The notes under the pieces are model-generated. The model saw only the letters and a list, made by a program, of their open reading frames with translations, did no database searches and was not told the origin of the DNA. A stretch of DNA of 64,000 bases from Erysipelotrichaceae bacterium (GTDB lineage: Bacteria > Bacillota_I > Bacilli_A > Erysipelotrichales > Erysipelotrichaceae), in NCBI GenBank assembly GCA_022767445.1, contig JALENJ010000013.1:1-64000 (forward strand), written 5' to 3'. Shown here one piece after another: positions 1-64,000 of the stretch. Position numbers and translations under genes: made by a program. Numbering within the stretch: the stretch's first letter is position 1; each line of letters starts with the position of its first letter.

Positions 1-284
1 CAAATCTTTGCAAAACGATCACCAAATGTTCCACCTACAATTACAAGCACCTTGTCATTTTCATCAAAACAATTCATGACAGTCGCTTCCATTGATCCAG
101 TGCTAGAGCAAGTCATAAATACACACTTACTACCCTTTGGCGCATGTGCAAACTCCAACATTAAACTTGCATTATCCTTCATCACTTCAGAGAACTCTGG
201 TGTTCTAAAATACGAAACTTACTGTGCTCCCTGTCTACATACTTCATCACTCGACTGAACTGGTCCAACTGTAAAATTAATCAT
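1..284 (-). pseudogene. PLP-dependent aminotransferase (class V / alanine-glyoxylate aminotransferase-like), N-terminal part, in-frame TAA, runs off window edge
   Basis: Reverse strand from ATG at 284 (RBS GGAGG upstream) reads [93 protein letters not shown]; stop TAA at 221..219. Confidence 0.75.
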
Positions 285-444
285 CTAGTATCCTCCATAA
301 GATTACTTCTTACTTATGTTCACTATCAGCAAACACATTACTATTATTGAACACCATATTTGAAAGTGCAATTATCAATAACTCTTATTTTCAATTGATG
401 CAGTGCTAAATAATTTTTTATTTCGAATAAATCCTTAGATACTT

Positions 445-780
445 TCCGTCATTTCTGTCTCTGCAAATAAATCTTTTCAGTCGCTGATACATTGAGTGTT
501 AACGTATCACCATCAAATTCATAACTGATCGTTTGATTTCCACCGGTAATCTTTCAATCTTTCCAAGTGAAAGGTAATCTATCATTTAACATCATGAATG
601 TGCCTGTGCCATCTTCATTGAAGATGATAACCCTGTCACATCGCAGTTTTTAATCTCATCTTCTAAGATTGCAGTATTGTCCTTCTCTATTCTTGTTAAG
701 ATATATTTACCAACAATATCCGTATTCTTTGTATCTCGATTACATCCAGTAAGTACTCCAATCAACAGAATTAATGCCAA
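445..780 (-). pseudogene. Decayed paralog of the small lipoprotein at 6132..6488
   Basis: 62-aa ORF with lipobox-like LTGC; after a frameshift the strand continues VIIFNEDGTGTFMMLNDRLPFTWKD*KITGGNQTISYEFDGDTLTLNVSATEK, aligning with the intact copy. Confidence 0.75.
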
Positions 781-844
781 AAATTTTTTATTATTTTATT
801 TTCCATAAACACCGTTAGTCCATATAAGTAAGAACCCAAATTTT

Positions 845-1243
845 CTATTTAAAAATTACAACTTTACTCGCCACGTAGTTAAATATTACAACAAAAATAT
901 TAGAGATAAACTTTATAATCATTGCAGGAAATAAAAGCATATCCACAAATAAAAACATTACAGCTAAATCAATTATTCCAGAAATAAATCTAGCTCCAAA
1001 AAATGTTGCTATTTCACGCACAAGCACTTTTTTACCAAAGGAACGGCTCTCAAAAACCCACAACTTATTTGTTATATATGCAAATAACACTGAAATAATC
1101 CAAGAAAAAATCGTAGATAATACATTTGGAAAATCCAGAGAGATATAAAACATCCAATACGTCACAATATTGATTATTGTTGTACATATACCAAAAAATA
1201 AATACATTAAAATTGATTTATATTTTTCTAGCATATTTTTCAT
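845..1243 (-). CDS. GtrA family membrane protein (likely start at 1243)
   Basis: ORF MKNMLEKYKSILMYLFFGICTTIINIVTYWMF...NKLWVFESR...NYVASKVVIFK, GtrA-like four-TM pattern. Confidence 0.8.
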   Translation of the reverse strand: MKNMLEKYKSILMYLFFGICTTIINIVTYWMFYISLDFPNVLSTIFSWIISVLFAYITNKLWVFESRSFGKKVLVREIATFFGARFISGIIDLAVMFLFVDMLLFPAMIIKFISNIFVVIFNYVASKVVIFK

Positions 1244-2891
1244 AATCCTGTTTTCCACTCCGACTAATGTCACCAGTATTTTTGAGTTTAAAACTATTCT
1301 GCTTTAGGCTAGTCATTTTGGCAATAGATTGATTGATAAAATCAATTAAATCGAACAATCCTAACGATCCAACCATGATAAATACTGGGATATAGGTGTA
1401 CAAATATCTTGCCCGTGCCTCAAACAACATTTCAAACAAAAATAGACCGAGAAGAGACAAATACATAACACTATGATCATCCTCATCATTTTTCTTTAAT
1501 GATATGGCTTTAATCACCATCAATAATATGCAAGCTGTCCAGATGGTTTGTTGAGTAGTTTTTATAATATGATAGTGATTTCCTACTTCCATTTCATAAT
1601 CTCCATTGTATACAAAGCTTCTCAAAAATAATGATAACTTATTATCAGTTGGAAATACTTCTCGATAGAAGCCCCCTTCAAATCCCCATGCAAAAGTTCC
1701 ATCATTAAAAATACTAAGAGCTTTCTTTTGCATAATTTTAGCTACTCTCTTTGGCCCATATTGTTGTAATCGATCACTCAATCGAATAAGAATTGCATCC
1801 TTTTTCTCTTTTACACCATAATAAGATAATGTGTATTTCACATCATAAACATTATATCCACCATTTGCTTCTTCATTAAACCCCATCATTAGAAAGTGAT
1901 ATATTGGTGTTTCTAAATTAGGGTCAATTTTATATCCCATTCTTTCTGGAAGATGTTTATATGTAAAAGAAGAAACGAGAGATACAACTATCACAAGCGA
2001 TATGACTCCAAAATTACTCTTCAGTTTTTTCAACTTCTCCGGTCTCAATATAAACTTAATCAACTCAATTATTACAATGGCAATAAACACTATAAAAATC
2101 TGTGGTTTAATACGATAACCCCAGTAACTTAATAAAACAATCAATGTCCACACTATATATTTATTAAATCTATATCTATTTAAATAAATCCATAAAATCA
2201 GTGTAGGGAAAATCAAACCCATTGAATCTGAATAAGCTATACCTGTCCAACCAGAGAATACAATTAATACAACATAAATGCCAAATCCGAACCACGCAAT
2301 CGCAAATGATTTTTTTAGATCATAAATGATATGGAATAGTAAATATGCTGTAATCGTACAGAGAATGCTTTGCACAATTGTTAGACCAAATACAGCATAT
2401 CTATAATCTAATATGCCTATAAATTTTTCTAATTTCATGACTGTCGCAAATATATAGGTCACCAGTATATTATTCGGATACAAAGAATAGTAATACTGAT
2501 TTAATTGATCTATTTTGAAGTCTCTCAAAAGATACGAATCCGTCAAGATAATATTTGAATCCCAACCTGTCAAGAAAAAAGTATTCTTAAGTAATATAAT
2601 TTGAAAAATAAAAAAGAAAAATAACACTATTAAAAAAATTCTTTTATGGTTGAAGTGTATATCCAATTGTTTTATCAAAAAATAAAATAAAATGACTAAT
2701 GCGATGAATACAACAGCACTGATAAATATTCCTTTAGAAGATAAATCTGTTGTTACTTTACAGTAATACTCAAAATGACTGTAAAAGACATTATTAATGA
2801 TGACAAACAAGAATACAATCAAAAAAAATATTGAAATTATTTTTTGAAATGTCTTTTCCATACTATATTTCATTCTCCCATGTTCGTTCAC
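1218..2891 (-). CDS. Multi-TM membrane protein, GT-C type glycosyltransferase-like
   Basis: 557-aa highly hydrophobic ORF between GtrA and GT2 genes. Confidence 0.6.
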   Translation of the reverse strand: MNEHGRMKYSMEKTFQKIISIFFLIVFLFVIINNVFYSHFEYYCKVTTDLSSKGIFISAVVFIALVILFYFLIKQLDIHFNHKRIFLIVLFFFFIFQIILLKNTFFLTGWDSNIILTDSYLLRDFKIDQLNQYYYSLYPNNILVTYIFATVMKLEKFIGILDYRYAVFGLTIVQSILCTITAYLLFHIIYDLKKSFAIAWFGFGIYVVLIVFSGWTGIAYSDSMGLIFPTLILWIYLNRYRFNKYIVWTLIVLLSYWGYRIKPQIFIVFIAIVIIELIKFILRPEKLKKLKSNFGVISLVIVVSLVSSFTYKHLPERMGYKIDPNLETPIYHFLMMGFNEEANGGYNVYDVKYTLSYYGVKEKKDAILIRLSDRLQQYGPKRVAKIMQKKALSIFNDGTFAWGFEGGFYREVFPTDNKLSLFLRSFVYNGDYEMEVGNHYHIIKTTQQTIWTACILLMVIKAISLKKNDEDDHSVMYLSLLGLFLFEMLFEARARYLYTYIPVFIMVGSLGLFDLIDFINQSIAKMTSLKQNSFKLKNTGDISRSGKQDYEKYARKI

Positions 2892-3831
2892 TAATAATAT
2901 ACCGTGGCCGTTTTTTCACTTCCAAATATACTTTGCCTACATATTCCCCAATCACCCCAAGGGAAATCAACTGCACGCCTCCCAAGAAGCACATGATTGC
3001 CAGTGTACTTGACCACCCAGCAATAGTTGTACCTAGAAAACGCGATACAATAGCCCATACTACACCAATAAAACTAATAAGCGATACGATTAATCCAAAA
3101 TATGTAATTAATCGAATTGGCTTAGTACTTAAACTAGTGATACCATCAAAAGCTAGAGCAATCATCTTTGATAATGGATAATGTGATTCTCCCGCAATAC
3201 GTATATGCCTTTCATAAAGAACTGAAGTACTCTTAAACCCAACCAACGGAAACATTCCACGTAAGAATAGATTTACTTCTTTAAAATTTGCGAATTCATT
3301 TAAAACTCGTGAGGATACTAATCTATAATCCGCATGATTATAAATCACTTCAGCACCCATGTAATTTAAAAGCTTATAAAATGACTGAGCTGTGATTCTT
3401 TTAAAAAATGTATCTGTTTCTCTTGAACTTCTAACACCATATACAATTTCACAGCCATCATGATATGCATCTACCATCTTTTCCATGGCTGTAATATCAT
3501 CCTGGCCATCACAGTCAATCGAGATCGTTATGTCCGCACAATCTTTTGCTTCCATTAATCCCGCTAATACAGTATTCTGATGTCCCCTATTTCTACTTTG
3601 TGAAATTCCAATAAAATGCTGATCACTCTTCGATAAATCTTTAATAATCTGCCAAGTATTATCTTTACTCCCATCATTTACAAATAAGATGCGGCTATCA
3701 TCACTAATCTTATTCTTTTCAATTAGTTTTATTAATTCTTCTAAAAATAATTTAGAAGTAATTGGTAATACTTCCTGCTCATTATAGCAAGGAATAATGA
3801 TATACAATTTTTCTTTCATAATATCCCTCAA
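2863..3831 (-). CDS. Glycosyltransferase family 2 (GtrB / bactoprenol glucosyltransferase-like)
   Basis: LYIIIPCYNEQEVLP, VNDGSKDNTWQII, ISIDCDGQDD, two C-terminal TM segments. Confidence 0.9.
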   Translation of the reverse strand: MRDIMKEKLYIIIPCYNEQEVLPITSKLFLEELIKLIEKNKISDDSRILFVNDGSKDNTWQIIKDLSKSDQHFIGISQSRNRGHQNTVLAGLMEAKDCADITISIDCDGQDDITAMEKMVDAYHDGCEIVYGVRSSRETDTFFKRITAQSFYKLLNYMGAEVIYNHADYRLVSSRVLNEFANFKEVNLFLRGMFPLVGFKSTSVLYERHIRIAGESHYPLSKMIALAFDGITSLSTKPIRLITYFGLIVSLISFIGVVWAIVSRFLGTTIAGWSSTLAIMCFLGGVQLISLGVIGEYVGKVYLEVKKRPRYIISERTWENEI

Positions 3832-4070
3832 ACTGCCTCTAGATTTTTATAGCACACAATAATAATATCTATTCATTTAGTACATTTTATCGGTTTTTCA
3901 CACTTTTGAAAAGTGATAATTTCCGGGTGTTTTACAGTTGTAATTTAACAAGATAATTCGTAAGTCCTTTATTGATGGTATATTCCATCTTTTTTAATAT
4001 CAAATTTTTTGTAATTTTATGTAGTGCGGTGGTGTGTTTTGTGCTTAAATTTTGATAGAGGGGATCTTGT

Positions 4071-5795
4071 ATGTTCTTACATGTACTTAAAGATAGACAA
4101 TACAAAAGACTCTACATCCGCCATTCCGTTCGTAAAGCTGATGGTATTCGTTCCGAGAATGTCAAAAGCCTTGGACGTGTTGACTCACTCATGAAGGAAA
4201 TGAACTTTTCAAGAGAGCAGGTATTAGAGTGGGCTCAAAAACAGGTAGACCAATTGAATAACACCCCTTTCTCTAAGCCTGTACTGTTATCATTGTCTCC
4301 AGACAAAAAGATAGCCATGGATGAACAGCGTTCGTTTCATGCAGGATATTTATTCTTACAATCTATCTATTACGGATTAAAGATGAAGGACATCTTTCGG
4401 ACCATATCTTCACATGAAAAATTTGATTTTGATATTGATGCGATATGTTCAGACCTTGTGTATGCACGCATACTAGAACCTGGTAGTAAGCTTTCATCAT
4501 ACAAGACAGCAGCTTCCTTTCTAGAGAAACCAAAGTATGCATTGCATGATGTCTATCGTGCATTAGGAACCTTGTCCAAACAGATGGATCGCATATTGGC
4601 AGAAGTGTATAAGAACAGCAATCATATTCTAAAGAGAAATAATAGTGTTTTATATTACGACTGTACGAATTATTACTTTGAGATTGAAGAAGAGGACGAC
4701 TTCAGACAATATGGCAAGAGTAAAGAACATCGTCCCAACCCTATCGTACAAATGGGACTGTTTATGGATGGCGATGGCATTCCGCTAATATTCGACTTAT
4801 TTGAAGGAGCGAGCAATGAGCAACCATCTATGAAACCTCTTGAGCAGAAGATCATACGAGATTTTGGTTTCCAAAGATTCGTTGTATGTACAGATGGTGG
4901 ACTGGGATCAGAAAGCAATCGACTATTCAATGATATTAACGGACGTGCATTTATTTGTACGTAATCGCTCAAGAAGCTAAACCGTAAGGATCGTGAGGAA
5001 GCGATGTCAAACCAAAGATGGAAACGTCTAAGAGATGGAGCGAGTGTTGATATCGAAGAGATACAAAAAGAACCATACAAGCATATTGATGACATTTACT
5101 ACAAAGAAGAGCCATATGGCACGAAGAAAGTAGCTGGACAGTTGATGATTGTCACCTATTCACCAAGATATGCAATGTATCAAAAAGAGATACGAAATTC
5201 ACAGATAGCACGTGCAGAGAATATGGTAAGTAAAGGTTCTATCCAAAAACAAAAAAGAAACCCAAACAATCCAGCAAGATTTGTAAAGGTCACAGCCATC
5301 ACATCAGATGGAGAAGTCGCATCAAAAGAGCACTATGCGATTGATCAAGACAAGATTGATAGTGAAGCAATGTACGATGGATTCTATGCCATATGTACTG
5401 ACCTAGTAAATGACAAGATAGAAGACATACTTGCGGTCAGCGAAGGAAGATGGAAGATAGAGGAATCATTCCGTATTATGAAGACAGATTTCGAAGCAAG
5501 ACCTGTATATGTCAGAAAGAAGGACAGCATTCGTGCACACTTCTTGATATGTTATCTAGCTCTACTAATCTTACGTATTCTAGAGAAGAAGCTAGATTCA
5601 GAGCATACAACCTCAGAGTTGATATCTACATTACGAGAATACAAACTATTGAAGGTAAACGGTCAAGGATACATACCAGAATATAAACGAACAAAGATAA
5701 CAGATCATCTACACAAAGAATTTGGATTTCATACAGACACAGAGATTGTGCCAACAGGAGTAATGAGAAAAATCATAGCTGATACGAAAAAATAG
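4071..5795 (+). pseudogene. IS1634-family (IS4-like) transposase interrupted by in-frame TAA
   Basis: ORFs 4071..4964 and 5004..5795 lie in the same frame, separated by TAA at 4962..4964 (GRAFICT*SLKKLNRKDREEAM); YDCTNYYFEI and FEGASNEQPSMKPL and GRWKIEESFRIMKTDFEARPVYVR motifs. Confidence 0.85.
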
Positions 5796-5820
5796 AGTCC
5801 CACACTACGCCGTTTAACAA

Positions 5821-5868
5821 AGCAAAATGCCAGAAACCCTTTATTCATCGAGGTTACTGGCATTTCTT
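5821..5868. terminator. Stem-loop downstream of transposase
   Basis: AAATGCCAG...CTGGCATTT inverted repeat followed by CTTTGG. Confidence 0.5.
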
Positions 5869-6131
5869 TGGTTTATAAATGTCAAAGACGGAAGAATAGC
5901 TTGTTTATTATATGTTGTTCGTTCCAACAATATACCAGTGATTGAATGCGCATACAATAGCGATAAATACTGTGTTTTTCGTATAAATGAAAAAGAGTAA
6001 GCTATTACTAGTCTTACTCAATGCTTGCTTGATTATTAAGATTTACTTAAAAATGTACTATTATAAAATGCAATTATGCATGTGTCTTATTTTTTACATG
6101 CGTGTATGTGTAATATATGTAAAAAATATGA

Positions 6132-6488
6132 CTACTTATCTCTTGTTAACTCCATCTTTTCCGTAGCAGAAATGATGAGAGTTAATGTATCCCCATCTAA
6201 TTCATAACTGATGGTTTGATTACCTGCAGTTAACTTACCATCCTTCCAAGTAAAGTCCAACTTCTCATTGATCATGACAAAACTACCAGTACCATCGTCA
6301 CTAAAGACAATATAGCCACCAATATCACCATTTTGAAGTTCATCTTCTAAGATAGGTTGATTATCCGTAATGATCTTTGTCAAAGTGTAATGACCTACGG
6401 TTTTCTCAGCTAAACTCTTCTTTCCACATCCAACAAGGAATAACGATACAATAAATATCGTAAGTATATATTTGATTTGTTTTTTCAT
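6132..6488 (-). CDS. Small lipoprotein, hypothetical
   Basis: 118 aa; N-terminal signal with LVGC lipobox. Confidence 0.75.
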   Translation of the reverse strand: MKKQIKYILTIFIVSLFLVGCGKKSLAEKTVGHYTLTKIITDNQPILEDELQNGDIGGYIVFSDDGTGSFVMINEKLDFTWKDGKLTAGNQTISYELDGDTLTLIISATEKMELTRDK

Positions 6489-6521
6489 GTCTCTATGTTA
6501 TCACATGGCTGACCATGAAAA

Positions 6522-6541
6522 AAGAGTACCTAAGTACTCTT
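6522..6541 (-). terminator. Terminator of ABC exporter operon
   Basis: AAGAGTAC CTAA GTACTCTT directly after stop of 6542..8356. Confidence 0.55.
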
Positions 6542-8356
6542 CTATGCAATGTTATTTACAACCATCTCTTCGTATTGGCGTGTGTATAGCTCATAGTAGT
6601 AACCTCTTTGTTTCATCAGTTCACTATGCTTACCACGCTCAACAATCTTACCATCACGTACAACTAGAATGACATCCGCATTGACGATGGTTGATAGACG
6701 GTGTGCTATGACAAAGGATGTTCTTCCTTTGATGACCACATCAATCGCATCTTGGATTGCCTTCTCTGTCAGTGTATCAATAGAGGCAGTCGCTTCATCT
6801 AACACCAATAGACGAGGATCCGCAAGGATCGCTCTAGCGAAGGATAATAGTTGTTTTTCACCAGTGGATAACATTCCACCGCCCTCACCGACATCGCTAT
6901 CTAAGCCTTTATCCATCTTCTCAATGACGAATTTAGCGGATACCAAATCCAAGGCTTTCATGATTTCCTCATCGGTAGCTTCTGGTTTACCATAACGTAA
7001 GTTATCACGAACCGTGCCAGAGAATAAGTGTGGTGTCTGTAAAACATAACCGATATTGGAATGTAGCCAAAGTTGAGAACGTTCTCGTGCATCTTTGCCG
7101 TCAATCAATATCTGTCCATGTGTTGGTTCAAAGAAACGACATACTAGATTGACAAGTGTTGATTTACCAGCACCTGTTTCACCTACAATCGCTACGTTTG
7201 TGCCATGAGGAACATCTAAGTTGAAGTTCTCTAAGACCATCTCTTCGCCATCTGGATACTTGAAGTCTACATCCTTGAATGCAATATCACCGATGAGTGG
7301 TTCCCAGTTTTCTTTCTTTGGGTTAAACATATCCCCATACTTCTCAATGACTTCTGGTGAATCTGCGACATCTGATTCCATATGAATCAAACGATCAAAT
7401 CTTTCGATATTTACTTGAATCGCTACCAAGCTAGCAATCGTAGAAATCACGCTCTGTAATGGTTCCATCATGCCTAATGCATAGCTCATAAATACGGATA
7501 ATGTACCGATTAACATCATGTTCTCGACAGTAAGCTTACCACCTTGCCATAGTACGATTGCTAAAGCGATTGAGCTCATCATCGTAACTGTTGCGGAAAA
7601 GGCTGCTGAGTATCTTGTCGCATGTACAGATGTATGACGCATCTGTTCTGTATCTTTCTTGAAATCATCTGAGATTGTCTTTTCAATGACCATCGTCTTA
7701 ATGGATCTAGCACCTGTGATACCTTCATTGAAATCACTCGTAATCTTAGAGTTTAACTCACGAATCTTACGATTGAGTACAATCAACTTTCTTTGGAAGA
7801 ACGTAACAAGTACAACCGCAACTGGGACCAACAAGAAGATCATGCATGCAAGTCTCCAGTTGATCAACAACATGTTGATCATTACAAATACAATATAAGA
7901 TCCATTCCAGATGATATCCATCAAACGCCAAGACATCAATTCACCGATTTTACCAGTATCACTCATAACTCTAGCATGAATGTATCCAACGTTATTTTGA
8001 TTAAAGTACGCAAAGGATAATTCCTGCAAGTGATTGAATGAAGCTTCTCTTAAATCACGATTGAGATCTAGCTCTGTTTTAGAACACCAAAATACACTGT
8101 AGTAGTTCAATACGAACTGTATGATGATGACCACAATATACAAGATAACAAATACCCATAATGTATCTAACACACCCAAACCTACAAAGTGATTGAGGGC
8201 ATATCGATTAAACAATGGATAGATGGAATCAATCAAACTGGTGATGATTCCCATAATGATCATTACGATAATTCGATTCCGATACTTCTTGATAAATGGA
8301 ATCACTCTTGGGATACCGAAGTATGGAAGTGATATATTCTTATCTTTTTCTGTCAT
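6542..8356 (-). CDS. ABC transporter ATP-binding/permease, exporter subunit
   Basis: TM domain plus Walker A GETGAGKST, LSTGEKQLLSFARA, LVLDEATASID. Confidence 0.93.
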   Translation of the reverse strand: MTEKDKNISLPYFGIPRVIPFIKKYRNRIIVMIIMGIITSLIDSIYPLFNRYALNHFVGLGVLDTLWVFVILYIVVIIIQFVLNYYSVFWCSKTELDLNRDLREASFNHLQELSFAYFNQNNVGYIHARVMSDTGKIGELMSWRLMDIIWNGSYIVFVMINMLLINWRLACMIFLLVPVAVVLVTFFQRKLIVLNRKIRELNSKITSDFNEGITGARSIKTMVIEKTISDDFKKDTEQMRHTSVHATRYSAAFSATVTMMSSIALAIVLWQGGKLTVENMMLIGTLSVFMSYALGMMEPLQSVISTIASLVAIQVNIERFDRLIHMESDVADSPEVIEKYGDMFNPKKENWEPLIGDIAFKDVDFKYPDGEEMVLENFNLDVPHGTNVAIVGETGAGKSTLVNLVCRFFEPTHGQILIDGKDARERSQLWLHSNIGYVLQTPHLFSGTVRDNLRYGKPEATDEEIMKALDLVSAKFVIEKMDKGLDSDVGEGGGMLSTGEKQLLSFARAILADPRLLVLDEATASIDTLTEKAIQDAIDVVIKGRTSFVIAHRLSTIVNADVILVVRDGKIVERGKHSELMKQRGYYYELYTRQYEEMVVNNIA

Positions 8357-8364
8357 ATTACCTC

Positions 8365-10173
8365 CTACTCGCTTTGTTGTGATTGCATGTCATAGATACG
8401 ACGATAAATACCATTCTGTTTTAACAGTTCTTCGTGTGTACCTTCTTCCGCAATTCTTCCTTTATCTAAAACAATAATGTGATTCGCAGCCATCAATGTT
8501 GTAATACGATGTGAAATCAAGATGACAGTTGAATCACCACTATTTTCTTTTAAACCACTACGAATCTTGGCATCTGTTTCTGCATCGACAGCAGATAGAG
8601 AATCATCAAATACCATGATTGGTGGTTTACGAATTAACATCTGAGCAATCGCAGCACGTTGTTTTTGTCCACCAGATAAAGTCACACCACGCTCACCAAC
8701 AAATGTTTCATATCCATCATTGAAATGTTCAATCGCTTCATCCAATGATGCAATACGTGAAGCTGCTTTGATCTCTGATAAATCGGCTGTTTGATGTGCA
8801 ATCTTAATATTCTCTGATAGAGAACGCGAGAATAAATATGGCTCTTGTAATACCATACCAATATTCGAGCGAACCCACTCTGCCTTCATATCACGGATAT
8901 CCACACCACCGATTGTGATCTGTCCATCATCTGGTGGTAATTGATAGAGTCTATCCAACAGATACATCAATGTAGACTTGCCAGAACCAGTACCACCTAG
9001 AATACCAAATGTTGTACCTGCTTTTACTTTAAAGGAAATATCATGTAATACCTCAGCACTACCATTCTCATACTGATAGGATACATTCTTAAACTCAATA
9101 TCCTCTCTAAGACTTGGTGTTAAAGCATTTGGTTTATCCTCTTCCAATTGTGCATTCATGATATAGCGCAAACGATCAATCGAGATACCAGCACGAGACA
9201 TATTCGCTACAACTCTACCGAGTGAGCGAACAGGCCATGTCAACATTGCATTATATGAAACAAACGCAATGTAATTACCAGCTGTCATATCACCACTAAC
9301 AGTTAGTACTGCACCATAGGCTACAACCGTTAAAATCTGTGCATTGGATAAGATATCATTGGACATCCAGAAGAAAGACATCAACTGCATCAAACGTGTC
9401 CACATATTTGTATAGTGCTTATTCTGCTTTTCAAAACGATCACGTTCATACACTTCACGACCAAATGCACGTACTACACGCACACCGGTTAAATTCTCTT
9501 GGGCGATAGAAGACAGTTTACCCTCTTCCTCATCTGCCACTTCAAAGGCATCTCCAATCTTGCCATGAAAAAATAAACTATAGATAACCAAGACTGGAAT
9601 AAAGATTGCAGAAGCAAGCGCTAAACGTACATGTATTGTAAACATAAAGAACAATACAAGCACAATCAAGATCACAACACGAACCAATTGAATTAACTGT
9701 TCAGATAAGAACACCTTGATTGTCTCAACATCTGAAGTACATCTTTGGATAATATCACCAGTATGATTTTCACTATGCCACTTAAAAGGCAAATGCATAA
9801 TATGTGTAAACAAATCATCACGGGCAGTCTTAACAAGCTTCTCAGCTCCCATCGCATTGAATAGATTGAAATTGAAACGACAGATTACCGATAATAGGGC
9901 AACAATCATAACAGCAATCGCAATCACCCAAATGTGATGGCGTAAGAAAGATACACCACCAATTCCATCCACAAAACGATTCACTGCAGTCGGTAACTCA
10001 CTTACCTTAGAACCGATGACAGTATCAACTGTATAGGCAATAATTTTAGGATTGATTAAATCCAACAGTGAAACCAGTGTCGCAAAGAGGATAGAGAAGA
10101 CAAAATATCTTTTCGAACCTCGCAAAAAGTGCATTAACAAACCTGATTTCGTCGGAAAATTCTCCTTCGACAT
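8365..10173 (-). CDS. ABC transporter ATP-binding/permease, partner exporter subunit
   Basis: TM domain plus GGTGSGKST, LSGGQKQRAAIAQ, MVFDDSLSAVD; 8 bp from partner. Confidence 0.93.
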   Translation of the reverse strand: MSKENFPTKSGLLMHFLRGSKRYFVFSILFATLVSLLDLINPKIIAYTVDTVIGSKVSELPTAVNRFVDGIGGVSFLRHHIWVIAIAVMIVALLSVICRFNFNLFNAMGAEKLVKTARDDLFTHIMHLPFKWHSENHTGDIIQRCTSDVETIKVFLSEQLIQLVRVVILIVLVLFFMFTIHVRLALASAIFIPVLVIYSLFFHGKIGDAFEVADEEEGKLSSIAQENLTGVRVVRAFGREVYERDRFEKQNKHYTNMWTRLMQLMSFFWMSNDILSNAQILTVVAYGAVLTVSGDMTAGNYIAFVSYNAMLTWPVRSLGRVVANMSRAGISIDRLRYIMNAQLEEDKPNALTPSLREDIEFKNVSYQYENGSAEVLHDISFKVKAGTTFGILGGTGSGKSTLMYLLDRLYQLPPDDGQITIGGVDIRDMKAEWVRSNIGMVLQEPYLFSRSLSENIKIAHQTADLSEIKAASRIASLDEAIEHFNDGYETFVGERGVTLSGGQKQRAAIAQMLIRKPPIMVFDDSLSAVDAETDAKIRSGLKENSGDSTVILISHRITTLMAANHIIVLDKGRIAEEGTHEELLKQNGIYRRIYDMQSQQSE

Positions 10174-10247
10174 ATACTCTCCCCCTCCAACTTTTATTGT
10201 AAAATCATATCAAATTAACCTTCAAAATAAAAGGAATACTTACGCTA

Positions 10248-12905
10248 TCATGAAACAAGAATTGAGCCACCAATAAACTCACGAATAATCGAGTTATTTA
10301 GGATACAATCATCATTTTCTATCGATGAAAAACAAGCTAGGAATTGTAACATTCTTTGGGCTTCCGCATACTCCGCTTCTTCAACAGATATCTGCTCTAG
10401 TAATGAACTTGCATACTTCTTTAATACCGCAAGTTCATACACACATTGACTGTTGAAAAATACATCTGCTTGTTGGTTGTATGGAAAAATATACTTCTCT
10501 TCACCTTGGCGAACAGATGCCCATGAAGAGATTGTCTTATCTGCACTAATACCACGTGTTCTATGATCACGCACTAATCTTCTTAACATGCGGGCATCTG
10601 TTGTAGGAATACGATGATATCCATCTAGGTTAATCTGTGTTAGTGGACTGATGTAGATCTTAAACTTCTCTTCTTCCGCGATATCTTCTGTTAGTTTTGG
10701 ATTGAGTCCATGAATACCCTCAATCACAATTGGTTGATTTGGCTCAATTGAAGTAATCCGTTTACCAAAGATCTTCTTTCCGTTGATAAAGTCAAACTCT
10801 GGAATATCTACTTTCTGTTGATGTAACAGTGCATTCATCTGACTTTGAAACAGTTGTAGATCAAGTGCATCCAATGATTCAAAGTCATATTTCCCGTTTT
10901 CATCAGGAACCATTGTATCTCTATCGACAAAGTAATCATCTGTACCTAGATATAATGGATTTAACCCAATCACTCTCAGTTGGATACATAATCTTTTCGC
11001 AAAGGATGTCTTTCCCGAGGAAGATGGTCCAGCAATCAAGATAATTCTCTTTTTAGATGTATGTATTTCCTCGGCAATTTGAGCAATCTTCTTTTCATGT
11101 AGAGCTTCACTCAACATGATTAAATCCTTTTCTTGATGCGTTTCTATCATATGATTTAAATCAGATGCGTAACTGACTTTTAATAGCTTCTCCCATTGTG
11201 TCTCCTCTGAAAAGGCATCGTACAATAACTTCTGTTCTTCGTATGCAGGAATCTGATCAGGCATGCTTGGATGTGGGAATCTCAATAACAATCCATTCCG
11301 ATAGCGACGCACTTCAAAATGCATTAACATTCCACTTGCCGGTAACACATGCACGAATGATAACATTATTTCATCATCCAAGCATGTCATAAATACCTGT
11401 TTTAAATCCTGTGTACTCTCTAGTAGTGCAATACTTTTTGTATCATTCTTTTCTTTCAAGATATGCATGGCTTCATCTGTATCTACTAATCTTTCTTGTA
11501 TTGGCATATCTTGACTTACGATCTTTTGCATACGAGTTTGAATTTGTTGAGCTAACTCATCACTGACATTACCTGTATGTACAATCGTAAATAAACCCTT
11601 AGACAGGGAATTCTCGATGGTTACAGAAACCTGCTTACCCAATACATCGTGAATTGCCTTGACATACAATAAAGTCAAACTCGATTGATAACAAGTATTC
11701 CCATAACTACCACGAATATCCTGTAGTTCAACAACATCACCATCATGCACAGTATCCATCATTGATACAGGCTTATGATTTACAATAGCCGCATAGATAG
11801 AATACTCACACTTGCATGCATGTATCACATCCAGGATACTGGCATGACGAGATACTTTCATACTATTTTGTTTATCATCACAGATTACAGTGATGGATAC
11901 ATCTCTTTGATTTAACTGACGTACAGCATCCATTTCAACAGTTGTGATATGACAATATCCATCCGGATGCTTATCAAGATAATCCTGATGATACTCCTCG
12001 GCTGTATAGAAATTCTTCAAAGGCTCTAACTCCACAAAGAAGCGATCATACTTTGCCTTCTCACTATCATATACACTCTGTATATGTGGTAAATCCTGTT
12101 GGTCTACATAGTAAATACCTGTTTGGTATTGGGTACCAAAATCATTTCCCTGACGGTTGCGTTGGCGTGGGTCGATACATAAGAAGAAAGCCTGTAGGAT
12201 TGTCTTTAAAGATACTTCCTGTGGTTGATAAACAACCTTGACTGCTTCCTTATACCCAGTTTCATTCCTGCATACTTCTTCATATGTAGGATTGTCTGTC
12301 ATACCATTCGCATATCCTGTTGTCGTCTGTAGTACACCATCTAGTGCCTTAAAGACCTTCTCCACACCCCAGAAACATCCACCAGCTAGTACGATTGTCT
12401 TTTGCGTGGTATCGATTGTCTCTTGTCGGAGTTGTTTTGGATGATACTCATACTGATAGGTATGATCATCACTTCCAACTTTTTCATATCCATTGTGTTC
12501 TAATACACGAATCGAATACTGATTCTGTTTACTAGCACTGGCATGTATGCATGTGATGTCATAGTCCTCTACTAGCTTATGTGTCAAAAGATAGATTGCA
12601 TTTTTCGCATAGGTTTGATGACGATGTTTCTCTATCACCATATATCCCAGTGATATTGCATGATCTTCAATATCATAGATTTCTATCATGCCCTTGAGTT
12701 CTTCATCGCTTTTTCCGAAGATACCAACAATAACCTCATCCTTCTCATTGTAAGAGCGATGATAATTCTGTACTGTTTTCTCTGCCTGTCTTTGTGTTAA
12801 ACACTGTTCATATACTTCAGAAAGATAGATTGCGTCCTTCTGTTCTAGTCGTCTTAAGACGATAAAATCATTTTCATACGTAGGAAATTGTTCAAATAGA
12901 TTCAT
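10248..12905 (-). CDS. Multidomain fusion: GNAT acetyltransferase + peptide methionine sulfoxide reductase A + TGS-like region + uridine kinase-like domain
   Basis: Continuous 885-aa ORF: GNAT N-terminus (GYMVIEKHRHQTYAKNAI), MsrA (TIVLAGGCFWGVEKVFKALDGVLQTTTGYANG), then ISVTVICDDKQNSMKVSRHASILDVIHA, then P-loop IILIAGPSSSGKTSFAKRL ... LYLGTDDYFVDRD. Confidence 0.88.
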   Translation of the reverse strand: MNLFEQFPTYENDFIVLRRLEQKDAIYLSEVYEQCLTQRQAEKTVQNYHRSYNEKDEVIVGIFGKSDEELKGMIEIYDIEDHAISLGYMVIEKHRHQTYAKNAIYLLTHKLVEDYDITCIHASASKQNQYSIRVLEHNGYEKVGSDDHTYQYEYHPKQLRQETIDTTQKTIVLAGGCFWGVEKVFKALDGVLQTTTGYANGMTDNPTYEEVCRNETGYKEAVKVVYQPQEVSLKTILQAFFLCIDPRQRNRQGNDFGTQYQTGIYYVDQQDLPHIQSVYDSEKAKYDRFFVELEPLKNFYTAEEYHQDYLDKHPDGYCHITTVEMDAVRQLNQRDVSITVICDDKQNSMKVSRHASILDVIHACKCEYSIYAAIVNHKPVSMMDTVHDGDVVELQDIRGSYGNTCYQSSLTLLYVKAIHDVLGKQVSVTIENSLSKGLFTIVHTGNVSDELAQQIQTRMQKIVSQDMPIQERLVDTDEAMHILKEKNDTKSIALLESTQDLKQVFMTCLDDEIMLSFVHVLPASGMLMHFEVRRYRNGLLLRFPHPSMPDQIPAYEEQKLLYDAFSEETQWEKLLKVSYASDLNHMIETHQEKDLIMLSEALHEKKIAQIAEEIHTSKKRIILIAGPSSSGKTSFAKRLCIQLRVIGLNPLYLGTDDYFVDRDTMVPDENGKYDFESLDALDLQLFQSQMNALLHQQKVDIPEFDFINGKKIFGKRITSIEPNQPIVIEGIHGLNPKLTEDIAEEEKFKIYISPLTQINLDGYHRIPTTDARMLRRLVRDHRTRGISADKTISSWASVRQGEEKYIFPYNQQADVFFNSQCVYELAVLKKYASSLLEQISVEEAEYAEAQRMLQFLACFSSIENDDCILNNSIIREFIGGSILVS

Positions 12906-12959
12906 CTTAAAAACCTCATTTCATTACTGCTATTATACAGCTGTTAAGTCGATATAAAA

Positions 12960-12986
12960 ATGGATATGATTGTGAATCATATCCAT
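12960..12986. terminator. Stem-loop terminator after DUF1801 gene
   Basis: ATGGATATGATT GTG AATCATATCCAT perfect dyad. Confidence 0.55.
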
Positions 12987-13354
12987 CATTGGTTGTTGAA
13001 TTCATAAGCTTTCTGAATGATTTCTTTGATGAAATCATATGAAATTTCCTTGTTGTAGGGAAACTGTATCGCTCCCTTACTAAATTTTAGTTTCATTTCT
13101 TTTAATCTCGGCGAGAAATATTCTACTGTTTCAGCTCCAGGATAGATACCTAGATGATTTTTAGCTGGCGCAAAATGTATAATATTGTGCTTTGTCTTAT
13201 AGGTAGGCATACCCCAGGATAATACTTCCTGGACATCTGGCAATGTCTTTAATATCAATGTACGCACAGTATTCAGGACTTCTTGTATCTGTGGTGATTT
13301 CTCTTGGATATATGTATCAATTTCATTCATAAAGTTCTCCGTTATGAGAACCAT
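12986..13354 (-). CDS. DUF1801 / YdhG-like protein
   Basis: 122 aa; EVLSWGMPTYKTKHNIIHFAPAKNHLGIYPG. Confidence 0.75.
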   Translation of the reverse strand: MVLITENFMNEIDTYIQEKSPQIQEVLNTVRTLILKTLPDVQEVLSWGMPTYKTKHNIIHFAPAKNHLGIYPGAETVEYFSPRLKEMKLKFSKGAIQFPYNKEISYDFIKEIIQKAYEFNNQ

Positions 13355-14457
13355 TATACATGAATATCAGAAATTGTATTGTTTTGAAACAAGTTTACCC
13401 TTACATACTGCAAACCTTTGGAAGTCAGTTGATACAGTTGTTTCTCGTTATTGGTTGTAATGTATCCACGTTGGATGAGTCTTTGGATACGCATATCTGT
13501 ATCTTTCATTGACCAATTTAAATGATTGTAGATGGTTTGATAGCCAAGCTCAATTGCATTTCCATCATGTCGAAACAGATGAACCATCAACAGATCTTCG
13601 CAGAACTTTTCACGGGTGATAAATGATTTCCCCCATTGGCGAAGAATTCCATTGCGATGAAAGACAATCCCTAATATAACAACCACCATACCAGCTACAC
13701 TGCACATACCTGATACCGATACATTCCACAACATCGCAAAATGGAATCCCAACCAAGAGTTTAATATCGCAAATAATACGGCAAATACAATCGTTATCTT
13801 TAGGTCTCTGGTGATCATGCATGCGGCTGCTGCAGGTGCCACAAAGTATGAAATCACTAAGATTCCACCTGCACTATTAAACGCAAGTACACAAGTAAAT
13901 GAAACCAGTGTCATAAAGATACGATAGAGCACTTTGGCATTGATACCAATTAACTCTGCATATTCTTCATCAAAAGTAGAAATCTTCAGCTTTGTATAGT
14001 TGATAATCACAAATACCAAATTCACCAACAACATCACCAACATGCCTAGCAACGCCTTTGGTATGCCAAACTGTCGAATAAAAGGCGTAAACAAAGGATT
14101 ACCCATCAACACCACTTCAACATCCAAATGCGTATTTCTAAACAGTTTCGTAATCAATAGTACCGCTACGGAAAAGAATATCGGAAACACAATTCCTAAG
14201 GCATCATCTCTTTTTACTAGCTTTCTTGCGGATATCTCCTCTACTGCATATACCGTAAAGACACCGAATAACGCAGCACCTATCACCAACCATATGGAAT
14301 CTAAATCTCTAACAAAAAAGAAAGCTAGTACAATCCCAAGTAATACAGAATGCGATAGAGCATCCGCCGTCATGGATAACTTACGCAACACCAATATCGG
14401 TCCCAATACGGCGCAAGCAACCGCTGTTAAAATCAATGTCAACAATACCTCTAACAT
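13354..14457 (-). CDS. Metal (Mn/Zn/Fe) ABC transporter permease with C-terminal winged-helix (DtxR-like) domain
   Basis: MLEVLLTLILTAVACAVLGPILVLRKLSMTADALSHSVLLGIV permease plus EDLLMVHLFRHDG...NHLNWSMKDTDMRIQRLIQRGYITTNNEKQLYQLTSKG. Confidence 0.87.
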   Translation of the reverse strand: MLEVLLTLILTAVACAVLGPILVLRKLSMTADALSHSVLLGIVLAFFFVRDLDSIWLVIGAALFGVFTVYAVEEISARKLVKRDDALGIVFPIFFSVAVLLITKLFRNTHLDVEVVLMGNPLFTPFIRQFGIPKALLGMLVMLLVNLVFVIINYTKLKISTFDEEYAELIGINAKVLYRIFMTLVSFTCVLAFNSAGGILVISYFVAPAAAACMITRDLKITIVFAVLFAILNSWLGFHFAMLWNVSVSGMCSVAGMVVVILGIVFHRNGILRQWGKSFITREKFCEDLLMVHLFRHDGNAIELGYQTIYNHLNWSMKDTDMRIQRLIQRGYITTNNEKQLYQLTSKGLQYVRVNLFQNNTISDIHV

Positions 14458-15329
14458 GATTTCACTTCCTTTTGTTTGTGCTTGGTTGACATTAACCCAT
14501 ATCTGCCAAATACCATGGATAATATTGTGATGATACCCATGCATACAATCATCATTGGACCTGTCGCAATTCCGCTGATGGCGGTAGATAAATATGTCCC
14601 CACAAAACTAGATACACCAGCCACTAGACTTGCGATGATAAGAACATGCTTTAAGTTACGTGAATGTTGATTTGCACAAATACATGGCAATATCAAAAAT
14701 GAAGATATCAATATCGCACCAACACACTTTAAACCAACAACGATAAACATAATCATCAACACCAATAACACGGTATTGGTGATCATTGGCGATACGCCAA
14801 TGAATCTGCCATACTGTTCATCAAACACACTGACAACCAATTCCTTATAGAACATGATGAGTAATATCATTGCGATAAGTGCACATATGGCAATGATCAT
14901 AATATCCTGTAGCTTGATAAAAGCAGCTGAACCAAAGATATAGTTCTTTAAACCAGCTTGAGATGCTTGCATGTAACTGGGATTGCCTTGTACGTAGCTT
15001 TTTAATACCATGCCTAGTCCAAAGAATCCCGTTAATACAATTGCTAGGGCCGCATCTAAGTCGATCACACTGTAGCGGTGTATCATCTGTATCGTTAGAT
15101 ATGCTAGAATCGCAAATACCTCAGCACCCAACGTCAATACGAGTGAATTTCTTGTGGCAAAAATCATAAAGGCAATCACAATCCCAGGATACGAGGCATG
15201 TCCGATTGCGTCTGCCATTAAGCTTTGTTGCTTATATACGTTAAAGCAACCAATGATTGCACTTGGTACAGCCAACAGGACTGTACCAATCGCCACAACC
15301 AAGAAATCATATGAGAATAGTATTTGCAT
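14451..15329 (-). CDS. Metal ABC transporter permease
   Basis: QQSLMADAIGHASYPGIVIAFM; ABC-3 family pattern; start ATG 15329. Confidence 0.9.
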   Translation of the reverse strand: MQILFSYDFLVVAIGTVLLAVPSAIIGCFNVYKQQSLMADAIGHASYPGIVIAFMIFATRNSLVLTLGAEVFAILAYLTIQMIHRYSVIDLDAALAIVLTGFFGLGMVLKSYVQGNPSYMQASQAGLKNYIFGSAAFIKLQDIMIIAICALIAMILLIMFYKELVVSVFDEQYGRFIGVSPMITNTVLLVLMIMFIVVGLKCVGAILISSFLILPCICANQHSRNLKHVLIIASLVAGVSSFVGTYLSTAISGIATGPMMIVCMGIITILSMVFGRYGLMSTKHKQKEVKSC

Positions 15330-16029
15330 TCTGATACGTCTTTTCGATATTCTCTTGCGTGAAAGCCTCACTAATTTCACCGCTTGCGATAACATACTTA
15401 TTGATTAGTACAACATGATTAAAATATTTCTTAAGTGTATGTAGATCATGATGTACACATACGATTGTCTTACCTGATGCCTGTAGTTGTTTGACTTTGT
15501 CCATGATGATAGCTTCACTGGTTTGATCCACTCCAGCAAGGGGTTCATCCATCACCAATAAATCCGCATCTTGACATAGTGCCCTGGCGATAAATACGCG
15601 TTGCTTTTGACCACCAGATAGCTCTGATATTTGGCGATGAGAATACTCTTCCATACCCATTTGACAAAGGGCATCATACGCAAGTTCCCTATCCTTTTTA
15701 TGCGGCCATTTTAGCCAACCAAGTTTTGCATATCTACCCATTAATACAACATCGATAACACGAATCGGAAAATCCCAATTGACTGCAGATACCTGTGGTA
15801 CATAGGCAATATTCTTACGTACATCGTTTAAAGGCTTTCCCTGAATTTTAACAACACCAGATAGTGGTTTGATAAAACCAAGGATACTTTTTAGTAACGT
15901 TGATTTGCCTGCACCATTTGGACCAACAATCGCAGTGATTGCGTTCTCTTGGATAGAGACATCCACATCCCACAATACAGGTTTTTCTCCATACGATACG
16001 GTTAAATCCTCCACATGTATATATTCCAT
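15307..16029 (-). CDS. Metal ABC transporter ATP-binding protein
   Basis: GPNGAGKST, LSGGQKQRVFIARAL, LLVMDEPLAGVD. Confidence 0.93.
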   Translation of the reverse strand: MEYIHVEDLTVSYGEKPVLWDVDVSIQENAITAIVGPNGAGKSTLLKSILGFIKPLSGVVKIQGKPLNDVRKNIAYVPQVSAVNWDFPIRVIDVVLMGRYAKLGWLKWPHKKDRELAYDALCQMGMEEYSHRQISELSGGQKQRVFIARALCQDADLLVMDEPLAGVDQTSEAIIMDKVKQLQASGKTIVCVHHDLHTLKKYFNHVVLINKYVIASGEISEAFTQENIEKTYQNANTILI

Positions 16030-16037
16030 ACCATCAC

Positions 16038-16961
16038 CTACTTTAAATTCGATACAATTAAATCAATATTCATACGATACATCTCAATGTATGTATCTCC
16101 TGGCTGTCCCTTAGGAGCTAGTGAATCACTGAATAACTCTTGTCCTTGACCACTGACAACCTTGACATCAAAGCCCTTAGCTTTACAGGATTCTTTTAGT
16201 TTCTCCATGCGTGCAGGATCTGTGGTAGATTCCGCAAATATCGCCTTTACTTGATGTTCAACGATATACTCCGCCGTCTTTGCCATATCGCTATTCGACA
16301 GTTCCGCATCTGTACTAACACCCTGCGGAGCTTTTACAGTTATCTGATAACGGCGCGAAAAATAATTGAACGCATCATGCGGTGTAATTAGAATTCTTCG
16401 ATCCTCAGGAATCATCTCAAGCTGGCTTCGATTATATTCATCCAACTCATCCAACTGTGCTAAATAATTCTGTAAGTTACCTTCAATCTCATCCTTTAAT
16501 GCAGGTAACTTATCTTTTAAAGCCTGTGCCGCAACAGTCGAAGCCTGCTTATATAAATCAATATCAAACCAGAAATGAGGATCGACAATCATCTTGCCAT
16601 CTTCCTCCATACGCCCAACCTGACTTTCATCAAAGTCCTTGGCAACCGCAACGCCACCAACAGCTTCCAACATTTCACTCATCTTACCCTCAAAGTGAAG
16701 ACCATGGTATAAAACCAAATCCGCATTTTGTAATTTCGCACTATCTTCAGGCTTGGCTTCATATGTATGTGGATCTTCTCCTGCAGGGATAATCAATTGA
16801 GTATCCACTTGATCCCCAACTAGTACATCTACCATATCCTGTAAGAATGATGTTGTGACTACAACATTTAGTTTATCTGATGATGTAGTACTCTTGTTTG
16901 TACCAGGTGTACACGCACTCATCATCAGAGCAATGATAATCATACCTAATTTCTTAATCAT
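16038..16961 (-). CDS. Metal ABC transporter substrate-binding lipoprotein (ZnuA/MntA-like)
   Basis: Lipobox MSACTPG; GEDPHTYE, DPHFWFD, ITPHDAFNYFSRRY. Confidence 0.92.
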   Translation of the reverse strand: MIKKLGMIIIALMMSACTPGTNKSTTSSDKLNVVVTTSFLQDMVDVLVGDQVDTQLIIPAGEDPHTYEAKPEDSAKLQNADLVLYHGLHFEGKMSEMLEAVGGVAVAKDFDESQVGRMEEDGKMIVDPHFWFDIDLYKQASTVAAQALKDKLPALKDEIEGNLQNYLAQLDELDEYNRSQLEMIPEDRRILITPHDAFNYFSRRYQITVKAPQGVSTDAELSNSDMAKTAEYIVEHQVKAIFAESTTDPARMEKLKESCKAKGFDVKVVSGQGQELFSDSLAPKGQPGDTYIEMYRMNIDLIVSNLK

Positions 16962-16975
16962 ATAGTTTCCTCCAA

Positions 16976-17038
16976 GTTAGTTTACATTAACTAACTTACA
17001 TTTATAGGATAACAGATTATTGGTTAGTGTCAACTAAC
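16976..17038. promoter_or_regulatory. Two dyad operators upstream of metal ABC operon (candidate DtxR/MntR-family sites)
   Basis: GTTAGTT TACATT AACTAAC (16976..16995) and GTTAGT GTCA ACTAAC (17023..17038). Confidence 0.65.
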
Positions 17039-17063
17039 TCGGCATAAATTTATACATGAAAAT

Positions 17064-17114
17064 AAAAGGATGACTCATCCAAGTACAAGCTATGTACTCA
17101 ATAGTCATCCTTTT
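17064..17114. terminator. Terminator between tex and metal operon promoter
   Basis: AAAAGGATGACT ... AGTCATCCTTTT with inner AGTACA/TGTACT stem. Confidence 0.6.
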
Positions 17115-17137
17115 ATCTGTTATTTATGTATTGTTAC

Positions 17138-19399
17138 TTATTTTCCAAATCTTTCTTTTAGACGAGCTAAAGCATCATCCATGCTAACCTCTTTCTTCAC
17201 TGGTTTTGGTTTTGGACGATTCTTGCCTGCTGCTTTACGATGGCGATATGCCGCATCACGTTTCTCTAACTCTTCAAGTGGAAGTAGAGATAGTTGTACA
17301 CGGTTTCTAGCCTCATCAATCTGATATACCCATACTTTGACAATATCATTGACTGCTACACACTCGGATGGATGTGTAATTCTCTTGGTTGACATGTGTG
17401 AGATATGTACAAGTCCATCTTCATGGAGTCCGATATCTACGAATGCGCCGAAGTCTACAACGTTTCTAACGGTACCAGATAGTTCATCACCAACGTGTAA
17501 GTCGGAGATGTTGAGAACATCGCTCTTGAGCAGTGCTCCATCAAACTGATCACGATAGTCACGTAGAGGTTGGCGAATCGCTTCCTCGATATCCTTTAAT
17601 GTGTACTCATCAATACCAAGATCTACTGTCTTTTCCTTAGGGAAGGAGATATCATCCGCACCTAGCTTTGTAATACCGCAAGATTCCATGAGCTTACGAG
17701 CTGCTTCATAGCTTTCTGGGTGGATGGATGTTTGATCGAGTGGTTCATCTCCATCAGTAATACGTAAGAAACCTGCACACTGTGTATATGCCTTTGGTCC
17801 AAGTTTCTTAACCTTTAATAGCTGTTTACGGTTTGTAAAGCGACCATTCTCATTACGGTAGTTGATAATCTCTTGGGCTGTTCCGCTGTTTAGACCTGAG
17901 ATATGTGTCAATAACTCAAGGGAAGCAGTATTTAAGTCTGCACCTGTGCGGTTAACAGACTTCATAACAACCTCATCTAGTCGCTCTGTTAAAGCTTTTT
18001 GTGGAAGGTCATGTTGGTATTGACCAACACCGATGGATTGTGGATCAATTTTAATTAGCTCTGCGAGTGGATCTAACAGACGGCGTCCGATGGATACTGC
18101 AGATCTTTCCTCAACTTCGATATCTGGGAATTCCTTACGCGCTGCCTCTTGTGCAGACCATACAGAAGCACCTGCCTCTGATACAATCGCATAAGATACA
18201 TTTAGTTTATTTTCATGAATGACTTCTGCCACAAGTTTTTCACTCTCACGAGATGCTGTACCATTACCAATTGCGATAATCTGTACGTGATACTTTTGGA
18301 TTAAGTCTAATAGTTTCTTTTTGGAAGTAGCTTCATCCTCACCCTTTTTGGAGAATGGATAAATCTTACTAACTGTTAACATCTTTCCTGTTGCGTCGAT
18401 GACCGCAAGTTTACAACCGTTGTAGAAACCAGGGTCAAATCCCAATACAATTCTTCCCTTTAAAGGAGCTTGTAATAATAGCTTCTCTAAGTTCATGGAG
18501 AAGATTTCGATAGACTTGTTCTGGGCTCTTTCACTTAACTCAGAGCGAATCTCACGTTCAATGGATGGGAATAATAGACGATCACATCCATCTACACTTG
18601 CCTCATTGAGTTGTGTTTCAACGATGGTATCCTGTCCTTTGAGTAATGTCTTTAGTGCTTTTTGTTTTAACGCAACATCATCAAAAACAAAGGAAACTGT
18701 GATGACCTTCTCTTTTTCTGCACGATCAATCGCCATGATACGGTGATCCGCAAGTGCTGAGATCTTTTCACTGTGGTCATAGTACATCTCATAGACCTGG
18801 TTTTCATCAACCGCATCTTTCTTGATCTTTGTTTGAAGAACACCTGCTTGCATGATTGTATCCTTGAATGCCCAACGTTGTTTTGCGTTGTCACTGACAA
18901 CTTCCGCAATGATATCCTTGGCACCTTGAATCGCATCATCAGCACTCTTAACAGTCTCTGTAATATACTTTTCAGCTTCTTGTGTTAAATCACCTTCCTT
19001 AGGTAGAGATAACATCCAATCCGCAAGTGGCTGTAAACCATTCTTGATGGCAGTTGTAGCACGTGTCTTCTTCTTTTGTGCATAAGGACGATAGATGTCC
19101 TCAACCTGAGATAGCTTTGTACATTCCATAACAGACTGCTTAATCTCATCTGTTAACTTACCCTGTTCCTCAATTAACTTCAGTACGTTCTCCTTGCGTT
19201 CGGCAAGTTTTTGTTGGTACTCATATTGTTTCTGGATATAGAAGATCTGTTCCTCATCTAATCCCTTCGTAGCTTCTTTACGATAGCGGGCAATAAAAGG
19301 AACTGTATTGCCTTCCGCAAGTAAAGATAGCGTATTTTCTACTTGGCTCAATTGGACCTTTAATTCAGCCGCAATTGCTTGAATGATATTTTCGTTCAT
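17138..19399 (-). CDS. tex: Tex family RNA-binding transcription accessory protein
   Basis: 753 aa; PFIARYRKEATKGLDEEQI, VLGFDPGFYNGCKLAVID, C-terminal S1 domain. Confidence 0.95.
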   Translation of the reverse strand: MNENIIQAIAAELKVQLSQVENTLSLLAEGNTVPFIARYRKEATKGLDEEQIFYIQKQYEYQQKLAERKENVLKLIEEQGKLTDEIKQSVMECTKLSQVEDIYRPYAQKKKTRATTAIKNGLQPLADWMLSLPKEGDLTQEAEKYITETVKSADDAIQGAKDIIAEVVSDNAKQRWAFKDTIMQAGVLQTKIKKDAVDENQVYEMYYDHSEKISALADHRIMAIDRAEKEKVITVSFVFDDVALKQKALKTLLKGQDTIVETQLNEASVDGCDRLLFPSIEREIRSELSERAQNKSIEIFSMNLEKLLLQAPLKGRIVLGFDPGFYNGCKLAVIDATGKMLTVSKIYPFSKKGEDEATSKKKLLDLIQKYHVQIIAIGNGTASRESEKLVAEVIHENKLNVSYAIVSEAGASVWSAQEAARKEFPDIEVEERSAVSIGRRLLDPLAELIKIDPQSIGVGQYQHDLPQKALTERLDEVVMKSVNRTGADLNTASLELLTHISGLNSGTAQEIINYRNENGRFTNRKQLLKVKKLGPKAYTQCAGFLRITDGDEPLDQTSIHPESYEAARKLMESCGITKLGADDISFPKEKTVDLGIDEYTLKDIEEAIRQPLRDYRDQFDGALLKSDVLNISDLHVGDELSGTVRNVVDFGAFVDIGLHEDGLVHISHMSTKRITHPSECVAVNDIVKVWVYQIDEARNRVQLSLLPLEELEKRDAAYRHRKAAGKNRPKPKPVKKEVSMDDALARLKERFGK

Positions 19400-19567
19400 G
19401 ACGTAACTCCCTTCACTGCTCTATTTTAACACTGATTATCATTATTTTAAATTGGATTCCCATCCAACAAATTTCAGAAATATCTATTGACTGGCGGTCA
19501 AATTGAGTGTAATATAAGCATATGGATACATACTGCTATCCGTTTACCCATAAGGAGGGGATACAAA

Positions 19568-20530
19568 ATGAATTTCTTAATCTTTATCGTTGTAGTAGTT
19601 ATCTTATTCATACTACTTGCGATCTCCTGTGCAAATATCGTTCCACAGGAAAACGCATTCGTGCTAGAGCGCTTTGGTAGATATCGCACGACATGGGATG
19701 CTGGTATTCACTTCAAAGTTCCATTCGTTGATCATGTACGTCGTAGAGTTCTATTAAAGGAACAGGTAGCCGACTTCGCTCCACAGCCAGTTATCACAAA
19801 GGATAATGTAACAATGCAGATTGACTCTGTTGTTTACTTTAAGGTTATGAACCCACATGATTATGCATATGGTGTTGAAAACCCAATCATGGCAATGGAA
19901 AATCTAACAGCGACTACACTACGTAATATCATTGGTGATATGGAGTTAGACCAGACATTAACATCACGTGAAGCAATCAACTCTCAAATGTTACAGACAA
20001 TCGACCTTGCGACTGACCCTTGGGGAATCAAAGTCACTCGTGTTGAGTTAAAGAACATCCAACCACCAACAGCCATCCGTGAATCCATGGAGAAACAGAT
20101 GAAGGCTGAACGTGAAAAACGTGCTGCTATCCTAACTGCTGAAGGTCAAAAACAAGCAATGATCCTAGAAGCAGAAGGTAAGAAAGAATCCGCTGTCCTA
20201 AACGCAGAAGCTGAAAAGCAAGCAACAATCCTAGCAGCCGAGGCTGAAAAGCAAGCTACTATCCTAGCTGCTGAGGCAGAACGTGAAAAGGAAATCAAAG
20301 AAGCTGAAGGTCGTGCAGAAGCAATTCGTTCTATTCAAAACGCAACTGCTGATGGTATCCGTGCTGTCAAAGAGGCAGGTGCTGATGATGCGGTTATCCG
20401 TCTAAAGAGCTTAGAAGCCTTCACTGCCGCAGCTGATGGTAAGTCTACTAAGATTATCATCCCATCTGAGATTCAAGGCCTAGCTGGTTTAGCAAAAGGT
20501 ATTACAGAAAGCATCAAAGATAAAGAGTAA
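19568..20530 (+). CDS. SPFH / band 7 (stomatin-like) protein
   Basis: NAFVLERFGRYRTTWDAGIHFKVPFVDHVRRRVLLKEQV; C-terminal Ala/Glu-rich coiled coil. Confidence 0.92.
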   Translation: MNFLIFIVVVVILFILLAISCANIVPQENAFVLERFGRYRTTWDAGIHFKVPFVDHVRRRVLLKEQVADFAPQPVITKDNVTMQIDSVVYFKVMNPHDYAYGVENPIMAMENLTATTLRNIIGDMELDQTLTSREAINSQMLQTIDLATDPWGIKVTRVELKNIQPPTAIRESMEKQMKAEREKRAAILTAEGQKQAMILEAEGKKESAVLNAEAEKQATILAAEAEKQATILAAEAEREKEIKEAEGRAEAIRSIQNATADGIRAVKEAGADDAVIRLKSLEAFTAAADGKSTKIIIPSEIQGLAGLAKGITESIKDKE

Positions 20531-20535
20531 ATACT

Positions 20536-20844
20536 ATGGCTGATTCAGTATTCCTAATATTTGCACTACTCATCATCGTATTTTCATTTATTATTGCTTA
20601 CACTGCTAGACTACAACAGGCAAATGCCAAAACCAAAAAAGTCTTCAACAACGACTATATTCCACCAAAATCACCACTGGATTTCCCAGTACGACAGGCA
20701 CAACGTTCTATACCTACTATCATGGATCCAAACCATAGAGACGACATCAACGGTAGAAATGTAATTCACCGTGACGCACCTGAAAAAGGATATGTCGTCC
20801 TCAATGGTATCAAGCATAGAATATACGATTGTAAAGACCTATAG
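20536..20844 (+). CDS. Hypothetical membrane-anchored protein, co-oriented with SPFH gene
   Basis: 102 aa, N-terminal TM; 5 bp after SPFH gene. Confidence 0.6.
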   Translation: MADSVFLIFALLIIVFSFIIAYTARLQQANAKTKKVFNNDYIPPKSPLDFPVRQAQRSIPTIMDPNHRDDINGRNVIHRDAPEKGYVVLNGIKHRIYDCKDL

Positions 20845-20874
20845 AAAATAGTTCGTCAATGACGAACTATTTTT
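20845..20874. terminator. Bidirectional terminator between convergent genes
   Basis: AAAATAGTTCGTCA/TGACGAACTATTTT. Confidence 0.7.
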
Positions 20875-20877
20875 ATG

Positions 20878-21657
20878 TTATAGACGCTTTCCATCAAGCA
20901 CATATGGCAATGTCTTATCCATATGGTATGCATGTACAGCAGAAGCGTAAGCAGTAATCTTATCATTGAGCTTAGGAGCCACATTCACATAGAAATCATT
21001 TCTAGCCGCTTCATCCTTAAAGCCTAACATGATGGAAGCGTGTAGATGCTCTTCCTTTGGATTATCATGGGATACATTTGGTGTATTCCATGTCAGTTTA
21101 TTCCAAGGAAGATATACCTGTGTACGTAATTCCGTAATCCCTGGAATCGTGGATAATTGATCCGCAAGAACATCATTGATAAACTTCTTGAACTCGCCAC
21201 TTCCAACGCCTTCCTTGCGGCGGAAGAAAATCACATCACGTAACTGTGTCTCTGTTAGATTCTCAGTGTAATACCAACGAGAAGAGAATGGGAATCCCAT
21301 GTGCATTAAAGTACGACGGAATACATTGATCTCATCCTTGAATGCTAAACCTGTTTGTTTTGTACCACCTAAAGGTGCGAATAGCGTTTGATATGTAACC
21401 TCCGCAATTCCATCGACGCGACGATCCTCAGGAATTGAAGTTTCTAGACCCTCTGCCTGAGGCCAAAAACTATGTTCACTCTCACTTAGATGTTGTTGGC
21501 GATACTCCAACAATCCAGGTGAGGCAGCAATAATCTGCGCATGACCACCAGACCAGTAGTTCATCCCCTCTTGACGTGGTTTATCTTTACGCATCCATAA
21601 TAAGATAGATAGCGAGAATCTCTTGTTGTATTTGTTTGACATAAGTAAAACCTCCAA
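20878..21657 (-). CDS. Hypothetical protein, possible EthD-like dimeric alpha/beta-barrel
   Basis: 259-aa ORF with RBS; two repeat-like halves, weak family recognition. Confidence 0.45.
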   Translation of the reverse strand: MEVLLMSNKYNKRFSLSILLWMRKDKPRQEGMNYWSGGHAQIIAASPGLLEYRQQHLSESEHSFWPQAEGLETSIPEDRRVDGIAEVTYQTLFAPLGGTKQTGLAFKDEINVFRRTLMHMGFPFSSRWYYTENLTETQLRDVIFFRRKEGVGSGEFKKFINDVLADQLSTIPGITELRTQVYLPWNKLTWNTPNVSHDNPKEEHLHASIMLGFKDEAARNDFYVNVAPKLNDKITAYASAVHAYHMDKTLPYVLDGKRL

Positions 21658-21857
21658 TGTTTTATTTAACAGTTAGATTCTAATAAACAATTTAATTTTA
21701 TATAATATTTTTAATCAAAATATAATAATTCTTAATATATTCAGTCATCATAATCAATGGTCACATTCATCTAGTTTGTTCTCTTCGTCATCTAGATACA
21801 GCATTTCATCTTAACTGAATTCGATATCGTGACTTGCAACACCACATTTGCATTAAA

Positions 21858-21895
21858 AATAGTCATTATAGATCTATTTTGATCCATAATGACTA
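21858..21895 (-). terminator. Terminator downstream of Cof hydrolase
   Basis: AGTCATTAT ... ATAATGACT. Confidence 0.5.
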
Positions 21896-21900
21896 CTTTA

Positions 21901-22746
21901 CTAACCTAAGCTAGGAATATGTTTTAATAATGCTTTGGCAATACCATCATGATCATTATCATCTGTAATCTCATCTGCGATTGCCTTTACTTCATCTTGT
22001 GCATTTTCCATCGCAACACCAATACCAGCATACTTCAACATACTGATATCATTTCCTGCATCGCCAAAGGCGATTACTTCTTCAGGTTTGATATCAAGTT
22101 GATCAAACGCACGCTTGATGGCACTTCCCTTATCAATACCGAATGTTGTTAATTCATAGAAGAAATCGGCACTGAACATCATGGATAAACGACCTTCAAA
22201 TGGTGCAGAGATTTCCTTGTAGTGAGCGCGAAGATATTCTGGTTCCCCAACCAATAGAATTTTATTCAATGGGAAATTTACATAACTCACCAAGTCTCTT
22301 TCTTCTTTGAGAAGATAGTCGTTGATACGAGCTTCATGTTCGATTCCATTAAATCTTTGTCCACGGAATGTGACCATCGCATTGTATACATTTTCAACAA
22401 CCATGTGATCTTTCTCTATGACGACTGGATGTACATCAAATTGTTTTACATGTTGTAGTGCCTCTGTTACAATTTCCTGATCCATCGTTACATTCACAAG
22501 TTCTTCTTTCGTCATAGAGTATACGACTTTCGCACCATTTAAGCACAGATACAAGCCATGGCTTTCCTGCATATTAAGCAGTTCCCCATACTTTTCGATT
22601 CCTCTTGTGGGTCTACCACTTGCGATCACCAAGCGTATTCCCTGTGATTGTGCCTTTAAAAGTGTTTGTTTTGTCAGGGGTGTGATTTCCTTTTGACTGT
22701 TTGTTAGTGTTCCATCAATATCTAATAAAATTGCTTTTATACTCAT
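21901..22746 (-). CDS. Cof-type HAD-IIB hydrolase
   Basis: AILLDIDGTLTNSQKEI, VIASGRPTRGIE, VIAFGDAGNDISML. Confidence 0.93.
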   Translation of the reverse strand: MSIKAILLDIDGTLTNSQKEITPLTKQTLLKAQSQGIRLVIASGRPTRGIEKYGELLNMQESHGLYLCLNGAKVVYSMTKEELVNVTMDQEIVTEALQHVKQFDVHPVVIEKDHMVVENVYNAMVTFRGQRFNGIEHEARINDYLLKEERDLVSYVNFPLNKILLVGEPEYLRAHYKEISAPFEGRLSMMFSADFFYELTTFGIDKGSAIKRAFDQLDIKPEEVIAFGDAGNDISMLKYAGIGVAMENAQDEVKAIADEITDDNDHDGIAKALLKHIPSLG

Positions 22747-22757
22747 CTTCTTACCTC

Positions 22758-23024
22758 TTATTTAAAATAGAAATATCCAATTACTGCAATCCACGCCAAG
22801 ACTAATAGTGGGATGAGTACTTTAAACTTGATGTGTTTGGTCTTATGACGAAATACCTGCATACCCAAATATGCCCCAAAGGCACCACCTAGCATCGCAG
22901 ATGTAATCAGTGTATTCTCTGGAATTCTCCACATATGCCTTTGTGCACGATACTTATCAAATCCATAGAGTCCAAATGCGATTAAATTCATCGCCAGTAA
23001 GTAAATTGACATTAATTCTTTCAT
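22758..23024 (-). CDS. DUF1294 family membrane protein
   Basis: GFDKYRAQRHMWRIPENTLITSAMLGGAFGAYLGMQVFRHKTKH. Confidence 0.88.
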   Translation of the reverse strand: MKELMSIYLLAMNLIAFGLYGFDKYRAQRHMWRIPENTLITSAMLGGAFGAYLGMQVFRHKTKHIKFKVLIPLLVLAWIAVIGYFYFK

Positions 23025-23130
23025 AATGGAATATAGCGTACCATAGAACGGATGATTTTCCTATCATTTTCATCAACTTCATGTGGATTGCGTGCTATGA
23101 TAAATCCATAAATAGAACGGAGATGATAAT

Positions 23131-24609
23131 ATGCCATGTACTACTATACTCGTCGGTAAGAATGCAAGTTATGACGGATCAACTTTGATTGCACGTAATG
23201 AGGATTCAGGACCTGGCGATTTTACCCCAAAGAAGTTTACAGTTGTTCATCCTGAGGATCAACCAAAGGTTTACAAGTCTGTTTTATCCCACGTAGAGAT
23301 TCCTCTACCAAGTAACCCAATGCGTTATACATGCATGCCTGATGCGATTGCGGATAAGGGTATCTGGGGAGCAGCAGGAGTAAACTCCTGTAACGTTGCG
23401 ATGACTGCAACAGAGACAATCACATCCAATGCACGTGTTTTAGCAGCCGATCCACTTGTCGAATATATTCCAGCCAAAGGCAAAAAAGGCACAAAGGATT
23501 ATGTACCAGAAGTTGTTGGCGGTATTGGTGAAGAGGATATCGTAACACTCGTATTACCATACATTAAGAGCGCAAAAGAAGGTGTTCTACGTCTTGGAAG
23601 TATTCTTGAAGAATACGGAACATACGAAATGAATGGTATTGCCTTCCAAGACGTTGATGAAATCTGGTGGCTAGAGACCATTGGTGGACACCATTGGATG
23701 GCAAAACGTGTCAAAGATGATGAATACGTTGTCATGCCAAACCAACTAGGAATCGATCAATTTGATTTCAAAGATGCGTATGGCAAACAAAAAGAGAATC
23801 TTTGTTCAAAAGACCTCGAAAAGTTTGTAAAAGACAACCACCTAAATCTAAATCTAGATAAAGGATTCAGTGCACGTCTCGCATTTGGTTCACATACAGA
23901 CGCTGATCATGTATATAACACTCCACGTGCATGGATGATGGCACGTTACTTCAATCCATCTACAACCGAACAATATCATCCAGAGGATGATAATATCCCA
24001 TGGAGCTTTGTTCCTGAACACAAGATTACAATCGAAGATGTCAAGTACATCCTCTCACATCACTATCAGGGAACACCATATGATCCATATGGAAAACATG
24101 GTGATGATTCCAGACGTGGATCCTATCGTCCAATTGGTGTAAACCGCAACAATTTCCTATCATGCACGCAAATACGTCCATACAAGGATAAAGAGATTCA
24201 AAGTATCGAATGGATTGCCTATGGCTCTAATGTATTCAACGCATTTGTACCATTCTATGTAAACATCAACGATACACCTGAATACCTAAAGAATACGTCT
24301 ACGATTGTCACAACAGAAAACTTCTACTGGGCAAACCGTATCATTGGTGCTCTAGCAGATGCACACTTCAGCACAACTGCTTCCCCAATTGACCGCTACC
24401 AATACGCAGTTGCCACAAAGGGACATCAACTCATTCAAAAATATGATGCGTTGTTTAACCAAAAGGATGTGGATGCCAAAACACTATGTGAAAAGGCAAA
24501 TCAAGAGATTGCCGAGATGTTAAAACAAGAAACAGATAAAGTGCTGAATAAAGTATTATTTATCGCAAGCTTAGAGATGAAGAACGGATTTTCCCGTGCA
24601 GACGCATAA
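23131..24609 (+). CDS. C69 family dipeptidase
   Basis: MPCTTILVGKNASYDGSTLIARNEDSG N-terminal nucleophile Cys motif. Confidence 0.92.
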   Translation: MPCTTILVGKNASYDGSTLIARNEDSGPGDFTPKKFTVVHPEDQPKVYKSVLSHVEIPLPSNPMRYTCMPDAIADKGIWGAAGVNSCNVAMTATETITSNARVLAADPLVEYIPAKGKKGTKDYVPEVVGGIGEEDIVTLVLPYIKSAKEGVLRLGSILEEYGTYEMNGIAFQDVDEIWWLETIGGHHWMAKRVKDDEYVVMPNQLGIDQFDFKDAYGKQKENLCSKDLEKFVKDNHLNLNLDKGFSARLAFGSHTDADHVYNTPRAWMMARYFNPSTTEQYHPEDDNIPWSFVPEHKITIEDVKYILSHHYQGTPYDPYGKHGDDSRRGSYRPIGVNRNNFLSCTQIRPYKDKEIQSIEWIAYGSNVFNAFVPFYVNINDTPEYLKNTSTIVTTENFYWANRIIGALADAHFSTTASPIDRYQYAVATKGHQLIQKYDALFNQKDVDAKTLCEKANQEIAEMLKQETDKVLNKVLFIASLEMKNGFSRADA

Positions 24610-24636
24610 GAGTAGATCAAACGATCTACTCTTTTC
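24609..24636. terminator. Bidirectional terminator
   Basis: AAGAGTAGATC AAAC GATCTACTCTTTT. Confidence 0.7.
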
Positions 24637-25510
24637 TATACGTATTAAAGAATTCAATTTCATCTTGATTACATTGTCGTGCTTCTTTTCGTTTGATATC
24701 ACAATGAAAACAATGCGTTAATGGTTTATTTTGACCTGAATATGATCGATATTGAACATGTTCACTGACTAAACTTAGCTTGTCAAATAAGTGAACACTA
24801 TCCTGTCTTAAGAAGTCTCCATCACTCGTCATGATATAACAAGGAGGGAAATTTTTGGTCACATGCTTGCATACATCGATACTTGCAAGCTCTTTTTGAC
24901 TACCACCCTGTGGTAAATATGCATGCATTAAATCCTTTGTCATACCTTCTTTATCCATATCAATCAAAAACGCACCACAGTTTAGGGCAATCGCATCAAA
25001 GGCAAAATCCTTTGGTAAATCAATCTCAAACTTTTTTGCATAATCAGGATTACTCAAAAGATTACAATAGATTCCAAGTCCGTTTCCACCTGCTGAATCA
25101 CCCACCGCAAATACATGATTTACGTCAAAGTCATATGTATCACAATTTTCAAGCATCCACTTTACAACAGAATTCATGTCTTCAATCGGACTTGGAAATT
25201 GATATTCCGGCGCTAGCCGATAACTAAAGTTAATCACCGCAAAACCATATTGTGCAAGTGACATCGTATACCATTGATACACGTTCTTATCACCATATAC
25301 CCAAGCACCACCATGGAAGCTAATAATCACCGGTAACTTCCCATTATATTCCTTTGGCCGATAGACATCTAAAACTTGCCAAACAATATCATCTCCATAG
25401 CGAATATTATCATCTCTTTGTATATCATCTGGTGTCATATTTCCTTCATTTCTTTTTTGATCACCAGACGAGAAAACTTCTCTTAACTCTTCAATTGATA
25501 TCGACATCAT
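24626..25510 (-). CDS. Alpha/beta hydrolase (esterase/lipase-like)
   Basis: ISFHGGAWVYGD and VGDSAGGNG motifs. Confidence 0.88.
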   Translation of the reverse strand: MMSISIEELREVFSSGDQKRNEGNMTPDDIQRDDNIRYGDDIVWQVLDVYRPKEYNGKLPVIISFHGGAWVYGDKNVYQWYTMSLAQYGFAVINFSYRLAPEYQFPSPIEDMNSVVKWMLENCDTYDFDVNHVFAVGDSAGGNGLGIYCNLLSNPDYAKKFEIDLPKDFAFDAIALNCGAFLIDMDKEGMTKDLMHAYLPQGGSQKELASIDVCKHVTKNFPPCYIMTSDGDFLRQDSVHLFDKLSLVSEHVQYRSYSGQNKPLTHCFHCDIKRKEARQCNQDEIEFFNTYRKE

Positions 25511-25536
25511 ATCACCTCTTACATCTATTCTAACAA

Positions 25537-25563
25537 AGGAGGTTTTCTTTATGAAAACCTCCT
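25537..25563. terminator. Terminator
   Basis: AGGAGGTTTTC TTTAT GAAAACCTCCT. Confidence 0.6.
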
Positions 25564-25569
25564 GATAAC

Positions 25570-26814
25570 CTATTGTTTACTAAATAACACTTCTTTACAT
25601 ACTTTGAAGAAGTTAGGCTTATTCCCATAGTTGAGAGTACCCCAACGATAGATACGAATCGATAGTCTTGCGAATAAATAGATAAATACAATTGTTAATA
25701 CTGTCGATCCAATAACTTCATATAATGCAACACTGGTTAGTGCAAAGCGTATTGGCATTACCATGACTGAGAAGAAAGGAATCCAAGAAGCAACCTTCGT
25801 GATAATGGTATCACCATTTTGTAAGGTAGACATCGCAATTATGTAGCTCAATACAAACAAGATCATGATTGGACTAATTGCGCTATTTACATCTTCAATT
25901 CTGGATACGACTGAGCCTAATGCCGCAAAGATAAACATATACAGCAGTAAGCCAAGAACAAAGTATAGTACATACATACCTACCAATGAGAAATCCATCA
26001 TTAGCTTTAATGCAAATAATATCTGTGTTGGATATCCACTTCTAAATACTAAGAATGAAAGGAATCCAACAAGTCCTATCACCGCTATCTGTAAGAAACA
26101 AGCAGTTGTAACTGCTAATACCTTACCTATAATCAAGTTCTTTGGATCTGTTGTTGTGATTAACAACTCCATTGTGCGACTGTCCTTTTCTCTAGCAACT
26201 GCTACAGCCACAACAGATCCACTCAACAAGATGACAATATAAAGAACCAGTACATATACAAATGCTAAACCATATTGTGTTGCGGAGTTACGGCCTAGAA
26301 CTTCCTCATCCACCTGAATCTGTTCATTCTGTAATGCTTGATACTCTTGTTCGCTGACACCCATCTTGGATAAGCTCTGAGCAATCTGATGTTCCTTGAG
26401 AACTTCAGATAGCGAAGTATTCATGCCATCAAACAAGCCCTTATCATGATAGTACGTCTTATAGTGTGAAAAGTTATAGATGACATAACCGACGGACTCA
26501 TCACCATCTTGAACAGCCTGTTTTAAGTCATCCTCAGATTGATATAACTTAGACTCATCTAGATTTAACTCTTTCGCTAGTTTAGAATCCTCTACATAAT
26601 ATCCACCAGGAATTGAATCGTTGAGATAGGAAGCTCCTTCACTCGTCTCAAAGTCAGATAAACCTCCAAAGCGACTTGTCAAAGCTGGAAGAGCTGCCAA
26701 CACCATCGCTGCTACACACAAGATAATTGTTGAGACGATCATCGCTCTCTTTTTGATTTGTTGTAAGAATTCAAACTGGAATACAACTCCAAAATCACGC
26801 ATGATTTTCACCAC
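25570..26814 (-). CDS. ABC transporter permease (NatB-like)
   Basis: ABC-2 TM pattern; AREKDSRTMELLITTTDPKNLIIGKVLA. Confidence 0.88.
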   Translation of the reverse strand: MVKIMRDFGVVFQFEFLQQIKKRAMIVSTIILCVAAMVLAALPALTSRFGGLSDFETSEGASYLNDSIPGGYYVEDSKLAKELNLDESKLYQSEDDLKQAVQDGDESVGYVIYNFSHYKTYYHDKGLFDGMNTSLSEVLKEHQIAQSLSKMGVSEQEYQALQNEQIQVDEEVLGRNSATQYGLAFVYVLVLYIVILLSGSVVAVAVAREKDSRTMELLITTTDPKNLIIGKVLAVTTACFLQIAVIGLVGFLSFLVFRSGYPTQILFALKLMMDFSLVGMYVLYFVLGLLLYMFIFAALGSVVSRIEDVNSAISPIMILFVLSYIIAMSTLQNGDTIITKVASWIPFFSVMVMPIRFALTSVALYEVIGSTVLTIVFIYLFARLSIRIYRWGTLNYGNKPNFFKVCKEVLFSKQ

Positions 26815-27742
26815 CCACCTTACTTACGAAGATATCTTGTAGACTAGGACGATATTGTCCAAAGGAAATGATCTCACTTACACCCTGCAATAATTCTTTA
26901 AGAATATCATTGGATGTATATTGATCATGGTTTTCAATGATGTATTCATTGTCTTTACGTTGGAATGTCAATCCAAGTTTATTCTGTAGAATATTTTCTA
27001 CATTGGATTCATCTTCAGAGTTCACTTGTAATACCAACTTATGTTCACCCTCTTTTTTCTTGATTTCCTCTAAATCACCAGATACCAAGATATTTCCGTG
27101 ATCAATCAATGTAATCTCATCACACATCTCTTCTACATACGCCATCTGGTGGGATGAGAAGATAACAAGTTTTCCTTGTGCAACTGCTTCCTTGATCGCA
27201 TCCTTGAATATCTGTGCATTGACGGGATCAAGGCCAGAGAATGGTTCATCCAAGATGATGATATCAGGATGATTGATAAATGCTTGTGCAATCTGAATCT
27301 TCTGTTGATTACCCTTGGATAGAGTCTCTAACTTCTTATTTGTATAATCCTTCAAACCAAAATACTCAATCCAATAGAGTGCCTCTTGATTTGCGGTAGC
27401 ACCATCAGCCCCTTTTAACTTTGCAAAATATGCAAGCTGGTCCTTCAGTGTCACCTTGCCATACATACCTCTTTCTTCAGGTAGATAGCCTATACGATTC
27501 TTCTTAGGATCAAATGGTCTACCATCTAGTAAAAACTCACCTTCATTCTGTTTGAATACATTCATCAAACAACGGAAAGTCGTTGTCTTACCAGCACCAT
27601 TACGTCCTAAGAAACCCATTGCTTTTCCACTTTGTACAGAAAAGTTAATACCGTGGAGAATTTCCGTCTTATCAAAAGATTTCTTAATTCCCTTTACTTC
27701 TAGTAACATAATTTCCCCTTTCATATGTGAAATAAAATACAA
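26795..27742 (-). CDS. ABC transporter ATP-binding protein (NatA-like)
   Basis: GRNGAGKTT, LSKGNQQKIQIAQAF, IILDEPFSGLD. Confidence 0.92.
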   Translation of the reverse strand: MYFISHMKGEIMLLEVKGIKKSFDKTEILHGINFSVQSGKAMGFLGRNGAGKTTTFRCLMNVFKQNEGEFLLDGRPFDPKKNRIGYLPEERGMYGKVTLKDQLAYFAKLKGADGATANQEALYWIEYFGLKDYTNKKLETLSKGNQQKIQIAQAFINHPDIIILDEPFSGLDPVNAQIFKDAIKEAVAQGKLVIFSSHQMAYVEEMCDEITLIDHGNILVSGDLEEIKKKEGEHKLVLQVNSEDESNVENILQNKLGLTFQRKDNEYIIENHDQYTSNDILKELLQGVSEIISFGQYRPSLQDIFVSKVGGENHA

Positions 27743-27822
27743 TAACTTTATTTCTCATGGACTCATCATACTCCGTATTTGACCTACAGTCAATACTATT
27801 ATACAAAGCTCCAATTTTGTCG

Positions 27823-28659
27823 CTACTTTAGAATTCCACAACCTAAATGAATACAATTTCCATCTAATAAATACTCTTTTATAGCACGTTGTAGAGATGT
27901 TTCTTCTGCTAATTCACGATAATCGCATTCCTTTGTTCGATACACGAAATCAAAGATATCCCTAATACAGTCATATCCTTTAGAAACATCAAATAATTCA
28001 TAGAATTGATAAATATTTGAATCTTTTGAAACAAGTTGATGAATCTCAGGACTTAAGAGCCAAGAATCACAAACATATTGTGATTTTTCAACCTTAAAGT
28101 ACTGCTTGATAACATTTTTAGAAGATGCGATTGAATCAACTACCTTTAAAACTTCAAGTTTCTCATCAGATGGAATATGAATTCGAATGGTATGCATATC
28201 TACATATTCATACTGTAATCGTCCAACTTCCACAAGACGCACATTGATAAAGTAAGTTCCCCAAATCATTTGTGATATACGTATCGATTTTAATTTTCTT
28301 TGGACGATATCCTTTGTAAGTACTTCCTTCATCCTCGTCTTGTGGATAGATTGTTGTACCTCATCAAACTGATGCTTTTCCATATTCTTTTGGTGTAGTT
28401 GACATCCACATAGTAATGCAACACTTGTCACAAAAGGATGGACTGACTGATGAAATAATTCTTTAGCGCTTTCAATTGACCAAAGGCGATTGAGCTTCTG
28501 CGTTTTATCAACATATAAAACATCTAAAAGCTCTTCAAATTTTTGCATTAAGCCATTGTCAGTTTTAATAGTTTTCATGCATGCATAACATTGGTTACGA
28601 TACCAATCATCGCTGATGCCATAATACGATAAGGCATTATCTATGATTTCTTTATTCAT
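27823..28659 (-). CDS. Acyltransferase-domain protein (GNAT_C/NAT_N-like)
   Basis: GRLQYEYVDMHTIRIHIPSDEKL ... CDSWLLSPEIHQLVSKDSNIYQFYELFDV. Confidence 0.65.
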   Translation of the reverse strand: MNKEIIDNALSYYGISDDWYRNQCYACMKTIKTDNGLMQKFEELLDVLYVDKTQKLNRLWSIESAKELFHQSVHPFVTSVALLCGCQLHQKNMEKHQFDEVQQSIHKTRMKEVLTKDIVQRKLKSIRISQMIWGTYFINVRLVEVGRLQYEYVDMHTIRIHIPSDEKLEVLKVVDSIASSKNVIKQYFKVEKSQYVCDSWLLSPEIHQLVSKDSNIYQFYELFDVSKGYDCIRDIFDFVYRTKECDYRELAEETSLQRAIKEYLLDGNCIHLGCGILK

Positions 28660-29785
28660 ATAGTTCCACAATCTTTAATAAATCATCTACGACAAGTGTA
28701 TCTTCATAGAGCGGTGTTACCGGAGTATCTCCATCCAAGAATAGGATACATTTAATTCCAGCTCTCTTTCCCGCTTCTTCATCTAAACGACGATCACCAA
28801 CATATGTGCAATACTCTGGATTCAACTTAAATTTATCTAGCAGATAACGAAGTCCTTCTGGATTTGGTTTTTTCGCAAAACCATCATCACCGGTAATGAT
28901 ATAACTTATATACTCCGCAATCCCTAAATCTTCCAAAACTTGTTTTGCGGTGTGGTCTTTATGTGTGTATACATAATTTCTAACACCCTTACGTTTTAAT
29001 AACTGTAATGTTTGTTTAGCGTTCTTGATTAAATTTACTTTATCATTATCTGCATCCTGTAAAGTTGTGTAATACTGATACACCATTTCAAACTGCAATC
29101 CTTCTTTCTCTGCAAATTCACGAATAAATTGATGTACAGAATGAACTATGACATATTTACGAAGGTATTCACGGTCATATGTATGACCGTAATGCGCCAT
29201 TGTTTCTTGTAAACTATCTAAAATTACATCATAGGATTCTAGCAACGTCCCATCTAAATCCCATATACATGCATGGATTGGTTTGATTGGTAGCCTTGTG
29301 TATACCTCTTCTTCATCATCGTGGTGGATATATGCCCCATTTGCGAGTTGGACATGTAGAGATGCTGGATTATCTTTGCGGGAAGCCATATAAATTTCAT
29401 CCTCACGAATCACATCTTTTGCGATATCCAATAATAGTGCTAATCCTTTCTTTGCATAACCTTGATTTCGATACGCCGGTAAAATACCATAGCCGATATG
29501 CCCTGATCCATTTCGTAAATGTTCATTTAGATAATGTCTTACCTTATATACACCAACGATATGATTCTCTTCCCACAGAAAATAATATGTTTGTGGCACA
29601 TGACCAGGTTTTAAATCGATGCCGTTTGCGATATTAATTAGCTTCGTCATTGTTTCATGCATGAATGTTTCTTTATCAATTCCATAGTATGGATTCATAA
29701 AGCCATTTTCATCTTCTGGTAAATCTTTTAACACTTGGTATATAGCATCCGCATCTTGCCAATTTAATTCTCGTATTTCTAACAT
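28652..29785 (-). CDS. GNAT acetyltransferase - HAD phosphatase fusion
   Basis: N-term GHIGYGILPAYRNQGYAKKGLALLLDIA; C-term ACIWDLDGTLLESYDVILDSL ... YVGDRRLDEEAGKRAGI. Confidence 0.88.
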   Translation of the reverse strand: MLEIRELNWQDADAIYQVLKDLPEDENGFMNPYYGIDKETFMHETMTKLINIANGIDLKPGHVPQTYYFLWEENHIVGVYKVRHYLNEHLRNGSGHIGYGILPAYRNQGYAKKGLALLLDIAKDVIREDEIYMASRKDNPASLHVQLANGAYIHHDDEEEVYTRLPIKPIHACIWDLDGTLLESYDVILDSLQETMAHYGHTYDREYLRKYVIVHSVHQFIREFAEKEGLQFEMVYQYYTTLQDADNDKVNLIKNAKQTLQLLKRKGVRNYVYTHKDHTAKQVLEDLGIAEYISYIITGDDGFAKKPNPEGLRYLLDKFKLNPEYCTYVGDRRLDEEAGKRAGIKCILFLDGDTPVTPLYEDTLVVDDLLKIVELYE

Positions 29786-29787
29786 AC

Positions 29788-32601
29788 TTATTCCTCCTTG
29801 ATTACTTTCGCAATAGAGCCATGACTTCCATGTAAATCTTTAGTTACGATAATACCTTTATGGATACGCTCCTTTAGCTCTTTGACGTGTGAAATAATAC
29901 CTACTAGTCGATTTTCTCCAGACAAGTTTGTTAGTGTCTGTATTGCGTTATTGAGTGAATCTTGGTCTAATGTGCCAAAGCCTTCATCAATAAACATCGT
30001 ATCAATTTGAATACCACCAGCTTGGGATTGTATTTCATCCGACATTCCTAACGCCAAGGCAAGTGATGCGATAAAGGACTCTCCACCAGAAAGCGAACTA
30101 ACAGGGCGAATTGATCCATTCGTATAGTCAATAACATTTAAGTCCAGTGCCGCATGACTACGTTTATCTTTACTTTCCTCACTCCGTATCAACTGGTATT
30201 GCCCATTGGACATGGATTGGTAGCGTTCATTGGCTTTATCAATCATACGGTCTAAGTACGCAATCTGGATATACTCCTGTAGTGTCACTCTTTCTGTAGC
30301 TGTTTTTCCATTGCCCATTGCCACATCTGCCATCTGTTTAATTTGTGTGTAAAATGCTAAGTGCTTTTGATATGCAGATTCTGACTTTATTAGTTTGTTT
30401 TGTGTTTGCTCAATATCACTATAGGATGTTTGATTGAAATGAATCTGGCGTGTGATCTCTTCTAATTGTTGTTGAGAAGTTTGAATCTGTTGTTGGAGTT
30501 CGATATGTTGTTGGTTGATTTCATCAATCTGATCGATTGTTGCATTCACCTTTTTCTTTAACATATCAAGCTGTGCCTCTACATACACAAGCTCTTCACT
30601 CGCCTTTTTAGATTCCTCTTCTAGTTTTTGACGTTGTGATTGATATGTTTGTACTTCTCTCTCCAATTGTTTGAGATGGGTACTAGCTTCCGTGTGTGAC
30701 GTATATTCTAGATTTTTTTGTATCTGTGTTACTTGTTGTTCGTATTGTACTAATTCTGTTTCTAACTTCGTTTGTTGAAGTCGTTTATCGCCAATCGCTT
30801 CTTCTAGTTGTTTGAGTTGTTCCTGTAGCTTTGGCACCTCAACAACAAGCGATTGATAAACAGTTTGTTTCTGCGTATACTCCTTTAACAAAATACGATT
30901 CGCAGATTCTTGTTTTGTATATTCCTCTTTCTTTGTTTGAATATATGCTTGCATGTTATCTTTTGATATACTCTCTTCACTGATTGATGATAATAATCTA
31001 GATAATTCATCATCATATTTTTGTATATCAAAAGAGATATCCTTACATGTATCTAAGATAGATTGATATGCACCTCTGGTACGCTCTACTTGTTGCTTGA
31101 AATTCTCAATGTCTTTTTCTAGGATATTTTTGTTTTGTATATGTGCTAGATGTGGATGGTGTGTCGATCCACACACTGGACATGGCTGTTCCTCTTGTAA
31201 ACCACTAGCAAGTATACCTGCTTGGTTGGCAAAGAAGATTGCTTGGCCATCATGGTATTGTTTTTCCGCTGCTTCATATTGCATGCGTGCTTGTTCTAGT
31301 TCTATGTGCTTCTTTTGCAAGGATGTCGTGGCTTGTTGGTGGTTTTGGTATGCATATTCAATCTGTGATAGTGTATCAATTTTACTCTTGATATCTTGTT
31401 TTTGAAGTTGGTATTCCTTCAATCGTAGTTGGCTATCACTAAGTTGTTTGGTTTGTTCTTGTTTATCCAACAACTCTTTGGATAGTGTTTGTTGTCTTAA
31501 AGTATCGTTGTTGAGTTGTTGGTTGATTTGTACAATCTGTTGTTTAGAGCTTGTCACTTTATCTGTATATTGACTTAGCTCTTGATACTTTGGTAGTTCA
31601 TGTTCAATACGCATCATCTGTTTTTGATGTGCATTGATTTGATCGTTGTATTTTTTACCATCGGTATCTAACTTTTGTTTTGTGGATAATGCGTATTGTT
31701 GTTTGGATGGTAGTTGTTGTAAAAGTGTTTTTAGTAAGTTGAGATTACGTAACTCTTCACTGATGAAAACTTCTTGTGATTGTTTGGCTTGTAGTGTTTC
31801 TTGTAGTTTTGATTTTTGTGTCTGGAGTGTATGTTCTTCTTGTTTGATGGATTCCATTTGTTTGTCGATGAATGTGTATACATCTTTTAACATCGATACG
31901 CTGTATGTTTCCATCAGTGCTTCGTATTCTGGTTGTAGTTGTTGAATGACGTGCATGTCACTTACAATCTGGTCAATGGAACGCTTGTATTCATCTACTG
32001 TTATATACGCATCCTTTGACATTTGGTTTAATCTTTCCATCAAAGTCGTATAACGACTTGTCATAAATACTTTCTCGAACAGTTTTCCTCTTTCACTTGT
32101 GTTTGCGTTTAGGATTGCTAAAAAGCTTCCTTGGGCGATCATCGCAATTTGGCGGAACTGTTCGCGTTTGATACCGAGGATTTCTTCAATTGTTTTGGTA
32201 ACTTCTGTATGTTTTGAGATGATATCTCCATTCGGGAGTTTTAGATAAGCATCTTTCGTCTTCTGGCGTATTTTCTCAATGCCGTTTTTTTGTACATGCT
32301 TGTATGTATAGTCTGGACGACGATAGATGTTGTATTCTTCATCATGATATAGGAAGGTTAAATCAACATATGTTTCTGTTCCCTCATCAGCGTATTCACT
32401 GCGGAAGGTCTTCGTTTCACGGATATCTCCGCTTGCTTCACCAAATAAGGCATACGTAATCGCATCAAATATTGTTGTCTTACCAGCTCCTGTATCTCCT
32501 GTAATCAGGTAAAGTCCATTTTCTTCAAGTGCATCTAAATCTAATTCGATTTTATCTGCGTATGGTCCAAAGGCTGACATCACTAGTTTTGTTGGTCTCA
32601 T
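29788..32601 (-). CDS. sbcC: Exonuclease subunit SbcC
   Basis: GDTGAGKTTIFDAITYALFG, zinc hook CPVCGSTHH, LSGGESFIASLALALG. Confidence 0.95.
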   Translation of the reverse strand: MRPTKLVMSAFGPYADKIELDLDALEENGLYLITGDTGAGKTTIFDAITYALFGEASGDIRETKTFRSEYADEGTETYVDLTFLYHDEEYNIYRRPDYTYKHVQKNGIEKIRQKTKDAYLKLPNGDIISKHTEVTKTIEEILGIKREQFRQIAMIAQGSFLAILNANTSERGKLFEKVFMTSRYTTLMERLNQMSKDAYITVDEYKRSIDQIVSDMHVIQQLQPEYEALMETYSVSMLKDVYTFIDKQMESIKQEEHTLQTQKSKLQETLQAKQSQEVFISEELRNLNLLKTLLQQLPSKQQYALSTKQKLDTDGKKYNDQINAHQKQMMRIEHELPKYQELSQYTDKVTSSKQQIVQINQQLNNDTLRQQTLSKELLDKQEQTKQLSDSQLRLKEYQLQKQDIKSKIDTLSQIEYAYQNHQQATTSLQKKHIELEQARMQYEAAEKQYHDGQAIFFANQAGILASGLQEEQPCPVCGSTHHPHLAHIQNKNILEKDIENFKQQVERTRGAYQSILDTCKDISFDIQKYDDELSRLLSSISEESISKDNMQAYIQTKKEEYTKQESANRILLKEYTQKQTVYQSLVVEVPKLQEQLKQLEEAIGDKRLQQTKLETELVQYEQQVTQIQKNLEYTSHTEASTHLKQLEREVQTYQSQRQKLEEESKKASEELVYVEAQLDMLKKKVNATIDQIDEINQQHIELQQQIQTSQQQLEEITRQIHFNQTSYSDIEQTQNKLIKSESAYQKHLAFYTQIKQMADVAMGNGKTATERVTLQEYIQIAYLDRMIDKANERYQSMSNGQYQLIRSEESKDKRSHAALDLNVIDYTNGSIRPVSSLSGGESFIASLALALGMSDEIQSQAGGIQIDTMFIDEGFGTLDQDSLNNAIQTLTNLSGENRLVGIISHVKELKERIHKGIIVTKDLHGSHGSIAKVIKEE

Positions 32602-33737
32602 TTGGTTTCACCTTCTTTCCATATCTCATCGATTAAATCTTGTAATATCTTTGTTTGTGTATCTGTTAGTTGGTTGCCTGTATATTGTGTATAGAACTGT
32701 CGGAATAGTGTATCTGGTGTTTGTACAGTTGTTGTATGTTGTTGTTTTTCAATTGAAGTTTGGCGATAAATGATATTTGGATAGCTAATACCCAAGATAT
32801 TTAGATATAGCTTACGTAAATCACTCATCGCATTGAATACCATCGTTTCATCCAATAGTTCGAATTGTACGTAGTCGTTAGATACTTGTTTTGTAGTGTT
32901 GATGATATTTTCAAAAGTATCACGTATGATGAAAACATCATGGAGTGGTTGAAGTGGAATCTCTTGTATATCGATATTCCCTTTTTCTTTGATATCGATG
33001 ATAGTCATTGTCTTTTGGGTATTTGCCTCACCGATGGAATATTTCAGTGGTGTACCGGCATATCGCATTGTAGGGCGGAGTACGGATTGTGGACGATGGA
33101 TATGTCCCAGTGCGACATAATCAAAGGCATTGTATACATTACCATCCACATTATCTGTACCACCAACAGTTACCTCAGAACCTCGATCGTCCACAACAGT
33201 ACCTGTAACAAACTGATGAGATAGGATGATATTTCTAGCATCTGATGGAATTTGCACTGTGTTGATCGCTACTTGTACTGCAGCGGTATATCCCTCAATT
33301 TGATTATCTTCTGGTAAGTATTGATTGACATAGATTGGACGTATATATGGCAAGCTATAGAAGTTGATTGTGCCATACTCATCTTCTAGTGTTGTGACAT
33401 CTAATTTACCTGTGTACTTACCGGTAATATGGATGTTTGCGCTGGCGAATATCTCTTTTCCATAACTGAGTCTTGTGGCGTTGTCATGGTTACCAGCAAC
33501 CATGATGACATGCATACCTAAAGAAGATAACTGTGTTAAAAAGCCACTTAACAATGACATCGCCTCAGCATTAGGAATCCCTGTATCATAAACATCGCCA
33601 GCGATTAAAACAGTGGTGACTTTCTGTTGTTTTAAAATATCGATAATTTCATCAAGTATATATTTTTGATCTTCGATCAAAGAGTACTCACGTAGTCGTT
33701 TTCCTAAATGCAGATCTGCTAAATGTGCAATTTTCAT
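32598..33737 (-). CDS. sbcD: Exonuclease subunit SbcD
   Basis: MKIAHLADLHLGKRL, AGDVYDTGIPNAEAM, MVAGNHDN. Confidence 0.95.
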   Translation of the reverse strand: MKIAHLADLHLGKRLREYSLIEDQKYILDEIIDILKQQKVTTVLIAGDVYDTGIPNAEAMSLLSGFLTQLSSLGMHVIMVAGNHDNATRLSYGKEIFASANIHITGKYTGKLDVTTLEDEYGTINFYSLPYIRPIYVNQYLPEDNQIEGYTAAVQVAINTVQIPSDARNIILSHQFVTGTVVDDRGSEVTVGGTDNVDGNVYNAFDYVALGHIHRPQSVLRPTMRYAGTPLKYSIGEANTQKTMTIIDIKEKGNIDIQEIPLQPLHDVFIIRDTFENIINTTKQVSNDYVQFELLDETMVFNAMSDLRKLYLNILGISYPNIIYRQTSIEKQQHTTTVQTPDTLFRQFYTQYTGNQLTDTQTKILQDLIDEIWKEGETK

Positions 33738-33750
33738 ATGTTACCTCATA

Positions 33751-34671
33751 TTATCTATCTTTCATAATTGCAAGGACCATTGCGTTAATCAAAGCGGTAA
33801 TCGCTAGATGATTACCGACATAATAGTCCGCCAACAACATGCACGCATGTAAAGAGATTGGATCATCCTCAAAAAATTCATATAGATCCTGTTGGCGCAA
33901 GAAATAGTCTACTTCAAGATAATCATGAAACACCTGCTCAACAGGTATATTTAAATTCACAATGACTGCTGGTAGTAGGTAGTAAAGATAATCAACGTTA
34001 CGATCCCATTTACCGGATATCTGTAAAATAAACTTCATCGCTCTTTCCACTTTGTGTACTGCAGTACCATCACAAAGTGCCAATACATATGCAAGTCTTC
34101 TTGCGTAATCTGTTTTCAGTTTATACTCATTCGATAAAAGATCATTCATGATTACAAGCTCATCAACTACATCATCCTTGGTGGGTTTAAATAGAGCTAA
34201 AATACCAGCGTATATGACATCCTTATCATGTGTGAGTGAGCGATGTAGGTCTTTCATTTGATTGTAAATCGATAGAGCTTTGTAATAAATGCTTTGATAC
34301 TCTACTGGCTGAAATGTTGCGGCAGAGACAGCCAATGTTACAAGTCCAAGTGTATCTTCAAAGCTTCGTGAAAACTTACCTCGAAAGCTCTTTACGTGTG
34401 TGATAAATACATCTGGATCATATTCACTGACATACATCATCGCCGAAAAGACTCTGATAAGTGGGGTGTAATCTGGTCGATAGATATTCAATTCATTACG
34501 GATATACTTTACGCCCTCATCCAAGGCTGCTAAGTTAATATCCTGTTCATTGTTGTGAAAGATATTGATAATTGCGGCGATAGAATCATATCCCGAAAAG
34601 GCATATTCTCTTCGCAACAGCATAAAATCATTCGCAAACTTTTCACATCGTTCTAGTAAATACTCGTCCAT
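33751..34671 (-). CDS. DUF4003-like hypothetical protein
   Basis: 306-aa ORF with RBS; family recognition tentative. Confidence 0.6.
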   Translation of the reverse strand: MDEYLLERCEKFANDFMLLRREYAFSGYDSIAAIINIFHNNEQDINLAALDEGVKYIRNELNIYRPDYTPLIRVFSAMMYVSEYDPDVFITHVKSFRGKFSRSFEDTLGLVTLAVSAATFQPVEYQSIYYKALSIYNQMKDLHRSLTHDKDVIYAGILALFKPTKDDVVDELVIMNDLLSNEYKLKTDYARRLAYVLALCDGTAVHKVERAMKFILQISGKWDRNVDYLYYLLPAVIVNLNIPVEQVFHDYLEVDYFLRQQDLYEFFEDDPISLHACMLLADYYVGNHLAITALINAMVLAIMKDR

Positions 34672-34758
34672 AACACATTACCTCTATCTAATATTGTATG
34701 TAAGTTAGAATGATCTCGCAATCCAAGACGTCATAAAAAGCAGAGAACATATTTCATT

Positions 34759-35190
34759 GGTATTGTAAATATTTGTAGGGTACCACATACAAATAGAACG
34801 CCTCCCCTTTCTTAGAATGGACTTAAATCACATTTTAAGAAAGGGGGCTTTTTACTATGAATGATTACGTGTTCATTACATCCATGTAGAACAGATAGAC
34901 CACTTAATTTACATTCTATAGTGAGCAATACAAATCAGTGTATTTTTAACGATATTGCTGTAGTTATCACGAAAACAGACATCTCTATACCCTTACACTA
35001 CTTAAGAGTTTTAGGTAATTATGACATGGTTTTTAATCAATATAATGACACTACTCATTTAGTGTTATGTCTATTAAACAATTGCTATTAACATAAAGTA
35101 CAGGGATTCTTTAAAGGTTCAAAAAATGGATAGCAGCTTATCACTACTACCCACCTTTAATCGGAAAACCCTACATTTATTTACAATACC
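34759..35190. mobile_element. 432-bp MITE-like / internally deleted element with 23-nt TIRs (ISL3-like)
   Basis: Left end GGTATTGTAAATATTTGTAGGGT, right end (revcomp) GGTATTGTAAATAAATGTAGGGT, 21/23 identity; flanked by ATTTCATT at 34751..34758 and 35191..35198. Confidence 0.85.
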
Positions 35191-35212
35191 ATTTCATTTC
35201 CCTGCTTAGCTA

Positions 35213-36529
35213 CTATTTCAAAGTGAATGTTCCTTCTCCCTCATCCTTTAGAGATAGCGAGAAGAAGTGCGATAGTGCCTCTACAAGATACTCTGTATCT
35301 TTGGCACCTGCTGTTTCATAAGATGAATGCATCGCAAGTTGTGCTAATCCAATATCAACTGTATTGAGTGATACATGTGCATTGGAGATATTACCTAGTG
35401 TGGATCCACCTAATACATCAGAACGATTGGTGAATGTTTGTACTGGTACATTGACCTCTTGGCAAATATCCTTAAATACTGCAGCGGATACTGCGTCTGT
35501 TGTATATTTTTGGTTTGCGTTGTACTTGATCACAATACCTTGGTTCATCTTTGGACGATTGATAGGATCAGCCTTTTCCACATGGTTTGGATGTACTGCA
35601 TGTGCATTATCCGCAGAAACCATAAAACTTGAAGCGATTGCCTGTTTGTTTTCTTCTAGGCTCTTGCCTAAAGATAGAGCGATACGCTCTAGTGTATCCT
35701 GTAGGAATGTAGAATCAGCACCTTGTTTTGTGCCTGAGCCAACTTCCTCATTATCAAATATCGCAAGGACTGGAATACTCTCACTATCATTAGCCCCCAA
35801 GAATCCATATAGACTACCAAAAGCGCATTGTAAATCATCTAGATGTCCTGCGGAGATAAACTCATTCTGTGCACCCCAAACAGTACCTCTTCCACGTGTG
35901 TATAGATATAGGTCATGACTGAGGATATCCTCTTTCTTTACACCAACGGACTCTGCCACAATCTCCATGAACTTACCCTTGGCATCCTCGCCACCAAACA
36001 CCGGTAACATATCTACCTGGGCATTATAGCTAGCTTTGGAGTTGGCTTCACGATTCATATGAATCGCAAGATTTGGTATTAACAACAAGTCTCTATCCAC
36101 CATAACAAGTTTTGTAATAAATTTACCGTCTTGTTTGATTACCACTCTACCCGCAACAGATAAAGGACGATCAAACCATGGTGCACATAACATACCACCA
36201 TACTTTTCAACATTGAGCTTTATAACACCTTGTTCTACAATTTCAGGATTTTCTTTAATCTTAAATGTAGGAGAATCACTGTGTGCCGCCGCAATCATAT
36301 ACCCTATATAGGATGTTGTAGGTACACGGAATGCGATAATACTGGATTGATTGCGGATTGTAAAGTATCTACCATCCTTCTCAAGATTCCACTTGCTCGC
36401 CTCACTGAGTTCCTTATAGCCGCCCTTGATCAACGTCTTTTTAATTTCATCAATTGCGTGGAAACAAGTAGGACTCTTCTGTAAAAAATCTAGTAACTTC
36501 TCATTGATTTCACTCATCTTCATCACCAT
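35213..36529 (-). CDS. M18 family aminopeptidase
   Basis: AAAHSDSPTFKIKENP, GHLDDLQCAFGSLYGFL, FDNEEVGSGTKQGADS. Confidence 0.93.
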   Translation of the reverse strand: MVMKMSEINEKLLDFLQKSPTCFHAIDEIKKTLIKGGYKELSEASKWNLEKDGRYFTIRNQSSIIAFRVPTTSYIGYMIAAAHSDSPTFKIKENPEIVEQGVIKLNVEKYGGMLCAPWFDRPLSVAGRVVIKQDGKFITKLVMVDRDLLLIPNLAIHMNREANSKASYNAQVDMLPVFGGEDAKGKFMEIVAESVGVKKEDILSHDLYLYTRGRGTVWGAQNEFISAGHLDDLQCAFGSLYGFLGANDSESIPVLAIFDNEEVGSGTKQGADSTFLQDTLERIALSLGKSLEENKQAIASSFMVSADNAHAVHPNHVEKADPINRPKMNQGIVIKYNANQKYTTDAVSAAVFKDICQEVNVPVQTFTNRSDVLGGSTLGNISNAHVSLNTVDIGLAQLAMHSSYETAGAKDTEYLVEALSHFFSLSLKDEGEGTFTLK

Positions 36530-36535
36530 TCTTCC

Positions 36536-37777
36536 TTAGATTACAAAGTTTCCATTTCTGAATATAGGTATGATTGTACCATCAAATTGGATACCATCCA
36601 CATTCATTTCTTTAGTACCAAACATAAAGTCTTCATGTTGGTGAGAATCATTGGCACCAGCTGCCTTTAATTCTTCATCACTCATATTCACACCATTCTT
36701 AACGTTCTCTGGATATGGACGTCCCAGTGCTAAATGACAAGCCGCATTTTCATCAAATAATGTATTAAAGAATAGAATATTAGATTTTGAGATTGGTGAG
36801 TCATATGGTACAAGTGCTACCTCACCTAGATGTCTAGAACCCTCATCAAAATCTAACAGAGAACGTAGAGTCTCTTCCTCTTGTTTTGCACCAAAGTCTA
36901 CGACCTTACCATTTTCAAACTTAAACCAGAAACCATCGATCACCTTACCTGCATAGCTTAATGGTTTTGACGCGTAGACAATACCATTCACACCATCACG
37001 CTTAGGCATTGTAAAGCATTCCTCAGTTGGAATATTTGGATCAAAGTAGACACCCTTCGGCGTGGCATCGCCACCACCTACCCAGATGTGATTCTTTACA
37101 AGTTCAACTGTTAAGTCTGTACCTAACTCACTTGTAAAGTGAAGCTTATCAAAGTTAAAATTCGTTAGCTTGCGTGCATGTTCAACAAGTTCAGCATCAT
37201 GGATACGCCAATTCTCTAATGGGTCCGTATCCTCACTCACACGACTCGTCATAAAGATTGCGTCCTCGAGCTTTTCAAAAGCTTCCTCATCAGATAATGA
37301 TGGGAATACTGCATTTGCCCACTCTTGAGATGGAATACCAATGACACACCACTGTCCTTCATTATTCATTAGGTACTTCTGTAAGCTTCCCATTTTTTTA
37401 CTAACTGCCATTTGACTAGCTACAATCTTGTTGTGATCAACACCTTGTAAGCCTCCTGGTGCTTCTGAAAGAATACTGAGATAACAAGCACCATCATCAT
37501 GTTGTTTCTTGAGGCGATCGTATTGCCAATCTGCGATATCGGAAAGTGTTTCTTCACTCTGATATGTATAATCCAATCTACTCAATTCATCATCGTTCCA
37601 ATTGATAATGACTTTCTTCGCACCCGCAAGATAAGCTTCTTTACTAACCATGCGTACAAACTCATAATCACGTACAGCAGCCTTAATGACCACTGGTTGA
37701 TTCTGTTGTACATTCAAACCACGTACAACAGCTAACTTCGCTAACTTTTGATACATCTCTTTACTCGCACTCATCAC
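36536..37777 (-). CDS. M29 family aminopeptidase (AmpS/AmpT-like)
   Basis: LGRPYPENVKNG, HEDFMFGTKEMNVDGI. Confidence 0.92.
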   Translation of the reverse strand: MMSASKEMYQKLAKLAVVRGLNVQQNQPVVIKAAVRDYEFVRMVSKEAYLAGAKKVIINWNDDELSRLDYTYQSEETLSDIADWQYDRLKKQHDDGACYLSILSEAPGGLQGVDHNKIVASQMAVSKKMGSLQKYLMNNEGQWCVIGIPSQEWANAVFPSLSDEEAFEKLEDAIFMTSRVSEDTDPLENWRIHDAELVEHARKLTNFNFDKLHFTSELGTDLTVELVKNHIWVGGGDATPKGVYFDPNIPTEECFTMPKRDGVNGIVYASKPLSYAGKVIDGFWFKFENGKVVDFGAKQEEETLRSLLDFDEGSRHLGEVALVPYDSPISKSNILFFNTLFDENAACHLALGRPYPENVKNGVNMSDEELKAAGANDSHQHEDFMFGTKEMNVDGIQFDGTIIPIFRNGNFVI

Positions 37778-38919
37778 TCATTCTCCTCCATAATCTCTTC
37801 TTGATATCCTGGTAATGCCATAATTTTATTCATAAATGTATGATCAATAATAAATAAGTTTGGTCCAAATGGATTGATGACCATCGCATCATACTTCTCT
37901 TTTATATACGCAAAACAGGCGATAATATCTTCTTCCTCCACCGACATGCTTGATTCATCATACACCTGTCGATTTAATAAAATCGCATGCCAATCCGTAA
38001 ATGTTGTTAATAATGTTTTACTAGGATCAATATTCATATGTACAGATACATAGTTTTCATCATCTTCTGTATTTGTATATCGCAACATGTAGTACTTACC
38101 ATGACATACTTCATATAGAAGAGCTCCCATATACTCCCGTACACCGACAAAGCGACGATACTCCTGTAGTAACCCACACAATCCTGGATTCTCTAATACA
38201 GATTGATCTTTGACCATACTGCTGATCACACCAAACTTTACAAGTTTTCCTTTGCCCATAAAGTCTAACTTCACTGTTATCTTCTTTTCACTGGCAAATT
38301 GTACCTGTTTATCATCCTGTTGGATTGATATCACCTTTGCCAGTGTATCACCAACATCGCTGATATGAATGTTGACAGTATCACCAACACAAATCTTACC
38401 ATGGATGATTCCACTACATGTACTAGGATCTATCACCTCTTCAATCAATAACGTATATCTTCGACTCGGATTCAACAGTGCAATCTTTTCTTTCTTTTGG
38501 ATACGTAATCGATGACGATATTCACGATATTGATTGAAGATAAATAACACTGTCGCAAACACCAACAATACACCCACTATGTTTCTTGCATTCGCATTTG
38601 ATTGTTGCGGTAAGATCATTAAATTTACAGATAACGAAACAATCAAACCAAAGAAAGCTACATACTTAGTAAACAGTGGTAACTGAAACAAAGGTACCTG
38701 TTCATGTAAATATCTTTTTCGATATATCTTTTCTACTTTCGATAACATCCACAAACACCCCAATGTTATCCCACATAGAATCACAATCGAAAGATACACA
38801 CGTAAAGGTGTTACAAGCTGCCTTGTACTATATAACACTTGATAGAACGCTACTCCAGATGTCATAGCGTACGCAAGTGATAACATCACCATAACAACAC
38901 ACAACAAAATTCTTTGCAT
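37774..38919 (-). CDS. Membrane protein with C-terminal cytosolic (SseB-like?) domain
   Basis: 381 aa, N-terminal TM segments; SGIIHGKICVGDTVNIHI. Confidence 0.5.
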   Translation of the reverse strand: MQRILLCVVMVMLSLAYAMTSGVAFYQVLYSTRQLVTPLRVYLSIVILCGITLGCLWMLSKVEKIYRKRYLHEQVPLFQLPLFTKYVAFFGLIVSLSVNLMILPQQSNANARNIVGVLLVFATVLFIFNQYREYRHRLRIQKKEKIALLNPSRRYTLLIEEVIDPSTCSGIIHGKICVGDTVNIHISDVGDTLAKVISIQQDDKQVQFASEKKITVKLDFMGKGKLVKFGVISSMVKDQSVLENPGLCGLLQEYRRFVGVREYMGALLYEVCHGKYYMLRYTNTEDDENYVSVHMNIDPSKTLLTTFTDWHAILLNRQVYDESSMSVEEEDIIACFAYIKEKYDAMVINPFGPNLFIIDHTFMNKIMALPGYQEEIMEENE

Positions 38920-38946
38920 TGGCTTCCTCCAATAGAAATAAGTTTA

Positions 38947-39663
38947 TCACAATATAGCAGTCATCATAGCAAAAACACCATAGTACTCCATAAAAAATCC
39001 AATTGCCAAAAAAGGTCCAAACGCAATTCTTTCCTTGCGATATACCAACATCATCCCCATCGCCATCAAAGAACCAACACAAAGTACAACACTTAACTTG
39101 TGTATCGTTAGATACAAACTCATCACACTGATCAGTTTCAAGTCTCCGCCACCGATGCATTCTCTACCAAACGTGTATTTGGTAACTACATATAAAAGTA
39201 CAACCATACCAAATACACCTAACATCCTGATACAATCCTCTATCCACATCACATGATTCCTGCTTGCATGTAACATATATAACAGGATGATTACGATATG
39301 TGTGCCATCCGGTATCTCCATCGTACACATATCGATATACCCAACTGCCACAAGCACACACAACAAAGATATATTCCACATATCCATACAAAAGTTAGTC
39401 CTCCTTACAACAAACATACACAATAACCCCATACCAACTTCACTACATAAATACCTAGGACTAACTTTTGAACCACAATACCTACACTTCCCCCTGCAAG
39501 CAACAAAGCTAATCACAGGAATTAAATCATACCAATGCAAAAGGTGCTTGCAGGCATCACACCGACTACGCATTCGAAAATCATGTTGTATATATTGATC
39601 ACACATACATAATAAAAAGCTTCCAAGATGGAAGCCAAACACACATATCATAAACAAGTACAT
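38947..39663 (-). CDS. Prepilin peptidase (A24 family)
   Basis: GSFLLCMCDQYI, CDACKHLLHWYDLIPVISFVACRGKCRYCGSKVSPRYLCSE, GGGDLKLI; start about 39663. Confidence 0.88.
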   Translation of the reverse strand: MYLFMICVFGFHLGSFLLCMCDQYIQHDFRMRSRCDACKHLLHWYDLIPVISFVACRGKCRYCGSKVSPRYLCSEVGMGLLCMFVVRRTNFCMDMWNISLLCVLVAVGYIDMCTMEIPDGTHIVIILLYMLHASRNHVMWIEDCIRMLGVFGMVVLLYVVTKYTFGRECIGGGDLKLISVMSLYLTIHKLSVVLCVGSLMAMGMMLVYRKERIAFGPFLAIGFFMEYYGVFAMMTAIL

Positions 39664-39706
39664 CTTATCACCTCGATAACATATACCACTGATACATTGA
39701 TTATCC

Positions 39707-40408
39707 CTATAATTTCTCAAGGATCTTATCACGATTGAATAAGATGACCACAACAGAGACAATCTGGGAGATTACTGCGATTGCTGAGACAATATAATTC
39801 CCCTCTGCTAAGAAATGACCTGTAATACAACTCATTAAGATTTGTACCCAACTAGATAAAAGAATCGCCAGGGTGAAATCCTTTAGACTGATTTTTGCAT
39901 GCGATGCCACGTATGGGATGATACCATTAGGAATACCTGGTACCATACAGGACACAGCCACAACAAACACAGGATTGCCTTCATTGATTTTACGCAATAA
40001 CCAGTTATCTTTCTGTGTTGTGTCCATTGCTAGTCGTATGGAATTACCAACTTCACGCAATACGACAAAGACCAACACATTACCTGCGGTAAAGCCTAGC
40101 CAACATAGTAGGAATGCACGCCACCAACCAAATAAGAAGGCACCGACAAACTGAATAATCGCACCAGGTAAGATCACACTGACAACCTGCAGCATACTGA
40201 TCATAAATAGAGCGACATAGGCACCATAGTGACCTTGCTGCTGGATGTAGTCAGCTAAGTCAGCTTGATTGCCAGAGAGTAGTAATTCCCAAACCTCCAT
40301 GATGATTGGTCCAAATGCACGATAAACCAACATCACAATGAGTGCTAGTACTACAAATATCAATCCTACAAGAGCAGGTTTTTTTAACCGTTTAATCTTT
40401 TTTCTCAT
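39707..40408 (-). CDS. TVP38/TMEM64 (DedA-like) membrane protein
   Basis: PGAIIQFVGAFLFGWWRAFLLCWLGFTAGNVLVF, MVPGIPNGIIPYVA. Confidence 0.85.
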   Translation of the reverse strand: MRKKIKRLKKPALVGLIFVVLALIVMLVYRAFGPIIMEVWELLLSGNQADLADYIQQQGHYGAYVALFMISMLQVVSVILPGAIIQFVGAFLFGWWRAFLLCWLGFTAGNVLVFVVLREVGNSIRLAMDTTQKDNWLLRKINEGNPVFVVAVSCMVPGIPNGIIPYVASHAKISLKDFTLAILLSSWVQILMSCITGHFLAEGNYIVSAIAVISQIVSVVVILFNRDKILEKL

Positions 40409-40512
40409 GTTTTCCTCAAATACAAATCAAAACAATACCATAGAGCTGAAAATAAACGCAACTACAATCTTGAATATGTCCCTTATCAATGATTATTTTT
40501 CTAGATATGTAT

Positions 40513-40986
40513 CTATATCTTACGTAGGTAGTCTGACTTCACACTATGTTTCTTTAAGAAATCACGCACATCATCAAACTGATCTTCCTCAAAAAATAGT
40601 GCAGATGTCATCTTGTTTTGTTTGAAGTAGATACTGTTGTCATTGCGTGATAATGTAACCTGTCCCGCTTTGGAAAACTTTGTTAGATTACCCATCATGA
40701 CAATGCCCTCATCAGATAGACCAGACTTCATAAAATAGTACATCACACCCAATACAATTGGTACGATAAACTGTACGATACGGAAGATTCCCTCATAACG
40801 CACAAAGCCAATTACAGCTACCGCAAAGAAGAATACAGGAATCAACCACTTCATCTTATTACCAACTTTCGTTTCTATTTTAACTGTATTCGATACCATT
40901 AACATTCTGGTAAATACCAGGAAGATTACTGCATCAAATACATATAATATCAAGTTTTGTATTTCCATTTCCTTCACCTCTTCCAC
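40513..40986 (-). CDS. Hypothetical membrane protein
   Basis: 157 aa, multiple TM segments, RBS present. Confidence 0.6.
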   Translation of the reverse strand: MEEVKEMEIQNLILYVFDAVIFLVFTRMLMVSNTVKIETKVGNKMKWLIPVFFFAVAVIGFVRYEGIFRIVQFIVPIVLGVMYYFMKSGLSDEGIVMMGNLTKFSKAGQVTLSRNDNSIYFKQNKMTSALFFEEDQFDDVRDFLKKHSVKSDYLRKI

Positions 40987-41014
40987 ATTCTAGCACATGT
41001 CTTTCATCTATACA

Positions 41015-41055
41015 TAGTAATAGCGAACCTCATAGTATCTTGTGGTTCGCTATTA
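41015..41055 (-). terminator. Terminator of liv operon
   Basis: AATAGCGAACC ... GGTTCGCTATT. Confidence 0.6.
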
Positions 41056-41058
41056 TAC

Positions 41059-41748
41059 TTATTGTTTATCTTCGTTTAACCAAACAACAGTCTTACCTTC
41101 TTTTGTTGTTTGGACAACATTGGTAATTGTAAAGCCTGCATCCCGTAGAATATTAATCATCTGCTCTACTGGAATCTCACCAGTCGCCTTTACGACAACC
41201 TCAGAACCTCGATCTGTATGATACACAGCTAGATTTTCAACATTTGCCTTAGCATCGCCAAAGAGCTTTGTGACCTTGGCGAATACACCAGGCTTATCAT
41301 CAATCAACATCACAAAACGCGTACCCTGTTGTTTCAAACCCATTAGTTCTACTAAAGTTTGGAAGATATCCTTCTCTGTGATGATACCTACCACATGTTG
41401 TTCAAAATCAACAACAGGAAGTACATTGATTGTATTCTCCAACATGATCTCAGCTGCTTCCTCTAAGAAGACATCAGGAGATACCGTGTGTACATCACGA
41501 ATCATAATATCCTTCGCACTTGTTCGTGATAGAAGATAGTTGAGCTCATAGATAGAAAGTGCTGTCGCATTTCTACCAGAAGTATCATTGACAAGACCTT
41601 CAGTGATTAATCCAATTAGCTTATTGTTGCCATCGACAACAGGTAAGCGATGGAAATGATTCTTACCCATTAACTCCAATGCCTTTGATAATGATGTTTC
41701 AGCGGTAATCGTGACGGGATTTACCGTCATATGATCTTTTACATACAT
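41059..41748 (-). CDS. CBS-pair plus ACT domain protein (AcuB-like)
   Basis: Two CBS motifs then RFVMLIDDKPGVFAKVTKLFGDAKANVENLAVY. Confidence 0.9.
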   Translation of the reverse strand: MYVKDHMTVNPVTITAETSLSKALELMGKNHFHRLPVVDGNNKLIGLITEGLVNDTSGRNATALSIYELNYLLSRTSAKDIMIRDVHTVSPDVFLEEAAEIMLENTINVLPVVDFEQHVVGIITEKDIFQTLVELMGLKQQGTRFVMLIDDKPGVFAKVTKLFGDAKANVENLAVYHTDRGSEVVVKATGEIPVEQMINILRDAGFTITNVVQTTKEGKTVVWLNEDKQ

Positions 41749-41752
41749 CGTT

Positions 41753-42457
41753 CTATCCTCCTAAGTAAACTTTCTGAACCTGAGGACTTTCAGCAAGTTG
41801 CTTACCAGTACCCTCAAGTGTAATCTTACCTGTTTCTAATACATATGCACGATTGGCAATGGCTAATGCCATCTTCGCATTCTGTTCTACTAATAATATT
41901 GTAGTACCTTGTTTATTAATTTCCTCTATAATTCTAAAGATTTCTTTGACAAGTAGTGGAGATAGTCCCATTGAAGGCTCATCCAACAGTAAGATCTTTG
42001 GCTTAGCCATCAAAGCTCTACCCATTGCCAACATCTGCTGTTCACCACCAGATAGTGTTCCAGCAAGCTGTTTTTTACGTTCCTGTAAACGAGGAAACAG
42101 CTCGTACACACGCGCTAAATCATGCACGATACCATCTTTATCCTTACGCGTAAAAGCACCCAAGTCAAGATTCTCCTCAACCGTTTGCGAAGCAAATACT
42201 CTTCTTCGCTCAGGAATCTGCGCTAAACCCATTGTGACAATCTTATGTGCTGGAATCTTAGTGATATCCACACCATCCAATGTAATAGAACCTGATGCAG
42301 GTCGTAATAGACCTGATATTGTATGCATGGTTGTTGTTTTACCTGCGCCATTTGCGCCAATCAACGTAACAATTTCACCATCATTAACTTCAAAGCTTAA
42401 ACCTTTGATCGCTTCGATCATGCCATATCGCACTACTAAATTTTCAACTTTCAGCAT
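41753..42457 (-). CDS. livF: Branched-chain amino acid ABC transporter ATP-binding protein LivF
   Basis: GANGAGKTTTMHTISGLL, LSGGEQQMLAMGRALMAKPKILLLDEPSMGLSP. Confidence 0.93.
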   Translation of the reverse strand: MLKVENLVVRYGMIEAIKGLSFEVNDGEIVTLIGANGAGKTTTMHTISGLLRPASGSITLDGVDITKIPAHKIVTMGLAQIPERRRVFASQTVEENLDLGAFTRKDKDGIVHDLARVYELFPRLQERKKQLAGTLSGGEQQMLAMGRALMAKPKILLLDEPSMGLSPLLVKEIFRIIEEINKQGTTILLVEQNAKMALAIANRAYVLETGKITLEGTGKQLAESPQVQKVYLGG

Positions 42458-42461
42458 ATCT

Positions 42462-43232
42462 CTACTCTCCTAAGTACGCCTTTATAACATCCTGATTGTT
42501 GCGAATCTCATCAGGTGTTCCTTCAGCCAACAACATTCCATAATTCAATACAGAGATCTTTTCACAGATACCCATGACCAACTTCATATCATGCTCAATT
42601 AGTAAGATTGCAATATGGAATCGATCCCGTACAAGACGAATCGTATCCATCAGATTCTGTGTCTCCTGTGGATTCATACCCGCCGCAGGCTCATCCAACA
42701 ACAATAATTTTGGATGTGCACCAAGTGCACGAATGATTTCCAACTCACGTTGTTTACCATACGGTAAATTACGTGCTAATTTATCCGCATCATTTTCAAG
42801 ATGGAATACTTTTAATAACTCCATCGCCTCAGCATCTAATTCCTTTTCCTGGCGGATAGACTTCGGTGATTTCAACATACCAGAGAATAGTCCATAACTT
42901 GCATGGCTATCTAAAGCTACCAATACATTTTCTTTCACCGTCATATCTTGGAATAGACGAATATTCTGGAAGGTACGTGCAATCCCACGACGAGTGATGA
43001 TATAAGGTTTTAGACCACTGATCTTCTTACCTTCTAATACCACTGTTCCATCCGTCGGAGCGTATACACCAGTTAACATATTAAATACGGTTGTCTTACC
43101 AGCACCATTTGGTCCAATCAAGCCATAGAGCTGACCCTCTTCAATCTTCATTGAGAAATCATTGACAGCTCTTAAACCACCAAAGTTAATACCCAGTTCA
43201 TTGACTTCTAGAATATATTTCTTTTCACTCAT
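42462..43232 (-). CDS. livG: Branched-chain amino acid ABC transporter ATP-binding protein LivG
   Basis: GPNGAGKTTVFNMLTGVY, ARTFQNIRLFQDMTVKENVLVA, DEPAAGMNPQET. Confidence 0.93.
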   Translation of the reverse strand: MSEKKYILEVNELGINFGGLRAVNDFSMKIEEGQLYGLIGPNGAGKTTVFNMLTGVYAPTDGTVVLEGKKISGLKPYIITRRGIARTFQNIRLFQDMTVKENVLVALDSHASYGLFSGMLKSPKSIRQEKELDAEAMELLKVFHLENDADKLARNLPYGKQRELEIIRALGAHPKLLLLDEPAAGMNPQETQNLMDTIRLVRDRFHIAILLIEHDMKLVMGICEKISVLNYGMLLAEGTPDEIRNNQDVIKAYLGE

Positions 43233-44179
43233 GAATGAACCTCCTTAGACCTTTTGAAACGCTGTAAGAATAACTGCACCTTAGGCGCATTCTTAATCAA
43301 CATCATCAAAATCAACACGATAGCATACACCAACATACGATAATCACTCACACTACGTAATACCTCAGGTAATAGTGTTAATACACCAGCGGATATAACT
43401 GATCCAAAGATATTACCCATACCACCTAAGACAACCATAACAAGAATCTCAATGGATTTATCTAGTGTGAAGATACTAGGTTGTAAGAAACCCATGTAGT
43501 GTGCATATAGAGCACCGCCAACACCCGCAAAGAATGCCGAGAATAAGAATGTAATAATCTTATACTTTCTAGTATTAACACCAGAGGATTCTGCCGCAAT
43601 CTCATCTTCACGAATCGCGATAATTGAACGACCGTGACGAGAATGAATGAGTGATAGTGACAGGAATACAGTTAGTGCCGCAAGCACAAACGCCCAAGTG
43701 AAGTTGGCATATCGACTGATTGCGGTATAACCCCCTGCACCACCTAAAACCTTTAGGTTAATCAAAATATTACGTACAATCTCACCAAAAGCCAACGTGA
43801 TAATCGCTAGATAATCACCACGTAAACGAAGCGTAGGCAAACATACCAGTAAACCAAATGCCATCGCCACAATACCACCAACCAAGATCGCTAATGGAAA
43901 TTCCAGTACCGGCAACAATCTCAAAGACTTCGAGAAAAACGCAGAAGCGTAAGCACCCACTGCCATAAATCCAGCATGACCTAAGGCAAGCTCACCCAAG
44001 AAACCAGCCGTCATATTCAAGGATACAGTCAAGATGACATTGATACACATCGACATCAAGACACCTTGCCAATACGAAGTTAAAATACCTGCACGCATGA
44101 GTAAAGAACAGATGATATAAACAACAAGAGTGATCGCAAACTCAAGAAATACACGATTACGCATAGATAATTTCTTCAT
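43229..44179 (-). CDS. livM: Branched-chain amino acid ABC transporter permease LivM
   Basis: LRGDYLAIITLAFGEIVRNI, GGMGNIFGSVISA. Confidence 0.93.
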   Translation of the reverse strand: MKKLSMRNRVFLEFAITLVVYIICSLLMRAGILTSYWQGVLMSMCINVILTVSLNMTAGFLGELALGHAGFMAVGAYASAFFSKSLRLLPVLEFPLAILVGGIVAMAFGLLVCLPTLRLRGDYLAIITLAFGEIVRNILINLKVLGGAGGYTAISRYANFTWAFVLAALTVFLSLSLIHSRHGRSIIAIREDEIAAESSGVNTRKYKIITFLFSAFFAGVGGALYAHYMGFLQPSIFTLDKSIEILVMVVLGGMGNIFGSVISAGVLTLLPEVLRSVSDYRMLVYAIVLILMMLIKNAPKVQLFLQRFKRSKEVHS

Positions 44180-44182
44180 AGC

Positions 44183-45058
44183 TTATACCTTCTCCTTTAC
44201 ATTCTTACCCAAGATACCTGCCGGCTTAAATACCAACATCAAAATCAATATCGTAAATACAATCGTATCCGTTAGTTGAGAAGAGATATACGCTCTTGTC
44301 ATCGCTTCCACCATACCCAGGATAAAGCCACCAATGACAGCACCAGGAATCGAGCCAATACCACCCAATACCGCCGCAATGAACGCCTTAATACCAGGCA
44401 GTGATCCAAGCGTAGGATTGATCATCGGATAACAGTTGGTGTACAAGATACCAGCAATCGCTGCCAAAGCACAACCAATGCCAAACGTTAAACTGATTGT
44501 CGTATCGACATTGATACCCATCAACTTCGCAGCACCCTCATCCTCAGATACCGCACGCATCGCCTTACCCATCGTTGTCTTATTCGTAAACAACGTCAAC
44601 AGAATCATCAAGACAACAGAGACAATAAAAGTCACATAGTAATTCGATTGAATCGTAATCACTCCAATCTTTAATGCTGGAAGCGTAATAAAAGAAGGAT
44701 ATGGTTGTGGATTAGCACCAAAAATCAGCTGAAATGCATTCTGCAATAAATAACTAATACCAATTGCAGTAATCAAAAGAGAAATACGACTCGCTTTCCG
44801 TAATGGTTTGTACGCAATCTTCTCCATTAAAATGCCCAATAACGCACACGCAACAATCGAAATTATGACTGCCAGCCACCAAGGCAAACCCATATTCATG
44901 CATACAAAACTGACGTACGCACCCACCATGATGACATCCCCATGCGCAAAGTTAATGAGCTTTGCGATACCATAGACCATCGTATATCCAAGCGCAATCA
45001 ACGCATAGATAGAGCCTATATTTAAACCGTTGATCAATTGCATAAAAAACTGATTCAT
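44183..45058 (-). CDS. livH: Branched-chain amino acid ABC transporter permease LivH
   Basis: GSIYALIALGYTMVYGIAKLINFAHGDVIMVGAY. Confidence 0.94.
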   Translation of the reverse strand: MNQFFMQLINGLNIGSIYALIALGYTMVYGIAKLINFAHGDVIMVGAYVSFVCMNMGLPWWLAVIISIVACALLGILMEKIAYKPLRKASRISLLITAIGISYLLQNAFQLIFGANPQPYPSFITLPALKIGVITIQSNYYVTFIVSVVLMILLTLFTNKTTMGKAMRAVSEDEGAAKLMGINVDTTISLTFGIGCALAAIAGILYTNCYPMINPTLGSLPGIKAFIAAVLGGIGSIPGAVIGGFILGMVEAMTRAYISSQLTDTIVFTILILMLVFKPAGILGKNVKEKV

Positions 45059-45086
45059 GCATATACCTCCTTACCCCATATAACAC

Positions 45087-45112
45087 AATAGGGAGCTTTA
45101 TATCTCCCTATT
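45087..45112 (-). terminator. Intra-operon terminator/attenuator between substrate-binding protein and permease genes
   Basis: AATAGGGAG CTTTATAT CTCCCTATT. Confidence 0.6.
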
Positions 45113-45118
45113 ATCTAT

Positions 45119-46306
45119 TTAATTTCCTGATGTAAATTTTGTGTAATTACCATTCTTGATTTCAACAAATACTGGATCTTTAATTGGATCACCATTGTCA
45201 TCAAATGATAGATGACCAAGAATACCACTATAGTTAGAATCCTTGATTGCCTTTACGATATCACTAGCCTTTAGAGAACCAGCTTTCTCAATCGCTTCAA
45301 GCATCAACTTCGTTGAATCATAAGCATTAATACCAAAGGAATTGATATCAGTACCAAACCTCTCTTTATACTCCTTCATGATATCTTGTACAGAGTCCAT
45401 ATCAGGAGAATACTGATTGATGAAAATCGCACCTTCAACTGCGGAAGAATCATTACCGGCTACACTGACAACACCATCCCAACCATCAGCACCAACAATC
45501 TGAGCACTGATACCTAAGTTTCTTGCCTGCTTGGCAATTTGAACATCCTTTTCATAATAGTTAGGCACAAACAATACATCGATATCCTGTGCAGAAATCT
45601 TTGTTAGCTGAGAACTGAAGTCCTGATCAGCAGTAGAGAAGGCTTCAGATAAAACAACAGTTCCACCCTTACTTTCAAATTCCTTCGTGAAAGCTTCTGT
45701 TAAACCAGTAGAGTAGTCATCATCACTATTGTAGATGATCGCAGCCTTGCGTAAATTCAGCGTATCATATGTGAAATCCGCAACCTGTTCAGCCTGTTGA
45801 GGGTCTGTATAACAAGCACGGAAAACATTAGGTCCACCCTCATTTGTGATATTAGCAGCAGTGCCACTTGGAGTAATAATAGGAATACCAGTTTCAGCAC
45901 TCTGAATTGCAATCGCATATGTCTCACCAGAAACAGTACCGCCAACAATACCTGCAACCTTCGTATCTGAAATAAACTTATTATAGATATTTAAAGCCTG
46001 TGTTTGATCACCTTGAGAATCCTGTACATCCACCTTAATGTCAGTACCATGTTCCGCATTGTAATCCTCTACGGCAAGCTTCACCGCATTCGTTACAGCC
46101 AGTCCATACACTGCATAATCACCAGTTGTAGGGCCAAGCGTACCAATTGTATAAGACTTCAAATCACCAGCACCCTCATAATCAGAAGACGCATTCGAAG
46201 CAGCCTGACTAGAACCTTCCGCAGATTCACAAGCCGCAAGAGACACTGCCATCAGGGCAGCCAATCCACCTTTCATCCATTTACTAAAACCCATAATTAC
46301 CCTCAT
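45119..46306 (-). CDS. Branched-chain amino acid ABC transporter substrate-binding protein
   Basis: Signal with lipobox SLAACESAE; YTIGTLGPTTGDYAVYGLAVTNAVKLAVEDYNA. Confidence 0.92.
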   Translation of the reverse strand: MRVIMGFSKWMKGGLAALMAVSLAACESAEGSSQAASNASSDYEGAGDLKSYTIGTLGPTTGDYAVYGLAVTNAVKLAVEDYNAEHGTDIKVDVQDSQGDQTQALNIYNKFISDTKVAGIVGGTVSGETYAIAIQSAETGIPIITPSGTAANITNEGGPNVFRACYTDPQQAEQVADFTYDTLNLRKAAIIYNSDDDYSTGLTEAFTKEFESKGGTVVLSEAFSTADQDFSSQLTKISAQDIDVLFVPNYYEKDVQIAKQARNLGISAQIVGADGWDGVVSVAGNDSSAVEGAIFINQYSPDMDSVQDIMKEYKERFGTDINSFGINAYDSTKLMLEAIEKAGSLKASDIVKAIKDSNYSGILGHLSFDDNGDPIKDPVFVEIKNGNYTKFTSGN

Positions 46307-46394
46307 TTCTAAACTTCATACTGAAGATGTACTTATTATATTTGCCATGATATTGAAAATCAACACATTTTCACACAAAATTTTCACATTCTAT

Positions 46395-46425
46395 GTAAAT
46401 AATTTTCACAATGAAAATTATTTAC
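46395..46425. promoter_or_regulatory. 14-bp perfect dyad in liv/DUF5131 divergent intergenic region
   Basis: GTAAATAATTTTCA CAA TGAAAATTATTTAC. Confidence 0.6.
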
Positions 46426-46498
46426 ACTAATATAATTTCACAAACTAAATCCTTGCCAATAAAATTCCAAACAATATAATATATGCACGAGGTAAAAA

Positions 46499-47359
46499 AT
46501 GCATGACATCTGGAATCCATGGCATGGATGTAAAAAAGTCAGCGAAGGCTGCCAAAACTGTTATATGTACTACTTGGATAAAAAACGTAATATGGACGGT
46601 TCACACATCTATCCCACCAACAACATCAAATATCCACTCTCAAAAAATCGAAGAGGTGACTACAAAATCCAAAGCGGAGAACTCATCCGTGTCTGTATGA
46701 CATCCGACTTCTTCCTTGAGGAAGCGGACCAATGGCGAGACCAAGCATGGGATATCATGCGTATGCGAAGCGATGTTAAATTCTTTCTACTCACCAAACG
46801 CCCAGAAAGAGTCAAGGACTGCCTACCCAACGACTGGAACGATGGATGGGAGAACATCATATTCAATATCACAGCCGAAAATCAAAAACGCGCAGATGAA
46901 CGCATTCCCATCCTGCTAGACCTACCATTTAAACACAAAGGAATCATGTGCGCTCCCCTCTTATCAAAGATACATATCGAAAAATATCTCAGCGATGAAA
47001 TCGAACAAATTATCGTCGGAGGAGAAAACTACGATGGTCACCGCCCATGCCATTACGAATGGGTAAAAAGCCTCTATGAACAAGCCACCGCAAAAAACAT
47101 CACCTTTGCCTTCACCGAGACAGGATCCACATTCGTAAAAGACAACAAAACCTACAATATCCCAAGAATCTTACAATCCCAACAAGCCTTCCACTCAGGA
47201 CTCCAACACCAAGGAAGAAAACACAACTACATACTCACAGATTCATTCAATAATCCAATTCCAGAAGAACAGCTCTATGTCAGACGCTTTGAAGAAGAAT
47301 GCGAAACCTGTGGTACACGACTAATATGTAATGGTGTCGACCCAACACAAATCAAATAA
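46499..47359 (+). CDS. DUF5131 (phage Gp37/Gp68-like) protein
   Basis: WNPWHGCKKVSEGCQNCYMYYLDKK; FFLLTKRPERV; GGENYDGHRPCHYEWV; C-terminal CETCGTRLIC. Confidence 0.88.
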   Translation: MHDIWNPWHGCKKVSEGCQNCYMYYLDKKRNMDGSHIYPTNNIKYPLSKNRRGDYKIQSGELIRVCMTSDFFLEEADQWRDQAWDIMRMRSDVKFFLLTKRPERVKDCLPNDWNDGWENIIFNITAENQKRADERIPILLDLPFKHKGIMCAPLLSKIHIEKYLSDEIEQIIVGGENYDGHRPCHYEWVKSLYEQATAKNITFAFTETGSTFVKDNKTYNIPRILQSQQAFHSGLQHQGRKHNYILTDSFNNPIPEEQLYVRRFEEECETCGTRLICNGVDPTQIK

Positions 47360-47459
47360 ACATAGCAAGCAACAGCTTAATGATATGTATCATCAAGGAG
47401 AGTATTCAGAAACTCCATTGAATACCCCTTTCATTCCTCAAATTAGTTTGTATAAGCAT

Positions 47460-47499
47460 TAAAAGGGAAGTACCGATCATCAGTACTTCCCTTTTAATC
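47460..47499. terminator. Bidirectional terminator
   Basis: AAAAGGGAAGTACCGATCATCAGTACTTCCCTTTT. Confidence 0.7.
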
Positions 47500-47616
47500 G
47501 ATAGTGCCTTATCAGGAAATCTCCCTAACAAAAACAGTAATAATCTCTATGAATATAGATTACACGAACATGGCTAAAACTTCAAGTAATTTTTTACATA
47601 AAATATAATTCATGCT

Positions 47617-48921
47617 CTATTTATTTCTTTTCTTATATTCTACATTAATACTTTTTTTAATTAAATCGACTCTGATATATTTTATATATTTGTAAATTAA
47701 ATCTTTCAAATTCTCAGTATCAATAAGTGGTGTATTCCCCTCACTCTGCTTCTCGACTTTTTTAAATATTTCTTCCCTTTCATTAACTAGGTTTTCATAC
47801 TTTTTTATAAGAATTTCATTTCTTCCTTGCTTTAATATTAGATCGATTACGGAATTTATATCCTTCTCAACTCTCTTCAGGTATCGCAAAAAGCTCTCTC
47901 TTGCCTCTTTCATATGTTCCTTATCTAATAGGTGAGATAGCTTATATTCTACTTGTTCTTCTATGCATTTCTGACTAATTCTGCTATTGCAGCATTCACA
48001 AAAATAGTATTGATATACTCTATATACCTTCCCTCTGATTTTCTTATGTGTGCTATCGCATTTTAATGTACTTCCACATTTTGAACATACTAAAATCCCT
48101 CTAAATGGATACTGATATTTCTTTTTTCTTGAGCATAACTTAACTCTTTCCAATGCAGCTATCTGTAGATCTTTAGTTATAATTGCAGGTATCACACCTT
48201 CATAAACTTTCCCATATAGTTCAACATCTCCTGTGTACGCTCGATTCTTCAATATCCTATATATATCCTCCTTCCACCATCTCTTTCCTAAAGTTTTTTC
48301 CTTCTTAAAATCCTGATATATTTCATTAGCAGTTTTTTTACCGCTTGCTACTGTTTCAAAAATATAGCGAATGTATCTTGCTTTCTCTTCATCAATGATT
48401 AAATAATGCTTATCCTGCGGATCTCTAATATAGCCAAGTGGAACTTTTGACTTGCAATAATACCCACGTTCTAACGCTTCTGACATACCTCTTTTTGTTC
48501 TCCATGATATGCTATCTTCCTCCCATTGAGAAATTACTCCAATCATTAATATAAACGTCCTACCAGATGGAGTTGTTGTATCAATATTCTCTGTAATACT
48601 TACTAGTTCGATTTGATATTCTTCTAGTAATTCTATTAAATATGCTAAATCTTTAACACTTCTTGTAAGTCGATCCAAATTATGAATAATCAATATATCA
48701 ATACTTTTTGTTTTGATTAATTCAATTATTGATTGTATATGTGGTCTTTTTAAATTTCTTGCTGAAGCACCACGTTCTTCTCTTATTTCTAATTCATAAC
48801 AATCTGCTTCATATTTATATTTACAATATTCCTCTATTTTTCGTTTTTGTTCACCAAGATTATACCCATTTACTACCTGCCATTGGGTAGATTCCCTAAC
48901 ATAGCCAATTATCTTTTTCAC
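47617..48921 (-). CDS. Large serine recombinase (integrase of the mobile element)
   Basis: IIGYVRESTQWQVVNGYNLGEQ, IIHNLDRLTRSVKDL, recombinase domain, CSKCGSTLKC zinc ribbon. Confidence 0.93.
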   Translation of the reverse strand: MKKIIGYVRESTQWQVVNGYNLGEQKRKIEEYCKYKYEADCYELEIREERGASARNLKRPHIQSIIELIKTKSIDILIIHNLDRLTRSVKDLAYLIELLEEYQIELVSITENIDTTTPSGRTFILMIGVISQWEEDSISWRTKRGMSEALERGYYCKSKVPLGYIRDPQDKHYLIIDEEKARYIRYIFETVASGKKTANEIYQDFKKEKTLGKRWWKEDIYRILKNRAYTGDVELYGKVYEGVIPAIITKDLQIAALERVKLCSRKKKYQYPFRGILVCSKCGSTLKCDSTHKKIRGKVYRVYQYYFCECCNSRISQKCIEEQVEYKLSHLLDKEHMKEARESFLRYLKRVEKDINSVIDLILKQGRNEILIKKYENLVNEREEIFKKVEKQSEGNTPLIDTENLKDLIYKYIKYIRVDLIKKSINVEYKKRNK

Positions 48922-49033
48922 GCTTTATGTATCTCCTTATAATTTATTATGTACTGGCATCAAGCACATCTTCCATTAAAACAAAGGGAAAATACCAGCT
49001 GCAATCTATTTCCCTGGTATCTTAGCTATGTGT

Positions 49034-49603
49034 TTATAAATTATTTGCTTCGTATTTTTTGATTTCTTTATACAGCGTTGATCTACTTACCCCTAATCGC
49101 TTGCACATATATCTTTGAGTAATATTTCTTTTCTTATATTCTTTATATAGTTCTTCAAACAAAAATTTATCTATGCGTACATGTACCCTCCCTTTATACT
49201 TTCCTTCTTTCTTAGCAATGGCAATACCTTCAGCTTGACGTTCTAATAAAACTTCACGTTCAAACTCATTCAGTGCAGCAATTATTGTCAAAAACAATTT
49301 ACCAGATGGTGTACTAGTATCAATCTTTTCTTTTTGAGATTCAAAAGAAATTCCCTTTGCATGCATGCTTTCTACTAAATGTAGTAGATCTTTTGTTGAT
49401 CTACTTAATCTCGAAAATGATTCAACAACAATGGTATCTCCTTCTCTAGCAAACTCCAGCATAGCTTTAAGCTGCGGTCGATCCACATGCTTTCCTGTTG
49501 CTTTATCAGCAAAGACTTTTTCAATATTTAATTTTTTAAGCAATTCATCTTGTCGTGCAAGTGATTGATGTTCCGTAGAAACTCGCTCATAAAATATTCT
49601 CAT
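49034..49603 (-). CDS. Small serine recombinase (resolvase/invertase) with C-terminal HTH
   Basis: MRIFYERVSTEHQSLARQ, VVESFSRLSRSTKDLL, C-terminal GVSRSTLYKEIKKY. Confidence 0.93.
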   Translation of the reverse strand: MRIFYERVSTEHQSLARQDELLKKLNIEKVFADKATGKHVDRPQLKAMLEFAREGDTIVVESFSRLSRSTKDLLHLVESMHAKGISFESQKEKIDTSTPSGKLFLTIIAALNEFEREVLLERQAEGIAIAKKEGKYKGRVHVRIDKFLFEELYKEYKKRNITQRYMCKRLGVSRSTLYKEIKKYEANNL

Positions 49604-49665
49604 TTCTTTTCCTCATAACCTTAACTAAAACATGTAAAGTCACACATATTTGTTATAATATTTTG

Positions 49666-49896
49666 GGAGCTATTTTATAGCCCCATGGAGGTGGTTTTTA
49701 TAGCCTCAAATTTACGCATGCTATCCCTAGGGCAAATATTTCCTAAAAATGGAAATGGTGCAAATAGTAGTTGTTACATTGCAACTACTTGTTGCTATCA
49801 TCCAAATTTGTAGAGAGGTATTGAAGACTAAATAGTCTTCACCTAGGATAGCGTGCAAATTGAAAAGAGGAGTTGGTCGCTCCTCTTTTCCTTTGC
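49666..49896 (+). ncRNA. Candidate structured stand-alone RNA
   Basis: Extended -10 TGTTATAAT at 49651..49659; long-range stem (GCTATCC/GGATAGC plus flanking pairs), internal hairpins AGTAGTTG/CAACTACT and GAAGACTA/TAGTCTTC, terminator AAAAGAGGAG...CTCCTCTTTT. Confidence 0.55.
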
Positions 49897-49980
49897 CCTA
49901 AGACAAAACATTTCCTACATCATTATTATAATCTTTACCGAAATATTTTCAACTATAAGGATTTTGTAGAAAATAAGTTC

Positions 49981-50008
49981 GTTCAAATAGGCTATAGTCT
50001 ATTTGAAC
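49981..50008. terminator. Stem-loop, probable terminator
   Basis: GTTCAAATAG ... CTATTTGAAC perfect 10-bp arms followed by T-rich tract. Confidence 0.55.
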
Positions 50009-50137
50009 ACTTTCCTTTTTAAATATTATATGTGTATCTAGAGTAAAATGAATACCCTAAATACACATATTTGCTTTTTCTAGAAAATTGACTCTAAAAA
50101 CCCAATAATCACTTCATTATTTAGATTCAATTTCTTT

Positions 50138-50617
50138 CTATGATTCACTATCTTCATTAATTTCTTTCTGTTTAATCAATTTTGGTGATGTCACAGTATA
50201 GTCTGCTGATGATATTTCATTAGAAATATTTACATCAAATGAAAATCCAAATCGTTGTTCATAAACATTTTCTTCAATATCTTCAAACTGTACCACCAAT
50301 GTAACACGCCCTCCAAGCGAACTAAGAATTCTTCCAAACGAACGAATTCTTAAAATAGCTTGGATTTCATTTCCTCTCTCCACAAAAGAATTCCCATACT
50401 CATTCTGAAACGGAGCAGCAACGCAAACCTCATCATAGGTTTCTTCTGTTGCCTCTTTGATACATACTTTAAATGCCGTGATACATACTTTAAATGCCGT
50501 TCCATTTCCAATATTTCGTAGACATGGAAACACTGTAACACCTCCGTTTTCTTCTTTCAAAGTAGTCTTACTAACTAAAGGTTCCAAATATGGAAGTTTT
50601 AATACCGAATAATTCAT
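50138..50617 (-). CDS. Hypothetical protein containing a 21-bp tandem duplication
   Basis: 159 aa with RBS; AFKVCIT AFKVCIK repeat. Confidence 0.6.
   Translation of the reverse strand: MNYSVLKLPYLEPLVSKTTLKEENGGVTVFPCLRNIGNGTAFKVCITAFKVCIKEATEETYDEVCVAAPFQNEYGNSFVERGNEIQAILRIRSFGRILSSLGGRVTLVVQFEDIEENVYEQRFGFSFDVNISNEISSADYTVTSPKLIKQKEINEDSES
50459..50500. repeat. Perfect 21-bp tandem duplication
   Basis: GATACATACTTTAAATGCCGT x2. Confidence 0.95.
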
Positions 50618-50886
50618 TTTTTATCCTTTCCGCTTGCCTGATTGATTCAGCAAGCTATTCATTATTCATATTTATTATGCTATTTTTGATATTTTTTCAT
50701 TAAACTTTTTTGAAATTTTTCTAATTTTATTTAATATCTATCTTCTATTCTCGTGTTCTAGCAACAAATACTTTGAAAAGATAAAATTCCCAATAAAAAA
50801 CGAAGGTGCTTATCTACTCAACGGCTAAGCACCTTCTATTCTATTATTATGGATAAATCTATTTATTTAACTATTGGGTATGCACT

Positions 50887-51591
50887 TTAGATTTTATATA
50901 AAAAATCAACGTATCCATTCTTAATTAGTTCTTTCCCCAAATAAAATAGTATTCCTGCATCTTCAACATATTGTTTGAATAAATCATCAAATACAACCAG
51001 TTGTCCATTGTTTGTAATAAATCCTTGTTCAGAGAAAGAATAATACTCATATAAGTTTGAAAAATCATAAAATCCACGTGTAAATGTTTGTCCTCCGCAT
51101 GAATTTAGTGCAGAATACTGTGAATGGTTTCCACCTTCACAATTCACAAAATTCATTGGATATACATAATAATTTTCTAAGTTTATTTCATATAAGGGCT
51201 TTAATGTATAGTTGAATCTCTCCTTTTTAAATCTTGGTATGTCTCCTTCAATACTCGTTCTATTCCACGGATTTAACAATAGCGCATAACGATTTATATT
51301 TATTTCTTTTCTTTCTGTTGTGATTTTCGTTGTATCAATAAATTTTCGCTTGAGTAGTTCTTCATATAGTAGAACTATTTTTTCATTGGCATATTCATGT
51401 TCATAATGTAATGAATCCTTAGTCAATAAAGTATTAATAACTTCATCATAATTTCTTCTACTTATTATTTCTCGAATTAGCGTTTCAATTACATATAATT
51501 TAACTTTACTATCGGCACTACCTACAATATTTTTTATCTTTTTAAAATTAGTAAATTCTTCGGTGTTTGTTTTCTTTAAGCAATTAAACAT
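50887..51591 (-). CDS. Hypothetical protein (possibly DUF6710-like)
   Basis: 234 aa; RYALLLNPWNRTS and CEGGNHSQYSAL motifs. Confidence 0.5.
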   Translation of the reverse strand: MFNCLKKTNTEEFTNFKKIKNIVGSADSKVKLYVIETLIREIISRRNYDEVINTLLTKDSLHYEHEYANEKIVLLYEELLKRKFIDTTKITTERKEININRYALLLNPWNRTSIEGDIPRFKKERFNYTLKPLYEINLENYYVYPMNFVNCEGGNHSQYSALNSCGGQTFTRGFYDFSNLYEYYSFSEQGFITNNGQLVVFDDLFKQYVEDAGILFYLGKELIKNGYVDFLYKI

Positions 51592-51669
51592 TGTCTATTC
51601 TCCTCCGTTAAAACTTCTAGTTTTCATCAAATATTATCCTTTTAATCAATTACTTAATACTCTGTAGTC

Positions 51670-52149
51670 TCACATTACCTTAGCACAAAGTTTTAATACC
51701 TCCTGATTTTGTTTTAATTCAGCATCTGTTTTGGTTTTACATTTTCTAAACATCTCCCATCTACCACCCTCTTCTGGATGTTCAACACCAATACATCCAA
51801 TACTCGGATATTTCTTAAAGTAATCACTATATCTATCTAGAATTACTTTCTTCTTCTCCATAGGAACTACAACAAAATTCTTATGGCAGAATTCTGAATT
51901 TAAATAAGCTTGTGAAAATGCTTTGTCTATATCAGCAAGTTTGAATTCAAAACTACATAATTCAATATGAAATCCCTTATCATCATTTACCTTTTCTACC
52001 GTGAGCAGATCAACTCCACCATGTCTTGCCTGACATTCAAACTGATATGCAATGATGTTTTTTCTATATCCATACTTTTTCCAAAAGTGTTCTTTTAACG
52101 CTTTTTCTTCTACAAATTTCATAAAGTATATCCCTTCTATTAGCCCCAA
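51670..52149 (-). CDS. Putative PD-(D/E)XK nuclease-like protein of the conjugative element
   Basis: FECQARHGGVDLLTVEK ... CSFEFKLADIDKAFSQAYLN. Confidence 0.55.
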   Translation of the reverse strand: MGLIEGIYFMKFVEEKALKEHFWKKYGYRKNIIAYQFECQARHGGVDLLTVEKVNDDKGFHIELCSFEFKLADIDKAFSQAYLNSEFCHKNFVVVPMEKKKVILDRYSDYFKKYPSIGCIGVEHPEEGGRWEMFRKCKTKTDAELKQNQEVLKLCAKVM

Positions 52150-54887
52150 TTGCTATTAAATAATGAATCTTGAACCCATTCTTTTGGCTTTTCTTTAAAT
52201 GCATTTTTATTAGGAGCTACCTTTCTTTTGGCTTTTCTCAGAACCTGCATTTCATCTGTTCCTGAATCGATATTCTCAATTGTTTCATTTTGTCTCATAG
52301 AACTAACTGAAGAGTTGGATGATTGCATCAACATATATTCATGTGTAAGGCTGAAATTCTGCATTTCTATCAATTTACTTTCAATTGTGTAATTATCTGT
52401 ATAATCCTTTTCTGAGCGATTAAATACATACCAAAAGTAAGGGTAATATCTTGTTACAATAGGCATCTTACGCTGGCGTAAGACAACTGCTTCAGACAGA
52501 GATAAATGTGCTAATTTATCCTTTGTAATAACAGGTACGGCATCAAAATGTCTTGTTTCTTTATTCCACTTTAATTTTTTTCCAGCTCGTTCAGAAACCT
52601 CACGCAATGTTTCTTCAGTAGATGCTAATAAGAAAATCGTATTCATTATGTTTCCCTTGATCGTCTTAGCTTCTTCTCTTCCATACTTCTCATCTAATTG
52701 AGAATATTCCTGAATTACAATGTGCCAGCGGATTCCTCTGAATCTTGATGCAGCAAAGATAGTATTTGGATTGGATATCGCTGGAGAGATTCCAAATTCA
52801 TCCCATACAATATCCCAAGGAATCGGTAATCTTTGCTTAGGATACTTTCTTGCACCGTTTACAAGTTCATTATACAACTGCGTAACAAATATACTTACAA
52901 AAGGGTGATACGTTGATTTTTCATCATTAACAACCATGAAGATTGCTGTAGGTCTTTCTATAAAATCTTGGAAACTAAAGCTAGAGTAGGATGTCATTTT
53001 ACGTACTCTGTCATTGATGAGTCCTATTTGCATCTTATTTGCAAAAGTAGACATAACAGAACCTCTTTCATCCGTTCCCATCTGTGTTATTTTGATTAGC
53101 TTTTCATAGCTTCTATCTGTAACTCGTCTAGTATTTTCCAAATACCATTGTAATAAGCCTTGCTTTTTACTAGGTGTAACCTGATAAATCATGAAGCCTT
53201 CATTTGTAAGGTTATTAATATTTTGGAAATTAATCTGTTCATCTTTCAAATGACAGATATTCCCATCATCATCTAGCCATTCATACTCAAGTAAAAAGCA
53301 AACTGCACCTTCCATCAAAGCCTGCGCTTGTTGCCAGAAGTGAGCCTGCTTTGCATTCTTTTCTTCACAAAGCGTTCTACAGATATCTGTAAGCTGCTCA
53401 AACGCATCACTATAGTCTGGTTTACTGTAATATATATCACGTTCGGCTGCATATAACTCTTCTTGTATTTGTTTATATTCTTTAAATACTCTATGCTCCA
53501 GCACTTTCATATCTTTGTTATCGCTAGGTGCGTTGAGGATGTCATAATATGACTTAATTAACTTTCTTTGAGCTGCTAGATACTTCTTCTTCAGACTAAA
53601 ATAAAATTCTCTTTGTGTCGGATTCTTCCATTCACACTCTGCTTTCTTCTGAGCTTCCCTATACTTCTCTATGACAATACCAAATGGATTCCAACATTCA
53701 CTTTTAGATGGATCAACGAAGTCAAAAACTACAACATTATAATTGTCAGCTTTTAATCGTCCGTAATGACTCTCTAAAAGTTCTCTTTTAATATCATTGA
53801 CAAACATGCTGCTTCCACCAATTCTATTAGCTTCAATCATTGCATGTACAACTGAAGTTGTCTTACCTGAATTCGTTGTACCTATCGTTAGGTCGTGATT
53901 ATCATCCGCATCTACATATAATCTTGATTTATATGTTCTAATAGGCAATCCGCTTCTTCTATTTGTTGTTTCTCCAGCAATGTTCCATTTCTTAAGCTCA
54001 TTTACCTTCCATCTATCGCTCCACTTCATTCTCTGGACACGTGTATTCCAAAAGTGTTTTATAGGATTAAAGACATAATCCATATAATCACGGATGTGCG
54101 GTTTTAATATTACCCATTTAGCATTCCATCTACGTTTGATATTCCAGTTATTATTTTCTAAAGCTCGCTTCTTTGCTTTTGAATAATACTCTCTGTATTC
54201 TGCATACCAAATCTTTGAACTGCATAAATAATGTAATACAAGAATCATTGCTAATATGATGATATAGAATAATCTAAATGAAAATATCTTTAATAATGGT
54301 ATTCTAAGAGTCAAAACATCTACTCTTATAAAACTTAAAAGCCAGTTTATACCACTGACAATAAAGTTGATCAGCAAAAAGAAAAGCAGTATTGCTTCTA
54401 ATGGATATGTAATTGCTCCTATCCACCATTTGTAATCTGTTATATATCTCGTATGATTCAAATATAAGTGATCGATATGCCCCTCTGCATCAAACGTGAA
54501 TCTTTGTAAGCCCTGCTTGGATTCCCTATCATTTGCTATATGTGTATATGCATCTTTTTCTTCAGCAGTAAGACGTCTTTCTTCAGCTCGTCTTTCTCTC
54601 TGTCTCTTATTTGGAATAACATACCATCCTAAGAAGGTTATTAATCCAATAAAGATTAATATACTTGCTAATTTAAAATAGTTTGTATTTCCTTGCCAGA
54701 ACATAACATTCGGATCCATCGTGAATGAAAACAATCCAAACAGTTTAGGCTGCTGTGATAAAGCGATGATATCAAAGTTGAATGATAGCAACCATGCAAT
54801 TTGTAATGCTAAAAAATAACTAATAATTAGATATATAATTGCAAATACTATCGTCTTTAATAATTTCCCCATTCTATCTCCTTTCAT
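52140..54887 (-). CDS. Type IV coupling protein VirD4/TraG
   Basis: TIGTTNSGKTTSVVHAMIEANRIGGSSMFVNDIKREL; FRGIRWHIVIQEYSQLDEKYG. Confidence 0.92.
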   Translation of the reverse strand: MKGDRMGKLLKTIVFAIIYLIISYFLALQIAWLLSFNFDIIALSQQPKLFGLFSFTMDPNVMFWQGNTNYFKLASILIFIGLITFLGWYVIPNKRQRERRAEERRLTAEEKDAYTHIANDRESKQGLQRFTFDAEGHIDHLYLNHTRYITDYKWWIGAITYPLEAILLFFLLINFIVSGINWLLSFIRVDVLTLRIPLLKIFSFRLFYIIILAMILVLHYLCSSKIWYAEYREYYSKAKKRALENNNWNIKRRWNAKWVILKPHIRDYMDYVFNPIKHFWNTRVQRMKWSDRWKVNELKKWNIAGETTNRRSGLPIRTYKSRLYVDADDNHDLTIGTTNSGKTTSVVHAMIEANRIGGSSMFVNDIKRELLESHYGRLKADNYNVVVFDFVDPSKSECWNPFGIVIEKYREAQKKAECEWKNPTQREFYFSLKKKYLAAQRKLIKSYYDILNAPSDNKDMKVLEHRVFKEYKQIQEELYAAERDIYYSKPDYSDAFEQLTDICRTLCEEKNAKQAHFWQQAQALMEGAVCFLLEYEWLDDDGNICHLKDEQINFQNINNLTNEGFMIYQVTPSKKQGLLQWYLENTRRVTDRSYEKLIKITQMGTDERGSVMSTFANKMQIGLINDRVRKMTSYSSFSFQDFIERPTAIFMVVNDEKSTYHPFVSIFVTQLYNELVNGARKYPKQRLPIPWDIVWDEFGISPAISNPNTIFAASRFRGIRWHIVIQEYSQLDEKYGREEAKTIKGNIMNTIFLLASTEETLREVSERAGKKLKWNKETRHFDAVPVITKDKLAHLSLSEAVVLRQRKMPIVTRYYPYFWYVFNRSEKDYTDNYTIESKLIEMQNFSLTHEYMLMQSSNSSVSSMRQNETIENIDSGTDEMQVLRKAKRKVAPNKNAFKEKPKEWVQDSLFNSNWG

Positions 54888-56473
54888 TATTTAACAGATA
54901 CTGCTATCCGTTCATCATTTCTTAAATATGCTTCTATTTCATTTTCAATTTCTTGACCATGCTGCTTGATTGCGTGTTTAACACCTCTTGGCAATCTTCT
55001 TCCCAACAAACCCTTAAAGCCATGATAATCCGTTTTATTTAGACTTTGTCCTTTCCTATAGAAGTTCATTACCCTTTGTGCTTCTTTATTACCACTATTT
55101 TCTGCATCATAGATTTGTGCAATAGCATCTGCTTTTTGTGTTTCTGACTTTGCATTTAATAGACTCGTAGCACCTTTTAAAAACTTATCATTTGATGATT
55201 CCCCAAGTCTTTCTGCAAGCATGCCAGCTTCCTTTAGATTATTGTCTTTAATCAGATTCACCACTTCTACCTGCTGTGGTGTGAAGTCCTTTGTATCAAT
55301 TCCTTCATATATCTTTGATACGATTTGAATTGCATTAGCTATTTTCCATTCGTTTAAAGATGTCATATTGCGTTTGTCCGTTTCCTTTAAATCCTTAAAA
55401 CTTTTCAGGATTGAATTTGCAATCTGAACTCTGAGCTTTTGGTCATGTGTTTCTTTTAGATGTGAAATATTATCATTTGTTAAATCGTTTCTGATATTGT
55501 CTAGCTTGTCTAATTCTTGTGTAAATATTGAATAATCCTCTTTGCAACTATCACACTGTAAAACTTGATTTACAATATTATCTAATTGTTCTCTATATGG
55601 AATCATCGATGCTGCGTTATATTGTAATCTTCCTGTGCGTGGTAATTGTGAATAAAGATTTGCAATTGCATTTAAAATCTCATATGGAAGATTATTAATT
55701 TCACTTATCATCTTTTGTTTCAGTGGTGTAATCTTCTTTAATGCATCTTCAGCATTGTCCATGTACTTTTCTTTATACAATTTTCTAGCAGCAATTTCGT
55801 TTACAAACATTCCTTTTACATAATCTATTTCTTTCTTGGTAAGTTTTCCCCTATCTCTAGAATGTTTTTTTTCCAAAAAATTAACATGGATATGTGGATG
55901 CTTTGTATTCGTATGATAATCTTCCCACCAAATCATATTCTGCGGATCAAGCTTTAATTTTTTAAAACTCTTATATAAAACCGTCTTGGTAATCTTTGCA
56001 AAATCTTCTTGGTCTTTAATCTCATACTCCTTTAAGCTATCAAAACTATCTAATGAAACAACTAGATTCCATACAATATCTCCATCTTTAGAAAATGCAC
56101 TTTTAGAATTTTCAATCCATCTATTTCTATCTTCATCGGTATACAATTTACCTTCATTCGTCATTGTAAAGTACTCTTTTTCAGATGAGTCACGTGTCGC
56201 TGAAGCTCTACTTGTATAATCCATCAGTGAACCATCCAGTGAATTTTTTAAATTAAAAGATGAAGAAATAGTATTTTTATCTACTACTTCCTCATCTATA
56301 AATGTTGTTTCTGATTCGCCCATAGAGTCTTTAGTTGCATCATCTCGTGACAAATAAGTTGTATATCCACCAAAAATTGAATCACAATTTAACTTACCTT
56401 TGTATCCAGAATTCGATGGTGCGTGCTTACCAAATTGCAAGAACGTTGCTTTTACTACAATACTTTTATCCAT
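54887..56473 (-). CDS. MobL-like relaxase (MobP class)
   Basis: MDKSIVVKATFLQFGKHAPSNSGY ... KHPHIHVNFLEKK HxHxN-type motif. Confidence 0.85.
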   Translation of the reverse strand: MDKSIVVKATFLQFGKHAPSNSGYKGKLNCDSIFGGYTTYLSRDDATKDSMGESETTFIDEEVVDKNTISSSFNLKNSLDGSLMDYTSRASATRDSSEKEYFTMTNEGKLYTDEDRNRWIENSKSAFSKDGDIVWNLVVSLDSFDSLKEYEIKDQEDFAKITKTVLYKSFKKLKLDPQNMIWWEDYHTNTKHPHIHVNFLEKKHSRDRGKLTKKEIDYVKGMFVNEIAARKLYKEKYMDNAEDALKKITPLKQKMISEINNLPYEILNAIANLYSQLPRTGRLQYNAASMIPYREQLDNIVNQVLQCDSCKEDYSIFTQELDKLDNIRNDLTNDNISHLKETHDQKLRVQIANSILKSFKDLKETDKRNMTSLNEWKIANAIQIVSKIYEGIDTKDFTPQQVEVVNLIKDNNLKEAGMLAERLGESSNDKFLKGATSLLNAKSETQKADAIAQIYDAENSGNKEAQRVMNFYRKGQSLNKTDYHGFKGLLGRRLPRGVKHAIKQHGQEIENEIEAYLRNDERIAVSVK

Positions 56474-56486
56474 AATTTATCACTTA

Positions 56487-56864
56487 TTAATGATTAAAGT
56501 ATTTCAAATCATCGTTAGCTTTCTCTTGATTTTGCACAACAGTTTGCACATCTTCAACATCTTTTTGTTTATCTAATTGCTCTTTATTTACATTAGTTTG
56601 TACAGAAGTTTCTGTTTTTTGTACTTTTGTTTTTCTTCTTGATGAGCGTTTTGGCTTTTCATCTACATCAATAAAAGCAAATTCCTCCAACAATTTTTGT
56701 TCTTCAGCAATTGCATTTGAATATTTCTTGATGTACATTTCCAGTTTCTTTTTACCATCTTTTAAATCCTTAATATCATTACATAGTTCCTTTAATTCAT
56801 TTTCTTTCTCTGCAATTATCTCACTCATCTTTGCAATTTTTGCATTCAAAATTTCTAAACTCAT
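56487..56864 (-). CDS. Coiled-coil hypothetical protein of mobilization operon
   Basis: 125 aa, Lys/Glu rich; between relaxase and accessory gene. Confidence 0.6.
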   Translation of the reverse strand: MSLEILNAKIAKMSEIIAEKENELKELCNDIKDLKDGKKKLEMYIKKYSNAIAEEQKLLEEFAFIDVDEKPKRSSRRKTKVQKTETSVQTNVNKEQLDKQKDVEDVQTVVQNQEKANDDLKYFNH

Positions 56865-56884
56865 GATTAATTTTCTCCTTTTAT

Positions 56885-57340
56885 TTACTTTCCTTCTTCT
56901 AAGATTTCAGCAGCTCTGTCATTAAAAAGTTCTGCTAAGTTAAAATCATTACGCAAATTTTCATCAACTTTATCATAATTATTTTCTAGACCACTCGACT
57001 TCATGAGTATCATTAGCATCAAATATTCACGAATTAATTGTTCATCTAAATGATACTGTAGTGTCAAAAGTTTACTGCTTACTGCTGCATTTAATTCATC
57101 AATAAAGTGTTTTAATTGTGATTCCATTACTGTTTCAACTTGATCACTTAATGCATTTCTTGCTTTCTTGTCGATCGTTTTTAAGTAATATTCTTTAATT
57201 GCTTTCTTAACAATTTGTGTTCTTGTTGGAATAATTCCATCCCCCATTAAGTGTTCCGTTTCCTCTTTATCGAGAATTTCATCCAACATATCTAAGTATT
57301 CTTCTTCAACTCTAATTTGCAAACGTGTTTCAATTGCCAT
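56885..57340 (-). CDS. Relaxosome accessory / ribbon-helix-helix-like DNA-binding protein
   Basis: METRLQIRVEEEYLDMLDEI...PTRTQIVKKAIKEYYLK pattern (M A I E T R...), start ATG 57340. Confidence 0.65.
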   Translation of the reverse strand: MAIETRLQIRVEEEYLDMLDEILDKEETEHLMGDGIIPTRTQIVKKAIKEYYLKTIDKKARNALSDQVETVMESQLKHFIDELNAAVSSKLLTLQYHLDEQLIREYLMLMILMKSSGLENNYDKVDENLRNDFNLAELFNDRAAEILEEGK

Positions 57341-57370
57341 AATTTTATCCTTTCTTTTTGCGTGATAACA

Positions 57371-57735
57371 ACGTGAGAACAAGTTGTATTTTTGTACTCA
57401 CGTTGTAAGACAACTGTCTTACAAAATTCACGACACTGGAGTACAACGTTATCACATTGTACTAACGAAAAAACACCGATAAATAAACGAAAATGGTCAT
57501 AGACCATTTGTCCGAATTAGAAATGTGAGTACAAACCTGTACTCACGAATTTCTCTTATCCTGCTTCCCTAGTCAAAATTAACTTTTTTGACGGTTTCGA
57601 TTGAAAAATCATGCGACTTTTTTAAAAATGAGTCGAATGATTGAACCAATCTATCTTCTGCCATACAACAGTAAGTCATAGAATTTTTTGGACTTGCGTT
57701 GTTGGCAGTCCGCCAGATTTTTTCTGGCGGTGCGT
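57371..57735. other. oriT: Candidate oriT region with multiple dyads and IncP-like nic motif
   Basis: Dyads TTGTAAGACA/TGTCTTACAA, AAATGGTC/GACCATTT, GTGAGTACA/TGTACTCAC, AATCATGCGACT/AGTCGAATGATT, CCGCCAGA/TCTGGCGG; TATCCTG|C at 57558..57565. Confidence 0.7.
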
Positions 57736-57965
57736 TACAACTCCTTTTGATTTTTTGATTGCACTTGCTTTTCATATTGTATTCTTTCTTTTAACTCTTC
57801 GTTCAGTAACGTTACACCATCTTCATTAAAATAAAATTCATATACTTTTTCTAAAATCACTTCATCTTCAACATTTGTTTCAAATGATAGAATTGCTTTG
57901 ATTAACTCTTTGTAACTTTTAGTTGCCATGAGTTCAAGTATTGCTTTCATTGATAAGTAATCCAT
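57735..57965 (-). CDS. Hypothetical 76-aa protein
   Basis: ORF with RBS (AAAAGGAGAACAT). Confidence 0.5.
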   Translation of the reverse strand: MDYLSMKAILELMATKSYKELIKAILSFETNVEDEVILEKVYEFYFNEDGVTLLNEELKERIQYEKQVQSKNQKEL

Positions 57966-58218
57966 ATGTTCTCCTTTTCATCTGATGTTGTTGTGGGAAG
58001 ATTGCTCTTCCCACATCCAACGACTATTCACCATCTAAAGTTTCCTGTACATCATCCGTAACAGGTGATAGTGTTTTGAGATATGCTTCATAGAGAACTT
58101 TGAAAGATAAATCAGAATTAATCTAGCAGTCTGTTTGCAAAACAGATTGCAATAAAAAAAGGAAGCCTGAGCAGATCGCATTCTGCGAAGGCATCCATGT
58201 AGTTAAAGCATTTTAAAA

Positions 58219-58254
58219 GCAGCACACAAGACCTGAATGGTTGAGTGTGCTGCG
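58219..58254. terminator. Stem-loop downstream of hicB
   Basis: GCAGCACAC ... GTGTGCTGC. Confidence 0.5.
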
Positions 58255-58263
58255 TTAAAATTG

Positions 58264-58686
58264 TCATCCTAAATTTAATTTATCAATTAGTGCATCCTTC
58301 AATAATTTTGAAAAGTTGATATTTTGTTTAACAGCTGCATCATTTAACCAGCTAGGAATTGTTAATGTCTTTTTTACAGCTTTATCAAAATGTTGTTTTG
58401 CATATTGTTCAGCATCTACACTAACAAGGCTTACAAACGATCCATCTTCAACACTACTATCAAGCTCTTTTGCAACCTTCTCTAAGGATACATCTGCCAA
58501 CTTAGAAGGTGGATTAATAATCTGATCTGGCAATGGCTTATACAAATAACTCGCTAAACATTCTGTTGCATTATTTAATGCATCGCTCAGAGTTTCCCCT
58601 TCTGTTGCTAAATAATTTAAATCAGGAAAGATTACGGAATATCCTCCATCTTCCATAAAGAAGCAAGCTGGATATACACTTAACAT
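58264..58686 (-). CDS. hicB: HicB family antitoxin
   Basis: YPACFFMEDGGYSVIFPDLNYLATEGETLSDALNNATECLASYL. Confidence 0.9.
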   Translation of the reverse strand: MLSVYPACFFMEDGGYSVIFPDLNYLATEGETLSDALNNATECLASYLYKPLPDQIINPPSKLADVSLEKVAKELDSSVEDGSFVSLVSVDAEQYAKQHFDKAVKKTLTIPSWLNDAAVKQNINFSKLLKDALIDKLNLG

Positions 58687-58728
58687 CAAAATCACCTCCA
58701 TATAATATTTGCAATGAAAGCAAGAGGA

Positions 58729-58923
58729 CTATTTAGATAGTAGTCCTGCTTGCTTTAGAATAGAACGCTCGGTCTTAATCTTTAAATCACCAGAATGGAA
58801 CGGAATAGTAACAATACCACTCTTTATAGGATGTGTATATGTTCTATGGCTTCCATTCTGTCTATTAAATTTCCAACCATCAGCAAGGATTAAGCGTTCT
58901 AGCTCTTTGGCAGTTTTAGGCAT
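58729..58923 (-). CDS. hicA: HicA family toxin
   Basis: KELERLILADGWKFNRQNGSHRTYTHPIKSGIVTIPFHSGDLKIKTERSILKQAGL. Confidence 0.93.
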   Translation of the reverse strand: MPKTAKELERLILADGWKFNRQNGSHRTYTHPIKSGIVTIPFHSGDLKIKTERSILKQAGLLSK

Positions 58924-58970
58924 TTCCTAAATCCTCCTTGATCGCTCCTTGCAAATATATTATATCATAG

Positions 58971-59007
58971 TACGTATAATTTTGGTACGTATTTTTTCAA
59001 TACGTAT
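58971..59007. promoter_or_regulatory. Three TACGTAT iterons upstream of hicAB
   Basis: TACGTAT at 58971, 58986, 59001 (exact 15-bp period), next to TATGATATAAT on the minus strand. Confidence 0.6.
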
Positions 59008-59009
59008 CA

Positions 59010-59864
59010 TTATTTTTTCTCTTTATAATCTTCAAATCTCCATTCTGTGATTCTTCGTGCCACTACAACATATGGATTGTCTGTTTTATTACTGCATACA
59101 ATAATAAGGAATTTATTTCTACTCGTTGATTTTAGATCGGAGTGTATTGTTGATGCATTCTTATATGTGCTATACCAATCTTCAAAATCTTTCTCATTCT
59201 CAAAATTTCTCTTATCGATATCAAAATCAGGTGCATCTTTCAAATTGAATGCTCCATCAATTTCAAAAGCTTCAGCATATCTCAAATGATAGACAATCAT
59301 ATAACGATGCTGCTCATATTCACTCTGTGATGTTAAGAAATAATCTCTCAAAAAATCATATTGTGTCATATCACCGTTAGAGTAGTTATAGATTGTATAT
59401 ACATGATCGTTTTCTTCATCCGCATCTTTCAAGATATAGCCTTGTCCTGCGTTGGATGTTGCATCTGTACCATCTCTATCCTTGTAATACTCTCTATTAT
59501 CAGATTTCATGATACGCATACCAATTTGTGTAGGAGGAAAATTAATCCAGCCAGTTAGCTCTTTATTGTATGTATTGTAAAGAAGATTGTATGTGTTTTG
59601 CACATATTCAAAGTTATTTACAAGAATCGCTGTTCTTTCTATCTCTTTTAGTTCTGGGTCTTCGATTTCTTTACTTTCTCCCCATTCATTCAAGTTATCA
59701 TCTTGATTTTGATTCTCTTTTTCCTCTGGGGGCGTTTCGCCCCCAGCACTATTTTGTGTAGTTTCATGATTTTGAAAACGGTCTTTAATTAAAAAGTGAT
59801 ATGTTCCCATTCCAATTAAAGCTATAACTACACCAGCAATTATCATCTTTCTTAATCTACTCAT
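59010..59864 (-). CDS. Membrane-anchored sortase B-like protein, apparently catalytically degenerate
   Basis: ELTGWINFPPTQIGMRIMKSDNREYYKDRDGTDATSNAGQGYIL / VYTIYNYSNGDMTQYDFLRDYF / FLIIVCSNKTDNPYVVVARRI resemble SrtB blocks but lack the IYGHN His and the expected Arg. Confidence 0.55.
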   Translation of the reverse strand: MSRLRKMIIAGVVIALIGMGTYHFLIKDRFQNHETTQNSAGGETPPEEKENQNQDDNLNEWGESKEIEDPELKEIERTAILVNNFEYVQNTYNLLYNTYNKELTGWINFPPTQIGMRIMKSDNREYYKDRDGTDATSNAGQGYILKDADEENDHVYTIYNYSNGDMTQYDFLRDYFLTSQSEYEQHRYMIVYHLRYAEAFEIDGAFNLKDAPDFDIDKRNFENEKDFEDWYSTYKNASTIHSDLKSTSRNKFLIIVCSNKTDNPYVVVARRITEWRFEDYKEKK

Positions 59865-59866
59865 TT

Positions 59867-60868
59867 TTAATCTCCTATATAGCGTAGAACGCCTTCCCAG
59901 TTATCATCATAATATGGAGTTACAGATATTTCATTTCCAGTTTGATCACCTACATTTGCTCCAAAAATACCTCCATATTCATCACAGTGCGCTCCAACGT
60001 TCATACCACCGCCCAGATACATTTCCGTATGCGATTGTGTTTGTAAAAGAATATCCCCTCTTTTTAAGGAACTACTACCACCATTTACATTAATAGCAGA
60101 TATATCTCCTAACATCCATCTAGGTATCCATACAAACTTTCCAGTAGCTTCAAATTGTTCAATCATTGTATGTGTACTTCCTACTGCCACATCAATTCCT
60201 ACACTACGAATTGCGAAAGCCATTAAAGAAGAACAATCATAATCAGGATTCCCTAATCTACGTATTTGTGAATAACCACACGCTGGATTATTTGCCACGT
60301 CGATAAGCCATGCTATAGCATGCTCGATCGGCTGCGCTACAGGTGTTCCCAATGTATCTATATATTTTGCACTTTTTGTATCTTTTCTCGTAGCTTGAAT
60401 TTGGTCACTCAATCCTTTGATTTTTTCTCTATCTTCCGTAGAGAAAGCTATTCCCGTTTTAGTTTCAATTTTTCTATAAATCTGATTGATTGTTTTTGAA
60501 CCATCAAAATTAACTACATAATCAGATATCAAATAAACATCATTGATATCTTCCCCTGTTTCAAGGAAATAATAACAAGATATAGCTTCAGCAACATGAA
60601 TATCTGGATATCTTCCGTATGGTTCAAATTTAGGATATATCGAAGTAAACCAATCATCCACGTTATAGCCATTATCAAAGAATCCAGTAACCCATCCTTT
60701 TAATGCATCTAAAGTAACTAAAGGAGCAGCAACTACTGCTGCAATAGAAAGTAAAGGGATAGTCAAACATACTATCCCTAAAATTGCTACGAAAATAACA
60801 ATATATTTTTTAAACTTCTTAATTTGATTTTCCACTTGATAACATTGCTCCCATTTCCCACAGCTCAT
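59867..60868 (-). CDS. NlpC/P60-type peptidoglycan hydrolase (Amidase_5-like) of T4SS
   Basis: N-terminal TM; PACGYSQIRRLGNPDYDCSSLMAFAIRSVGID ... LKRGDILLQTQSHTEMYLGGGMNVGAH. Confidence 0.85.
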   Translation of the reverse strand: MSCGKWEQCYQVENQIKKFKKYIVIFVAILGIVCLTIPLLSIAAVVAAPLVTLDALKGWVTGFFDNGYNVDDWFTSIYPKFEPYGRYPDIHVAEAISCYYFLETGEDINDVYLISDYVVNFDGSKTINQIYRKIETKTGIAFSTEDREKIKGLSDQIQATRKDTKSAKYIDTLGTPVAQPIEHAIAWLIDVANNPACGYSQIRRLGNPDYDCSSLMAFAIRSVGIDVAVGSTHTMIEQFEATGKFVWIPRWMLGDISAINVNGGSSSLKRGDILLQTQSHTEMYLGGGMNVGAHCDEYGGIFGANVGDQTGNEISVTPYYDDNWEGVLRYIGD

Positions 60869-63464
60869 TTTGAGTTGCGATTACGTGAATAGGAATCCGT
60901 CTATCTCCAAGAATTAGCAATGCATCACCTTGCTGGAATCCGTTTTTCACCCAGAAGGTTTCATTCTCATTGATATCCTGAAGCTTTTCTAATCCCTCTG
61001 TAGCATCCTTATTTAGTTTCATGATTATCTTATAGGCTGAGTTGTTAAACATCGCTCTCGTGTGCATAATAACGCTATCTGCTGCAAAATCTTCTGGTTC
61101 TTGTGTGATGATAAACATTAGGTTTCTATATTTTCTAGAACGTCTTACAAATTGTGCAACCATCTTAGCTGTATGTGATGTTTGAATTACATCATGTGCT
61201 TCATCAACAATAAATGCGGATTCTATCTTATCATTTAAGCATAGTGTCCATGAGTAGTTAAACATGAGATAGTACAATGCATTTTTTAATTCTTGTGGTG
61301 CATTGAACAATTCCTTTGTTCCAAAGGATACTATATTACGCCCATTTGGATTTACGTTGATTGTAGTATGTCCATTTAAGTACACAGACCATTCATTTAA
61401 AATACGGAACATCTTTCTAGATAATGAGTTTAATAGCTTCACGTCATCTTGATATCCATCGCCTTTATTATGCATTGCATCTCTAACCTTTAATAGGCAA
61501 GCATTGAAGGTTTCAAATGTTGGATATTGTTCTCTAGTATAACCCTTAAATGATTGATACTTCCCATTATCATCTGGTTTGATTCCAACCTCTTCATATG
61601 CCATTTTAACAATTCCACCAATAAAGCTAATAGCATCCTCTTCAATCTGTGGAAACAAGAATTGGAATAGAATAGTAACATCTTGAATTACTTTATCTAT
61701 CGCTAATGCTGTATCCCACATCAGGCTATCATCTTCACCTTCATCCACATCAATCGGTTTTAAATCAAAGACATTAATTACGTTACCTCTCTTGCCCCAG
61801 TCTACAAACGTTCCACCATACATTTGGGTTAGCTTTTCATTCTTAGACTCTGGGTCGATCCAAATCGTGTATGTCTTTTTTCTAATCAGCGAACGAACAA
61901 CTAATGCTGTTAATGTTGTCTTACCAGAACCTGAAGAACCAACAATACAGAAGTTTCCATTTAATCTATTTTGCTTTCCTGCTTCAGATGAATTATGTAG
62001 ATAATAAAATGGGTCTAAGAATATCTTTCCGCCATTTTGTAATTCCTCTCCCAGCAAGAAACCTTCTGAGTCGTTTAAAGTCTCAAAGATAAATGGATAT
62101 AATCCAGCAATCCCATCAGAAGTTTGTGGTAAAGAGATATTTTCTTCAATAATTGATGGTAGTCCTGACTTGATAAATAAAGGTGTGCAAATCTTAAATA
62201 AAGCTTCTTGGATTAGTGGTGCAAAGGTAAAACGGAATCCATTCAAGGATAGCACTGAGCGTAACTTATCTGTTTTATCACGCAGCTCTTTTTCATCATC
62301 CGCAATGACTTGAAAGATAATGGTCAGGTCATGTGTTCTATCTGACTTTCGGATGACATCATTAATATACGTCTGCTGCGATTCAAGCTCTGTAATAATA
62401 CGTTGCTTTTCCATCTCATCTTTTGATTTAGCATAACGCTCTTTCATATTACGTAAGTCTTTATTCAACATTGCACTGATATCATCATTCGATTTTTTAG
62501 ACTTCATAAATAACTTAATGGATGGGTCATTTAAAAAATCCGTAAGCATCCCAAGAGTATAAACTGGTGGTAATTGTGTGATCAAAATACATTTAATCAA
62601 TTTATCACCAAGCTCAATATTCTTATTTCTAACACGTAATCCCAAAGGAGCAATCTTTGACTTTTGGACTATGTTTTCACTTGGTTTGACGTTCGTAATC
62701 GGGCTGCCAAGTTTAGCAAAAGTATCAGTATAATCCACCTTCTGATATTGGTCTTTTTCTACATCTAATTCATACTGGACATTCATATATGAAAAGATTC
62801 CTCTGCTGAACGTATAATCCGTTATCAAGGAATTCTCAAAGTAAAATGAAATCAAGGAATAGAAATCTCTTCTATTGAGTACCTTCGGTGAAAATCCTGC
62901 ATTTGTCCAAAGTCTATATAAATCCTCTAGATTCTTTTGGAGCCGCTTTTCATCTGTATCACGAATCAGCAACATGAATTCCTTTTCTCGGTTGTATTTT
63001 TGGAAATCATAAATCTTTTCCAAATCAGCCTCAATCATTCGACTCACAACCTGATCAGTTTCATTTCTAGCTTCTGCATTTAATTGATTAATCCAATTAT
63101 CCGCATTGATTTTTGAATATGGAAATTCAAACCACACTTCATCAGGCATTTGATTCAAAACTAACCTAATCGCATCCACTCTTGCACGTTGCTCGCTCAT
63201 TTCATCAATGAAAATATTATGTGGTGTCAGTTTGATTCCTTTTATATAGTATTTCTTCTCTTTTCCGATAATGATGCAATCATCTTCAACGGACTGTAAG
63301 TCCATCCATTTTAAAGTAGTGGCAACTTTCTTCTGGAGTTGTTTTGTTGCCTTCTTTGTTTTGAGAAGCTTATGATATTCTTTTTTCTCAAGCCTGCTCA
63401 TTTTTCTCTCATTTTTCATCTCGATAGATGCCCTCCCAAAGATATACTCTATTTGAAGTAGCAA
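60819..63464 (-). CDS. VirB4/TraE-like conjugation ATPase
   Basis: NFCIVGSSGSGKTTLTALVVRSLI; SAFIVDEAHDVIQ; LMFIITQEPEDFA. Confidence 0.93.
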   Translation of the reverse strand: MLLQIEYIFGRASIEMKNERKMSRLEKKEYHKLLKTKKATKQLQKKVATTLKWMDLQSVEDDCIIIGKEKKYYIKGIKLTPHNIFIDEMSEQRARVDAIRLVLNQMPDEVWFEFPYSKINADNWINQLNAEARNETDQVVSRMIEADLEKIYDFQKYNREKEFMLLIRDTDEKRLQKNLEDLYRLWTNAGFSPKVLNRRDFYSLISFYFENSLITDYTFSRGIFSYMNVQYELDVEKDQYQKVDYTDTFAKLGSPITNVKPSENIVQKSKIAPLGLRVRNKNIELGDKLIKCILITQLPPVYTLGMLTDFLNDPSIKLFMKSKKSNDDISAMLNKDLRNMKERYAKSKDEMEKQRIITELESQQTYINDVIRKSDRTHDLTIIFQVIADDEKELRDKTDKLRSVLSLNGFRFTFAPLIQEALFKICTPLFIKSGLPSIIEENISLPQTSDGIAGLYPFIFETLNDSEGFLLGEELQNGGKIFLDPFYYLHNSSEAGKQNRLNGNFCIVGSSGSGKTTLTALVVRSLIRKKTYTIWIDPESKNEKLTQMYGGTFVDWGKRGNVINVFDLKPIDVDEGEDDSLMWDTALAIDKVIQDVTILFQFLFPQIEEDAISFIGGIVKMAYEEVGIKPDDNGKYQSFKGYTREQYPTFETFNACLLKVRDAMHNKGDGYQDDVKLLNSLSRKMFRILNEWSVYLNGHTTINVNPNGRNIVSFGTKELFNAPQELKNALYYLMFNYSWTLCLNDKIESAFIVDEAHDVIQTSHTAKMVAQFVRRSRKYRNLMFIITQEPEDFAADSVIMHTRAMFNNSAYKIIMKLNKDATEGLEKLQDINENETFWVKNGFQQGDALLILGDRRIPIHVIATQNELWEMGAMLSSGKSN

Positions 63465-63744
63465 AATCTATTGCCATCTTCAAAAACAATAAATTATTGT
63501 GGTAAATATTTGCGGATGCAGTTAGTAAGAAGGATATTGCAGCAGGAAAGATTAACAAAAGAATAATTAATAAGTTCGTTTGATTTAAAAATCCTACATA
63601 TACAATTTCACCTAGAAAACTGAATGTACTACCAGCAATTAAAATGAGTAGATCTATCCATCTAAATCTACCCATGATTAATCTTCCACTTTTGAAATTT
63701 TTTGGAGCCGTAAAACTCAGTATCTTTAATTTCTCATCATCCAT
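63409..63744 (-). CDS. T4SS small membrane protein (VirB3/PrgI position)
   Basis: 111 aa, two TM segments, immediately upstream of virB4. Confidence 0.6.
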   Translation of the reverse strand: MDDEKLKILSFTAPKNFKSGRLIMGRFRWIDLLILIAGSTFSFLGEIVYVGFLNQTNLLIILLLIFPAAISFLLTASANIYHNNLLFLKMAIDFATSNRVYLWEGIYRDEK

Positions 63745-63985
63745 TATTTACCCTCCCATTTCCTATTAATGCATCTCTTCTTGCTTGTGCAACCTGTGGT
63801 GCACGTACAGCATTCACACCACTCTTTATACCTTCAATCACATTTCTGGCTTTTTCACCTCCAGAAAGATTAGCTTGCATTTTCTGACGTTGTGCCTTGC
63901 TATTGAAAATCCGTTGTGCAGATTTTGTATAGCAGAAATTTCCAAAGGCACTTGCCATACTGCCCAATCTAGAGTGAGTATTCAT
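63737..63985 (-). CDS. Hypothetical protein of T4SS operon
   Basis: 82-aa ORF overlapping downstream gene; near window edge. Confidence 0.45.
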   Translation of the reverse strand: MNTHSRLGSMASAFGNFCYTKSAQRIFNSKAQRQKMQANLSGGEKARNVIEGIKSGVNAVRAPQVAQARRDALIGNGRVNNG

Positions 63986-64000
63986 ATTATTTAACCGTGT

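Follow-up and report, generated by a model that had tools for sequence, protein, structure and literature searches.

A very probable MOBL-type origin of transfer with an IncP-like core in a mobile element of an uncultured Erysipelotrichaceae bacterium

We found that a non-coding block at 57360-57735 of a 64,000-nt stretch of DNA (hereafter the window) is very probably the origin of transfer (oriT) of a mobile element from an uncultured gut or rumen Erysipelotrichaceae bacterium, whose assembly comprises about 1.9 Mb. The best explanation, to which we give a high probability, is that the block serves an integrative and conjugative element (ICE), with a MobL relaxase nicking at TTATCCTG|CTT and an accessory protein occupying TTGTACTCACG sites. 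An earlier note had proposed a candidate oriT in front of the accessory and relaxase genes, and conservation, covariation and linkage to MobL genes support that proposal. Sequence comparison supports describing the element as a MOBL-type oriT, with the IR1-IR2-core order of pWBG749 and an IncP-like core, rather than as an IncP oriT. The double-hairpin oriT of pWBG749 was already known; what is new here is the IncP-like core variant.

The block is flanked by the start of a 151-aa gene and by a 76-aa ORF (57735-57965, minus strand), and the mobilization and conjugation genes around it are all on the minus strand:
47617-48921, minus strand: large serine recombinase (PF00239, PF07508)
52140-54887, minus strand: VirD4/TraG-type coupling protein (PF02534, E=2.7e-35)
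54887-56473, minus strand: MobL relaxase, 528 aa (PF18555, E=4.4e-24; NCBIfam MobP3/MobP2 below cut-off)
56487-56864, minus strand: small gene, 125 aa, between the accessory gene and the relaxase, with a homologue only in the closest locus (L002/L031)
56885-57340, minus strand: accessory gene, 151 aa, with a ribbon-helix-helix (RHH)-like N-terminus and an SmpO/Aux-like position
59867-60868, minus strand: cell-wall hydrolase of the conjugation module (Pfam ELLD, Amidase_5)
60819-63464, minus strand: VirB4-type conjugation ATPase (NCBIfam VirB4_plasma, E=1.4e-71, below its cut-off; Pfam P-loop_TraG)
The serine recombinase, MobL, VirD4 and VirB4 genes are among those expected of an ICE. The recombinase probably serves as the integrase, close to the element's left end, and chromosomal-type ABC-transporter genes lie beyond it, below 46.3 kb. 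A plasmid megablast of the conjugation module returned no match.

MobL proteins form a large relaxase family of Firmicutes, with over 800 members counted in 2017 (PMC5313138). The relaxase gene of the window starts about 1.1 kb from the oriT core, with the accessory gene and the 125-aa gene between. Its family profile matches the structure of the pLS20 relaxase RelLS20 (9qq7, E=3.3e-7); a search for similar folds, run with the full-length model, found no usable match, and we used the sequence evidence. Y40, H194 and H196 are invariant among 18 relatives and H187 is nearly so, and we predict that Tyr40 is the nucleophile, acting with His187, His194 and His196. By eye, Tyr40 aligns with Tyr26 of RelLS20, which is needed for nicking (PMC5313138).

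Several near-perfect dyads had been reported in the block, and they are present, with coordinates shifted by one base. Its features are as follows:
57361-57467: TTGTACTCACG array, predicted accessory-protein sites, with copies at 57361 (minus), 57372 (minus), 57392 (plus), 57436 (minus) and 57457 (plus)
57368-57406: dyad ACAACGTGAGAACAA/TTGTACTCACGTTGT, 14 of 15 positions paired
57403-57424: dyad TTGTAAGACA/TGTCTTACAA, perfect
57440-57463: dyad, 9 of 10 positions paired
57491-57509, plus strand: IR1, AAATGGTC-ATA-GACCATTT, a perfect 8-bp stem with a 3-nt loop
57519-57554, plus strand: IR2, AGAAAT-GTGAGTACA / AACC / TGTACTCAC-(GA)-ATTTCT, a 15-bp stem with a 2-nt bulge that stops 1 nt short of the core
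57524 (minus) and 57537 (plus): TTGTACTCACG copies inside IR2
57525-57546: dyad GTGAGTACA/TGTACTCAC, perfect, the inner part of IR2
57556-57566, plus strand (template strand of the mob genes): oriT core TTATCCTG|CTT (= TTATCCTGCTT), unpaired, predicted nick 57563/57564
57710-57730: dyad CCGCCAGA/TCTGGCGG, perfect, with a 5-nt T loop
Read 5' to 3', the conserved unit thus runs IR1, TTGTCC, IR2, core. IR1 had gone unnamed in the earlier note, and the 9-bp perfect hairpin with an AACC loop described there is real, though it sits at 57525-57546 and not at 57526-57547. The gap of about 10 nt that had been placed between this hairpin and TTATCCTG shrinks to 1 nt, since the full bulged stem reaches 57554. 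The oriT had been drawn as 57371-57735; its 3' part, 57567-57735, lies outside the conserved unit. The CCGCCAGA/TCTGGCGG hairpin belongs to this outer part, and we rejected it as a nick site for that reason and because neither strand has a core following it on the 3' side.

The sequence TATCCTGC occupies 57557-57564, 2 nt past the IR2 stem, and fits the pattern of YATCCTG|Y immediately following an inverted repeat, the sequence cleaved by RP4 and VirD2 (PMC3772185). The resemblance to the IncP/RP4 nick region that had been noticed is therefore borne out, on the strand that had been named. By analogy with RP4 and VirD2, the predicted cut falls between 57563 and 57564 of the plus strand; the position given before, 57564/57565, was off by one, as TATCCTG spans 57557-57563 and the same rule then yields 57563/57564. 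We dropped the core motif alone as evidence because the window contains YATCCTGY 16 times, against 7.5 expected; the longer TTATCYTGCTT occurs once, against 0.17 expected. A literature search for TTATCCTG together with oriT found a paper on H. pylori tfs4 and no MOBL report. As in RP4 (IncP) and Ti VirD2, a stem stands directly 5' of YATCCTG|Y, but the window has two hairpins where theirs have one, sits in a Gram-positive conjugation module, and encodes a MobL relaxase rather than TraI or VirD2. Because the relaxase is MobL, we speak of an IncP-like nick region but not of an IncP oriT.

The evidence that carries this reading is comparative. We gathered MobL genes from the family, the order and plasmids, and oriented their upstream DNA alike. 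Of 58 non-redundant regions upstream of MobL genes, 11 had TTATCCTGCTT on the template strand and none had it on the opposite strand, and about 0.27 occurrences of the 9-mer TTATCCTGC would be expected in the 58 regions. Folding showed that in nearly all regions with TTATCCTGCTT the core lies within a few bases 3' of a stem, with a short stem bearing a 3-nt loop and a TTGTYC linker farther 5'. In Erysipelotrichales, DNA preceding MobL relaxase genes thus repeatedly carries a block of IR1, TTGTYC, IR2 and unpaired core. A search for exact TATCNTG beside perfect hairpins had passed over loci whose stems are bulged, and folding and a covariance model were used instead. When 15 loci were aligned (A3, 14 consensus pairs), 98.1% of stem cells were paired and 11 of 14 pairs had changed on both sides; none of 500 shuffles reached these values, a count that is not a probability because the sequences are related. 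Pairing fell to about 52% when the alignment was slid by one base, and it collapsed on slides of 1-3 columns. Across the 15 loci, all IR1 cells are paired, with changes on both sides in 5 of 8 pairs, and each of the six outer pairs of IR2 that were aligned shows compensatory changes. The unpaired core as a whole is nearly constant in these loci, and TTATCYTG within it is invariant, the only unpaired sequence so kept. The alignment of relatives that the earlier note had called for thus places conservation around TATCCTG as it had foreseen, centred on TTATCCTGCTT, with two compensating hairpins 5' of it.

We built a covariance model, R1, from A3. It scored the window site at 67.3 bits, with E = 2.8e-11 for a search of the 1.9-Mb host genome, in which it found no second site, and it recovered 12 loci outside the training set at E < 1e-4. 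The closest relaxase relatives, L002 (53 bits) and L003 (41 bits), were found untrained, with the core CTTACCCTGTTT. Among 276 family genomes, in which we compared R1 matches with MobL positions by hand, the model gave 40 matches, 32 of them within 5 kb of a MobL gene; of the other eight, three were on a MobL contig at a distance of 9-15 kb and five had no MobL gene found. A search of 391 genomes across the phylum added four strong new matches, in a second family of the order and about 1-3 kb from MobL genes. About half of the distinct MobL upstream regions examined give an R1 match, and the remaining MobL loci may have another oriT layout or position.

Two further kinds of site emerged from these searches. 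In L115, two strong oriT units in opposite orientation stand 0.2 kb apart (5415-5485, minus, and 5698-5769, plus; G113:C201:19414 and 19697), near a ParA-like gene and some 9 kb away from the MobL gene on that contig, and they are possibly an extra oriT pair. Units resembling the oriT also occur in genomes in which no MobL gene was found (L116 5645-5707, L117 537-604, L118 5631-5693, L119 225-298 and L120 894-967); these may be remnants or, by analogy with staphylococci, oriT copies mobilised in trans.

We considered whether the hairpins could work as terminators of transcription or as an mRNA leader that regulates the mob operon. The block is upstream of the accessory gene and has four terminator-like sites against 0.4 expected, as this explanation would have it, but the invariant core is not a T-run and an Rfam search of the block gave no match, which counts against a leader. 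The unit is moreover inverted relative to the relaxase gene in some elements, as in pWBG749/pLS20, an arrangement that a cis-acting leader would not tolerate, and we consider this explanation extremely improbable. Such inversion was observed at L015, L024 and L049, where the order of gene entry into the recipient would consequently differ between elements.

The TTGTACTCACG motif (11 bp, at most 2 mismatches) has seven copies in 57361-57547 (187 bp), against 14 in the other ~63.8 kb, and six of the seven make three inverted pairs. This confirms the recurring half-motif reported before, with 7 of the window's 21 copies falling here. That it is the iteron of the accessory protein, as had also been suggested, gains support from recurrence of the IR2-arm sequence upstream. 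In 29 loci, we compared the 10 nt beside the IR2 loop with the 200 nt 5' of IR1: identity averaged 0.868 within a locus and 0.757 against other loci, and none of 20,000 permutations was as high. The same test on the 3' side gave no signal (0.733 own, 0.726 other). Such locus-specific recurrence is as expected of an accessory-protein site and supports one resembling ossA/ossB in pWBG749, where SmpO binds a motif in an IR2 arm and an upstream copy, with motifs that differ between subtypes (PMC8136818).

Homologues of the 151-aa protein sit between the oriT and the relaxase in relatives. A moderate-confidence structure model gave it an N-terminal strand-like segment and helices at 13-32 and 40-55, and the best match in a fold search was a weak one to Reg576 (E=1.8), which we take to be an RHH protein. 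Neither Pfam/NCBIfam with the protein nor a PDB sequence search with its profile returned a match. The motif has seven copies, of which five lie no more than ~130 bp from where the accessory gene starts; together with a weak promoter-like site at 57371-57342 (minus), they could mean that the dyads are mere operators through which an accessory or repressor protein controls its own promoter, with no nick site. We hold this to be very unlikely indeed, since operators leave unexplained IR1, the IR1-IR2 spacing, the invariant core and the recovery of the unit beside diverged MobL genes. Autoregulation may occur in addition to a role in the oriT.

Of the known systems, the oriT that we propose is closest in layout to that of pWBG749 (MOB_MG/MOBL; SmpP relaxase, SmpO accessory protein). 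There and in its relatives, CTTATGCTCTT adjoins IR1-IR3, the core is required for mobilisation and DNA 3' of it is dispensable (O'Brien et al. 2015, PMC4652767). Both systems have the order IR1 (a short stem with a 3-nt loop), IR2, core; a relaxase of the same family; an accessory gene between oriT and relaxase, for an RHH protein in pWBG749 and a predicted RHH-like one in the window; and an accessory motif, putative in the window, in IR2 that is repeated upstream. They differ in that the core is CTTATGCTCTT in pWBG749 and TTATCCTGCTT in the window, the stretch CTTATCCTGCTT departing from CTTATGCTCTT by 2 substitutions in the first 9 bases, and in that the pWBG749 unit is oriented oppositely relative to the relaxase gene. 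The TTGTYC linker and the IR1-IR2 spacing are also not the same, which is why R1 misses plasmids of the pWBG749 family. The CTTATGCTCTT core also occurs in pLS20, Exiguobacterium, Planococcus and a Lactiplantibacillus plasmid, and four loci (L009, L021, L026 and L027) carry TTATGCTCG or TTATGCCCG on an IR1-TTGTYC-IR2 frame recognised by R1. Both core forms fall within one supported eight-row clade of the relaxase tree; we therefore file the window as a core variant and not as a plain pWBG749 member, and on sequence grounds CTTATCCTG|CTT and CTTATGCTC|TT look like states of one element.

The MobL cut site has been poorly defined: it was mapped biochemically in pLS20 and confined to a 16-bp interval in pWBG749, and these two results show no obvious agreement. 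Plasmid pLS20 shares the MOBL relaxase and has two RHH auxiliary proteins, and its template-strand nick was mapped at GCC|GG beside an inverted repeat (PMC5313138; the nick likewise in PMC7755788), which is unlike both core forms. RelLS20 nicked that strand beside GGCTTTTTGC/GCAAAAAGCC, away from the plasmid's own CTTATGCTCTT core. In the pLS20 sequence (L082, ~7740-7810), this core lies ~40 nt from the published nick on the opposite strand, so nick and core disagree. Given this sole biochemically mapped MOBL nick, the conserved core need not equal the in vitro cut site, and the block could be an oriT that is nicked elsewhere, for instance where a hairpin stem begins away from the core, as described for pLS20. 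We consider this unlikely: the invariant unpaired TTATCYTG matches a proven MOBP cut site, and recombination confined the pWBG749 nick to 16 bp containing the core (PMC4652767).

The covariance-supported model for Erysipelotrichales gives a precise predicted nick position, points to the staphylococcal core being a variant, and allows oriTs to be found in genomes and metagenomes, including those without a relaxase gene. The comparison also links MOBL and IncP nick sites, in that a predicted cut site of Gram-positive MobL resembles that of the Gram-negative plasmid RP4. A wider proposal, which we advance tentatively and rate a little more doubtful than probable, is that MobL relaxases without exception share a homologous cut site, TTAT[C/G]CY[G/C]|N, in an RP4-like state, TTATCCTG|C, or a staphylococcal one, TTATGCTC|T. 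If so, the pWBG749 nick would be CTTATGCTC|TT, and pLS20 would use for its transfer a nick other than the published one.

For the oriT of the window, we infer accessory-protein binding, cleavage, the exact cut position and polarity as follows. The RHH-like accessory protein (56885-57340) would bind the TTGTACTCACG array at 57361-57467 and the IR2 arms, marking the oriT as its own, and the MobL relaxase (54887-56473) would recognise the hairpins and cut the plus strand at 57563/57564 via Tyr40. The strand beginning CTTCCC would then lead into the recipient, with transfer proceeding rightward on the plus strand and the relaxase and coupling-protein genes entering last. IR2, just 5' of the cut, may serve single-strand recognition and re-closure at the end of transfer. 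Within the conjugation module, a HicB/HicA toxin-antitoxin pair (58264-58923) lies in the predicted leading region, and a Sortase-B-like protein (59010-59864, a weak NCBIfam match) is also encoded there.
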